A DNA stretch of 38,710 bases from Desulfocapsa sp. (lineage in GTDB: Bacteria > Desulfobacterota > Desulfobulbia > Desulfobulbales > Desulfocapsaceae), in contig JAFLJS010000048.1 in assembly GCA_022712895.1 (NCBI GenBank), positions 1-38,710 on the forward strand, read 5' to 3'. The stretch's first letter is position 1; every line of letters begins with the position of its first letter. Below, piece by piece: positions 1-38,710 of the stretch. Position numbers and translations under genes: made by a program. The notes beneath the pieces were generated by a model. The model did not search any database, was not told where the DNA came from, and worked only from the letters and a program-made list of their open reading frames with translations.

Positions 1-7
1 CCCCAGA

Positions 8-493
<486 letters not shown>

Positions 494-494
<1 letters not shown>

Positions 495-3055
495 TGTCAA
501 CTTTACGTACCCAAAGAGAAACCCTTGAAGAGTTGTGGACGCAGGGGCTAAGTGGTCAGTCTCTGCTTGTGGAACAGAGCCGTCTGGCTGATGCTTTTAT
601 TGTAGAGCATTACGAGAAGGCGTCCGCAGATGATTCACCTGAGTCTGTTGCCATTGTCGCCCTTGGCGGGTATGGCCGGAGTGAATTGTTTCCCTATTCT
701 GATATCGATCTGCTGATCCTCTTTCGAGAAGAAGCAAAAGAAGAAATGGAGCGGGTGGTGAGTGGGGTGTTGTATCCACTCTGGGATACCGGCCTCGATG
801 TGGGGCATGGAGTGCGTACTGTTGAAGAATGTTTGAGTCATGCGAAAGAAGATTTCTTCTTCCAGGTGGCCATGCTCGATGCCCGTTTGCTTACGGGTTC
901 TAAGTCCCTTTTTGCCGAATTGCAAAGTCAGTATCGTTCAGCATTTGTGGAAGGGGCGCGGGGAGAGTTTGTGGAGACCATGAAACGTTTCAAGCGTGAT
1001 CGGCGCAAGCGTTTCGGGAGTCACAGTTACCTCCTTGAGCCGAATATTAAGGAAAGTAAGGGGGGCATGCGTGATATCCAGGCAATGCTATGGACAGCCA
1101 CGGTTGTTTTTGGTTTGCGGGATATTGAGGCTATTGCTGGTGCCGGAATTTTGCTGGAGGATGAAAAAAACGATTTCGTAGAGGCATGGAATATGCTGGT
1201 TAGAATTCGAAATCGCCTCCACTATATTAGCGGTCGTAAGAATGAACAGCTCTTCTTTGAGCAGCAGGAAGAGATGGCTGCTGCATTTGGATACCATGAT
1301 AGTGCCGGGGTTCTTGCGGTTGAAAGTTTTATGCGTGAGTTCTACGGGCATTTGCAGACCATTGCTGTGACAACAGATCTGTTTTTCGGCCATGTCGAAG
1401 ATGTGCTTGGTCTTGCTGATACGGGAGGCGAAGAAACCAGAAAGGTGGAAAAAGGGATTGAGATTCGAATGGATCGTATCCATCTGGTTGCGCAGCATGA
1501 TGAACTACAGGCCAGGCCATATCTCTTGATGCGTGTGTTTTTGGCAGCGGCCAAAAATGGTTTAGAAATCCACCACAGAAGCAGGAAGATTATACGTGGA
1601 AATTTAGGACTGGTAACGGATAAATTGCGTTCTTCCACCAGGATGTCTAAACCGTTTTTTGAAATTCTTGAAACTGGTGATGAAGTTTTGGCAGTTCTTG
1701 AAGTGATGCTGGAAACCGGATTGCTTTCGGCGTACATTCCAGAGTTTGCACGTATTGAATCCCTCGCCCAGCATGATGTGTATCATATCTACACTGTCGA
1801 TAGGCATCTTTTGCAAAGTGTGGCGGAGTTGCGCCTTATTGCAAAATCTGAAGAAACTGTCTGGCAAAGAGTTATGTCTCTCAAGGTCTTGTTTCTCGCA
1901 ACCTTGCTTCACGATATTGGAAAAGGAGCAGGCGGCGATCACTCTCCCATTGGCGCTGACCTGATAGGTAACGTGGGTCGGCGGATGGGGCTTGATAGTG
2001 ACGAACGTGCCCGGTTGCAGTTTGTAGTGCGCTATCATCTCTTTATGCCTGAAAACGCATTGCGTCGTGATCTGAATGATGAGTTGTTTATTCGGCATTG
2101 TGCAGAAAAAATAAAAGACAGTGATCGGCTGGCTATGCTCTATTTACTATCTGTGGCCGATTCGCGTGCAACTGGGCCATCAGCATGGAGTGACTGGAAG
2201 GCAACGTTACTCTTTGAGATGTATTTAAAAGTGCTTCCCTGTCTGCAATTTACGGCGACTGCCGACGTGCGGCACCAAGTTGGTCAGGGAGTTGATTGGT
2301 TGCGGTCTCAGGTGGATTCGCTGCTGAGTGCAGAGGCGCAGGCGAGAGTGTTTGTCGAGGATTTACCCTCGGATTATTTGCTTAGCTTTACTCCTGAAAC
2401 GGTGGCTGCTCATGCCAGGCTGCATGCTGAAAACAATAGCTTGCTCCAGCAAAAAGCCTTGTTGTTTCCAACCGAAATGCGATCACAATGGTCGTTGCTG
2501 GTTATGTGTCGTGATCAGAGTGGGCTGTTGGCAAAAATATGTGGTGTGTTGAGTTTGCATAACCTGTCAGTGCTGAATGCTCAGGTCTTTACCTGGAAGA
2601 ACGGAAGTGCCGTGGATCTGCTTGAGGTGCGGGCGGAAGATGGAGTGACCTTTGATGAGATGGACTGGCAGGCCGTGGAAGGTGATCTGAATCTGGCTCT
2701 CAGTCACCGTTTGGGGCTTGGGCACAGGTTGTACAACAAACTGAAAAACAACCATAAAAAACGAAAGCGCCCGTCGGGGATAAGTGAGACAAGAGTTCTG
2801 GTTGATAATGATGCGTCTGAAAAGTACACAATTGTAGAAATATATTCTGTGGATAGTCCCGGGCAGTTGTATCGTATCACACAAACTTTGGCGGATTTCG
2901 GTATCGCGATTTACCGGGCTTATATAGCCACAGAGGTTGAGCAGTTGATTGATGTGTTCTATGTGCTCGACAGTCAGGGGCGAAAAATCATGGAGGAAGC
3001 TTTTATTGAGGAGTTGCGCGATGGAATTCTCTATGGAATTGGTGCGTCATCTTGA
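494..3055 (+). CDS. glnD: [Protein-PII] uridylyltransferase / uridylyl-removing enzyme
   Basis: This bifunctional enzyme uridylylates P-II under nitrogen limitation and removes UMP when glutamine is high. It has 853 residues, typical for GlnD. The nucleotidyltransferase motif is at residues 58-72 (GGYGRSELFPYSDID, metal-binding Asp70 and Asp72). A central helical domain follows, then an HD hydrolase domain with LLHDIGKG (His474-Asp475). Two C-terminal ACT domains lie at roughly 685-760 and 785-850; they sense glutamine in characterised GlnD. All catalytic motifs are present, so both activities are expected. It follows glnB with a one-base overlap. Because the glutamine synthetase next door lacks an adenylylation tyrosine, P-II may be GlnD's main target here. 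Confidence 0.96.
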
Positions 3056-3254
3056 AAAGCGGAATCTGACAAATTTGTAAACAAACTATTTTTTATTGAA
3101 TTTTTCTCTCAAAATGGTAAGGAGGAGAGGATTGCTTTTTGTTCAGTTTTAACCGATAATTCAATTATAAAACCCGTTACGGGAACTTCTTTTGTTTGGC
3201 TTGTAAAAGTGTAAATAAAAGAGAATTTTTAAACTTCAGTAAGGAGACATTGCA

Positions 3255-4583
3255 ATGACTAGAGACGAGATTATGAGAACAATCGAGGAGGAGAATATTC
3301 ACTATTTCCGCCTCCAGTTCGTTGATATTTTTGGTTTTATGAAGAATGTTGCTATTCCCCGCAGCCAGGTGGAAAAGGCACTTGATGGCCAGATGATGTT
3401 TGATGGCTCTTCCATTGATGGTTTTGTTCGTATCAATGAGTCCGACATGTATCTCAAACCAGACTATAATACCTTTACTGTTCTCCCCTGGAGAAATCAG
3501 GACGGTGTCGCTGCTGCTCGTATCATCTGCGATGTTGCTAAATCTGACGGAACTCCTTTTGAGGGCTGTCCTCGTAACAACCTCAAGCGTGTTCTCGCTG
3601 AAGCCAAAGAGATGGGTTACACCATGAATGTCGGTACTGAAGCGGAATTCTTCCTCTTTGAGAAAGACGAAGATGGTCGTGCCACTACCATCACCAACGA
3701 TGTTGCCGGGTACTTCTCTCTTGATCCTGAAGATACCGGAAATGATTGTCGGCGTGAAATCATCGAGACTCTTGAAGAAATGGGCTTTGAGATTGAAGCC
3801 TCTCATCACGAAGTTGCTGAAGGCCAGCATGAGATAAACTTTAAGTACTCTGATGCTCTTACCGCAGCAGACAATACCATCACTTTTAAGTGGGTTGTCA
3901 AATCTGTTGCTGCACGTTACGGCCTGTATGCCACCTTCATGCCAAAGCCAATCTTTGGTATCAATGGCTCCGGTATGCATACCAACCAGTCTCTTTTCAA
4001 TGCAGATGGTACTAACGCCTTCTTTGAAGAGGGTGCACCGCTTCAGCTTTCTGAAATTGCGTATCAGTACATCGCAGGATCTCTCAAGAATGCACGTGGT
4101 TTTGCGGCCATAACCAATCCGTTGGTTAACTCATACAAACGTATGGTTCCTGGTTATGAAGCTCCTGTTTACGCAGCATGGTCTGCATCCAACCGCTCAG
4201 CGCTTGTTCGTATTCCAGCGTCTCGTGGGTTGGGAACTCGTACCGAAATCCGCTGCCCAGATCCAACCTGTAACCCATATCTTGCTCTGGCCATGATGTT
4301 AAATTCAGGCCTTGATGGTGTGAAAAACAAGATGACTCCTCCACCATCTGTTGATAAGGATATTTTTAAAATGACTCCTGCTGAGATGGATGATGCGGGT
4401 ATTCAGGTAATGCCAGGGAGCCTGGAAGAGGCCCTTGAAGAGTTCAAGAAAAATCCAATCGCTGAGGCGACCCTTGGGTCTCATATCTTTCATAAATATA
4501 TAGAAGCTAAAGAAGATGAGTGGGATCGTTATCGTACTGCCGTTACTGATTGGGAGCTTGATGAGTATCTTGATGTTTATTAG
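3255..4583 (+). CDS. glnA: Glutamine synthetase, type I (GSI-alpha-like)
   Basis: It makes glutamine from glutamate, ammonia and ATP as a cytoplasmic dodecamer. Its 442 residues match the short GSI-alpha forms. Visible motifs are FDGSSIDGF near the N-terminus, the GTEAEFFLF metal-site segment, the HHEVAEGQHEI stretch, the INGSGMHTNQS substrate segment and SRGLGTRTEIRCPDPTCNPYLALA. The adenylylation motif NLYDLP of GSI-beta enzymes is absent; the equivalent region reads VDKDIFKMT. An AAGGAGA ribosome site lies 9 bases before the ATG. The 199-base upstream gap is AT-rich, and I found no convincing sigma-54 promoter in it. A strong terminator follows. Control is probably by feedback, P-II-linked or transcriptional means rather than adenylylation. 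Confidence 0.96.
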   Translation: MTRDEIMRTIEEENIHYFRLQFVDIFGFMKNVAIPRSQVEKALDGQMMFDGSSIDGFVRINESDMYLKPDYNTFTVLPWRNQDGVAAARIICDVAKSDGTPFEGCPRNNLKRVLAEAKEMGYTMNVGTEAEFFLFEKDEDGRATTITNDVAGYFSLDPEDTGNDCRREIIETLEEMGFEIEASHHEVAEGQHEINFKYSDALTAADNTITFKWVVKSVAARYGLYATFMPKPIFGINGSGMHTNQSLFNADGTNAFFEEGAPLQLSEIAYQYIAGSLKNARGFAAITNPLVNSYKRMVPGYEAPVYAAWSASNRSALVRIPASRGLGTRTEIRCPDPTCNPYLALAMMLNSGLDGVKNKMTPPPSVDKDIFKMTPAEMDDAGIQVMPGSLEEALEEFKKNPIAEATLGSHIFHKYIEAKEDEWDRYRTAVTDWELDEYLDVY

Positions 4584-4635
4584 TATGTAGCAAATTTTTT
4601 CTTGTTGCCATGAAAAGGTTTTTCTGAAGTAACGT

Positions 4636-4678
4636 AAAGCCCCGCTGATTCCTTAATCAGTGGGGCTTTATTGTTTTT
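4636..4678 (+). terminator. Rho-independent terminator of glnA
   Basis: AAAGCCCC and CTGATT (4636-4650) pair with AATCAG and GGGGCTTT (4655-4669) around a CCTT loop, with one unpaired base on each side. A T-rich tail (ATTGTTTTTG) follows. It closes the glnB-glnD-glnA unit. Confidence 0.93.
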
Positions 4679-4679
4679 G

Positions 4680-4969
4680 TGTAATTTTAAATAATAATTT
4701 TATCTCCTTTCCAGCTCTGTAATGTCCGGCGATTTGAATTGAAGCTAGCGCATGGCGGTTGTATGTCGCGAGTGAAGTGTTAAAAATAACCTGTCGAATT
4801 CAAGGTGTTTGCGCTGACATATTTGCCAGTGGATGTATGTAGTCAAACTGACTATTTTCCATATATTCACGTCAGTAGGTGTTTTTACCCATTGTTTTTT
4901 AGACTGAGATCGCTTAAAGTTGATGTATGGATAATAATTATTAGAGTGGTATGTTTATAGGAGGAATAA
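4680..4969 (+). other. Non-coding leader region of the PEP-CTERM gene
   Basis: These 290 bases between the glnA terminator and the PEP-CTERM gene hold no credible gene on either strand. The only clear signal is a ribosome site, AGGAGG at 4959-4964, six bases before the ATG at 4970. I looked for a sigma-54 -24/-12 promoter, which is common in front of PEP-CTERM genes, and found no good match. The promoter is therefore unassigned. Confidence 0.6.
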
Positions 4970-5740
4970 ATGAAAATTAAATCATTGTGTTTGTTACTTT
5001 CTTTTGGTGCTATGGTCGTAGTTGCTTCAACAGCTTCTGCCGTTGTTTTTACTGGAAGTGCTACGGGCTCGTGGCATGATGTTCAGAGTAACAACTCTAA
5101 CGATCTGTATGGAATTACAAATAATGATGGCGGCCCAGCCTTGAGTGATGAGTCACTTTTCTGGTGGGGTGATCCCTATACTGGCACGATTTGGGATACG
5201 GGCTCAACCAGGAATGAGTTTAATTTCAATGGAGCTGGTAGTAATTGGGATGAAAGTGCTGGTACTGGAACCCCTGGGTATATGGACACTAGTATTAACA
5301 ATCGTTTTCTACTGGGTTGGTTCACCTATGTGAATGGTGACGTTTGGCTGGCAGATGGTGTTGCTGGTGTCGAGCTCGCTGTTGATGTATATATCTCTCA
5401 GTTAGGGTCTACTTTTAGCCTGAATAATATTTTTGAGATTACTAATACAGATAATAGTACGGGTGATCCAGTTCTTGATGGTGATATCGTAACGTCGGTA
5501 GGTGGAAATCTTTCGAAAAGATTTGATTATGCTGGTGTAACATACCAGTTTGATATAATCGGTTTTTCTCAAGATGGCGGAAGTACGGTTACCAATAATT
5601 TTAGCAGTCCTGAAAACAGTGGTACTGGAGCAGGGTTATATGCAGAGATAAATCCTGTGCCTGAACCAGCCACAATGCTCCTCTTTTTTACAGGTCTTGC
5701 TGGACTTGTTGGAGTAAATAGCAGGAGGAAGAAAAAATGA
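4970..5740 (+). CDS. PEP-CTERM sorting-domain surface protein
   Basis: A 256-residue exported protein with a Sec signal peptide (KIKSLCLLLSFGAMVVVAS, likely cleaved after STASA near residue 24). The mature region is rich in Gly, Asn, Asp and Ser with beta-type repeats. The C-terminus has the full tripartite PEP-CTERM signal: NPVPEPATM, a hydrophobic stretch LLFFTGLAGLVGV, then the basic tail NSRRKKK. Such tails are recognised and removed by exosortases, and the proteins usually associate with the EPS matrix. No exosortase gene is in this window, so it must be elsewhere. The mature domain's function is not recognisable. Its stop codon overlaps the start of the lasso precursor gene. Confidence 0.9.
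   Translation: MKIKSLCLLLSFGAMVVVASTASAVVFTGSATGSWHDVQSNNSNDLYGITNNDGGPALSDESLFWWGDPYTGTIWDTGSTRNEFNFNGAGSNWDESAGTGTPGYMDTSINNRFLLGWFTYVNGDVWLADGVAGVELAVDVYISQLGSTFSLNNIFEITNTDNSTGDPVLDGDIVTSVGGNLSKRFDYAGVTYQFDIIGFSQDGGSTVTNNFSSPENSGTGAGLYAEINPVPEPATMLLFFTGLAGLVGVNSRRKKK
5723..5728 (+). promoter_or_regulatory. Ribosome binding site of the lasso precursor
   Basis: A perfect AGGAGG lies inside the last codons of the PEP-CTERM gene, 8 bases before the ATG at 5737. It supports 5737 as the start over the later in-frame ATGs at 5740 and 5758. Because ATG and TGA overlap as ATGA, the peptide is probably made by coupled or re-initiating translation. Confidence 0.85.
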
Positions 5741-5943
5741 TGTCGGAGAGAAAAGTAATGTCTGCCACAGATAGTCAGGATACGAAAAAGGAAGGATCGT
5801 TGGCGACATATTCTACGCCTCGTCTGGTACGATTTGGTTCAGTTATTGAATTAACAGCTGGATGTCCAGGGTCTGGCTCTGATAGCGGGGGGCCTGGTAA
5901 CAGTGCTCCTTATGGCCCTGGTGGAAGTTGTGGCACTACTTAG
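5737..5943 (+). CDS. Putative lasso peptide precursor
   Basis: A 68-residue peptide with a lasso-type leader: Y25-STP28-R-L30-VRFG34-SVIELT40, matching the family pattern YxxPxLxxxGxxxxLT. Thr40 occupies the conserved penultimate leader position, so cleavage is predicted after Ala41. The core would then be residues 42-68 (27 residues). It starts GCPGSGSD, giving Gly1 and an acidic Asp8 suited to an 8-residue macrolactam ring. The tail is Gly/Pro/Ser-rich, with one bulky residue (Tyr18), Cys24 and a Thr-Thr end. Cys2 and Cys24 could form one ring-to-tail disulfide, as in class III lassos. The synthetase, PqqD-like and kinase genes lie immediately downstream on the other strand. Leader and context are strong; the ring, disulfide and product are inferred. 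Confidence 0.8.
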   Translation: MMSERKVMSATDSQDTKKEGSLATYSTPRLVRFGSVIELTAGCPGSGSDSGGPGNSAPYGPGGSCGTT

Positions 5944-5985
5944 TGCTTTATTGTAGTTTCTCCCCTTCCCTTTTTACAGAAGCTT

Positions 5986-6034
5986 CAGGTAGAGTTGATA
6001 GTGTCTAGCTATCGACTTTACCTGTTGTTGTTTT
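5986..6034. terminator. Shared bidirectional terminator between precursor and synthetase genes
   Basis: CAGGTAGAGTTGATAG (5986-6001) pairs with CTATCGACTTTACCTG (6009-6024) at 14 of 16 positions, the remainder allowing G-U pairs, around a 7-base loop. TTGTTGTTTT follows on the + strand. The synthetase stop codon (6005-6007) lies inside the loop. It separates two convergent transcripts. Confidence 0.82.
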
Positions 6035-7897
6035 AAGAACATTCTTGTACCACACCTCCACTGCGTAAACCATCCATAATTCCCAATTGTTGTGTCCTAT
6101 TGAGTATTTATCTGCTTGGAAGTGATTGCGTTTCTTTGCTATCTGCCTTAATAGCTTTCCATGATCGATCCAGCCTGCTTGAGCAATAGTCATATCTTCA
6201 GTTTCTTTAATAAACTTTTCGCTATGGAATGTTTTACCAAAAAAGTATGAAAAGTCAGCCTTACTATGCCTTGTTTGCAGTCGCTTTGGGAGTAGTGGGT
6301 TGTCTTGATGGCGTAGTAGTCTTTTTGTGATGCCACAATATTGGTGCTGGTACTCTGGAATGGAGATTGAAAACTCAAGCATTCTACGGTCAAGGAATGG
6401 GGAACGATATTCAATGCCACGAAGTGCATGGTAGCGATCCATTGTTTCTAAAAAAAATTGTTCGGCACCAGAGCTTATAACTTTGGAAATCAAAAATGAG
6501 CTTAAATTTGACAGAGGCAGGCGTGGATCAACATTTTCAAATTGTTTGTAAAGGTGTGTTGTTTGAATGAATTCATCAGTTAGCCAGTCCGCGTTGATAT
6601 GATAGCTCTTTTTGCATAGGGCTCTTCGTAATTTGATGGGAACGGCTGGCCACAGCAAGTTAATTAGAAAACGCTTCAAAGCATAAGGTTTGTTGTAGGA
6701 GAGCGAGAAACGTAGCTGTGAAATGAGGGCGCTATATTTTTTATCTCTAAGCAGGTCAAGGTAAGGGTATCCAGATCCGGTAAACCATTCATCTCCACCG
6801 ATTCCAGAGAGCAACACCCTTGAGTCACTGTTACAAACCTCACGAACCAATGCGTCTCGCATCACGATATTTGGTATATCTGGTGGTTCAAAGGTAACCA
6901 TCGTTTGTTGAAGGCCCATCGGTTCAGTGAAGTGTTGTGATTCAACATGTTGAACGGAGTGTCCTAAGTACGAAGCAACCAAGTTAATATAGTGAGACTC
7001 GTCGAATTGAAGATTCGGAAAAGTCATCCCGAATGTTTTTAATTCTGGTTGTTTACGTCTATCCAGGATCTTGCATGCCATTGCAACAACAGAAGAGGAA
7101 TCAAGTCCTCCACTGAGTTCCGCACTTACTCTGGTATTGCATCGTAGGCGGCATTCGACTGCCTGCTCAAAAATATGTAGAAAGTGTTCTGTGTAGCTCT
7201 TACTTTTTGAGTAGTAAATTTTGTTTTCAGTATTAAGTGACCAGTATTCCTTTTTTGTAAGACCCTGCGGTGAGATTTTTAAATAATGCCCGGGAGAGAG
7301 GCGTTGGATATGTCGGAAGAGTGTTTCAGTTTTGCTACAGAATGAGAATGAAAGGTATTCTGCAACCATTTTTTTATTTGTATCAAGTTGTATCTCTGGA
7401 TGTTCAGCAAGTTGTTTTATTTCAGAGCTGAAAAGGAATTTTGTTGGAGAGTAATGGTAATAAAATGGCTTAACACCAATATAGTCTCTGACACATAGCA
7501 ACACCTGCTTGGATGGATTCCAGATGACGAACGAAAAATCCCCAAGAAGATGAATGAAGCTTTTAGTACCCCATTTAATATAAGCAGCAAGGATTAGTTG
7601 ACTGTCTGATGTAGTGACTTGTGGCCGTAGGTTCAATTTGTCGAAGAGTTCACTACGATTGTCGATTCTGGCATCTGCCGTAATTACTAATCCATGAGTC
7701 GGATGGGTGTATGGGGACTGTTCATGAGTCGATTCAGGAGTGGTTTGAAGCATACTGTGCCCGAGGCCGATAAAGTCATGACTGATGGTTTTTGTTCCGT
7801 CTGGACCCCTGTGAGCGATTGAACTGGCCATTTTTTGTAGATGAATTGTATTAATCGCTTGTCTGTCAGGGTGATAGATGCCGAAAATTCCACTCAT
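6005..7897 (-). CDS. Asparagine-synthetase-like lasso macrolactam synthetase (C protein)
   Basis: A 630-residue AsnB-family protein: N-terminal Ntn glutaminase-like domain (about 1-190) and C-terminal ATP-pyrophosphatase domain with PP-loop LSGGLDSSS (261-269). In true glutamine-dependent enzymes residue 2 is the catalytic Cys (MCGI). Here it is Ser (MSGIFG), so glutamine hydrolysis is not expected. This fits lasso cyclases, which adenylate the ring Asp/Glu side chain and let the core N-terminus attack it. The GDFSFVIW and RSPFLDRRMLEFS blocks are preserved. The start overlaps the kinase stop by 4 bases, and it is the last gene of the operon. An ordinary asparagine synthetase is a less likely alternative given Ser2 and the neighbours. 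Confidence 0.85.
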   Translation of the reverse strand: MSGIFGIYHPDRQAINTIHLQKMASSIAHRGPDGTKTISHDFIGLGHSMLQTTPESTHEQSPYTHPTHGLVITADARIDNRSELFDKLNLRPQVTTSDSQLILAAYIKWGTKSFIHLLGDFSFVIWNPSKQVLLCVRDYIGVKPFYYHYSPTKFLFSSEIKQLAEHPEIQLDTNKKMVAEYLSFSFCSKTETLFRHIQRLSPGHYLKISPQGLTKKEYWSLNTENKIYYSKSKSYTEHFLHIFEQAVECRLRCNTRVSAELSGGLDSSSVVAMACKILDRRKQPELKTFGMTFPNLQFDESHYINLVASYLGHSVQHVESQHFTEPMGLQQTMVTFEPPDIPNIVMRDALVREVCNSDSRVLLSGIGGDEWFTGSGYPYLDLLRDKKYSALISQLRFSLSYNKPYALKRFLINLLWPAVPIKLRRALCKKSYHINADWLTDEFIQTTHLYKQFENVDPRLPLSNLSSFLISKVISSGAEQFFLETMDRYHALRGIEYRSPFLDRRMLEFSISIPEYQHQYCGITKRLLRHQDNPLLPKRLQTRHSKADFSYFFGKTFHSEKFIKETEDMTIAQAGWIDHGKLLRQIAKKRNHFQADKYSIGHNNWELWMVYAVEVWYKNVLKTTTGKVDS

Positions 7898-8856
7898 ATC
7901 TTATGGATCGCTCGTTGGTGTTCTATCGTTGTGATAATTTTTTCTACAACCATTGGCAACGACTCTTTTTTTCGGGGATAGGCAAGTTTGAAAAATAGAG
8001 GACCATTAGAATTCATAAGATTGGCGAGATTGGTGAACTGGTTTTTCGTTCTTGTTTTATCCGTTATATCCAGTGGAAAACAGTTCTTGATCATTTCAAT
8101 GATACCGTTGGCTTTTGATATCGGTGTCGTTGAAATGGTCTGGTCGTCTGATCGAGTTATCGGGTCATCTAAAATAAATATTGCAGATATTGAAACAGAG
8201 CTAGCTGCATTATGATTAGAAATTGGTACACGCTTTTTGGATCCGTAATGGGCAACTGCGATGGCTGAATCTTTTTTATTTGGCAAGAGTGTTAGGCTAT
8301 CAGCAAGAAGTCGAAGGCTAGTATAATTCGGTGTTCCAGATACGACATTATCGTTATTTTCAAGGAGTAAACAATCGTCTGTGACAAGAGAATATCCCTG
8401 ACTATAGAAAAAAGCGGCAAGAGTTGATTTACCCCAGCCGGATTCGCCACAGAATGCGATGGCAGATGAACCAATTCGAATGCAACTGGCATGAAGTATT
8501 ATGTTGTCTTGATGGCTGAGTAGTCGTGGAATAGCTTGGTCAAGGAGAAGGTGACAAATAGTAGAGTCAGGGATTTGTGATTGTCGGTAACAGATGATTT
8601 GATTGCTTTTGGGCTTGAGCAGAAAGTCAGCAAGTTGAGGAAAACGTAGCCAGTAGTTGCCTTTCTCTTTACCAACTGAAATGCTGATCTGGCCATCTTT
8701 AAGTCGCCAATGGTGGCACCATTCAATATGGGTTTCAGGACACTCGACAATTGGTAAGGACAGGAAAAAAAGGGTAGGTGGCGTATGGCTATCAGCTTGT
8801 AACTCTGGAAGCTCGATATTGCTCTCTATGGTGTGATTAAAAATTGAATAGTTCAA
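7894..8856 (-). CDS. HPr-kinase-like protein, putative peptide kinase
   Basis: A 320-residue protein with an HPrK C-domain-like P-loop, GESGWGKST (137-145), followed by LVTDD (157-161) with the acidic pair expected of this kinase fold. The roughly 120 N-terminal residues do not resemble the HPrK regulatory domain. Relatives next to lasso genes (for example in the paeninodin locus) phosphorylate the C-terminal Ser of the precursor. Related proteins also accompany PqqD-like genes in exosortase-associated loci. The candidate precursor here ends in Thr-Thr, so Thr would have to be the acceptor. It lies 24 bases after the PqqD-like gene and overlaps the synthetase gene by 4 bases. HPr phosphorylation is unlikely. 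Confidence 0.8.
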   Translation of the reverse strand: MNYSIFNHTIESNIELPELQADSHTPPTLFFLSLPIVECPETHIEWCHHWRLKDGQISISVGKEKGNYWLRFPQLADFLLKPKSNQIICYRQSQIPDSTICHLLLDQAIPRLLSHQDNIILHASCIRIGSSAIAFCGESGWGKSTLAAFFYSQGYSLVTDDCLLLENNDNVVSGTPNYTSLRLLADSLTLLPNKKDSAIAVAHYGSKKRVPISNHNAASSVSISAIFILDDPITRSDDQTISTTPISKANGIIEMIKNCFPLDITDKTRTKNQFTNLANLMNSNGPLFFKLAYPRKKESLPMVVEKIITTIEHQRAIHKI

Positions 8857-8880
8857 TTCTTTTGACTCCGAGAAACGATG

Positions 8881-9162
8881 TCAGGTTTCAGTCAGAATGA
8901 TAAGCCCGGAATTAAGCAACTCCTGAAAGAGATCACAAATATCTTTCTCCAGCTCTTCTCTCCCAACATTAAATTCTTCCAGGAGTATAACTGTCACATT
9001 GTTTATGTTGTTTCCAGATTGTAATATTTCAATTACACGACTTCCAACATCGTTGAGACCAAAGTAGTTCTCACTTTTAATATCAAGCAGAATGGATTCC
9101 CCGTCAATTTCCTGGCTGAGAACCTCTTTTGACAACTGGAAGATTTGTTCTTTACTAATCAT
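8881..9162 (-). CDS. PqqD-like RiPP recognition element (lasso B1 type)
   Basis: A roughly 93-residue protein with the PqqD winged-helix pattern: a basic/acidic strand SQEIDGESILLDIKSENYFGLNDVGSRVIE, then helices ending in DLFQELLNSGLIIL. Such proteins bind the RiPP leader (its YxxP and Leu/Gly residues) and deliver it to the maturation enzymes. The frame is open up to a TTG at 9201 that overlaps the permease stop. I chose the ATG at 9162 because the domain begins there, but neither start has a strong ribosome site. Discrete B1 proteins normally pair with a B2 protease, which is not seen here. Confidence 0.85.
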   Translation of the reverse strand: MISKEQIFQLSKEVLSQEIDGESILLDIKSENYFGLNDVGSRVIEILQSGNNINNVTVILLEEFNVGREELEKDICDLFQELLNSGLIILTET

Positions 9163-9197
9163 ATTTTGTAGTTCAGCTAGAAGGAGAAAAATGGATA

Positions 9198-10022
9198 TCA
9201 ATAATGGAGCAAGGAACCTTCTTTTTTTGCAATCTTGAGTCCATAATATATGGAAACCACACCTGTTGCCAGGGAAAAAATAGATAGAACGGCCAGAATG
9301 AGCAACTGTTGACTGATATCTGTAATTCCTGCACCATTCAAGAGGACTTGTCGTATTGCCTCTAAGCCATGGGTGATTGGGAGAACAACCGAAAAAGGCT
9401 TAAGCCAACCAGGTAATAGGGATACCGGATACATTACACCACCCAGTAATCCGGAACTCATCGCCATTAAACCTCCAATTGGATTGCCTTGCTTAAAGAC
9501 AATTATAAAGGCGGCAGAGACAAGCCCAAGGCCAAAAAAAGGGAGTAATGTAAGTATGAATGCGGAAATTAATGCAAAAATATTCAAAGGTTGCAGGAGC
9601 ATCCCGAAGACAAAATATCCGATGAAAATATAAAACAGAATGCGAAAACTGGTTGAAAACAGTTTGTAAAAATAGGATGAGAGAAGAATCGTAAGAATGG
9701 AAGTCGGAGTCACAAGAAGAGACTCAAGGGTACCAACCATTTGCGAGGTACGAATCTCCGTGGAAAAGGCACTGGTAGAAATAGTGAAATAATCAGTGAG
9801 CGCTATCCCAATCAATACAAAAGAAAAATAATCACCACCGTATGGTTCAAGCTCAGTTATCGCATTCCCGGCAAACAGTTTTGAAAGAAGAAAAAAAGAA
9901 AAAGTGGTGAGGATAATACCAAATCCTTGGCTAGCGTATTGAAGGCGGTAGCTGGTTGCCGTTTTGAAATCACGCTTGAAAAAGGCAATTGGTTTAGCAA
10001 AGGATACTTGTTTGGATATCAT
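9198..10022 (-). CDS. ABC-2 type transporter permease
   Basis: A 274-residue membrane protein with about six hydrophobic segments after a cytoplasmic N-terminus (MISKQVSFAKPIAFFKRDFKTATSYR). It has the ABC-2 layout seen in polysaccharide, drug and peptide exporters, including a Gly-rich segment SGLLGGVMYPVSLLPGWLKP. It overlaps the upstream ATPase gene by 4 bases and meets the PqqD-like gene, so it is probably part of the RiPP unit as an exporter. Many lasso loci instead use a fused MsbA-like D protein, so this split ABC-2 type is a variant. Export of an EPS or lipid substrate cannot be excluded. Confidence 0.85.
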   Translation of the reverse strand: MISKQVSFAKPIAFFKRDFKTATSYRLQYASQGFGIILTTFSFFLLSKLFAGNAITELEPYGGDYFSFVLIGIALTDYFTISTSAFSTEIRTSQMVGTLESLLVTPTSILTILLSSYFYKLFSTSFRILFYIFIGYFVFGMLLQPLNIFALISAFILTLLPFFGLGLVSAAFIIVFKQGNPIGGLMAMSSGLLGGVMYPVSLLPGWLKPFSVVLPITHGLEAIRQVLLNGAGITDISQQLLILAVLSIFSLATGVVSIYYGLKIAKKEGSLLHY

Positions 10023-10846
10023 ATTGACTTCTTCCTTGTAAGGGCGATCTCTGCGTCTGTAAATGGTGCATTTTGAGAAAAGCTTACAAGGGCACTGAAT
10101 GCTTGTTCGATATTTTGGGATTCGGAGATTGATATCTCATCTAATTTGCCAGTGTACAGTACCTTGCCTCTATGCAAGATAGTTACACGGTCGCAGATAT
10201 CTTCAGCTTCATGTAAATTATGTGTACACCATATAATTGTCTTTTGTTCTTGTTTGGCAAGAGTTTCATTTGTGAAGTTCAGCAGCTTTCTTCTCGCAAT
10301 GGGATCTAGGCTGGTCGTGGCCTCATCCATCAGTAGAACTTCGGGGTCTGCGAGCATTGCCCGTGCTATGGCCAAACGCTGTTTTTGTCCCGAAGAGTAA
10401 GACATAAATCGTGATTCCGCTTTGTCTTCCATGTCAATGAGTTGCAGTGATTTTTCTATTTGTTTCGTTTTCTTTGTACCACGTAAGTTGTAAAGTGTGG
10501 CGAAAAAGTCGAGGTTCTCACGTCCACTGAGTCGCCAGTAAAAAGTCCGGTCATTGGTGCTGACCATTCCGATTTTATTTCTTATGGCAAGGGATTGTGT
10601 GGCCAGAGACAGGCCGGAGATTGTACCTTCACCACTGTCAGATGTTACCAACGTTGAAATAATCTTGAGAAGTGTTGTTTTACCAGCACCATTTGGGCCA
10701 AGCAATCCCATGATTTCCCCTTTTTTAACAGTGAGGGAAACATTGTCAAGAGCCAGTGTCTGGACGGGTTTACGAAATAGAAGTGTCTTCCAGTTCCGTT
10801 CGGTGAAAGTTTTGGAGATATCTTTGAGTTCAATTGCTGGAGGCAT
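10019..10846 (-). CDS. ABC transporter ATP-binding protein
   Basis: A 275-residue ATPase. Walker A is GPNGAGKTT (50-58), the signature is SSGQKQR (151-157), Walker B is VLLMDEATTSLD (170-181), and the H-loop follows in WCTHNL. It resembles the DrrA/NatA-like group that pairs with ABC-2 permeases, and its permease partner follows with a 4-base overlap. The start lies 3 bases after the cysC stop. It presumably energises export of the RiPP or a small envelope substrate. Confidence 0.9.
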   Translation of the reverse strand: MPPAIELKDISKTFTERNWKTLLFRKPVQTLALDNVSLTVKKGEIMGLLGPNGAGKTTLLKIISTLVTSDSGEGTISGLSLATQSLAIRNKIGMVSTNDRTFYWRLSGRENLDFFATLYNLRGTKKTKQIEKSLQLIDMEDKAESRFMSYSSGQKQRLAIARAMLADPEVLLMDEATTSLDPIARRKLLNFTNETLAKQEQKTIIWCTHNLHEAEDICDRVTILHRGKVLYTGKLDEISISESQNIEQAFSALVSFSQNAPFTDAEIALTRKKSI

Positions 10847-10849
10847 GGA

Positions 10850-11455
10850 TTATTGTAAAATAATACCTCGTTCGCGCAGCTCATTGATAATATCATTTAC
10901 GCAGTCCCGTAAGGGGCGGGTACCAGTGTTAAGCTCAATATCCGGATTCTCAGGTGCTTCGTAGGGTGATGAGATTCCAGTGTAATTTTTAATCTTTCCC
11001 TCACGTGCTTTTTTATATAATCCTTTGACGTCCCGTTTCTCACAGATTTCAAGGGAGCAGTTGCAGTACACTTCAAGCAGGTTCTCAGCTCCTATTATTT
11101 CCTTGACCTTATCACGATCCGCCTTGAGTGGCGAAATGAAAGCAGTGAGCGAAAGTACACCGCAATCAAGGAATAGTCCTACCATTTCTGCAATTCTTCG
11201 CATGTTTTCACTACGATCGTTAAGGGAGAAACCAAGATCTCCACAAAGACCATGGCGAACGTTATCTCCATCAAATACATAGGTGCGGCAGCCCATCAGG
11301 TGAAGACGTTGTTCAACGGCGTGGGCCAAGGTTGATTTCCCGGAACCGGAAAGGCCAGTGAACCAGAGATTTATACTCATGTGTCCATTCTGAGTTTCGC
11401 GGCGAGGACGGGTAACAGCAGCTTGATGTCTGATCACGTTTGGAGAGTGGCTCAT
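10850..11455 (-). CDS. cysC: Adenylyl-sulfate kinase
   Basis: It phosphorylates APS to PAPS, the sulfate donor for sulfotransferases. Its 201 residues include the typical CysC leader (NVIRHQAAVTRPRRE), the P-loop GLSGSGKST (34-42), the FDGDNVRHGL segment, the FISPLKADRD loop and the GLYKKAREGKIKNYTGI segment. The start at 11455 is supported by that leader; a second ATG lies at 11380. It sits 9 bases after galU and 3 bases before the ABC ATPase gene. No sulfotransferase is visible in the window, so the PAPS user (sulfated EPS, lipid or the RiPP) is unknown. Confidence 0.92.
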   Translation of the reverse strand: MSHSPNVIRHQAAVTRPRRETQNGHMSINLWFTGLSGSGKSTLAHAVEQRLHLMGCRTYVFDGDNVRHGLCGDLGFSLNDRSENMRRIAEMVGLFLDCGVLSLTAFISPLKADRDKVKEIIGAENLLEVYCNCSLEICEKRDVKGLYKKAREGKIKNYTGISSPYEAPENPDIELNTGTRPLRDCVNDIINELRERGIILQ

Positions 11456-11464
11456 GGTGAATCC

Positions 11465-12331
11465 TTAGCAGAACATCTTTTTTAGATATGGAAGCAGTGT
11501 GTCTTTGATTTCAGGGTGCTCAAGGGCAAAGGCAATATTTGCCATCTGGAAACCGGCCTTGTCTCCGCAGTCAAAACGGGTGCCTTCAAAACGATAGCCA
11601 AAAATAGGTTGTTCCTTAAGGAGTTGAGACATCGCATCTGTGAGCTGTATCTCACCACCTGCTCCACTTGCCTGCTGGCCAAGGATCTCGAAAATACGTG
11701 GTGTGAGGATATATCTACCAATTACAGCCAGGTTAGATGGTGCTTCGTCAGCGGGTGGCTTTTCAACCATGCCACGAATTCGGAACGTATCTTCTGTTGA
11801 ATTGTCTGCGTCGAGTATGCCGTAGCGGAACGTATCTTCTTTGGGGATTTCAATCGCAGCGACGGTAGATGCTCGAACCCTATCGTATTGAAGCATCATT
11901 TGATGGAGAACAGGGGTTTCACTTTTAATAAGATCATCAGCCAGTAATACGGCAAAGGGCTCATCTCCGACAATATCTCTTGCACACCAGATGGCATGAC
12001 CCAAGCCAAGTGGTTCGCTTTGTCTTGTGTAGATAATGGTCCCAGATTTAGGGACCAGTGATTCAATTTCTTTGAGAAGCTCAAATTTTTCTCGTTTACG
12101 AAGAGTCTCTTCAAGCTGGAAGGAACGATCAAAATGGTTTTCTAGGGCTCCTTTTCCACCACCAGTCACAAATATAAGATGTTCAATACCTGAGGCCAGC
12201 GCTTCTTCTACGGCATACTGGATAAGTGGTTTGTCAACAACAGGGAGCATTTCCTTGGGCATTGCTTTGGTAGCCGGAAGGAACCTAGTACCAAGTCCTG
12301 CTACTGGAAAGACAGCTTTTTTGATTTTCAT
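11465..12331 (-). CDS. galU: UTP-glucose-1-phosphate uridylyltransferase
   Basis: It makes UDP-glucose for EPS and envelope glycans. From the ATG at 12331 it has 288 residues, starting MKIKKAVFPVAGLGTRFLPATKAMPKEMLP, the classic GalU N-terminus with the nucleotide-binding GLGTRFLPATK loop. The PLGLGHAIWCA, VLLADDL and GTRFDCGDKAGFQ segments are intact. The frame is open up to 12403, but AAGGAT just upstream supports 12331. It is the first gene of the operon that ends in the lasso synthetase; the shared transcript links sugar-nucleotide supply with the RiPP and transport genes. Confidence 0.95.
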   Translation of the reverse strand: MKIKKAVFPVAGLGTRFLPATKAMPKEMLPVVDKPLIQYAVEEALASGIEHLIFVTGGGKGALENHFDRSFQLEETLRKREKFELLKEIESLVPKSGTIIYTRQSEPLGLGHAIWCARDIVGDEPFAVLLADDLIKSETPVLHQMMLQYDRVRASTVAAIEIPKEDTFRYGILDADNSTEDTFRIRGMVEKPPADEAPSNLAVIGRYILTPRIFEILGQQASGAGGEIQLTDAMSQLLKEQPIFGYRFEGTRFDCGDKAGFQMANIAFALEHPEIKDTLLPYLKKMFC

Positions 12332-12399
12332 AGAGATCCTTTGAACAATAGAATGCCATATTGATGAAGCGCCGAACCCCGTTTGGAATGATGTACCTA

Positions 12400-12427
12400 T
12401 CAATAAAGAGGGTTCTTAAAAAGTCAA
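12400..12427 (-). promoter_or_regulatory. Possible sigma-70 promoter of the galU operon
   Basis: On the - strand TTGACT (12427-12422) is followed after 16 bases by TATTGA (12405-12400), about 70 bases before the galU start. The -10 box is a weak match. The -35 box touches the left edge of repeat copy 2. Confidence 0.35.
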
Positions 12428-12579
12428 AACAGGGATGGATTTATAAGAAATTCATATTCTAGGCTCACCTGTATCCTTTTTTCGGGTGTAAAAATAAAAA
12501 TATTTTAGCGTACTCATGTACGTCGAAATGATTTTATTTTTATAGCACGAAGAAGATGAAGAGTTTTTATATATCCATT
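12427..12579. repeat. Dispersed imperfect palindromic repeat, copy 2
   Basis: It is homologous to copy 1 at 8-140. The left flank shares AACAGG-GATGG and TTCATAT with AGGC further in. The core CGTAC-TCAT-GTACG lies at 12509-12522. The right flank shares CGAAGAAGATGAAGAGTTTT with one mismatch. Arms around the core (12489-12543) pair imperfectly and are AT-richer than in copy 1. It lies between the divergent galU and foldase-like genes. It does not encode a transposase. Confidence 0.78.
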
Positions 12580-12742
12580 AGGTATTTTAGTGAAAATTTA
12601 TCAAACAAGCCACTATTAAAATTTCTAATCCTGAAGTAAATAGGTATAAAAATCTATTTCGAAAAAAAAACTTGCTATTACCCGCTAACTTACGTTCTTA
12701 TTATAGTAAGAATTGTTAAACCTTTCACCATCAGGAAAACCT

Positions 12743-13429
12743 ATGAAATATCTGCTTACCATTTTGGCCCTTGTGGCCATAAGCAGCATGGTCACGCTGT
12801 ATTATTTGTGGCCGGATACTCCCCCTGAAGTCAATGGTGACGATAATGCTCTCCATGCGTCAAGCTATCATCAGCCAGGTCAACAGGCCAGGGAAGCTGC
12901 AAGTGTAACAAGAAAAATTCTTGTTCAGGAAGCGCAGCGCGTCGGAATTGACAAGGAAAATAGCTTTAGAAAATCACTGAAGGAATATTACGAACAATCT
13001 CTGGTGAAAGTGTTAACGGACAGAAAACTAGCTCAAATGAAAGTTTCGGTAAGTGAAGATGACGTTGACCAGTATCTTTCCCGATTTGGACATGTTTTCA
13101 CTTTTACCCGTTTTTCAATAGAAGGTGGCACAGTACAGGAAGACAGCGGTTATCAAAGCACTGTTTTGTTTGGTGAATTGTCTGTAACGTTACGGTTGTT
13201 AATTGCAGATCTGAATCCTGGTGAGAGTGCAAAACAGTTCGAAACTGGAACTGAAATAAGCTTGATTCGGCTTGACAAGATTGAGTTGGCAGATGCGCCT
13301 GCGGTGGTGAAATCAGACCGAAGTAGAGTGCGTGAGCAGTTGGAGAATCATCAGAGAAGTCTTCAGATTGACCGTTGGATTAATGGATTACAAAAAGAAC
13401 ATGATCAACAGGCGAAAGGGAAGCGTTGA
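12743..13429 (+). CDS. Membrane-anchored foldase-like protein (SurA/PrsA N-domain-like)
   Basis: A 228-residue envelope protein. A single N-terminal anchor or signal (MKYLLTILALVAISSMVTLYYLW) is followed by a charged helical region (EAQRVGIDKENSFRKSLKEYYEQSLVKVLTDRKLA) and SEDDVDQYLSRFG. This helical pattern is shared with the chaperone domain of SurA/PrsA-type peptidyl-prolyl isomerases. A parvulin catalytic domain is not evident. The frame begins at a TTG at 12713, but AGGAAAA supports the ATG at 12743. It heads a three-gene + strand unit with the HAMP protein and the metalloprotease-like gene. Function is inferred only. Confidence 0.6.
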   Translation: MKYLLTILALVAISSMVTLYYLWPDTPPEVNGDDNALHASSYHQPGQQAREAASVTRKILVQEAQRVGIDKENSFRKSLKEYYEQSLVKVLTDRKLAQMKVSVSEDDVDQYLSRFGHVFTFTRFSIEGGTVQEDSGYQSTVLFGELSVTLRLLIADLNPGESAKQFETGTEISLIRLDKIELADAPAVVKSDRSRVREQLENHQRSLQIDRWINGLQKEHDQQAKGKR

Positions 13430-13474
13430 AGATATTATCTTTATGAATTTGCCGGGGAGAAGGGGCGATAGCGG

Positions 13475-14080
13475 ATGAGTAATAGTCGATATAAACGAAA
13501 GCAATATTTTATTAAAAAGAATTTTCAGGGAAAACTGATCCTTGGGTATTTTCTTTTTATGGTGGTTGGTTGTCTGATATTTGTACTGGCACTATCCTAT
13601 CTGGCCGCCGACAGTATGACGGTGGTCTACAGCAACAATGATCTGCAGATTGGACAGACCCCTCTGATGCTTTTTAAGCAGGTAATCTTCGCGCATTGGT
13701 TCGTTATTGTTATCGGTGCGGCAATGGTGGTAGTCATTGCGACCCGTATAACACATAGGGTGGCAGGGCCGATGTTCAACCTTGAACGTTCGCTCGATTT
13801 TATGATTGATGGCACGTTAGACAATGTAATTTATCTGCGTAAAAAAGATGCGGGCCAGGAACTGGCTGCGAAAATTAATCAGTTTAATGCCGATCTTAGC
13901 TCCAATGTAAGAATTATAGAAAAACGTTCTACAAACATACAGGAGCTACTTTCCAGTTATGCCGTACTCAATCCTGAAAGCAGAAGCCAGGACGATCTCG
14001 AGTCGATTCACGCCTCCATCGAGAAGCAAAACCAAATGATCGGTGAAATTGTTAACAAATACAAATTGCTTGATGAATAA
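13475..14080 (+). CDS. Two-pass membrane protein with HAMP-like domain
   Basis: A 201-residue protein with a basic N-terminus, transmembrane helix 1 (LILGYFLFMVVGCLIFVLALSYL, about 21-43), a short periplasmic loop, transmembrane helix 2 (FVIVIGAAMVVVIAT, about 75-89), then RITHRVAGPMFNLERSLDFMIDG, a HAMP-like signal converter. A coiled-coil C-terminus ends at LLDE. There is no methyl-accepting, kinase or cyclase output domain, so it must act through a partner or as a structural sensor. A GGAGAAGG sequence precedes the start. The next gene starts within its last codons (8-base overlap). Confidence 0.7.
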   Translation: MSNSRYKRKQYFIKKNFQGKLILGYFLFMVVGCLIFVLALSYLAADSMTVVYSNNDLQIGQTPLMLFKQVIFAHWFVIVIGAAMVVVIATRITHRVAGPMFNLERSLDFMIDGTLDNVIYLRKKDAGQELAAKINQFNADLSSNVRIIEKRSTNIQELLSSYAVLNPESRSQDDLESIHASIEKQNQMIGEIVNKYKLLDE

Positions 14081-14609
14081 GCCCTTACCAATAGTTTTTC
14101 TACTGCTGTTTTGCTGGTTACTCTGTGGTGTAGGAAGTATATGGGCTGGTCAACAGAAAAGTAGATATGCGACGATACTCTATCCTAATGGAGAGGTCCT
14201 GCAAGAGTTTAATGAAAATCTTCGCCTGAATAGAAAGCTGAACTATGCCATGCGCAAAAATGTGGTTACCGTGGCCGATGAAGTGCTGGCAAAATTGGAT
14301 ATCATTATTGATAAAGTGCAGATTGTTCTTGATATGTTTCCGGATTATTACCACATTCGGGTTGTGCTCTTACCCGATGATGATGATGTGGCACGTGTCT
14401 ATAAAGAGAAATATGGAAAACGTGTAAGTCATATAGCCTACTACTCTCTTTCTGAGAAAACGATTTATGTCTCAGTGGATGACACGAACCTTCGGGTGAT
14501 TTCCCATGAGATTGGCCATTCTGTGGTAGCTCATTACTTCAAGGTTCGTCCACCTTATAATATCCATGAGTTGATGGCTCAGTTTGCTGAGAAGCATGTT
14601 ACTGATTAA
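14073..14609 (+). CDS. Secreted HExxH metalloprotease-like protein
   Basis: A 178-residue exported protein. Its signal peptide, MNKPLPIVFLLLFCWLLCG, is cleaved near SIWAG. A zinc-binding motif HEIGH (in VISHEIGHSVVAHYF) follows, and IHELMAQFAE about 20 residues later offers a glutamate as third ligand, a gluzincin-like arrangement. The body has PDYYHIRVVLLPDDDDVARVY, as in peptidase-MA-like proteins. The longer frame starts at a GTG at 14043, but the ATG at 14073, overlapping the HAMP gene stop, places the signal peptide correctly. The substrate is unknown. It lies with a foldase-like and a HAMP protein, suggesting an envelope quality-control role, which is inference. Confidence 0.65.
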   Translation: MNKPLPIVFLLLFCWLLCGVGSIWAGQQKSRYATILYPNGEVLQEFNENLRLNRKLNYAMRKNVVTVADEVLAKLDIIIDKVQIVLDMFPDYYHIRVVLLPDDDDVARVYKEKYGKRVSHIAYYSLSEKTIYVSVDDTNLRVISHEIGHSVVAHYFKVRPPYNIHELMAQFAEKHVTD

Positions 14610-14685
14610 TACTGCGCATTGATTTATATTGCACGTTGCTTGTCGGAGCTCGCCCCTACGGTGGTTATTAGTATTAACCTGGGGG

Positions 14686-14712
14686 GCCCGCGCTCGGCGG
14701 GCTGGTTTTATC
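14686..14712. terminator. Terminator between convergent genes
   Basis: GCCCGC (14686-14691) pairs with GCGGGC (14697-14702) around GCTCG and is followed by TGGTTTTA. It lies between the metalloprotease-like gene (+) and the ligase gene (-), whose stop codon is at 14708-14710. Confidence 0.7.
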
Positions 14713-17047
14713 TGTTCTGTAGCCTACGTATTCGACGTTGTGTGTTCAGGTTGCCGGGTTCCAACAACAGGGCTTGCTGGTATTCTTCCATGGCACGGTA
14801 TGGAATATCCTTCTTCTTGTAATAATCCCCCAAGTAAATATGAAATGGAGAGTAGTTGGGAAGATGTACGATTCCTCGACGGAGGATATCTGCGGCTTCA
14901 TCTTCTCTCTTCTGTTTTTTATAAAACTTGTAGATCTGGTTGAAATGCGAAGGCCTGATTTTCTCTTCTTTTTCCAGGAAGTCCAAAGCGTGTAATCGAA
15001 AGTATTCGGCATCACCTACTCGGCCCATTTTTTCGGCAAATTTACCTAGGTGAATCCAGGCAGATATCTTTTCAGGAAGAATGGATACGATAGCTTCCCT
15101 ACTGAAGCCATTGCCGAGAAGAACAGGCGGAAGCTTTGATGCGAGGCCAGGAAACTGTCCAATTCCTTGTTGCAGCGCTTGTGCGGCCTCCTCAGTTCTA
15201 TTTTCCTGGAGTAGCCACTCAACCCAGGTAAAAACAAGCTTTTCTTTATTCTGACTGCGGAGATATCCTTCTGCCATAAGTTTTGTGGTTTTGGCACTGC
15301 TCTCAATGGGCAGGGATAATGCAAGCCGTTGTAGGTAGGCACCCTCAAAAGGGTCTTTGAGTGAGGCTTTTAGGTATTCATCGTTTGCGGCATCAGAAAT
15401 CAGCTGGGAAGAATGGAGGCTTCCTTTGTAATAGGAATAATACCCTTCCAGTGGATCATAGCTGATCGCTCTGTCAATTGTTGCGTGTTGTTGAGCAAAG
15501 AGTTTCTCAGAGAGTTGGGGGGTGACGTACACTTTTTCAGCTTGAAGAAGTTCTTTCTTGCCTTTGATAATTCCACCTTGCAGAGCAATAGTCAGCAATA
15601 ACAGGGGGAGAGCAGAAAGACATATTAATCGTAATTTAGGGGAACTGGTTCGCAGCAGAGTTGAACGTGTACGGTAGTGTAGACGTGTGTTACCGGCAGA
15701 AACAAGCAGTCCGCAAATGAAAAAGAAATAGAGTCCATTGGCACCGTTATGCATATTGAAATCGGTGAGACTATGGAAGAGGATGGAACAAATAGCGGTG
15801 ATGCCTGCGATGAGCAGGAGAATCGAATAATAATCTCTTCTTCTGCCAAGCATTTTGAATCCATTTTTCAATACCGCTAAGACAAACCATGCTACAAGTC
15901 CAAAACCAATAAGTCCTCCATCGGTCAGAAGCTCTATGTAATCATTGTGGGCATGATCAAAAAGCATATTTGTGGGGATGGTGGAATAGCTGGGGAAAAT
16001 ATGGATAAATGTTGCAAAACCTGAACCTGTGAACAGAAAGTCACGGATGATGGGGGCACAATCCTGCCATATCATCAAACGTCCATCTTCAATACCACCA
16101 GTTTCAGTTACGGTTGCATTAAATCTTGCAAGAATCGGATCCCAGCCCATCCAGCTCACGGCAAGGAACACTCCGCCAACAGTACACAGAAAAAGTAGTT
16201 TTGCTGACTGTTTTCTCTTTCTTGTGAGCATTGCCAGAAAGAGAAAAAGGCCGAGGTTGATGGCTATAGTTCCACCACGGGAAAGGTTTATAAAAACAGA
16301 ACTGAGGATAAGTACTACTCCAAATCCTAGCACAAAATAAAGGTTAGACCCGGGTGCTGAAAAGAATGCTGCTACACGTACCCGGAAGGAAAGGTTTTCG
16401 TCAAATCTAGGTCGATAGTAAAAGAAAAGTGCTAGAACCAGTGGGAATACAAGTTCCATAAATCCGGCATAATGGTTTCTATATACAAAGGGGCCCCCGG
16501 GATAACTACCTTCAGGGGCAGGGCGAAACCAGTAAATGGCGTCAGGTGAGGTGAATTTTTGGAGTATGGCAAAAAATGCGATGGTAATTGCCATAAAACC
16601 GACAATGTGTACTGTTCTTGTCAGTTTGTCCTTCTGGCTGAGTAGCTGTACTGTAAGGATATAAAACCCAGCATAACAACTTATACGGATAAACTCGAGA
16701 AGTGTAGATTTCTGATTAATTGTTAATGGAATCCATGCTTTTGTTTCTTGGAGATCAAGTACGGGGGCGTACGCTTCGTAAATTTTTGGTGCCAGAAAAT
16801 TGACAATATCAGCAGGCAGTGGAATAAGTTGTAGGAAAATATAGCTTGGCAGGAGGAGCAGCGGGACAATTCCGGGGACATGTAGAAAGTCTCTTCTTTC
16901 CCTGCCATTATCCTTAAAAAAACAGAAAATAAGGCTGGAAAAAACGAGCAGTTCCACAATTCCAATTGACCATGTTTCAACACTGCCAAAAGCTAAGGGG
17001 GAAAAGACCAGTGTGATCAGAAAAAGTGGAAAGGATAGTCTGCTCAT
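14708..17047 (-). CDS. O-antigen ligase/polymerase family protein with C-terminal TPRs
   Basis: A 779-residue inner-membrane protein with about 10-12 transmembrane helices in the first 480 residues. The Wzy_C/WaaL signature includes NLSRGGTIAINLG and the periplasmic-loop motif FDHAHNDYIELLTDGGLIGFG. The last 250 residues are soluble, with TPR-like helices (GRVGDAEYFRLHALDFL; YRAMEEYQQALLLEPGNLN). The family joins or polymerises lipid-linked glycans at the periplasmic face. The TPR extension is common in EPS-associated members. The neighbours, Wzz/kinase and Wza, place it in the export module. A second Wzy-like protein is encoded at 34506-35744, so one may polymerise and the other ligate. Confidence 0.85.
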   Translation of the reverse strand: MSRLSFPLFLITLVFSPLAFGSVETWSIGIVELLVFSSLIFCFFKDNGRERRDFLHVPGIVPLLLLPSYIFLQLIPLPADIVNFLAPKIYEAYAPVLDLQETKAWIPLTINQKSTLLEFIRISCYAGFYILTVQLLSQKDKLTRTVHIVGFMAITIAFFAILQKFTSPDAIYWFRPAPEGSYPGGPFVYRNHYAGFMELVFPLVLALFFYYRPRFDENLSFRVRVAAFFSAPGSNLYFVLGFGVVLILSSVFINLSRGGTIAINLGLFLFLAMLTRKRKQSAKLLFLCTVGGVFLAVSWMGWDPILARFNATVTETGGIEDGRLMIWQDCAPIIRDFLFTGSGFATFIHIFPSYSTIPTNMLFDHAHNDYIELLTDGGLIGFGLVAWFVLAVLKNGFKMLGRRRDYYSILLLIAGITAICSILFHSLTDFNMHNGANGLYFFFICGLLVSAGNTRLHYRTRSTLLRTSSPKLRLICLSALPLLLLTIALQGGIIKGKKELLQAEKVYVTPQLSEKLFAQQHATIDRAISYDPLEGYYSYYKGSLHSSQLISDAANDEYLKASLKDPFEGAYLQRLALSLPIESSAKTTKLMAEGYLRSQNKEKLVFTWVEWLLQENRTEEAAQALQQGIGQFPGLASKLPPVLLGNGFSREAIVSILPEKISAWIHLGKFAEKMGRVGDAEYFRLHALDFLEKEEKIRPSHFNQIYKFYKKQKREDEAADILRRGIVHLPNYSPFHIYLGDYYKKKDIPYRAMEEYQQALLLEPGNLNTQRRIRRLQNR

Positions 17048-17065
17048 GGAATCCTGTCGTGTTTG

Positions 17066-19315
17066 TTATGAGTCGTTCTCTTCTTTTCCGTCCTTTTCAT
17101 AATAATCGTAATACCCGTAGTAGCCGGCATCCGTACTGGCATGTCGTTTTACTCCGTTGACCACAATGCCAAGGATTTTTGCATGGATTTCCCTGAATTT
17201 TCTGAGTCCAGAATCCATTGTATCGTAAGTGGTTTTACCGCTACGGACGACGAGTAGTGTTCCGTCGACCAGTTTGCTGAGAGTGAGGCTGTCGGTTACT
17301 CGTTGTACAGGAGGGGAGTCAAGGAGAACATAATCGAAGCGTTTTTCCATCTCCTTGATGAGTGTTTTCATCCTTTCAGACTGTAATAGTTCTGCAGGGT
17401 TTGGTGGTATATCACCGGCTGTGATAAGGTAGATAGCACCTTCTTTAATTGTTTTGACAAGCTGCGTATTAGTACTGCCTGTGAGATAATTACTAAGCCC
17501 ATGGGTGTTTGGTATGGCAGCAATGCGATGCATTCTTGGACGCCGTAAATCGCAGCCTATGATTAAAACTTTTTTTCCATTTTGGGCAAGGATATGTGCA
17601 AGGTTACTAGTGGTGGTCGTTTTCCCTTCTTTTGGTGATAGACTGGTCACCAGAATAGAGCAAGGTGGATTGTCGGGAGTTGAAAGCAGAAGATTTGACT
17701 GGATCAGACGATAGCTCTCGGCGGTTGGAGAGAGAAGATTCTGTGGTAGCCAGGTATCCAGGACTTGACCATTCTTTTCCTTAAAATCTTCAACTGTACC
17801 AAGTACAGTCAGGCCAAAGCGATGTTCCAGCTCTTGTCCGTCTTTTACACTGTTATCCAGATATTCAATAAAAAAGGCAAGACCAATACCGCCAAAGAGG
17901 CCAAGAATCAGGCCAAGCATAAGGTTACGCTTTTTTTGTGGTTTGGATGGTGCACCCGGTAAACCTGCTTTTTTGACAACCCATATATTGATGTCGTGAG
18001 ATTGTTCAGTAACTGAGGCTTTCTTAATACTTGATGAAAGAGCATCGTAAAGAACACGTGAGGTATCTACGTCACGCTTCATAATGGAGTATTGAGTGAA
18101 CCGTTCGTTGACGTCCAGCATTTCACTTTTTGTATTTGCAAGAAGCTGGGTGAGGTTTTGTTCTCTTGATTTTGTCAACTCATAGGAGTTTCGTGTGGAT
18201 TCAATAATCCTGTTCACTTCGAACTGCTTCTCTTTTACGAGAAGATTTCGTTCTGCTTTGGCGTTGATCATCACCGGATGTTTATGACCATATTTCTTGG
18301 AGAGATCCTTTATCTTCTGTTCTACTTGAAAAAGTTTTTCCCGAAGCCTTTGCAAGACATTATTATCGGCAAAAAGCGGAATCATCTCGATATTGTCATA
18401 GTTCTTACCCAGCTTTTTTATCTGGGCATAGAGGGCTTCATATTCTTTGAGTTCAGCTTGGGATTTAGAAAGCTGGGAGCTAAACTCTGCGAGACGCTGT
18501 GGGTAAACTGCCAGCTTATTTTCGACAGTTACCAGGTCGTTGTCACGGACATATTTCTGCAGGGCAAGTTCCGATCCTTCAAGTTTGTTACGTTCTTCAT
18601 CGGCCTTGGTCGTCATCCATTGTAATGAGTAATTGCTGTTTGCCAGTTTGATCTCCAGGATTTCGTCAATATATGCCTGGACAATAGCATTGGCAACTAG
18701 TTTGGCCATGGCTGGGTGTTTGTTGCTGTACGTGATATACACAGTTTTTGTGTTGGCAACAGGCTTAATCGAAAGGCCGCCTTTGATTATGTTGGCTATG
18801 ATATCAGCGTCGGACACGGGTTCTACTGCAATAGATAAAAGACCACTATTGATTCCGTTCTCGGAAGTAACCTCGTCCGATGTAATAAGGCCGGATAAAA
18901 AATCCTTCAAGCTACTTTTTACGGTGGACAGGTAAGTGGAAAACCCCTCTTTTTCAGGTTCGAAAAAATAGTGTCTGTACTGTGTGTCAAGCTTAAGAGC
19001 CTTAACAACATTATGCGCAACATTGGTACTTCGGATCAATTCAAACTGGGTGGTGAGAAACTCGGGATCCCAACGGTAATAAGACCTCCCATCAATCCCA
19101 CCAGATTCATTCCGTTCTATAAGTACCTGAGAGGAGGCAGTAAAGTAAGGTGTCGCAGTATAGGTAGCGATAAATACAGTGAGAAAAGTAATAACCAAAA
19201 AGGTTATTATTGTGGTCTTCCGTTTTAGGATTACCCGCCAATAATCCCGGAGATGGATTTCGTGTTCTTCTGGATACGGATAGGCATGAGTGGTATTATT
19301 TGTCATGTGCGGCAT
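17066..19315 (-). CDS. Wzz-type chain-length regulator fused to BY-kinase
   Basis: A 749-residue bacterial tyrosine kinase and co-polymerase. It has an N-terminal Wzz domain with a transmembrane helix (about 34-52), a long periplasmic coiled coil (about 220-435), the PxxP-bearing segment GLPGAPSKPQKKRN and a second helix (about 466-484). The cytoplasmic kinase follows: Walker A SPKEGKTTTTSN (560-571), Walker A' VLIIGCDLRRP and Walker B YVLLDSPP. The C-terminal Tyr cluster (GYYGYYDYYEKD) is the autophosphorylation tail. Such proteins cycle phosphorylation to control EPS chain length and export with Wza. A second possible start (Met4) lies 9 bases downstream. Confidence 0.93.
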   Translation of the reverse strand: MPHMTNNTTHAYPYPEEHEIHLRDYWRVILKRKTTIITFLVITFLTVFIATYTATPYFTASSQVLIERNESGGIDGRSYYRWDPEFLTTQFELIRSTNVAHNVVKALKLDTQYRHYFFEPEKEGFSTYLSTVKSSLKDFLSGLITSDEVTSENGINSGLLSIAVEPVSDADIIANIIKGGLSIKPVANTKTVYITYSNKHPAMAKLVANAIVQAYIDEILEIKLANSNYSLQWMTTKADEERNKLEGSELALQKYVRDNDLVTVENKLAVYPQRLAEFSSQLSKSQAELKEYEALYAQIKKLGKNYDNIEMIPLFADNNVLQRLREKLFQVEQKIKDLSKKYGHKHPVMINAKAERNLLVKEKQFEVNRIIESTRNSYELTKSREQNLTQLLANTKSEMLDVNERFTQYSIMKRDVDTSRVLYDALSSSIKKASVTEQSHDINIWVVKKAGLPGAPSKPQKKRNLMLGLILGLFGGIGLAFFIEYLDNSVKDGQELEHRFGLTVLGTVEDFKEKNGQVLDTWLPQNLLSPTAESYRLIQSNLLLSTPDNPPCSILVTSLSPKEGKTTTTSNLAHILAQNGKKVLIIGCDLRRPRMHRIAAIPNTHGLSNYLTGSTNTQLVKTIKEGAIYLITAGDIPPNPAELLQSERMKTLIKEMEKRFDYVLLDSPPVQRVTDSLTLSKLVDGTLLVVRSGKTTYDTMDSGLRKFREIHAKILGIVVNGVKRHASTDAGYYGYYDYYEKDGKEENDS

Positions 19316-19483
19316 ATTTGTGCAGAAGTAAAGTTTTGTAACAGCAGTATTGTTCTACCTGTAAGTCGTCCCGCATATGATTCGGGATCTTTCTGTCGGA
19401 GTCATGTAGACATACCGGGTCTGGTAAGCGAAAACGCCGAGTTCAGAATGACAGATGAGTGGAGATTAAAGTTCCTGCAATTC

Positions 19484-20284
19484 TTAAAAGAAACTTTCAG
19501 GAACAACGATAATATCATTAGCTCGTACGTCACTGTGTAAATCAACATCTTTATAAATGGTCTTTTTACCGTCAACCAATCGTACAATACGTACACTTGA
19601 TTTAGAGGCTTTACCTGTAAAACCACCAGAGCGAGCGATGAGTTTTAAAACAGTGGTGTCTTTATTACAGGAGTAAGCATCAGGATTTTTTACTTCACCA
19701 GTTACATAACACATGCCACCCTTGGATATATAGATGGTGTCACCGTCATGGATGGGGATATTATGGCTAAGATCACCGCCTTCAACCATCGATTTGATAT
19801 CGACAATAATAACTTCCTGTTTGTCTCCGGATATTCTTTTGATAGTGGCAACATCACCAGCAGCTTCTTTTAGACCTCCGGCGCTGGAGATTGCCTCAAG
19901 AAAAGTTGTAGTTCCTCGGAGTTCGACTATGCCCGGCCTGTATATCTGACCGAGAATAACTGCTTTTTTACTGCGGAAGTCTTCAATGAAGATATTTACT
20001 TGTGGATTCACAAGATATCCATCTGCAAGCAGACGGGTAAGCTTTTTGGTAAGATCAGAGACTTTTAGCCCACTGACTGTAACCTGTCCGAGGAGCGGCA
20101 TAACAATCGTTCCGTTGGTCGTTACACGAACGGTAGTCTTAAGGTCAGGATTGTCGTAAACATCAATTTTAAGCACATCGCCTGAGCCAACAAGGTAATC
20201 TTCAGCATAACTGGTAGTGGGGAGTAGAGTGTAGAAGATGGCAGAGAACATCAGGAGGGAACACAAAAAACGAACAGAACGCAT
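19484..20284 (-). CDS. Wza-type polysaccharide export protein
   Basis: A 266-residue periplasmic or outer-membrane export protein. The signal peptide ends at PTTSYAEDY (signal peptidase I type; no lipobox Cys). It is followed by a Poly_export domain (YLVGSGDVLKIDVYDNPDL through IFIEDFRSKKAVILG) and two SLBB-like segments (GQIYRPGIVELRG; GEVKNPDAYSCNKD). Its length matches short Wza relatives from exosortase-type EPS loci. It forms the outer exit for the polymer with the co-polymerase encoded next. The 199 bases between it and the upstream barrel gene hold no gene. Confidence 0.93.
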   Translation of the reverse strand: MRSVRFLCSLLMFSAIFYTLLPTTSYAEDYLVGSGDVLKIDVYDNPDLKTTVRVTTNGTIVMPLLGQVTVSGLKVSDLTKKLTRLLADGYLVNPQVNIFIEDFRSKKAVILGQIYRPGIVELRGTTTFLEAISSAGGLKEAAGDVATIKRISGDKQEVIIVDIKSMVEGGDLSHNIPIHDGDTIYISKGGMCYVTGEVKNPDAYSCNKDTTVLKLIARSGGFTGKASKSSVRIVRLVDGKKTIYKDVDLHSDVRANDIIVVPESFF

Positions 20285-20493
20285 AATCAGTTATTTCCTT
20301 TTAGTGCCTTACTCTATATAAGCTGTAATAAAAAAACAAAAAATATAAAAGTAGCGTAAAATCAAACTTCAAGAACAGCAACAAGGCACTTATACTGGCC
20401 TTATTTGCCGGTGGCTAGTACCGTACTCCATGGAAGCTGTAACGAGAGAGTAAAACTTGAAACCAAAAGCTTAACAAATACCAACCTGGCTGA

Positions 20494-21894
20494 TTATAGC
20501 GCACCGTTTAGTGAAATGGAAATAATGTTTGTTTTATAATTGAAATAATCGTCGGTTGAGTCTCTCACGTCATAGGTATAACTGAGTTCTGCCATTAGCC
20601 AATCTTGAAAAATGTACTGTAAGGCAGGGCGAATCAAATAGCGATCGTCATCACGACTATCCTCTCTTCGGATCTGGGTGTAATCAGCATTTTCGTACCG
20701 AAAGTCGCAGAGGCCAATGAAATTTTCTTTAAATTCCTGTTCGTAGTGAACATTACCAGCAAGTACTTTTTTGTCGAGAGAATCGTAACTATCAGTTTCT
20801 TCTATACTGTGATTGAGTGAAATGATAAGTTTTGTTTTTTCGGTGAAGTAGTAATCAAAAGCGCTTTCTAAGGCCCAGCCAGTGTTGTCTGCATCTTCTG
20901 ATACTTCAACCAGATCGTTAACAGTCTGATTTTTGTACTCTCTTTTTTGGTAACCCAGTTTGAAGTGCAAGGCCGTTTTGTCAGTGGTTACCCAGGTGAA
21001 CCCACCAAAAAGAAAGTGATGGTCAGAATCTTTGAGCGAGCTAACATCATAAGCTACATCGATATAACGGTACTCAACCAATAAAGATGTCTTCAGGCTG
21101 TATTTGTAAAAACCGTAGAAGGCAACGGCGTTATCCGTACGATTCAGCCAATCATCCTCTTTCTCATCATAATCAAGATAATAGTTGGCGTATTCGACTT
21201 TGGCGCGTAACTTTTCGGTGAATTCCCAGTCAGCATCACCAACAAGTAGGTTTGAGTGATATCTCCGGTTTTTTTCTGCCGCGTCATTCTCAATATCAAA
21301 ACGATCCTGATTGCGATTATAACTGTCTACAATCTGGAAGGAAAGTCCTGTGCGCAGATTATATTTAAATAACCCTTCAAGGCGAGCATCGTAATCGTTA
21401 AGATCCGAATCACTTGAGTACATTTTGTAATCAATTCCACCAAGTAAGTAGATGTTCATTCGGTCAAAGGTGGTAAAGTCATCAAGGGAATTTTGCAAGC
21501 CACCAGCAGAGGTGTTATTGGGAGCAATTCTTAGGGGTATTTCCTTTCTACTTGGAATAGCCATCCAGATCCCAGGGCTTATTGTGGTAAGGAAGTTTTC
21601 CGTTTCAGGGTTGTCAATATTATAAAGGTTGTCTGTCCACTCACCAGCAATGGAAATATATGGGTGAAAATAACCACCACCCTTTACCCCAAACAGGTCG
21701 CCCTCATCGGATAAAGTATCATCTTCGGGGAGAAGTGACCGAGAACCACTCCCGCTCTGCCCCATAGGTATGTCAGGCGCAGCCTCTACCACGTCTAATC
21801 CCTGAAGAAGAAGTTCGTTGGCATGCATAGTATTAAGAGGCAAAAAAGAGGTGAGTAAAAGAGCAGAAAAAAAGACTTTTGGTGAGAACGGCAT
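20494..21894 (-). CDS. Outer-membrane beta-barrel protein of the EPS locus
   Basis: A 466-residue exported protein: signal peptide (FFSALLLTSFLPLNTMHA), an acidic linker, then many alternating amphipathic strands with aromatic girdles (FHPYISIAGEWTDNLYNID; TDKTALHFKLGYQKREY; DWLMAELSYTYDVRD). It resembles the putative beta-barrel porin (BBP2-like) proteins found beside Wza in exosortase-associated EPS loci. It may serve as an outer-membrane conduit or scaffold; no enzymatic motif is visible. It ends in NGAL rather than the usual terminal aromatic residue. Confidence 0.8.
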   Translation of the reverse strand: MPFSPKVFFSALLLTSFLPLNTMHANELLLQGLDVVEAAPDIPMGQSGSGSRSLLPEDDTLSDEGDLFGVKGGGYFHPYISIAGEWTDNLYNIDNPETENFLTTISPGIWMAIPSRKEIPLRIAPNNTSAGGLQNSLDDFTTFDRMNIYLLGGIDYKMYSSDSDLNDYDARLEGLFKYNLRTGLSFQIVDSYNRNQDRFDIENDAAEKNRRYHSNLLVGDADWEFTEKLRAKVEYANYYLDYDEKEDDWLNRTDNAVAFYGFYKYSLKTSLLVEYRYIDVAYDVSSLKDSDHHFLFGGFTWVTTDKTALHFKLGYQKREYKNQTVNDLVEVSEDADNTGWALESAFDYYFTEKTKLIISLNHSIEETDSYDSLDKKVLAGNVHYEQEFKENFIGLCDFRYENADYTQIRREDSRDDDRYLIRPALQYIFQDWLMAELSYTYDVRDSTDDYFNYKTNIISISLNGAL

Positions 21895-21968
21895 AAACTT
21901 GCCTATAGTAAATATTAAAAAAATGACCGATTAGCATGGCCACACCAATCGGTCAGGGAACGCTTTAA

Positions 21969-22400
21969 TTAAAAAGTAGATACGCTCGCAGTTCTAATGT
22001 TTGTACGACTGGCAGGTGAAGGCAAGCCAGCAAAATTTAGTCCCACTGGAGTATACGCTTGGGAATCTGCAACAGCATCACCACATTCAGCCACACTCTT
22101 ATCAAAGGCAGCTAAAAGAATTAATTCTGAGATACCAGCAGTGTCAGCAGCAATTTTAATATCATCACCAGCAGCACCTTCACAATACAGTGCTTTCAGA
22201 ACGTTTTGTGGGTTGAGCCCCTCAACCTGAGTTGCTCTGTCTACAATTTCAGTTGGTGTCTTGCCCTCTTCCAGTGCTTTCGCAACTGCAACCTCAATGC
22301 CCTGGTCGTCAAGGTTGACGCTAAAATCTTCGATCCAGTCAGCAAAAGCTGGGGACGCCAGCAAAATGCTCAGAAGGGTTGATATTATTATATGTTTCAT
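21969..22400 (-). CDS. Small secreted protein of unknown function
   Basis: A 143-residue protein with a clear signal peptide (MKHIIISTLLSILLASPAFA, cleaved before DWIEDF). The mature part is acidic and helical, with three Cys (CEGAAGD, ECGDA region) and a Ser/Thr-rich C-terminus. I do not recognise the family. It lies between the barrel protein and the WecA-like gene, so a role in EPS assembly is plausible. An AGGAGAAGG ribosome site precedes the ATG. Confidence 0.75.
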   Translation of the reverse strand: MKHIIISTLLSILLASPAFADWIEDFSVNLDDQGIEVAVAKALEEGKTPTEIVDRATQVEGLNPQNVLKALYCEGAAGDDIKIAADTAGISELILLAAFDKSVAECGDAVADSQAYTPVGLNFAGLPSPASRTNIRTASVSTF

Positions 22401-22545
22401 AGCCTTCTCCTAGTAATTAGTCTTAAGTGACTATCGTTTCTATCTGTACTATAGGCTCTAAGTACGCAATTATCAATAGTTAAAACGCCTATTTTGTCTC
22501 AATTGTCACAAGCTTAGCACTAAAGGAACTCATTTTTAGGCTAGG

Positions 22546-22580
22546 AATAAAGGGGAGCATTTCCCAGCACACCCTTTATT
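22546..22580 (-). other. Inverted repeat downstream of the WecA-like gene
   Basis: AATAAAGGG (22546-22554) and CCCTTTATT (22572-22580) are perfect 9-base arms around a 17-base loop. It lies in the 276-base gap between the transferase gene and the small secreted protein gene. No U-run follows, so a terminator role is uncertain. Confidence 0.4.
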
Positions 22581-22676
22581 TAACATGTTTTGTGTATTAA
22601 TGAATGGGTATATATACTAGGTTTTTGCAAATAATAGAATTTTTCAGGTAGTCGGTCGTCTTAAGCTTCATGGATG

Positions 22677-24143
22677 CTATGTGTCATGGGTTTGTTGAGA
22701 CTTTCCATGAAGTAAAAGGGCATTAATGCTCTCCCTTTGTGCGTCATCCAGTTGTAGAAATCTGTAACCATGTATTTTCTTGTCTTGAAATTCGGAGATC
22801 CAAATATGTTGTGCTGCAACTGTGAGGGTTTGAACGTGGGGGGGGGGCTGTTTCATAATGATTGACAGTTCAACCTGGGAGCCAAGAGATCTCATTTCAG
22901 GGATAAAAGCCATAAAGCCATCCATGGACAGGTTGAGTATTGTTCCTTGAAAATCCAGATTCTGACTCAGGTCGTGGCAAGTGAAAGGGATGGACAGTTT
23001 GAGACGAGGAGATTTTCGAAATATTCGCATCCAGTCAAAATATTTGAAGCAGAGTTTGATTACATGGAGCGGAATCCCACTCCGGGTTCTCTTACGTCTC
23101 AATCGTCGGGAGCAGCGGATTAGATTGAGGATGTAAAAAGAGGTGCAGAAATAGAGAATAAAGTAGCAACTGAAAATTCCAAAAAGTATATAATCTTGTA
23201 GATCATAAATCGGGCCGAGCAGGCTCAGTGATCCAATAATAGCACTAATTCCAATAATAACTTTGGTTGTTAGCTTACGGCTTAACCCAAGTCGTAAAAA
23301 GATATGGTGTAGATGGTGCTGATCTGCTTGGAACGGGCTCACTCCGCTAAGGACTCTTTTGCTCATAATTGTTAACGTTTCAACAATTGGTATAGCTAAA
23401 ATGAGTAATGCTGTAATTGGGCGGGTTAAAGGATCATTGCCCTGGCTCATCGAAATAGCCATAAATGCCAGAGTGAAGCCAATACATAAGCTACCCGCAT
23501 CTCCCATAAACAAACTGGCCGGTGACCAGTTGAATCGTAAAAAACCAAAAACAGCACCGGCAAAGGCGAGATTCAAAAACATATAAGTTTCGTTGCCGGC
23601 AATGGAGGCGTGTGCTGCAAAGAGCATAAAGGCTACAAAAGAAATACCTCCGGCCAAACCATCCAGGCCATCGATCAAATTTATAGCATTAATAACTCCA
23701 ACCACACAAAAGATTGTTGTTGCCCAGGCAAGCCATACCCAGGGAACAACAATATCTCCAAATCCAAGAAGATTCCCAAATGAAATAAGTGTTGTCTGGC
23801 TGAAATAGATAAGAAGGGCACAGGCTAAAATTTGAGCAAGAAATTTCTGTCGATGTCCCATTTCTTTGAAATCATCTAGAAATCCTATCAGCAAAAGAAC
23901 AGATAAGCCGGCAAAAAAACCTCTTAAGCCAGCAAGTGGAATAAAGAGAAGAGAGGTGAAAGTGGCAGAAATCATCATCCCGATACCGCCAACCAGAGGT
24001 TTTGGGGTAGCGTGAACTTTTCGCTGATTGGGTTGATCAAGTAATCCAATTTTTCTGGCAATTATTGAAAGCTTAGGGAGTACGAAGAGTGCTCCAAAGA
24101 GTGCCACCAAGAAAATAAGAATTGATTTTAAATCAGAGTGCAT
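22677..24143 (-). CDS. WecA/MraY-type polyprenyl-phosphate sugar-1-phosphate transferase with C-terminal PilZ domain
   Basis: A 488-residue inner-membrane protein. The first about 345 residues form the multi-pass transferase, with DDFKEMGHRQKF, NLIDGLDGLAGG and FMGDAGS, the metal/UDP-sugar motifs of WecA-type enzymes that start lipid-linked glycans on undecaprenyl phosphate. A basic linker leads to a PilZ domain: RKSPR (376-380) supplies RxxxR and NLSMDG (404-409) supplies the (D/N)xSxxG motif. Both c-di-GMP-binding motifs are therefore present. Allosteric control of EPS initiation by c-di-GMP is the likely meaning. A run of ten C bases encodes Pro433-435 inside the PilZ domain. Confidence 0.9.
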   Translation of the reverse strand: MHSDLKSILIFLVALFGALFVLPKLSIIARKIGLLDQPNQRKVHATPKPLVGGIGMMISATFTSLLFIPLAGLRGFFAGLSVLLLIGFLDDFKEMGHRQKFLAQILACALLIYFSQTTLISFGNLLGFGDIVVPWVWLAWATTIFCVVGVINAINLIDGLDGLAGGISFVAFMLFAAHASIAGNETYMFLNLAFAGAVFGFLRFNWSPASLFMGDAGSLCIGFTLAFMAISMSQGNDPLTRPITALLILAIPIVETLTIMSKRVLSGVSPFQADQHHLHHIFLRLGLSRKLTTKVIIGISAIIGSLSLLGPIYDLQDYILFGIFSCYFILYFCTSFYILNLIRCSRRLRRKRTRSGIPLHVIKLCFKYFDWMRIFRKSPRLKLSIPFTCHDLSQNLDFQGTILNLSMDGFMAFIPEMRSLGSQVELSIIMKQPPPHVQTLTVAAQHIWISEFQDKKIHGYRFLQLDDAQRESINALLLHGKSQQTHDT

Positions 24144-24503
24144 ATTGTGGATACCGAAGAAGGAAATGGAAAAAATGAATGTGTTGTGTCAGCATGTTCG
24201 TATTATGATAACATACAATTATGTATCCGTATATTTACTAGTTTGTGCACTTGGAAATGGCGTGCTGTATTGCTTGAGCAATACGTTGGTAATCCTGAAT
24301 CAAGTTACTATACTCTCTATGAGTATCTGAAACAGTCTCCAATACCTGGTGAATGGCCTTGTCCGTTTGCAGTACCCCCTATGCGTCAATCAAAACGTAT
24401 TCATTCTTTTCCTTCGGGAAATGTTTTTTGTGGCCATTCATCTTCAAGGTCGGTATTTCGTTTTTCAGGTATGGCAAGGAGGACACGATGTCGTAAGCGG
24501 TCT
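24144..24503. other. 360-base gap with no assignable gene
   Basis: A short - strand frame (24441-24379) starts MNGHKKHFPKEKNEY and stops at a TAG. The same frame then stays open to 24238 with protein-like content (HQVLETVSDTHREYSNLIQD). It could be a small gene broken by one stop, or chance. A + strand frame over the same bases looks random. I make no functional call. Confidence 0.3.
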
Positions 24504-25754
24504 TTAGCCGAATTGTCTTTGGCTAGGTTTGTGTAATATTATTTTTATCCCTTCCCAGCCCAATCGAAAGGGACGGATTAGATAGTGGAGTAAGTAAAGG
24601 TTCGCAGGCAATGGGTGGCGTTGCCAGTCATAACGGGTAGGGGTGAAAATCAGTCTCAATGCATATCGGATAGTCAAAAGCGGGTTATCCATACTGAGTA
24701 GATGATATTTCATGAATCGGTGGCTGACAAAATCTGATGATGATTGTGTAGAGGAGAGCAAACTCAAGGCTATTTGCTGTGCCAGTTTAATTGCTCGTGG
24801 ATCTTCTTGAAGGCGTATCGATATGTGCTCAGGTATGACGATATCAAATAGATCCTGTGTTAAAAGCAACCCTATAAAAAGCATTCGTAAGCCGCTGTAT
24901 TTTGAAGCTGTCAGAAAAACAGCAGACCAGTCAATATTTTGGTTTTTAGTTATCAAGGCGGCAAGACAACAGACATGATCTAACTGCTTCCAGGTATGTT
25001 GGTTACCATGGACACAGAGATAAAAGAGAAGATCTTCATCAGAAAAAACAGTTATAGGTTCATCACCTATTTCCATCGTTTTGTGATTTACGAACAGATC
25101 ATCAAAAGTCATTTGAGAAGGAAAGTATCCACCGCTGATCTCCCATTGGAGGTCGAGGGTGATTCCGTTCGTTTTGTGTATTAACGGGAATTCATTATCC
25201 GTTTTGGAAAGTTTTTGCAATTGTTGATCGTTTAATGGAAAAACAGGCAGGAACCCCTGAATGGCAAGAATCTGAACAGCATGTATTAGATGTTGCCGTT
25301 GGATAAGTACATCAATATCACCAAAAGTACGTAGAGCAGAATTCCCATACAATGTAATGGAAAGAACGGGGCCTTTGAACGGCATAGCTGGTATATCATG
25401 CTTTCTCAGAAGTGATAAAACACGAGTCAGATATCCGGTCATCAAAAGATTTCTGGCACCGTTGTTTCTGTAAATATGTTTTCCTTGATTCAACAATTCC
25501 TGTGGGACAGAATCAGAACAATATTTACGTAAATTTCTATACACCAGTGGTAATACACGATGCTGCATGGCAAGTTCATAAAAATCATGCCATTTATTTT
25601 GCTTACGACACAGCTCATTTAGCAGGTTAACTTGTCTGGGGGACAAAGTCTCTCTAGCGCAGAGAATGATTATTTCCAAATCCACTGGCCAATTTTCCGT
25701 GCTGGTTTCATCCATAGCGTCCACGGGTAAGGTCTGAGTCCATTTATTTTCCAT
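24504..25754 (-). CDS. Nucleotidyltransferase-family protein (NTP_transf_5-like)
   Basis: A 416-residue protein of the uncharacterised nucleotidyltransferase group. It has the lead-in LEIIILCARETLSPRQ, then KGPVLSITLYGNSALRTFGDIDVLI, where GNSALRTFGDIDV gives the GxxxxRxxxDxD-type active site. Histidine and acidic residues follow in HGNQHTWKQLDHVCC. Members recur in EPS/exosortase and lasso loci, but their substrate is unknown. The first ATG overlaps the upstream glycosyltransferase by 85 bases. An ATG at 25715 or a GTG at 25685 (16-base overlap, GGAAAA upstream) may be the real start. Confidence 0.75.
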   Translation of the reverse strand: MENKWTQTLPVDAMDETSTENWPVDLEIIILCARETLSPRQVNLLNELCRKQNKWHDFYELAMQHRVLPLVYRNLRKYCSDSVPQELLNQGKHIYRNNGARNLLMTGYLTRVLSLLRKHDIPAMPFKGPVLSITLYGNSALRTFGDIDVLIQRQHLIHAVQILAIQGFLPVFPLNDQQLQKLSKTDNEFPLIHKTNGITLDLQWEISGGYFPSQMTFDDLFVNHKTMEIGDEPITVFSDEDLLFYLCVHGNQHTWKQLDHVCCLAALITKNQNIDWSAVFLTASKYSGLRMLFIGLLLTQDLFDIVIPEHISIRLQEDPRAIKLAQQIALSLLSSTQSSSDFVSHRFMKYHLLSMDNPLLTIRYALRLIFTPTRYDWQRHPLPANLYLLHYLIRPFRLGWEGIKIILHKPSQRQFG

Positions 25755-26419
25755 GCCTTCCGGTCCATTATATTCGCCGCCAGTCGGTTTTTTACTGAAA
25801 TGTTACTGATCCCACCAGTTCGCATCTTGACTAGAACTTCTGGAATATAAGCGGCTTGAATTCCATATTTGACTAAAAAACGGAGCATTATTTCATAATC
25901 AGCGGCAGATCCAAGGTCTGTATTGAATAAACCGTATTTTTCATAAACAGATCGCCTTACAAAAAACGTAGGGTGAGGAGGCATCCAGCCCCAGTAGAAC
26001 TTTCTAGGATTGAATGAACCCGAGCGCCAGTTGCGAACGGTTTTATCCCTGTTCGCACCGTCGACATAAAGCAAATCGCCATAACAAGCGTCAACTTTTG
26101 GATCAACAAATACTCGTGCCACTTTGGCAAGTGTATCACTGGTAGGATAAAAATCGTCAGCATTAAGAATCCCGACGATATCTCCACTGGCAATTTTCAG
26201 CCCTTTATTCATCGCATCGTAAATTCCGTGGTCCGGCTCAGAAATTACGTGTGTTAAATGGTTGGTATATTCATTTACAATACTAAGAGTAGAATCGTCA
26301 GACACTCCATCAATCAGAATATGTTCTACGGCTGTAGTTTGCTCTTTTAGACACTCCAGACAATCACGGATGGTTTTTGCAGCATTGTATGTGGCCGTTA
26401 TTATGGATATGCTATTCAT
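25670..26419 (-). CDS. Glycosyltransferase family 2 (WcaA/WcaE-like)
   Basis: A 249-residue cytoplasmic GT-A enzyme. Its N-terminus, SIITATYNAAKTIRDCLECLKEQ, is typical of GT2. The DHGIYDAMNKGLKIASGDIVGILNADDFY block contains the metal/nucleotide acidic motif. WGWMPPHPTFFVRRSVYEKYGLF matches the acceptor-side segment of colanic-acid-type transferases. It adds one sugar of the EPS repeat; donor and linkage are not predictable. It overlaps the upstream GT2 gene by 8 bases and the downstream nucleotidyltransferase gene. Confidence 0.88.
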   Translation of the reverse strand: MNSISIITATYNAAKTIRDCLECLKEQTTAVEHILIDGVSDDSTLSIVNEYTNHLTHVISEPDHGIYDAMNKGLKIASGDIVGILNADDFYPTSDTLAKVARVFVDPKVDACYGDLLYVDGANRDKTVRNWRSGSFNPRKFYWGWMPPHPTFFVRRSVYEKYGLFNTDLGSAADYEIMLRFLVKYGIQAAYIPEVLVKMRTGGISNISVKNRLAANIMDRKAWKINGLRPYPWTLWMKPARKIGQWIWK

Positions 26420-27239
26420 TACTTTTTTTCAAAAGCTTTAGCTCTTTAACTTTACAGTTAATCATAAATTCATAAAAGGCTCGGAGAACACTAAATATAA
26501 ATCCTGCTCGACCATCCAGGAAACCCCTTTTTAGAATGTACAAAGCAAAAAACATAGCCAGTGGTCTTCCGGGCATCCGGTAGACAAGCCCTTTTAGTGC
26601 CCGTCGCCTGTCGGTGGGATCATTGCTGAAGAACTCACTAAATGAAGGTGGCGCCAACCCACCCTTGATTAATAGCTTCGCTTCCATCGTGGAATAGCGA
26701 TTGTGTTTGTCAATCCATGACGCAATACCTTTGTTAAACGGGTAGTGGTAGAGATGTTCCTGTAAATAACCAACCGTGCCACCTGTGACATACTCTTCAT
26801 TTATTTCCCGTTCAACCTGTACAGAACCAATTTTAATTAACCTGCCAAACCAGGTTGGATAACCGCTACTGTGTTTGATCCATTTGCCCAAGAAATGATC
26901 TTTACGCCGCATGCGGTAAATAGTTGTGTCATTTTGACAGTTTTTTAACTGTGTTTGTATTTCAGTGACCAGTTCCAACGGCACAGCCTCATCTGCATCC
27001 ACCATAAGTAACCAGTCATATTTGTAACTGATATCATTTAAACCATAATTACGTTGAGCCGAATAATTATCAAACGTTCTTTGTACAAAACGAGCGCCAG
27101 AAGCAAGTGCTAGCTGTTCCGTCTTGTCTGTACTGTATGAGTCAAGAACAACAACATCATCGCACCAGGAAAGGGAAGGGAAGCATATGGGAAGATTTAT
27201 TTCTTCGTTTAATGTGAGGATAAGGACAGAGACTGTCAT
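26412..27239 (-). CDS. Glycosyltransferase family 2 (WaaE/KdtX-like)
   Basis: A 275-residue GT-A enzyme: SVLILTLNEEINLPICFPSL at the start, VVLDSYSTDKTEQLA, then WLLMVDADEAVPLEL with the DxD motif. YSAQRNYGLN and the C-terminal RRALKGLVYRMPGRPLAMF are characteristic of the WaaE-like group that adds glucose to lipopolysaccharide core or EPS. Its ATG overlaps (ATGA) the stop of the DUF1016 remnant upstream, and its end overlaps the next GT2 gene. The sugar is unknown. Confidence 0.88.
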   Translation of the reverse strand: MTVSVLILTLNEEINLPICFPSLSWCDDVVVLDSYSTDKTEQLALASGARFVQRTFDNYSAQRNYGLNDISYKYDWLLMVDADEAVPLELVTEIQTQLKNCQNDTTIYRMRRKDHFLGKWIKHSSGYPTWFGRLIKIGSVQVEREINEEYVTGGTVGYLQEHLYHYPFNKGIASWIDKHNRYSTMEAKLLIKGGLAPPSFSEFFSNDPTDRRRALKGLVYRMPGRPLAMFFALYILKRGFLDGRAGFIFSVLRAFYEFMINCKVKELKLLKKSNE

Positions 27240-27691
27240 AGCAATTTACCCAGCGAAGATTGATTTGCAAAGATTAATGACGTCGTAGTTTTCACAACGT
27301 AAAAAATAGCCTCATCAATAGTTTTGTATTTGGCAATAATAGTAATATTATGCCCCCAGGGAATTGAACTGATTTTTTGAATTAACGGTGTTTTCTCGGG
27401 AGCAGACAATTGGCCAACGGGTTGTTGGCCAATTGCAGAGTGTTCGTTATAGAAGAGATACCACTGTCGCATATATTTAAGATTAGTGATCGAGAACCCT
27501 TTCATGTCTGGGAATTCAGCCATAAGGTCATGGCTAAGCTGCTTAAGCAAGCCATTGCCCCATTGGCTCTCATGTTGTTTGGTGATAATATCCGCTCCAA
27601 GTTGCCAGTAAAAATTCAAAAGCTCCTTATTGACTGTTACTGCTGCTTTGAGCTGGACAGTCAGTAGTTTGGTTTTTAGTTCAGCTAGCCA
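27236..27691 (-). pseudogene. DUF1016 (YhcG-like) N-terminal domain remnant
   Basis: The frame reads WLAELKTKLLTVQLKAAVTV, NKELLNFYWQLGADI, QWGNGLLKQLSHDLMAEFPD, then GFSITNLKYMRQWYLFY and IPWGHNITII. This is the N-terminal domain of YhcG-type PDDEXK nucleases. There is no in-frame ATG at the domain start: the nearest ATGs (27693-27698) are in another frame and hit a stop. The protein ends at about 150 residues without the C-terminal PDDEXK nuclease domain. A shorter frame could start at 27619. It is an inactive fragment of a host-defence or DNA-processing gene stranded in the EPS block. Confidence 0.8.
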
Positions 27692-27746
27692 TCATTTATA
27701 CGCCTGGGATTTAATTGAAGAGCGCATGCTATTTTCTTTTAAGTAG

Positions 27747-27974
27747 TTAGATATTGACGATTTGTTTTTCCTCTATTTCTATTCGTTTAGCATCAGGGAT
27801 AATTCCTAAAGGTTTCCCAATGCCATTTACACCTATTCACACAAAGCCGCCCTTATGGTTGGCAAAGGCACAAATCGTCTCAATTACTCCCTTGCCAAAA
27901 GAGGATTTGAATTCACCCCTCTTCGTTTCGCTATTGGTAGGGAGAGTTTCAATGCAATCTTGTGAAATTGTCAT
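27747..27974 (-). pseudogene. AlbA_2 (Schlafen-like ATP-binding) domain remnant
   Basis: From the ATG at 27974 the frame reads MTISQDCIETLPTNSETKRG, then GEFKSSFGKGVIETICAFAN, HKGGFV, an in-frame TGA (27837-27839), IGVNGIGKPLGIIPDAKRIE and a stop at 27747. This matches the start of AlbA_2-domain regulators (EFKxSFGKGVIETICAFANxKGGxxxIGV). The in-frame stop and early end mark it as broken. Its ATG overlaps the stop of the kinase-like gene (ATGA). Together with the adjoining DUF1016 remnant it suggests a decayed insertion. Confidence 0.78.
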
Positions 27975-28606
27975 GTGACCAGCTTGACGATTTGCCGGAT
28001 CGTGTTCTCTATAGTGCCATTGTTGTCAATAACTGTTATATTCGGTTCATTGGAATGACGCTCATAAAGTTCATACCGTCTAGGGAAATTCCGATCGTTC
28101 ATGCTTTCATTTCTAGTTTGACGTACGACATCAAATCCACGCTTAATAATGAAATATTGATTGTTCGTTGGTAATAGCGATTTGAAAAGACGAGAGACAA
28201 ATGATCCATGAGAAAAATTTAGCCTCGTATCAACTTCAAGATCAATCAAAATATCTATAACCCAACGATCGCAAATAATAGTTTTTTCAGAACATATTGC
28301 AGGTAAATATACTTTGAATATTGACACCATCAAAGTATCAATAAACGTTGAGCCAACGAACAGCCAGGAGACTATTTTGGAGGTATGGAAGTTATGATAA
28401 CCAACTCTTGAAGCTTTGAAATGTTCGTATTTTGTCAGGCCAATGATCCTGCAAAAAAGCAAAATAAATTTTGTGAGATAGTGGTTATAGCGTAGCCAGA
28501 CATAGCGACTTCCACGCCCTTGCTTGCGAAGTCCTTTTTCCACAGCTTCAATGATGGTCGTTTTGCCTGAGCCATCAATGCCGCTTACAATTATGACTTT
28601 ATTCAT
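27971..28606 (-). CDS. Thymidylate-kinase-like P-loop protein
   Basis: A 211-residue cytoplasmic P-loop protein with GIDGSGKTT (9-17) at the N-terminus and ICDRWVIDILIDLEVD, which resembles the DR(Y/W) segment of dTMP kinases. The middle is unusually hydrophobic for dTMP kinase. Such proteins occur in glycan loci and may phosphorylate a sugar or lipid intermediate rather than dTMP; this is inference. It lies 13 bases after a glycosyltransferase gene in the same - strand operon. Confidence 0.7.
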   Translation of the reverse strand: MNKVIIVSGIDGSGKTTIIEAVEKGLRKQGRGSRYVWLRYNHYLTKFILLFCRIIGLTKYEHFKASRVGYHNFHTSKIVSWLFVGSTFIDTLMVSIFKVYLPAICSEKTIICDRWVIDILIDLEVDTRLNFSHGSFVSRLFKSLLPTNNQYFIIKRGFDVVRQTRNESMNDRNFPRRYELYERHSNEPNITVIDNNGTIENTIRQIVKLVT

Positions 28607-28619
28607 CTAGAGATTGAAC

Positions 28620-29810
28620 TCATATCTTTGCTAACGCCTTATTTGCAACTTCAACCCATTGCCTGGAAACAGACTGCCAGTCAGGGTGATTTGAATAGGC
28701 GTCGATAGTGTTTTGGCATTTCATTTTATAAAAAGCAGTGTCTTGATGAAGCTTTAGCATGGCATTGGCGAGTTCCTTACAATTTCCAACCTTGGGAGAT
28801 AAACCAATATGTTTTACAAAATCACCAGTTCCTCCTGGAGAAGTGGTAATAATAGGTTTACCCCAAGTCATAGCCTCGATAATAGCCAGTGGAATTTCTG
28901 ATGGAACAAGGATGAACGGCATTGTTACCGCATGGCATGTGGACATAAAACTATGTAGTTCTTCAGGCTTGAGTGAATCCCAAATTGAGTAAATTTTTTC
29001 ACTGTTTCTACAGTGCTTAATAGTGAGTTTTACTTTTTTACTATCTAGGACTCCATCTGATCGAAATAAACAAACGAGACGAATACCTGGATCAACACCA
29101 GCAGCTATATCGAAAGCTTTGAGTAGCTTAAAAATACCACGAATGCCACTAGGCGGCCCCATGAAAAGATAAAAACATTTATCCCCTAGCCAGTTTTTGA
29201 AATCGTTGGGTAAGGGGGAGATTGTATTTGCGGAGGGAGTATTTTCTTTTCCAGGAGGAATAACAAAGGTTTTTGTCCTAGGCCAGCCAGATGTGATAGC
29301 GCTGTCTGCTGTGGCTTGAGTCATTGTCAGGATAGCCTTAACTCTAAGTCTCTTGAAGTTGTTGATCTGTCTTTTTTTGTTCCAAAACGTTTCAAGTAAG
29401 TATGGTAAAGTGTTTCGTATGCCTATAGTCTTAACCGCTTGGAAACATGCTGGAAAAGAGTAAACTCCACCCGGAAACCAGAAGATGAGAGGTGCCTCGA
29501 TTTTCGTAATGGCTTTTAGTCTCTTGGAAGATTCACGCCATGCTATTGGCCAAAAGATAACCTCCGGTCGTATTCTTTCTAGTTCTGTATTCAAATCAGA
29601 AATGAGTGAATCTTCTGGTGACTTACGGATTTCTCGTGTCCCTTGAGGGATTAAATGCCCCTGTAATTCACATTTCCGACAACCTAAAGAGATTAAATGA
29701 GCTTCATGCCCATCGTTTTGCATATGGGTTACAATATCACAAACAGTCCGCCATGGCATAAGGTGACTTTTTTCAATAGTAAGGTTATGAACTACAATGA
29801 GAATTTTCAT
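28620..29810 (-). CDS. Glycosyltransferase, GT-B fold (GT4-like)
   Basis: A 396-residue GT-B enzyme: N-terminal Rossmann start MKILIVVHNLTIEKSHLMPW, hinge VIPPGKEN and KCFYLFMGPPSGIRGIFKLLKAFD. The donor-binding C-domain has PSEIPLAIIEAMTWGKPIITTSPGGTGDFV, the GT4 EX7E-type block. It adds one sugar to the EPS repeat unit; donor unknown. It overlaps the upstream glycosyltransferase by 4 bases. Confidence 0.85.
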   Translation of the reverse strand: MKILIVVHNLTIEKSHLMPWRTVCDIVTHMQNDGHEAHLISLGCRKCELQGHLIPQGTREIRKSPEDSLISDLNTELERIRPEVIFWPIAWRESSKRLKAITKIEAPLIFWFPGGVYSFPACFQAVKTIGIRNTLPYLLETFWNKKRQINNFKRLRVKAILTMTQATADSAITSGWPRTKTFVIPPGKENTPSANTISPLPNDFKNWLGDKCFYLFMGPPSGIRGIFKLLKAFDIAAGVDPGIRLVCLFRSDGVLDSKKVKLTIKHCRNSEKIYSIWDSLKPEELHSFMSTCHAVTMPFILVPSEIPLAIIEAMTWGKPIITTSPGGTGDFVKHIGLSPKVGNCKELANAMLKLHQDTAFYKMKCQNTIDAYSNHPDWQSVSRQWVEVANKALAKI

Positions 29811-30967
29811 GTAGGATTTCCCTCATAGACTCCAGCCTTCTTGCCGCAGTCAATGAGCCAGTCAGCAGTTTCACGTACCATTGTTTCTACTGTGAATTTC
29901 TGCAAAAAACGGTCTCTTGCCTTAGCCGCAAGCTTCTCCTGCAGAACTTTGTCACTCATCAATTGCTTAATTGCCTCGGCAAGGCTGATGGAGTCGTGGG
30001 GCGGGATAATAATGGCCTCTTTCATATGCCGGACTGATTCGGTATTCCCGCCGACATCAGTGGCAATAATCGTTTTTTTGGCCCGCATGGCTTCGATAAT
30101 AGCTATTGAGTGGTTTTCTGCCAGGGACGGTAGAATAAAGATGTCAATAGCCCCAAGACACTGATCAATATCGGATCTGAAGCCAGTGAATTTAATCTTG
30201 TGGGTCAAACCCAATTGCTTAACTTGTTCATTGAGGGCTTGATCTAGAGTGCCTGTGCCAACAATTACCAGCTTGGGCATTGGCCCATCTTTCTTGATGA
30301 GTCCCATGGCCTCAATTAAAAAAGTCACTCCCTTTACCGGGGCAAGTCGACTGGCTATTCCTAAGAGAATTTCATCTTCCCTGACCCCCCACTCTTGTCG
30401 TAAACGGTCTCGTTGCGAATTGTCAGGTGGCCTATTCTCAATGCCGTTATGGATAACGGTCAGTTTAGCAGGGGGGATGTTTTTATTCGAGAGGTATCTT
30501 TGTGAATACTCAGCTACACAAACTGTGTCCACGGCCACATGGCGCAAAAAAAACTGAGTGAACGTATCCAGAGCAGTGGCCACAAAGCGCCTGCCAAATG
30601 TGGTGGCATGGTACAAGCCATGATACGAGGAAACGATAGGTATGGGTTTTCTACTAACAAACCTTGCTAATAGGGAGATGAAGTGGCCATTAAAACCATG
30701 GGTCAAGATGAGATCTGGAGAATCTTGTTTTATCAGTGTTGACAGGCGGAAAATCCAGGAGAAATCTAAGCGTGATGATATATTGATTGTTTTTGCGTTG
30801 AGTTTGGCTAAATTGTTCTTGTCGGTTTGCCAACCTTTCCCGATAACGCAGGCACTTTTAATTTTTACTGGTGCGTATTCGTTGACCAACTGAATAAGAG
30901 TTGCGTATTTGCCTATGCCTCCTATAGAGAAGCCCCAATGGATGCTTAAAACATTTAAGGAATCCAT
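29807..30967 (-). CDS. Glycosyltransferase family 4
   Basis: A 386-residue GT-B enzyme with the N-terminal Gly-rich loop WGFSIGGIGKYATLIQ, then VSSYHGLYHAT, VIHNGIENRP, GIASRLAPVKGVTFLIEAM and PSLAENHSIAIIEAMRAKKTIIATDVGGNTE, which contains the EX7E motif. All core GT4 features are intact. It overlaps the gene after it by 4 bases and touches the upstream nucleotidyltransferase stop. Sugar specificity cannot be read from the sequence. Confidence 0.92.
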   Translation of the reverse strand: MDSLNVLSIHWGFSIGGIGKYATLIQLVNEYAPVKIKSACVIGKGWQTDKNNLAKLNAKTINISSRLDFSWIFRLSTLIKQDSPDLILTHGFNGHFISLLARFVSRKPIPIVSSYHGLYHATTFGRRFVATALDTFTQFFLRHVAVDTVCVAEYSQRYLSNKNIPPAKLTVIHNGIENRPPDNSQRDRLRQEWGVREDEILLGIASRLAPVKGVTFLIEAMGLIKKDGPMPKLVIVGTGTLDQALNEQVKQLGLTHKIKFTGFRSDIDQCLGAIDIFILPSLAENHSIAIIEAMRAKKTIIATDVGGNTESVRHMKEAIIIPPHDSISLAEAIKQLMSDKVLQEKLAAKARDRFLQKFTVETMVRETADWLIDCGKKAGVYEGNPT

Positions 30968-31644
30968 TATCTCAGACTCTTGATTCCGACTTCTTTCCCC
31001 TCAGGGTAAGCCACGTCGAGGCGGAGATCATCTTTAATTAAAAAAAGAGGATATTCATCGTCACGCATCTTCTGTAAAAAAAAGATGCCATCTGCAAGGT
31101 AAATATCTAATGGCTGTTTGTTAAATACAGCTATTATTCTTTCTCTGACTAGAATTAAATAGGCTGCCATCCCATTTAATATTCCGGGGTGGCGAACCAA
31201 ACGCAAATCAAGATCACTCCTGTCGTGCCATTTTCCTCTTACAACACTACCAAATACCAGGAGACCAGAGATACTAGAATGTCGCTTTAGGCGTGTAGTC
31301 ATGGAGTTCAAATAGTGAACAGTTTCTATTTCTCCAGGGTTGGTCAGTCGGGGAAATGCGAAGAGGAGGCAAGCCCACCAGTTATTATTGAAAACCCAAT
31401 TTAACGTATGGATTATTATGATAATTATTGTAATTCTGATATAAATTGAAAATACGTATGGAAGTTGATCCTGTATTGTGAATAAAATGAAGATTAATGG
31501 AGAAATTTCAAAAATAATCCTCCAGAACCGTTCAGTTTTGTCTAGGTAGAAGAATCCTTGATGCGCCCAATTGCGTAGAAGATTGAGCAGCTTTGCTGGC
31601 CCACCTTTTGTTGCCTTTCTTGGCTTTTGTTTTGTTGATGTCAT
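30967..31644 (-). CDS. Membrane-associated nucleotidyltransferase-domain protein
   Basis: A 225-residue protein with one or two hydrophobic helices (FWRIIFEISPLIFILFTI; YIRITIIIIIIHTLNWVF). A pol-beta-type nucleotidyltransferase motif follows: SGLLVFGSVVRGKWHDRSDLDLRLV, giving GS(x)xRG...SDxDL. This resembles minimal nucleotidyltransferases more than the large NTP_transf_5 protein at 24504. The substrate is unknown. Tight spacing (11 bases after the upstream glycosyltransferase, one-base overlap with the next) puts it in the EPS operon. Confidence 0.75.
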   Translation of the reverse strand: MTSTKQKPRKATKGGPAKLLNLLRNWAHQGFFYLDKTERFWRIIFEISPLIFILFTIQDQLPYVFSIYIRITIIIIIIHTLNWVFNNNWWACLLFAFPRLTNPGEIETVHYLNSMTTRLKRHSSISGLLVFGSVVRGKWHDRSDLDLRLVRHPGILNGMAAYLILVRERIIAVFNKQPLDIYLADGIFFLQKMRDDEYPLFLIKDDLRLDVAYPEGKEVGIKSLR

Positions 31645-31655
31645 GGGAATACTTT

Positions 31656-32828
31656 TTATTGTCTGTTTTTACCAGAACAATTGTTTAATGCTTCAATTAG
31701 TTTAGGTATGACTTTTGTGGGAATATGGTGTTTTGCGATATATTGTTTTGAGTTTTTTCTGATGCTGGAGATTCTCTCATTGTCGTCAAGTAGTTCTGAG
31801 ATGTGATGTTTTAATTGAAGTGCTAGGTAGCGATGGTCGTTTACGTGTGTTTTAGACAATTTTTTGTCAACAATGACTCCTAGAGAGTTGTCTTGTATTA
31901 TATTATCTGGGTCAATGTTTAAAGACACGACTGGTTTGCCATTCATCCAGGATTGTAGAAATGTGTTAGGAAAACCTTCTTGTGTCGAAGTATTTAGGAA
32001 AATTTTTGTTTCTGAAAAAAAATATTCCATTTCTGAAGGTGGTAGCATGCCAAGAAAATTCAGGTTAGTCGTGTTTTTGCAATCTTGTCTCGCCTGGGAA
32101 AACCTAGCTTTATCTGATATGTTCATTGCTATAGCAAATTTTGTTTCTGGCATTAACTCTGCCAGATGAACTACGATTTCATACCGTTTTTTTTCAGCTG
32201 AGTTACCGACCCATAAAACGTCAATATTTTTATGAGTACTTCTTGTTTCTATAGGGGGGGGGCTGTGAGTATCTGTTAATGTCGTACAGATACTGTTAAC
32301 AACAAATGATCTTATTCCATAATTATCTAGGAAACCACGCTGTTGTTCTTTTGTCTGGGCAATTACCATATCTGTCTGCTTGAGTCCCCAGTCTTGGAGC
32401 CATCCTGCAAGTGCATTTACTTTTCGAAGTGATGGTATTGCATCAAATGTCATTTGACCCCAAAATATGAGTTTTTTATTGAAGAGACGACAAAATATAG
32501 ACAAAGGAGTTAGTAAATGTCCGGGAACCTTAATTACAAAGTATTTACTATTTGTTTTTTTCATTGCAAAAAACAAGCTGAGCCAATCTAAAGGCATGCG
32601 GAAGTTGCTTCCTCCAAGATATGAAAAACTACAAGGATAAACAGGAAGGATGGTTTTTTGTCTCGTATGGCTTTCAATGGGGTGTTCAGTAATAAAAGAA
32701 ACATCCCAGCCCAAAGATTCTAATTCTTTACCAAAAAGAAGGAATTGTCGTTCAGCACCGCCAGCTCCCTTTTCATTAGGGATGAGTAAAGGATATGCAT
32801 AGGGAGATATAAAACAGATGCTTTGCAA
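31656..32828 (-). CDS. Glycosyltransferase family 4 with a poly-C tract
   Basis: A 390-residue GT-B enzyme: N-terminal NEKGAGGAERQFLLFGKELESLGWDV, donor domain with IDVLWVGNSAEKKRYEIVVHLAELMPE and STQEGFPNTFLQSWMNGKPVVSLNIDPDN. A run of nine C bases (32254-32262 as G on the + strand) encodes Pro190-192 near the domain hinge; a one-base slip would abolish the donor domain. Downstream lies a degraded acyltransferase on its 5' side (32868-33413), so this gene probably shares the transcript from 36873 or earlier. Confidence 0.88.
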   Translation of the reverse strand: MQSICFISPYAYPLLIPNEKGAGGAERQFLLFGKELESLGWDVSFITEHPIESHTRQKTILPVYPCSFSYLGGSNFRMPLDWLSLFFAMKKTNSKYFVIKVPGHLLTPLSIFCRLFNKKLIFWGQMTFDAIPSLRKVNALAGWLQDWGLKQTDMVIAQTKEQQRGFLDNYGIRSFVVNSICTTLTDTHSPPPIETRSTHKNIDVLWVGNSAEKKRYEIVVHLAELMPETKFAIAMNISDKARFSQARQDCKNTTNLNFLGMLPPSEMEYFFSETKIFLNTSTQEGFPNTFLQSWMNGKPVVSLNIDPDNIIQDNSLGVIVDKKLSKTHVNDHRYLALQLKHHISELLDDNERISSIRKNSKQYIAKHHIPTKVIPKLIEALNNCSGKNRQ

Positions 32829-32867
32829 ATTAGTGTCTCTTAGGGGACTGGTTGAGAGAAAGATATG

Positions 32868-33413
32868 TTAAGACAATATCTTTTTTGTCATTAAATTTTT
32901 CAACTTTGTATGGATGCATTGAGGAGAGCGCCTTTTTATAAAATCGGTCATAGTGCTAATAATGCGAGCTGGGGAGCCTACGACAATACAATCTGATGGG
33001 ATATTTTTTATTACGATTGGAACGTGTGCCAATCACAACATTATCTCCTATGGAAATCTGAGGCATTCTTAATACCCTGTTTCCGATAAAGACATTATTG
33101 CCGATGATGATTGTACCCAAAATATCAAGTGTGGGGGCATTTAGCAGGCGTCTTATTATCCATGTAGCCCATCATGAGTAAATAATTGCACATCTATTTC
33201 AATTATGAACATAATTACCAATTGTTATTAGATAAGCTTATGGAATAGAATAACCTTGAAGCCTACAATGTTTGCCAATTTGTGCACCTTCTTTTCGAAG
33301 TAGTCGTATTGGGTTTTTATAGATAAAATTCTGTAGCCAACTCGTTTAAACTTATCACGATGCTTAAAAAATATAGAAAAGAGCAAGTTCTCGATTAGAG
33401 TTGGGTTATGCAT
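32868..33413 (-). pseudogene. Hexapeptide-repeat acyltransferase, frameshifted
   Basis: Reading the - strand in switching frames rebuilds a left-handed beta-helix acetyltransferase. MHNPTLIENLLFSIFFKHRD begins at 33413 and runs to KKVHKLANI, then shifts to GKHCRLQGYSIP. After a stop come AYLITIGNYVHN, THDG in yet another frame, LLNAPTLDILGTIIIGNNVF, ISIGDNVVIGT, then a shift to IPSDCIVVGSPARIISTMTD and KRRSPQ, ending at 32868. Several frameshifts and stops are needed, so it is a pseudogene. The intact ancestor would have O-acetylated an EPS sugar. Its start overlaps the end of the upstream glycosyltransferase. Confidence 0.85.
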
Positions 33414-34506
33414 TCGTTTCTAGGTACAAGTCTATGTGCTTATCTGTCATGGTCTGGAGAGAGAATGCTTCGTCAATTGTTTTTTTTGCGGAAATGGATG
33501 ACTCAATCCATGAATGTACATTGGTGTCAAGCCAGCACTGTATCGCTTTTGCTGTTTGCTCTGGTTTCTGTGGAGGAACTAAAGTGCCAAAAGAGGTGTT
33601 TCGTATTAACTCAATAGAACCACCTACAGCAGTGGATATAACAGGGACTCCATTGGCAAGAGCTTCAAGGATAGAATTGCTATTGCCTTCATGCAATGAA
33701 GTGCTAACCAGTACACGGGCAGTCTGGAAAGGTATTTTCTTTTGGGGGACATTACCTAGGAAAATAAAGTGGTTATTGTATCCTGACTTGTGGCATATAG
33801 ATTCTAATGTCTCACGCATATTGCCATCACCAGCAATCACAAATCGGCATTGATATCCTTTTTCTAGAGTTATAATTGCACTCTCAATGAAGCAAGTAGG
33901 GTCTTTAATTTTCTTTAGACTACCAACAAAAAGCACGTCTGTTCTGCTCAGGGTTGATAGTTCTGAATAGTTAACTCCCCGTGATACCACCCCATTATTA
34001 ATGACGTTTATTGCACCATTTTTAATAATCGTTGCTTTCTCCAGTTGTTTTCTTATTTCCATGCTATTGCAGGTTCTTCCATCTGAATAGTTAAGTAATC
34101 TTTTGAGGTTTGTACGGTATTGATAGTTATACGTAAAATGCATATTCCTCACACCACTGATAATTGTGGGCCCATTGGGGTAGTTAGCGGCTTCGGCACC
34201 GAAAAACGGATCTTCAATACTAATATTAAAAAGATGTAATACTTCAATGTTGTGTAATTTTAATTTAAAGCGGAACCACCATAAACTAAATGGTCGAATA
34301 AGTCGTGAAAGATCCCAAAGGTACCAGACTTTAACCGGAGAGAAATCCACGCGTTGGGTGTGGTTAAACCGGAAGGGTCTATCCATGCAGAAAACGTAGA
34401 CTTGTACTTCTTTTTGCTTAAGGCTTTTTGCGAGGAGGGCCGCTTGCAACTCACTGCCACCAATTTTGAGAGAGCCTATCAGGATTGCTATACGCGGGCA
34501 TATCAT
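33406..34506 (-). CDS. Glycosyltransferase family 4
   Basis: A 366-residue GT-B enzyme starting MICPRIAILIGSLKIGGSE, with the GGSE loop of GT4 N-domains. The donor domain has DVLFVGSLKKIKDPTCFIESA, RFVIAGDGNMRETLE, VLVSTSLHEGNSNSILEALANGVPVISTAVGGSIE (EX7E). The frame is open to 34620, but the ATG at 34506 overlaps the polymerase stop by one base (TGATG), which fixes the start. It adds an EPS sugar; donor unknown. Confidence 0.9.
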   Translation of the reverse strand: MICPRIAILIGSLKIGGSELQAALLAKSLKQKEVQVYVFCMDRPFRFNHTQRVDFSPVKVWYLWDLSRLIRPFSLWWFRFKLKLHNIEVLHLFNISIEDPFFGAEAANYPNGPTIISGVRNMHFTYNYQYRTNLKRLLNYSDGRTCNSMEIRKQLEKATIIKNGAINVINNGVVSRGVNYSELSTLSRTDVLFVGSLKKIKDPTCFIESAIITLEKGYQCRFVIAGDGNMRETLESICHKSGYNNHFIFLGNVPQKKIPFQTARVLVSTSLHEGNSNSILEALANGVPVISTAVGGSIELIRNTSFGTLVPPQKPEQTAKAIQCWLDTNVHSWIESSISAKKTIDEAFSLQTMTDKHIDLYLETNA

Positions 34507-35744
34507 CAGGGGGACCCATCCTGTGCTGGGAAAGAAATTACGGAAAGAACACTCATAACATAAAGCATGTGGAAACTTAAAAATATATTTGATCCAAATG
34601 ATGAGATGATAAAAAAGCATCCTATTCCAAGGCCGTGATAACCAAATAGGCGATACATGTTTTTTGTGAGGCTGAATATAAGGTATAAATATATAATGAG
34701 TCCTAGGGTTCCTAATTCTGCAAGCACTTCAAGGTAAGTGTTATGGGAATTAATTGAATAATAGTGCGTATGGTACATAAATTCTCCGTACCCAACACCA
34801 AGTAAAGGTTTTTGTTTCCAAGCTTCAATGGCAGCACGTTGAGAAGGTAGTCTCGATTGCATCGTGTCCATTTGCTCGATTCCGGTTCCTGATGCAGCAT
34901 CCTTCAAAGAAGCGATTCTCTGGAGGGGTTGTTCTAAAAAGCTGATAGTAGTAATTATAAAGAAGATACCAGCGGTTGTTATAATCGTAAAGGCAGTATT
35001 GCGGAGTAGTTTGGTTAAATTTTTATGAAAGAAAAATCTTGGAAGTAGACCCCATAGTGACAGGAAAATGGCGACAAGAAAACCTCCACGGGAACCTGTC
35101 GCAATTGCAGCAATGAGGATGGAGAGGAATAGTAAATAATACGTAAATGTTTTAAACGTTGTATCGTGGGTAGTGTTGTCTAATTTGTAAAATATCAGAG
35201 GGACAGAAAATGCGAGGATATAAGCTTGTACATTTGGATTCATTCGTCCTGAAAAAACAAGTCTGTCTACATCGTTTAAGATAATCCCATGATAAATCAT
35301 TGTACCAGCAATTATAAAAGAGATGCCTAAATAGAGACTGAAAAAAAAATCTAAATTGCTACGAGTTTTTATAAGTAGTAACGTCCAAAGCATTAAGACA
35401 AATAGTGTGAGCTCATCTCGTATAATGGGATTAGCGCTAGTGCTGGACAAAAGGTAAGATATGGCAATATAGAGCAGTAATAAGATGGCTAAGAGGGTCG
35501 TTTTTTTTTTGAAGAGAAAAGAAATTGCATCAAAATAACAAAATGGATGGAATAGTACCATCATTACGCAAGCAAAAAATAAACGTATTCGAAGTTCTGC
35601 CCCTGGGATAGTATCACTGTTTGTTAGCCATAAAAAAAGGAGTACACCATATAATGTCCACCTCAGGTAAATTAGCCAAGAAGGGGGGACATATTTTCTA
35701 TTACGGATGTTGGAAAATCTATGAGGATATTGTGAGCTCGTCAT
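34506..35744 (-). CDS. O-antigen polymerase/ligase family protein (Wzy-like)
   Basis: A 412-residue polytopic inner-membrane protein with about 10 transmembrane helices. It carries the Wzy_C pattern: AIATGSRGGFLVAIFLS and the periplasmic-loop motif SINSHNTYLEVLAELGTLG. There is no TPR tail, unlike the 779-residue relative at 14708. It probably polymerises the lipid-linked repeat unit. The frame is open to 35810, but MTSSQYPHRF at 35744 reduces the overlap with the upstream glycosyltransferase to 26 bases. Confidence 0.85.
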   Translation of the reverse strand: MTSSQYPHRFSNIRNRKYVPPSWLIYLRWTLYGVLLFLWLTNSDTIPGAELRIRLFFACVMMVLFHPFCYFDAISFLFKKKTTLLAILLLLYIAISYLLSSTSANPIIRDELTLFVLMLWTLLLIKTRSNLDFFFSLYLGISFIIAGTMIYHGIILNDVDRLVFSGRMNPNVQAYILAFSVPLIFYKLDNTTHDTTFKTFTYYLLFLSILIAAIATGSRGGFLVAIFLSLWGLLPRFFFHKNLTKLLRNTAFTIITTAGIFFIITTISFLEQPLQRIASLKDAASGTGIEQMDTMQSRLPSQRAAIEAWKQKPLLGVGYGEFMYHTHYYSINSHNTYLEVLAELGTLGLIIYLYLIFSLTKNMYRLFGYHGLGIGCFFIISSFGSNIFLSFHMLYVMSVLSVISFPAQDGSP

Positions 35745-36873
35745 ATATACGTAAATGGTTGGATAAAAAACTTTGTGGCGCTGCTTTTTCAATTGCTGTC
35801 TTGCGGCCATTAATTGAAATCTTCCTTGCTAGATTTGGATGCTCTAATAAATAAATTATGGTTTGTGCTAAAGATTCTGCTGAGCCATTACACACCAGGC
35901 CGTTAACGCCGTGATTAATTATTTCACTAATCCCTGTTGAATTTGTGGCGATAGCTGGTATCCCAACTGCCATTGCTTCAAGTAACGAAAGGTCACTTGA
36001 GTTATGTTGATCTGATAGAGCTGTGAATATAGATGTCTTTAATAAAAAAGGAGCAATATCAGTTACCCACCCTTCGAAATCAATAAGATCCTCAATTGCT
36101 AACTTGCTAGCTAACTTTTTCATATCATTTAATAACTTTCCGTCACCAAGAAGGATTGCTCGGATATTGTAGCCAGAGTATTTAAGTATACTGATGGCCT
36201 TAATAATCAACCATGGCTGTTTAACGGCTTGGAATCTACCGGAAAAAAGTATCGTCGGAGTTTTCTTGCTATCACAACAGTATTTTTCTCCGAGTTCGAT
36301 AATTCTTGTTTGGATTGGACCAATGATCTTGAAGATACGATTTGAGGGATACCCCCATTGTTCTAATTTGTCCCTGGCAATTTCTTTTTGACAAATTATT
36401 GCAGATGCGCCCATGAGAGGTTGAAATTGTTTTGGTGGAGTGGGGCTATCAATGTTATCTAGTTCCATTCCATGGATGGTTACAACAGATAATTTGTTGA
36501 GTATTATACTGATAGTAACAGCCTGGCTTCCACCATGAGTTGAGTGGTGTCCATGGAATATGGTTTTTTTTGCGGACCGAAGTTTTATTAAGGCAGTGAA
36601 GATAGAAAAACTAGTAAAGAAAAATTTTTCCAATGGTAGGAAAAAACGCCCTCCTTTTTTTTTTAAGAAAAGAGGGGACTCAATTTTTGAACGGTAAACC
36701 ACAACGTCAGTTGGGTCGTGGAACTTTTTGTTACGTGCACTTTGAGCGATTACTCTACAAGAGATTCCTTGACTAGACAACATAGCGGCTAGTTGGTAGA
36801 CGTGGTTAGCAACGCCTGCTTTTGCACCTGGGGGGAATTTATGGCTTACCAAAATTATTTCATATTTTTGCAT
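35719..36873 (-). CDS. Glycosyltransferase family 4
   Basis: A 384-residue GT-B enzyme: IILVSHKFPPGAKAGVANHVYQLAAML at the start, TVHGMELD-like acceptor region (SVVTIHGMELDNID), TILFSGRFQAVKQPWLIIKAI, RAILLGDGKLLNDMKKLA and LSLLEAMAVGIPAIATNSTGISEII in the donor domain. All GT4 features are present. It lies 19 bases after the flippase gene. Sugar specificity is unknown. Confidence 0.9.
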   Translation of the reverse strand: MQKYEIILVSHKFPPGAKAGVANHVYQLAAMLSSQGISCRVIAQSARNKKFHDPTDVVVYRSKIESPLFLKKKGGRFFLPLEKFFFTSFSIFTALIKLRSAKKTIFHGHHSTHGGSQAVTISIILNKLSVVTIHGMELDNIDSPTPPKQFQPLMGASAIICQKEIARDKLEQWGYPSNRIFKIIGPIQTRIIELGEKYCCDSKKTPTILFSGRFQAVKQPWLIIKAISILKYSGYNIRAILLGDGKLLNDMKKLASKLAIEDLIDFEGWVTDIAPFLLKTSIFTALSDQHNSSDLSLLEAMAVGIPAIATNSTGISEIINHGVNGLVCNGSAESLAQTIIYLLEHPNLARKISINGRKTAIEKAAPQSFLSNHLRIYDELTISS

Positions 36874-36892
36874 ATATTATGTTTTGTATAAT

Positions 36893-38359
36893 TTAAAGCG
36901 ATATCTTTATATTTGAGGTTAATTTTGTTGTAATTAGGTTGTTCAATTGTTGAGACTCTTCTATCCGGGCTCGTTGACAAAGGAAAATGTAACTTAAAAG
37001 ATACAACATAATGGACAGTACTACTAGAATAATATTAGGCAATTGTGATGTGCAAATCTGAGAAATATACAATATGGGTAAACATAAAAACGAGATCATT
37101 ATAAGGGAGAAGTCTTTTCTCCAGTACAAGACTGTAGATAGGGTGATTTGAAATTTTTTTATAACAAAAAAACATGAGTAAATAGCAATTAAAGTGTCTG
37201 CAAAGAAGAATGCTATAGCTGGGCCAATTAGGCCGTAAAGTTTTAACAAAATGAAAGCTAGGGGGATATTGATTAGTGCTGAAAGAAAATTAGCATAAAG
37301 CAAAGGCTTAGTGTAATTTAATGCCCTTAATGGTGAGGCGAATTCAAAGCAATTCCTAATCAAAAACAACAATGATATTTGAAAAATTGATGCTGCAGCG
37401 AGGTATTTTTCTGTAAAAAGTAGCCCTACAATTTCATTTGAAAAAAACAAACAAATAGTGAACATGGGAAACGTTAAATAACAGTATATAACGTTTGTTT
37501 TTTGCCATATAGCTAGCCCTTTTATTGGGTTAGTACGGATGGCTGTAGCCATATCAGGAAATATTGTATCTGAGATGGCTCCTCTTACAATTCCCACAAA
37601 TGGAATTTGATAACACCCGATAACAAAAATGGCTAAGGCTTCAGGGCCTAATTGGGCATTGATAAGTAACTTGCCTAAATCTTTGTTGAAATAAAATATG
37701 ACTCCTGCGAACCCAAGTGGAAAGATATATTTTATCTGGGAGATAGCTTTTTTTCTGTCAATCTCAAATGTTAGGAGTTTGTGACGCCAACAGTAGGCTA
37801 GAGTATAGATGGCTTTCATCCCTTCTGTGGCAATAAGTAGTAATATTACAGGTTTAGTGTCATTGTAAAAAAAAGCTCCTGCTACAACTAATGTTAATCT
37901 TACAAATGTCCTGACTGTTGTGTATATAAAGACTGCAGTGGTCTTTTTCTTGGCTAGATAGTAGGATTCCAAAAAATCAAAGTTAACATAGAAGAATATG
38001 AATATAACTAATGTTGTTATAAAATCATAACTACTGTTTTCTTTGATTAAATACTGAAAAGTAAGAATTAGAATAGTTCCTACGATCCAGCTTAGCAGGC
38101 TAAAAAATACAACATTTGTAACATATTTCTTTTCATTGTGTGGGTCGTGTGGGATGAAATATAAGAGACTTCGATTTATTGAGAATCCTATAAAACTAGA
38201 AAACAACATTGCATAAAGAAGGAACTCTCTGTATTGGCCATAAGATTCAAGATTCCACATTCGGACTAATATAATCGGGCTGCCTAGCATCAATGTATAG
38301 CTGAGCAGTCTGGTAATAATTAGTATGATGCTACGGTTGGCTAAGTTCTGTAAAGCCAT
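36893..38359 (-). CDS. Wzx-type polysaccharide flippase
   Basis: A 488-residue inner-membrane protein with about 12-14 hydrophobic helices and the MOP/Wzx start NRSIILIITRLLSYTLMLGSPIILVRMWNLESYGQYREFLLY. The LINAQLGPEALAIFVIGCYQIPF region is typical of polysaccharide transporters. It moves lipid-linked repeats from the cytoplasmic to the periplasmic face, where the polymerase acts. It is the first intact gene of the - strand glycan block; its promoter should lie in the 38360-38396 gap or upstream. Confidence 0.9.
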   Translation of the reverse strand: MALQNLANRSIILIITRLLSYTLMLGSPIILVRMWNLESYGQYREFLLYAMLFSSFIGFSINRSLLYFIPHDPHNEKKYVTNVVFFSLLSWIVGTILILTFQYLIKENSSYDFITTLVIFIFFYVNFDFLESYYLAKKKTTAVFIYTTVRTFVRLTLVVAGAFFYNDTKPVILLLIATEGMKAIYTLAYCWRHKLLTFEIDRKKAISQIKYIFPLGFAGVIFYFNKDLGKLLINAQLGPEALAIFVIGCYQIPFVGIVRGAISDTIFPDMATAIRTNPIKGLAIWQKTNVIYCYLTFPMFTICLFFSNEIVGLLFTEKYLAAASIFQISLLFLIRNCFEFASPLRALNYTKPLLYANFLSALINIPLAFILLKLYGLIGPAIAFFFADTLIAIYSCFFVIKKFQITLSTVLYWRKDFSLIMISFLCLPILYISQICTSQLPNIILVVLSIMLYLLSYIFLCQRARIEESQQLNNLITTKLTSNIKISL

Positions 38360-38396
38360 GTTTTTTGACAGACATTAAGAAAAGGGGAAGGAAAAT

Positions 38397-38555
38397 TTAG
38401 CATCGGTAGGATTTTGTTAGGCTTGTGAATATCTTGCGTATTGTTTTTCTGTCGTTTTTCCATGAGTTGTGAGCCATGCTTGTACTGTATTCAAAGATCA
38501 TTTCCAGGGATTCTGAAATGCCTTCTATTCGGAATGTCCAGTTTCTAGGCGACAC
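38397..38555 (-). pseudogene. Truncated HepT (HEPN) toxin remnant
   Basis: From a GTG at 38555 the frame reads MSPRNWTFRIEGISESLEMI, FEYSTSMAHNSWKNDRKTIR, KIFTSLTKSYRC and stop: 52 residues. The first 39 match the N-terminal helix of DUF86/HepT proteins (WxxRIEDIxE...I..Y..G...F..DRKTI). HepT is about 110-140 residues and its RxxxxH RNase motif lies in the missing C-terminal part, so this fragment should be inactive. The start overlaps the end of the MntA-like gene, the usual HEPN-MNT order. Confidence 0.72.
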
Positions 38556-38710
38556 GAATTGCCTCTTGTAGGATTTGTTTACGAAGTTGTTTTTTTAGAG
38601 CCTTTTCAGTGACGAGATCAACACGTTTCCCAAGCAATGTTTCCAGGTATTCTTTTAAATTTAGGAATTCAAAAAATCCTGGGGTTTTGGTGTAGCTGAC
38701 CAATATGTCA
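38545..38710 (-). CDS. MntA-type nucleotidyltransferase antitoxin, C-terminal part
   Basis: The window end cuts this gene. The visible 54 residues read DILVSYTKTPGFFEFLNLKE, YLETLLGKRVDLVTEKALKK, QLRKQILQEAIRVA. This matches the C-terminal half of minimal MntA nucleotidyltransferases (DxLVxFxxxPGFFEFxxLxxxLExLLGRxVDLVTxxAL). The first Asp may be the second of the SDxD pair. The GSxxRG motif would lie beyond the window. MntA AMPylates HepT to neutralise it in studied pairs. Since HepT is truncated here, the antitoxin may be orphaned. Confidence 0.8.
   Translation of the reverse strand, partial: DILVSYTKTPGFFEFLNLKEYLETLLGKRVDLVTEKALKKQLRKQILQEAIRVA

Follow-up and report, generated by a model that had tools for sequence, protein, structure and literature searches.

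A lasso-peptide locus of Desulfocapsa sp. with a Cys2/Cys24 core, an unlinked leader peptidase and a PEP-CTERM partner gene

The stretch of Desulfocapsa sp. DNA analysed here (contig JAFLJS010000048.1, 38,710 nucleotides; hereafter, the window) contains a real lasso-peptide locus that is distinguished by an unlinked leader peptidase (B2), a Cys2/Cys24 core and a PEP-CTERM partner gene (Table 1). We consider it highly likely that the locus works as follows; the chemical steps (ring, thread, disulfide and phosphate) are modelled on relatives, and the parts, their conservation and the sole, unlinked B2 are read directly from the DNA. The precursor would be made from a dicistron with the PEP-CTERM gene, against the strand of the enzymes, and its YxxPxL...G leader would be bound by B1, a PqqD-like RiPP recognition element (RRE). 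The HprK-like kinase would phosphorylate the precursor, with the C-terminal Thr27 or Ser5 as candidate sites; a B2 encoded on contig C12 would, together with B1, cut after Ala41; the AsnB-like cyclase would link Gly1 with Asp8 so that the ring encloses the tail; Cys2 in the ring and Cys24 in the tail would oxidise to a class III-like disulfide that replaces bulky plugs; and the ABC-2 pump would export the product.

Table 1. Features of the lasso locus and its surroundings in the window (scores in bits, with cut-offs in brackets).
Feature	Position	Strand	Evidence
PEP-CTERM surface protein, 256 aa, choice-of-anchor K domain	4970..5740	+	NF038131 55.9 (30), TIGR02595 26.5 (16), PF07589 27.3 (20.7)
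Lasso precursor, 68 aa	5737..5943	+	NF033521 19.6 (19); aligned with four relatives
Leader, residues 1-41, ending YSTPRLVRFGSVIELTA, Thr at -2	5737..5859	+	Y25, G34, S35 and T40 invariant in 5/5
Core, 27 residues, predicted Gly1/Asp8 ring, Cys2 and Cys24, C-terminal Thr	5860..5940	+	
Inverted repeat, 17-bp stem, overlapping the cyclase stop codon, between convergent transcripts	5986..6024	.	fold z -6.3
Lasso cyclase, AsnB-like, Ser2 in place of Cys2	6005..7897	-	NF033535 451 (below cut-off, 525); PF00733 137
HprK-like peptide kinase, H122/K143/D160/D161	7894..8856	-	TIGR04352 44 (200), PF07475 25.1 (33.3)
B1, PqqD-like RiPP recognition element	8881..9201	-	PF05402 48; PDB TbiB1, TfuB1
ABC-2 exporter permease	9198..10022	-	PF01061 50
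ABC exporter ATPase	10019..10846	-	TIGR01188 207 (below cut-off, 312), PF00005 113
NTP_transf_5 nucleotidyltransferase, polysaccharide region	24504..25754	-	PF14907 193

A first-pass annotation of the window had proposed a 68-residue peptide with a lasso leader, and the ORF found at that place narrowly passes the NCBIfam model lasso_leader_L3 (NF033521), being the sole place above its cut-off in the 3.68-Mb genome. The C-terminal part of the ORF reads YSTPRLVRFGSVIELTA (leader) followed by GCPGSGSDSGGPGNSAPYGPGGSCGTT (core), with the cut predicted between Ala41 and Gly42. Relatives were sought in a 193-genome sample of the order, and 20 of these genomes contain a cyclase at E<=1e-60; wide loci were taken from 17 of these 20 (G181, G183 and G192 were left out). 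The closest cyclases are those of G041 (56%), G012 (51%), G167 (45%) and G128 (38%), which form one clade with the cyclase of the window (SH-aLRT 100, quick tree), and all four of these genomes have a related precursor. Across the alignment of the window precursor with its four relatives, the leader Tyr and Gly and the Thr at -2 are kept in 5/5, as expected of a YxxPxL...G leader, and core residues Gly1, Gly4, Ser5 and Asp8 are invariant (5/5), so that residue 1 of each core could cyclise onto an acid within positions 7-9. The lasso_leader_L3 cut-off is passed by two of the five clade precursors (window, 19.6 bits; L034, 22.9 bits), with L035 barely under it (18.9 bits), and the precursors of L033 and L036 gave no match to this model at E<=0.01. 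Because related precursors adjoin related enzymes in four relatives, the locus is beyond chance; homologous precursors beside AsnB/PqqD/HprK genes were the check that the annotation had proposed, and together with a PqqD-like protein that is nearest to lasso RREs in the PDB they support its lasso reading. The annotation was also correct that the precursor lies on the strand opposite its enzymes, but this arrangement is not unique to the locus, as the precursor is opposite the cyclase in G041 and G012 and on the same strand in G167 and G128.

Among 257 genomes of the class, no further cyclase passes 1e-95, and a search for mobile spread returned no cyclase relative in the viral contig set and no precursor relative in the plasmid set. 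A scan of named contigs yielded no loci with a single cyclase as the query and 56 loci with a cyclase alignment. The survey set comprised 74 non-redundant loci, namely the window, 20 loci from relatives and 53 from named contigs; L077-L079, which lie on the same contigs as L034-L036, were left out of the residue counts, precursor survey, trees, gene counts and PEP-CTERM scan, but are still included in the 332 background ORFs of the C-terminal residue comparison below. A leader model trained on 42 sequences from these same loci, which makes the count descriptive rather than a test, identified 51 precursors in 44 of the 74 loci, and cyclase homologues adjoin precursors in 44/74. An Asp or Glu occupies position 8 or 9 in 42 of the 51 cores and position 7 in one, with none at positions 7-9 in the remaining eight. 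Genes for the kinase are present in 60 of the 74 loci, for PqqD in 59, for B2 in 54 and for NTP_transf_5 in 32 (window counted).

The first-pass annotation had raised a ring-to-tail disulfide, and this suggestion is strengthened by a second core of the same layout: that of G041 (L033), GCAGSGADSGTYSESSFIGPDGSCQST, likewise has 27 residues with Cys2 and Cys24. A Cys2-Cys24 disulfide may lock the lasso. Alternatively, the lasso could form no such bond, its Cys residues being reduced or bonded between molecules and its thread being held by Tyr18 or a phosphorylated tail (class II), which we regard as unlikely, if by no means negligible. In favour of this alternative, Cys2/Cys24 occur in 2/5 clade cores and are missing in 3/5 (Cys14 and Cys17 in G012, no Cys in G167 and G128), and the cluster encodes no disulfide-forming enzyme; however, L033 keeps its Cys residues at the same positions and the same core length despite a different core middle, and several lassos form disulfides without dedicated genes, according to the excerpts of PMC9266682.

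By itself the locus is not complete, a point not raised in the annotation: the window contains no B2 leader peptidase, and the B2 that would make the Ala41-Gly42 cut is encoded on another contig. The only Transglut_core3 match of the genome is a C12 protein of 152 aa (L002, 9228-9686; NF033537 91.4 bits, cut-off 33), in which Cys85 and His122 are present (conserved in 54/54 and 53/54 homologues) and whose gene and the precursor are separated by at least ~45 kb, as calculated from the contig ends. A PDB sequence search with this B2 gave no match. As B2 is present in the genome, its function can be supplied in trans, and its status as the sole B2 on another contig, taken together with the separation in G178 (one contig, 4.3 Mb), where B2 lies beside an exporter ATPase ~435 kb from the cyclase, and with the single B2 that accompanies three cyclases in each of G079 and G096, indicates that it probably acts in trans. 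Similarly, a second locus of G041 comprises a kinase, a cyclase and a precursor without an adjoining B1 or B2, and that genome has one B2. Five genomes of the same genus have no cyclase at E<=1e-60, and four of them have no B2 either; the fifth, G160, has its B2 together with a kinase, a PqqD and an exporter in a locus flanked by glnA and cysC-galU, in which a cyclase and a precursor were looked for and not found. The B2 tree groups the B2 of this genome with those of G041, G012, G227 and others (100/99), apart from a separate clade of the in-cluster B2s of G167 and G128 (98/91; G128 is a long branch, and its placement is unsure), and therefore it appears that the peptidase was exchanged and relocated while the cyclase stayed. 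We found no description of an unlinked B2 in lasso systems in the literature searched.

It is improbable, in our estimation, that the lasso peptide has no need of B2, its leader being removed by another protease or its processing being leaderless, and that the C12 B2 is a remnant or has another role. The lack of an in-cluster B2 is compatible with this possibility and is not rare, since B2 is absent from 8/33 loci in which at least 4 kb flank the cyclase on each side, and pseudomycoidin is cited in the excerpts of PMC9266682 as made without leader and leader peptidase. Nevertheless, the C12 B2 is the only one of its genome, has intact Cys and His residues and holds its own place, as a lone gene flanked by an lptE-like gene and tkt, and B2 is kept in all 20 of the 20 genomes with a cyclase.

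The enzyme genes, from the ATPase through permease, PqqD and HprK to AsnB, run convergently with the precursor. The AsnB-like protein begins MSGIFG, confirming the annotated Ser at position 2, a residue that is Ser in 51 of 73 cyclase homologues, Cys in 2, Gly in 1 and unreadable in 19. Among the NCBIfam models, this protein scores highest against the cyanobacterial lasso cyclase, at 451 bits and under the cut-off of 525, and the asparagine synthase model ranks behind (265 bits, cut-off 267). An ordinary asparagine synthetase was considered for this gene and rejected: a separate AsnB-like gene, whose product begins MCGIVG and is 28% identical, is located in a sugar locus on C58. The PqqD-like protein is likewise present as annotated, except that its end had been given as 9162, which is an internal ATG (a possible start) of the longer ORF listed in Table 1. 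This protein qualifies as a RiPP recognition element, its nearest PDB matches being the lasso recognition elements TbiB1 (5v1u, E 1.1e-10) and TfuB1 (6jx3, E 4.3e-7), and scores below the lasso PqqD NCBIfam cut-offs (49.8/80 and 47.1/70 bits). The annotated HPr-kinase-like protein and ABC-2 exporter are both encoded where expected. That AsnB, HprK and PqqD are instead exopolysaccharide/exosortase machinery (XrtA amidotransferase, HPr-rel-A), with an incidental 68-aa ORF, is extremely improbable and was rejected: the rest of the window is a polysaccharide region with PEP-CTERM, and TIGR03108, TIGR04352 and TIGR04353 do match weakly, but their scores (229/817, 44/200 and 14/35 bits) are all far under the cut-offs, B1 matches lasso RREs in the PDB, and the precursor is conserved together with the enzymes.

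By sequence, the kinase is distantly related to HprK and scores well under every HprK cut-off, and its PDB search returned one weak match (3tqf, E 0.0097). It keeps the His-Lys-Asp-Asp residues (H122, K143, D160 and D161) that matter in lasso kinases (PMC9266682 and PMC10368454, excerpts); in 56 kinase homologues, the His, the Lys and the first Asp are each present in 56/56 and the second Asp in 54/56. The lasso peptide is probably phosphorylated, and Thr27 or Ser5 are the candidate sites because core residue 3 is Pro, unlike the Ser3 targeted by BsfK. A C-terminal Thr is found in 4/5 clade cores (not in L035) and Ser5 in 5/5, although conservation of Ser5 may be due to the ring and not to the kinase. 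Across the survey, the C-terminal residue is Ser in 20 and Thr in 5 of 50 precursors of kinase loci (25 in total), compared to Ser or Thr in 53 of 332 other matched ORFs; such a C-terminal acceptor is not general, because a precursor group ending in Leu has the kinase too. The NTP_transf_5 protein, one of two copies in this genome, is a possible unlinked tailoring enzyme, the assignment being weak. The inverted repeat between the convergent transcripts is a possible two-way terminator; pattern scans showed no excess of terminators in the scanned region (5 sites vs. 5.3 expected from shuffles) or of promoters (12 vs. 15.1 in shuffles).

The ATG of the precursor overlaps the TGA of the PEP-CTERM gene (ATGA), a coupling that is absent from the first-pass annotation. 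A PEP-CTERM motif scan of the 74 loci (955 kb) identified nine ORFs, all in loci of the window's order (21 of the 74), and the distance of each to a lasso precursor is between -3 and 1216 bases (within 1.22 kb); the nine loci are the five clade members, G147 (29 bases, on another cyclase branch), G140, G162 and G178. A profile scan of 14 genomes gave 0-13 PEP-CTERM matches per genome; nine of these genomes have a cyclase, and in seven of the nine a PEP-CTERM gene lies beside the precursor (the exceptions being G096 and G079). Under uniform placement within each locus, the closeness of the two genes has p = 0.0004 to 0.14, values that cannot be multiplied, as five of the cases are syntenic, and that overstate the true odds, as genes cannot overlap. 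The choice_anch_K domain is common to the PEP-CTERM proteins of the window, G041 and G012 only; four other scanned proteins have the sorting signal alone, and L041 and L049 were recognised by the motif alone. Within the genus, this slot is flanked by glnA and cysC-galU, and the pairing may reflect a shared preference for surface-polysaccharide islands. A more speculative reading, to which we assign a low probability, is that lasso peptides and PEP-CTERM proteins of Desulfobulbaceae are functional pairs, with coupled translation here, in which the PEP-CTERM protein would be a surface carrier, receptor or self-protection partner, the peptide would act at the polysaccharide surface of its producer instead of diffusing freely as an antibiotic, and one B2 would serve several unlinked lasso systems in trans. 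No description of a lasso peptide with PEP-CTERM/exosortase was found in the literature searched, which consisted mostly of papers outside subscription.

Genome mining expects lasso enzymes side by side; since here and in relatives the peptidase lies apart from the cyclases or is fewer in number than they are, calls made locus by locus may overlook or reject genuine systems. If the proposed product is correct, the Gly/Pro/Ser-rich Cys2/Cys24 core would add a rare example of a lasso with a ring-to-tail disulfide, and Thr27 or Ser5 could be a new acceptor for the kinase. The PEP-CTERM pairing provides a concrete, testable lead on the role of lasso peptides for bacteria in polysaccharide matrices.

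The first-pass annotation called the locus unconventional, which is only partly right, since kinase-bearing lasso clusters and class III ring-to-tail disulfide lassos are known (PMC9266682 and PMC10368454; here and below, comparisons extend to the excerpts of the cited papers). The former include paeninodin PadeK, ThcoK, SyanK, pseudomycoidin PsmK and BsfK of Bradymonas (PMC9266682, PMC10368454), of which PadeK-type kinases target a C-terminal Ser and BsfK targets core Ser3 (PMC10368454, PMC9266682). Like these clusters, several of which include a nucleotidyltransferase, the system described here has a split B1, a separate B2, a putative cyclase and an HprK-like kinase with His-Lys-Asp-Asp. 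It differs from the PadeK type in that its core ends in Thr-Thr and lacks the C-terminal Ser acceptor, from BsfK in having Pro as core residue 3, and from kinase-bearing clusters in its unlinked B2, two-gene ABC-2 pump and PEP-CTERM gene coupled to the precursor. With the class III lassos BI-32169 and 9401-LP1 it shares the placement of one Cys within the ring and another within the tail (PMC9266682, PMC13352647), and with BI-32169 also Gly1 (PMC4289311), whereas its core of 27 residues is Gly/Pro/Ser-rich, with Cys2-Cys24 and a predicted Gly1-Asp8 ring, and its cluster has a kinase, none being described in these excerpts for the clusters of those two. As in citrulassin, an enzyme required for the product is encoded outside the lasso cluster, but there the unlinked enzyme is a tailoring deiminase and here it is the leader peptidase (PMC12971885).

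The only lasso leader peptidase (B2) in the window's own genome is a stand-alone gene on contig C12, flanked by an lptE-like gene and tkt. B2 is also unlinked in the relative G178, where it adjoins an exporter ATPase within a polysaccharide locus and lies ~435 kb from the cyclase. In the relative G160, the slot between glnA and cysC-galU that is usual in the window's genus holds the kinase, B2, PqqD and exporter; neither cyclase nor precursor was found in this locus, which is a lasso locus in decay.

Coordinates of the features discussed
Feature	Sequence	Positions	Strand	Context
Stand-alone B2	L002 (C12)	9228-9686
B2 and exporter ATPase	L196 (G178)	7379-9637
Locus without cyclase	L133 (G160)	about 8487-12720
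Second lasso locus	L142; L141 (G041)	6405-9234; 1444-1662
PEP-CTERM gene	window	4970-5740
NTP_transf_5 protein	window	24504-25754	-	within polysaccharide region

The second lasso locus of G041, with a different cyclase type, has a kinase and a precursor, and its neighbourhood lacks B1 and B2. In loci L083, L086, L127, L081, L088 and L093, precursor cores terminate in Cys-Leu, yet a kinase is present; in these loci a C-terminal Ser cannot be the kinase acceptor.

Genes for PEP-CTERM surface proteins adjoin the precursors in the window and in loci L033-L036, L039-L041 and L049. The NTP_transf_5 family is common where a lasso locus carries a kinase: of the 74 loci surveyed, 32 have a member, counting the window.
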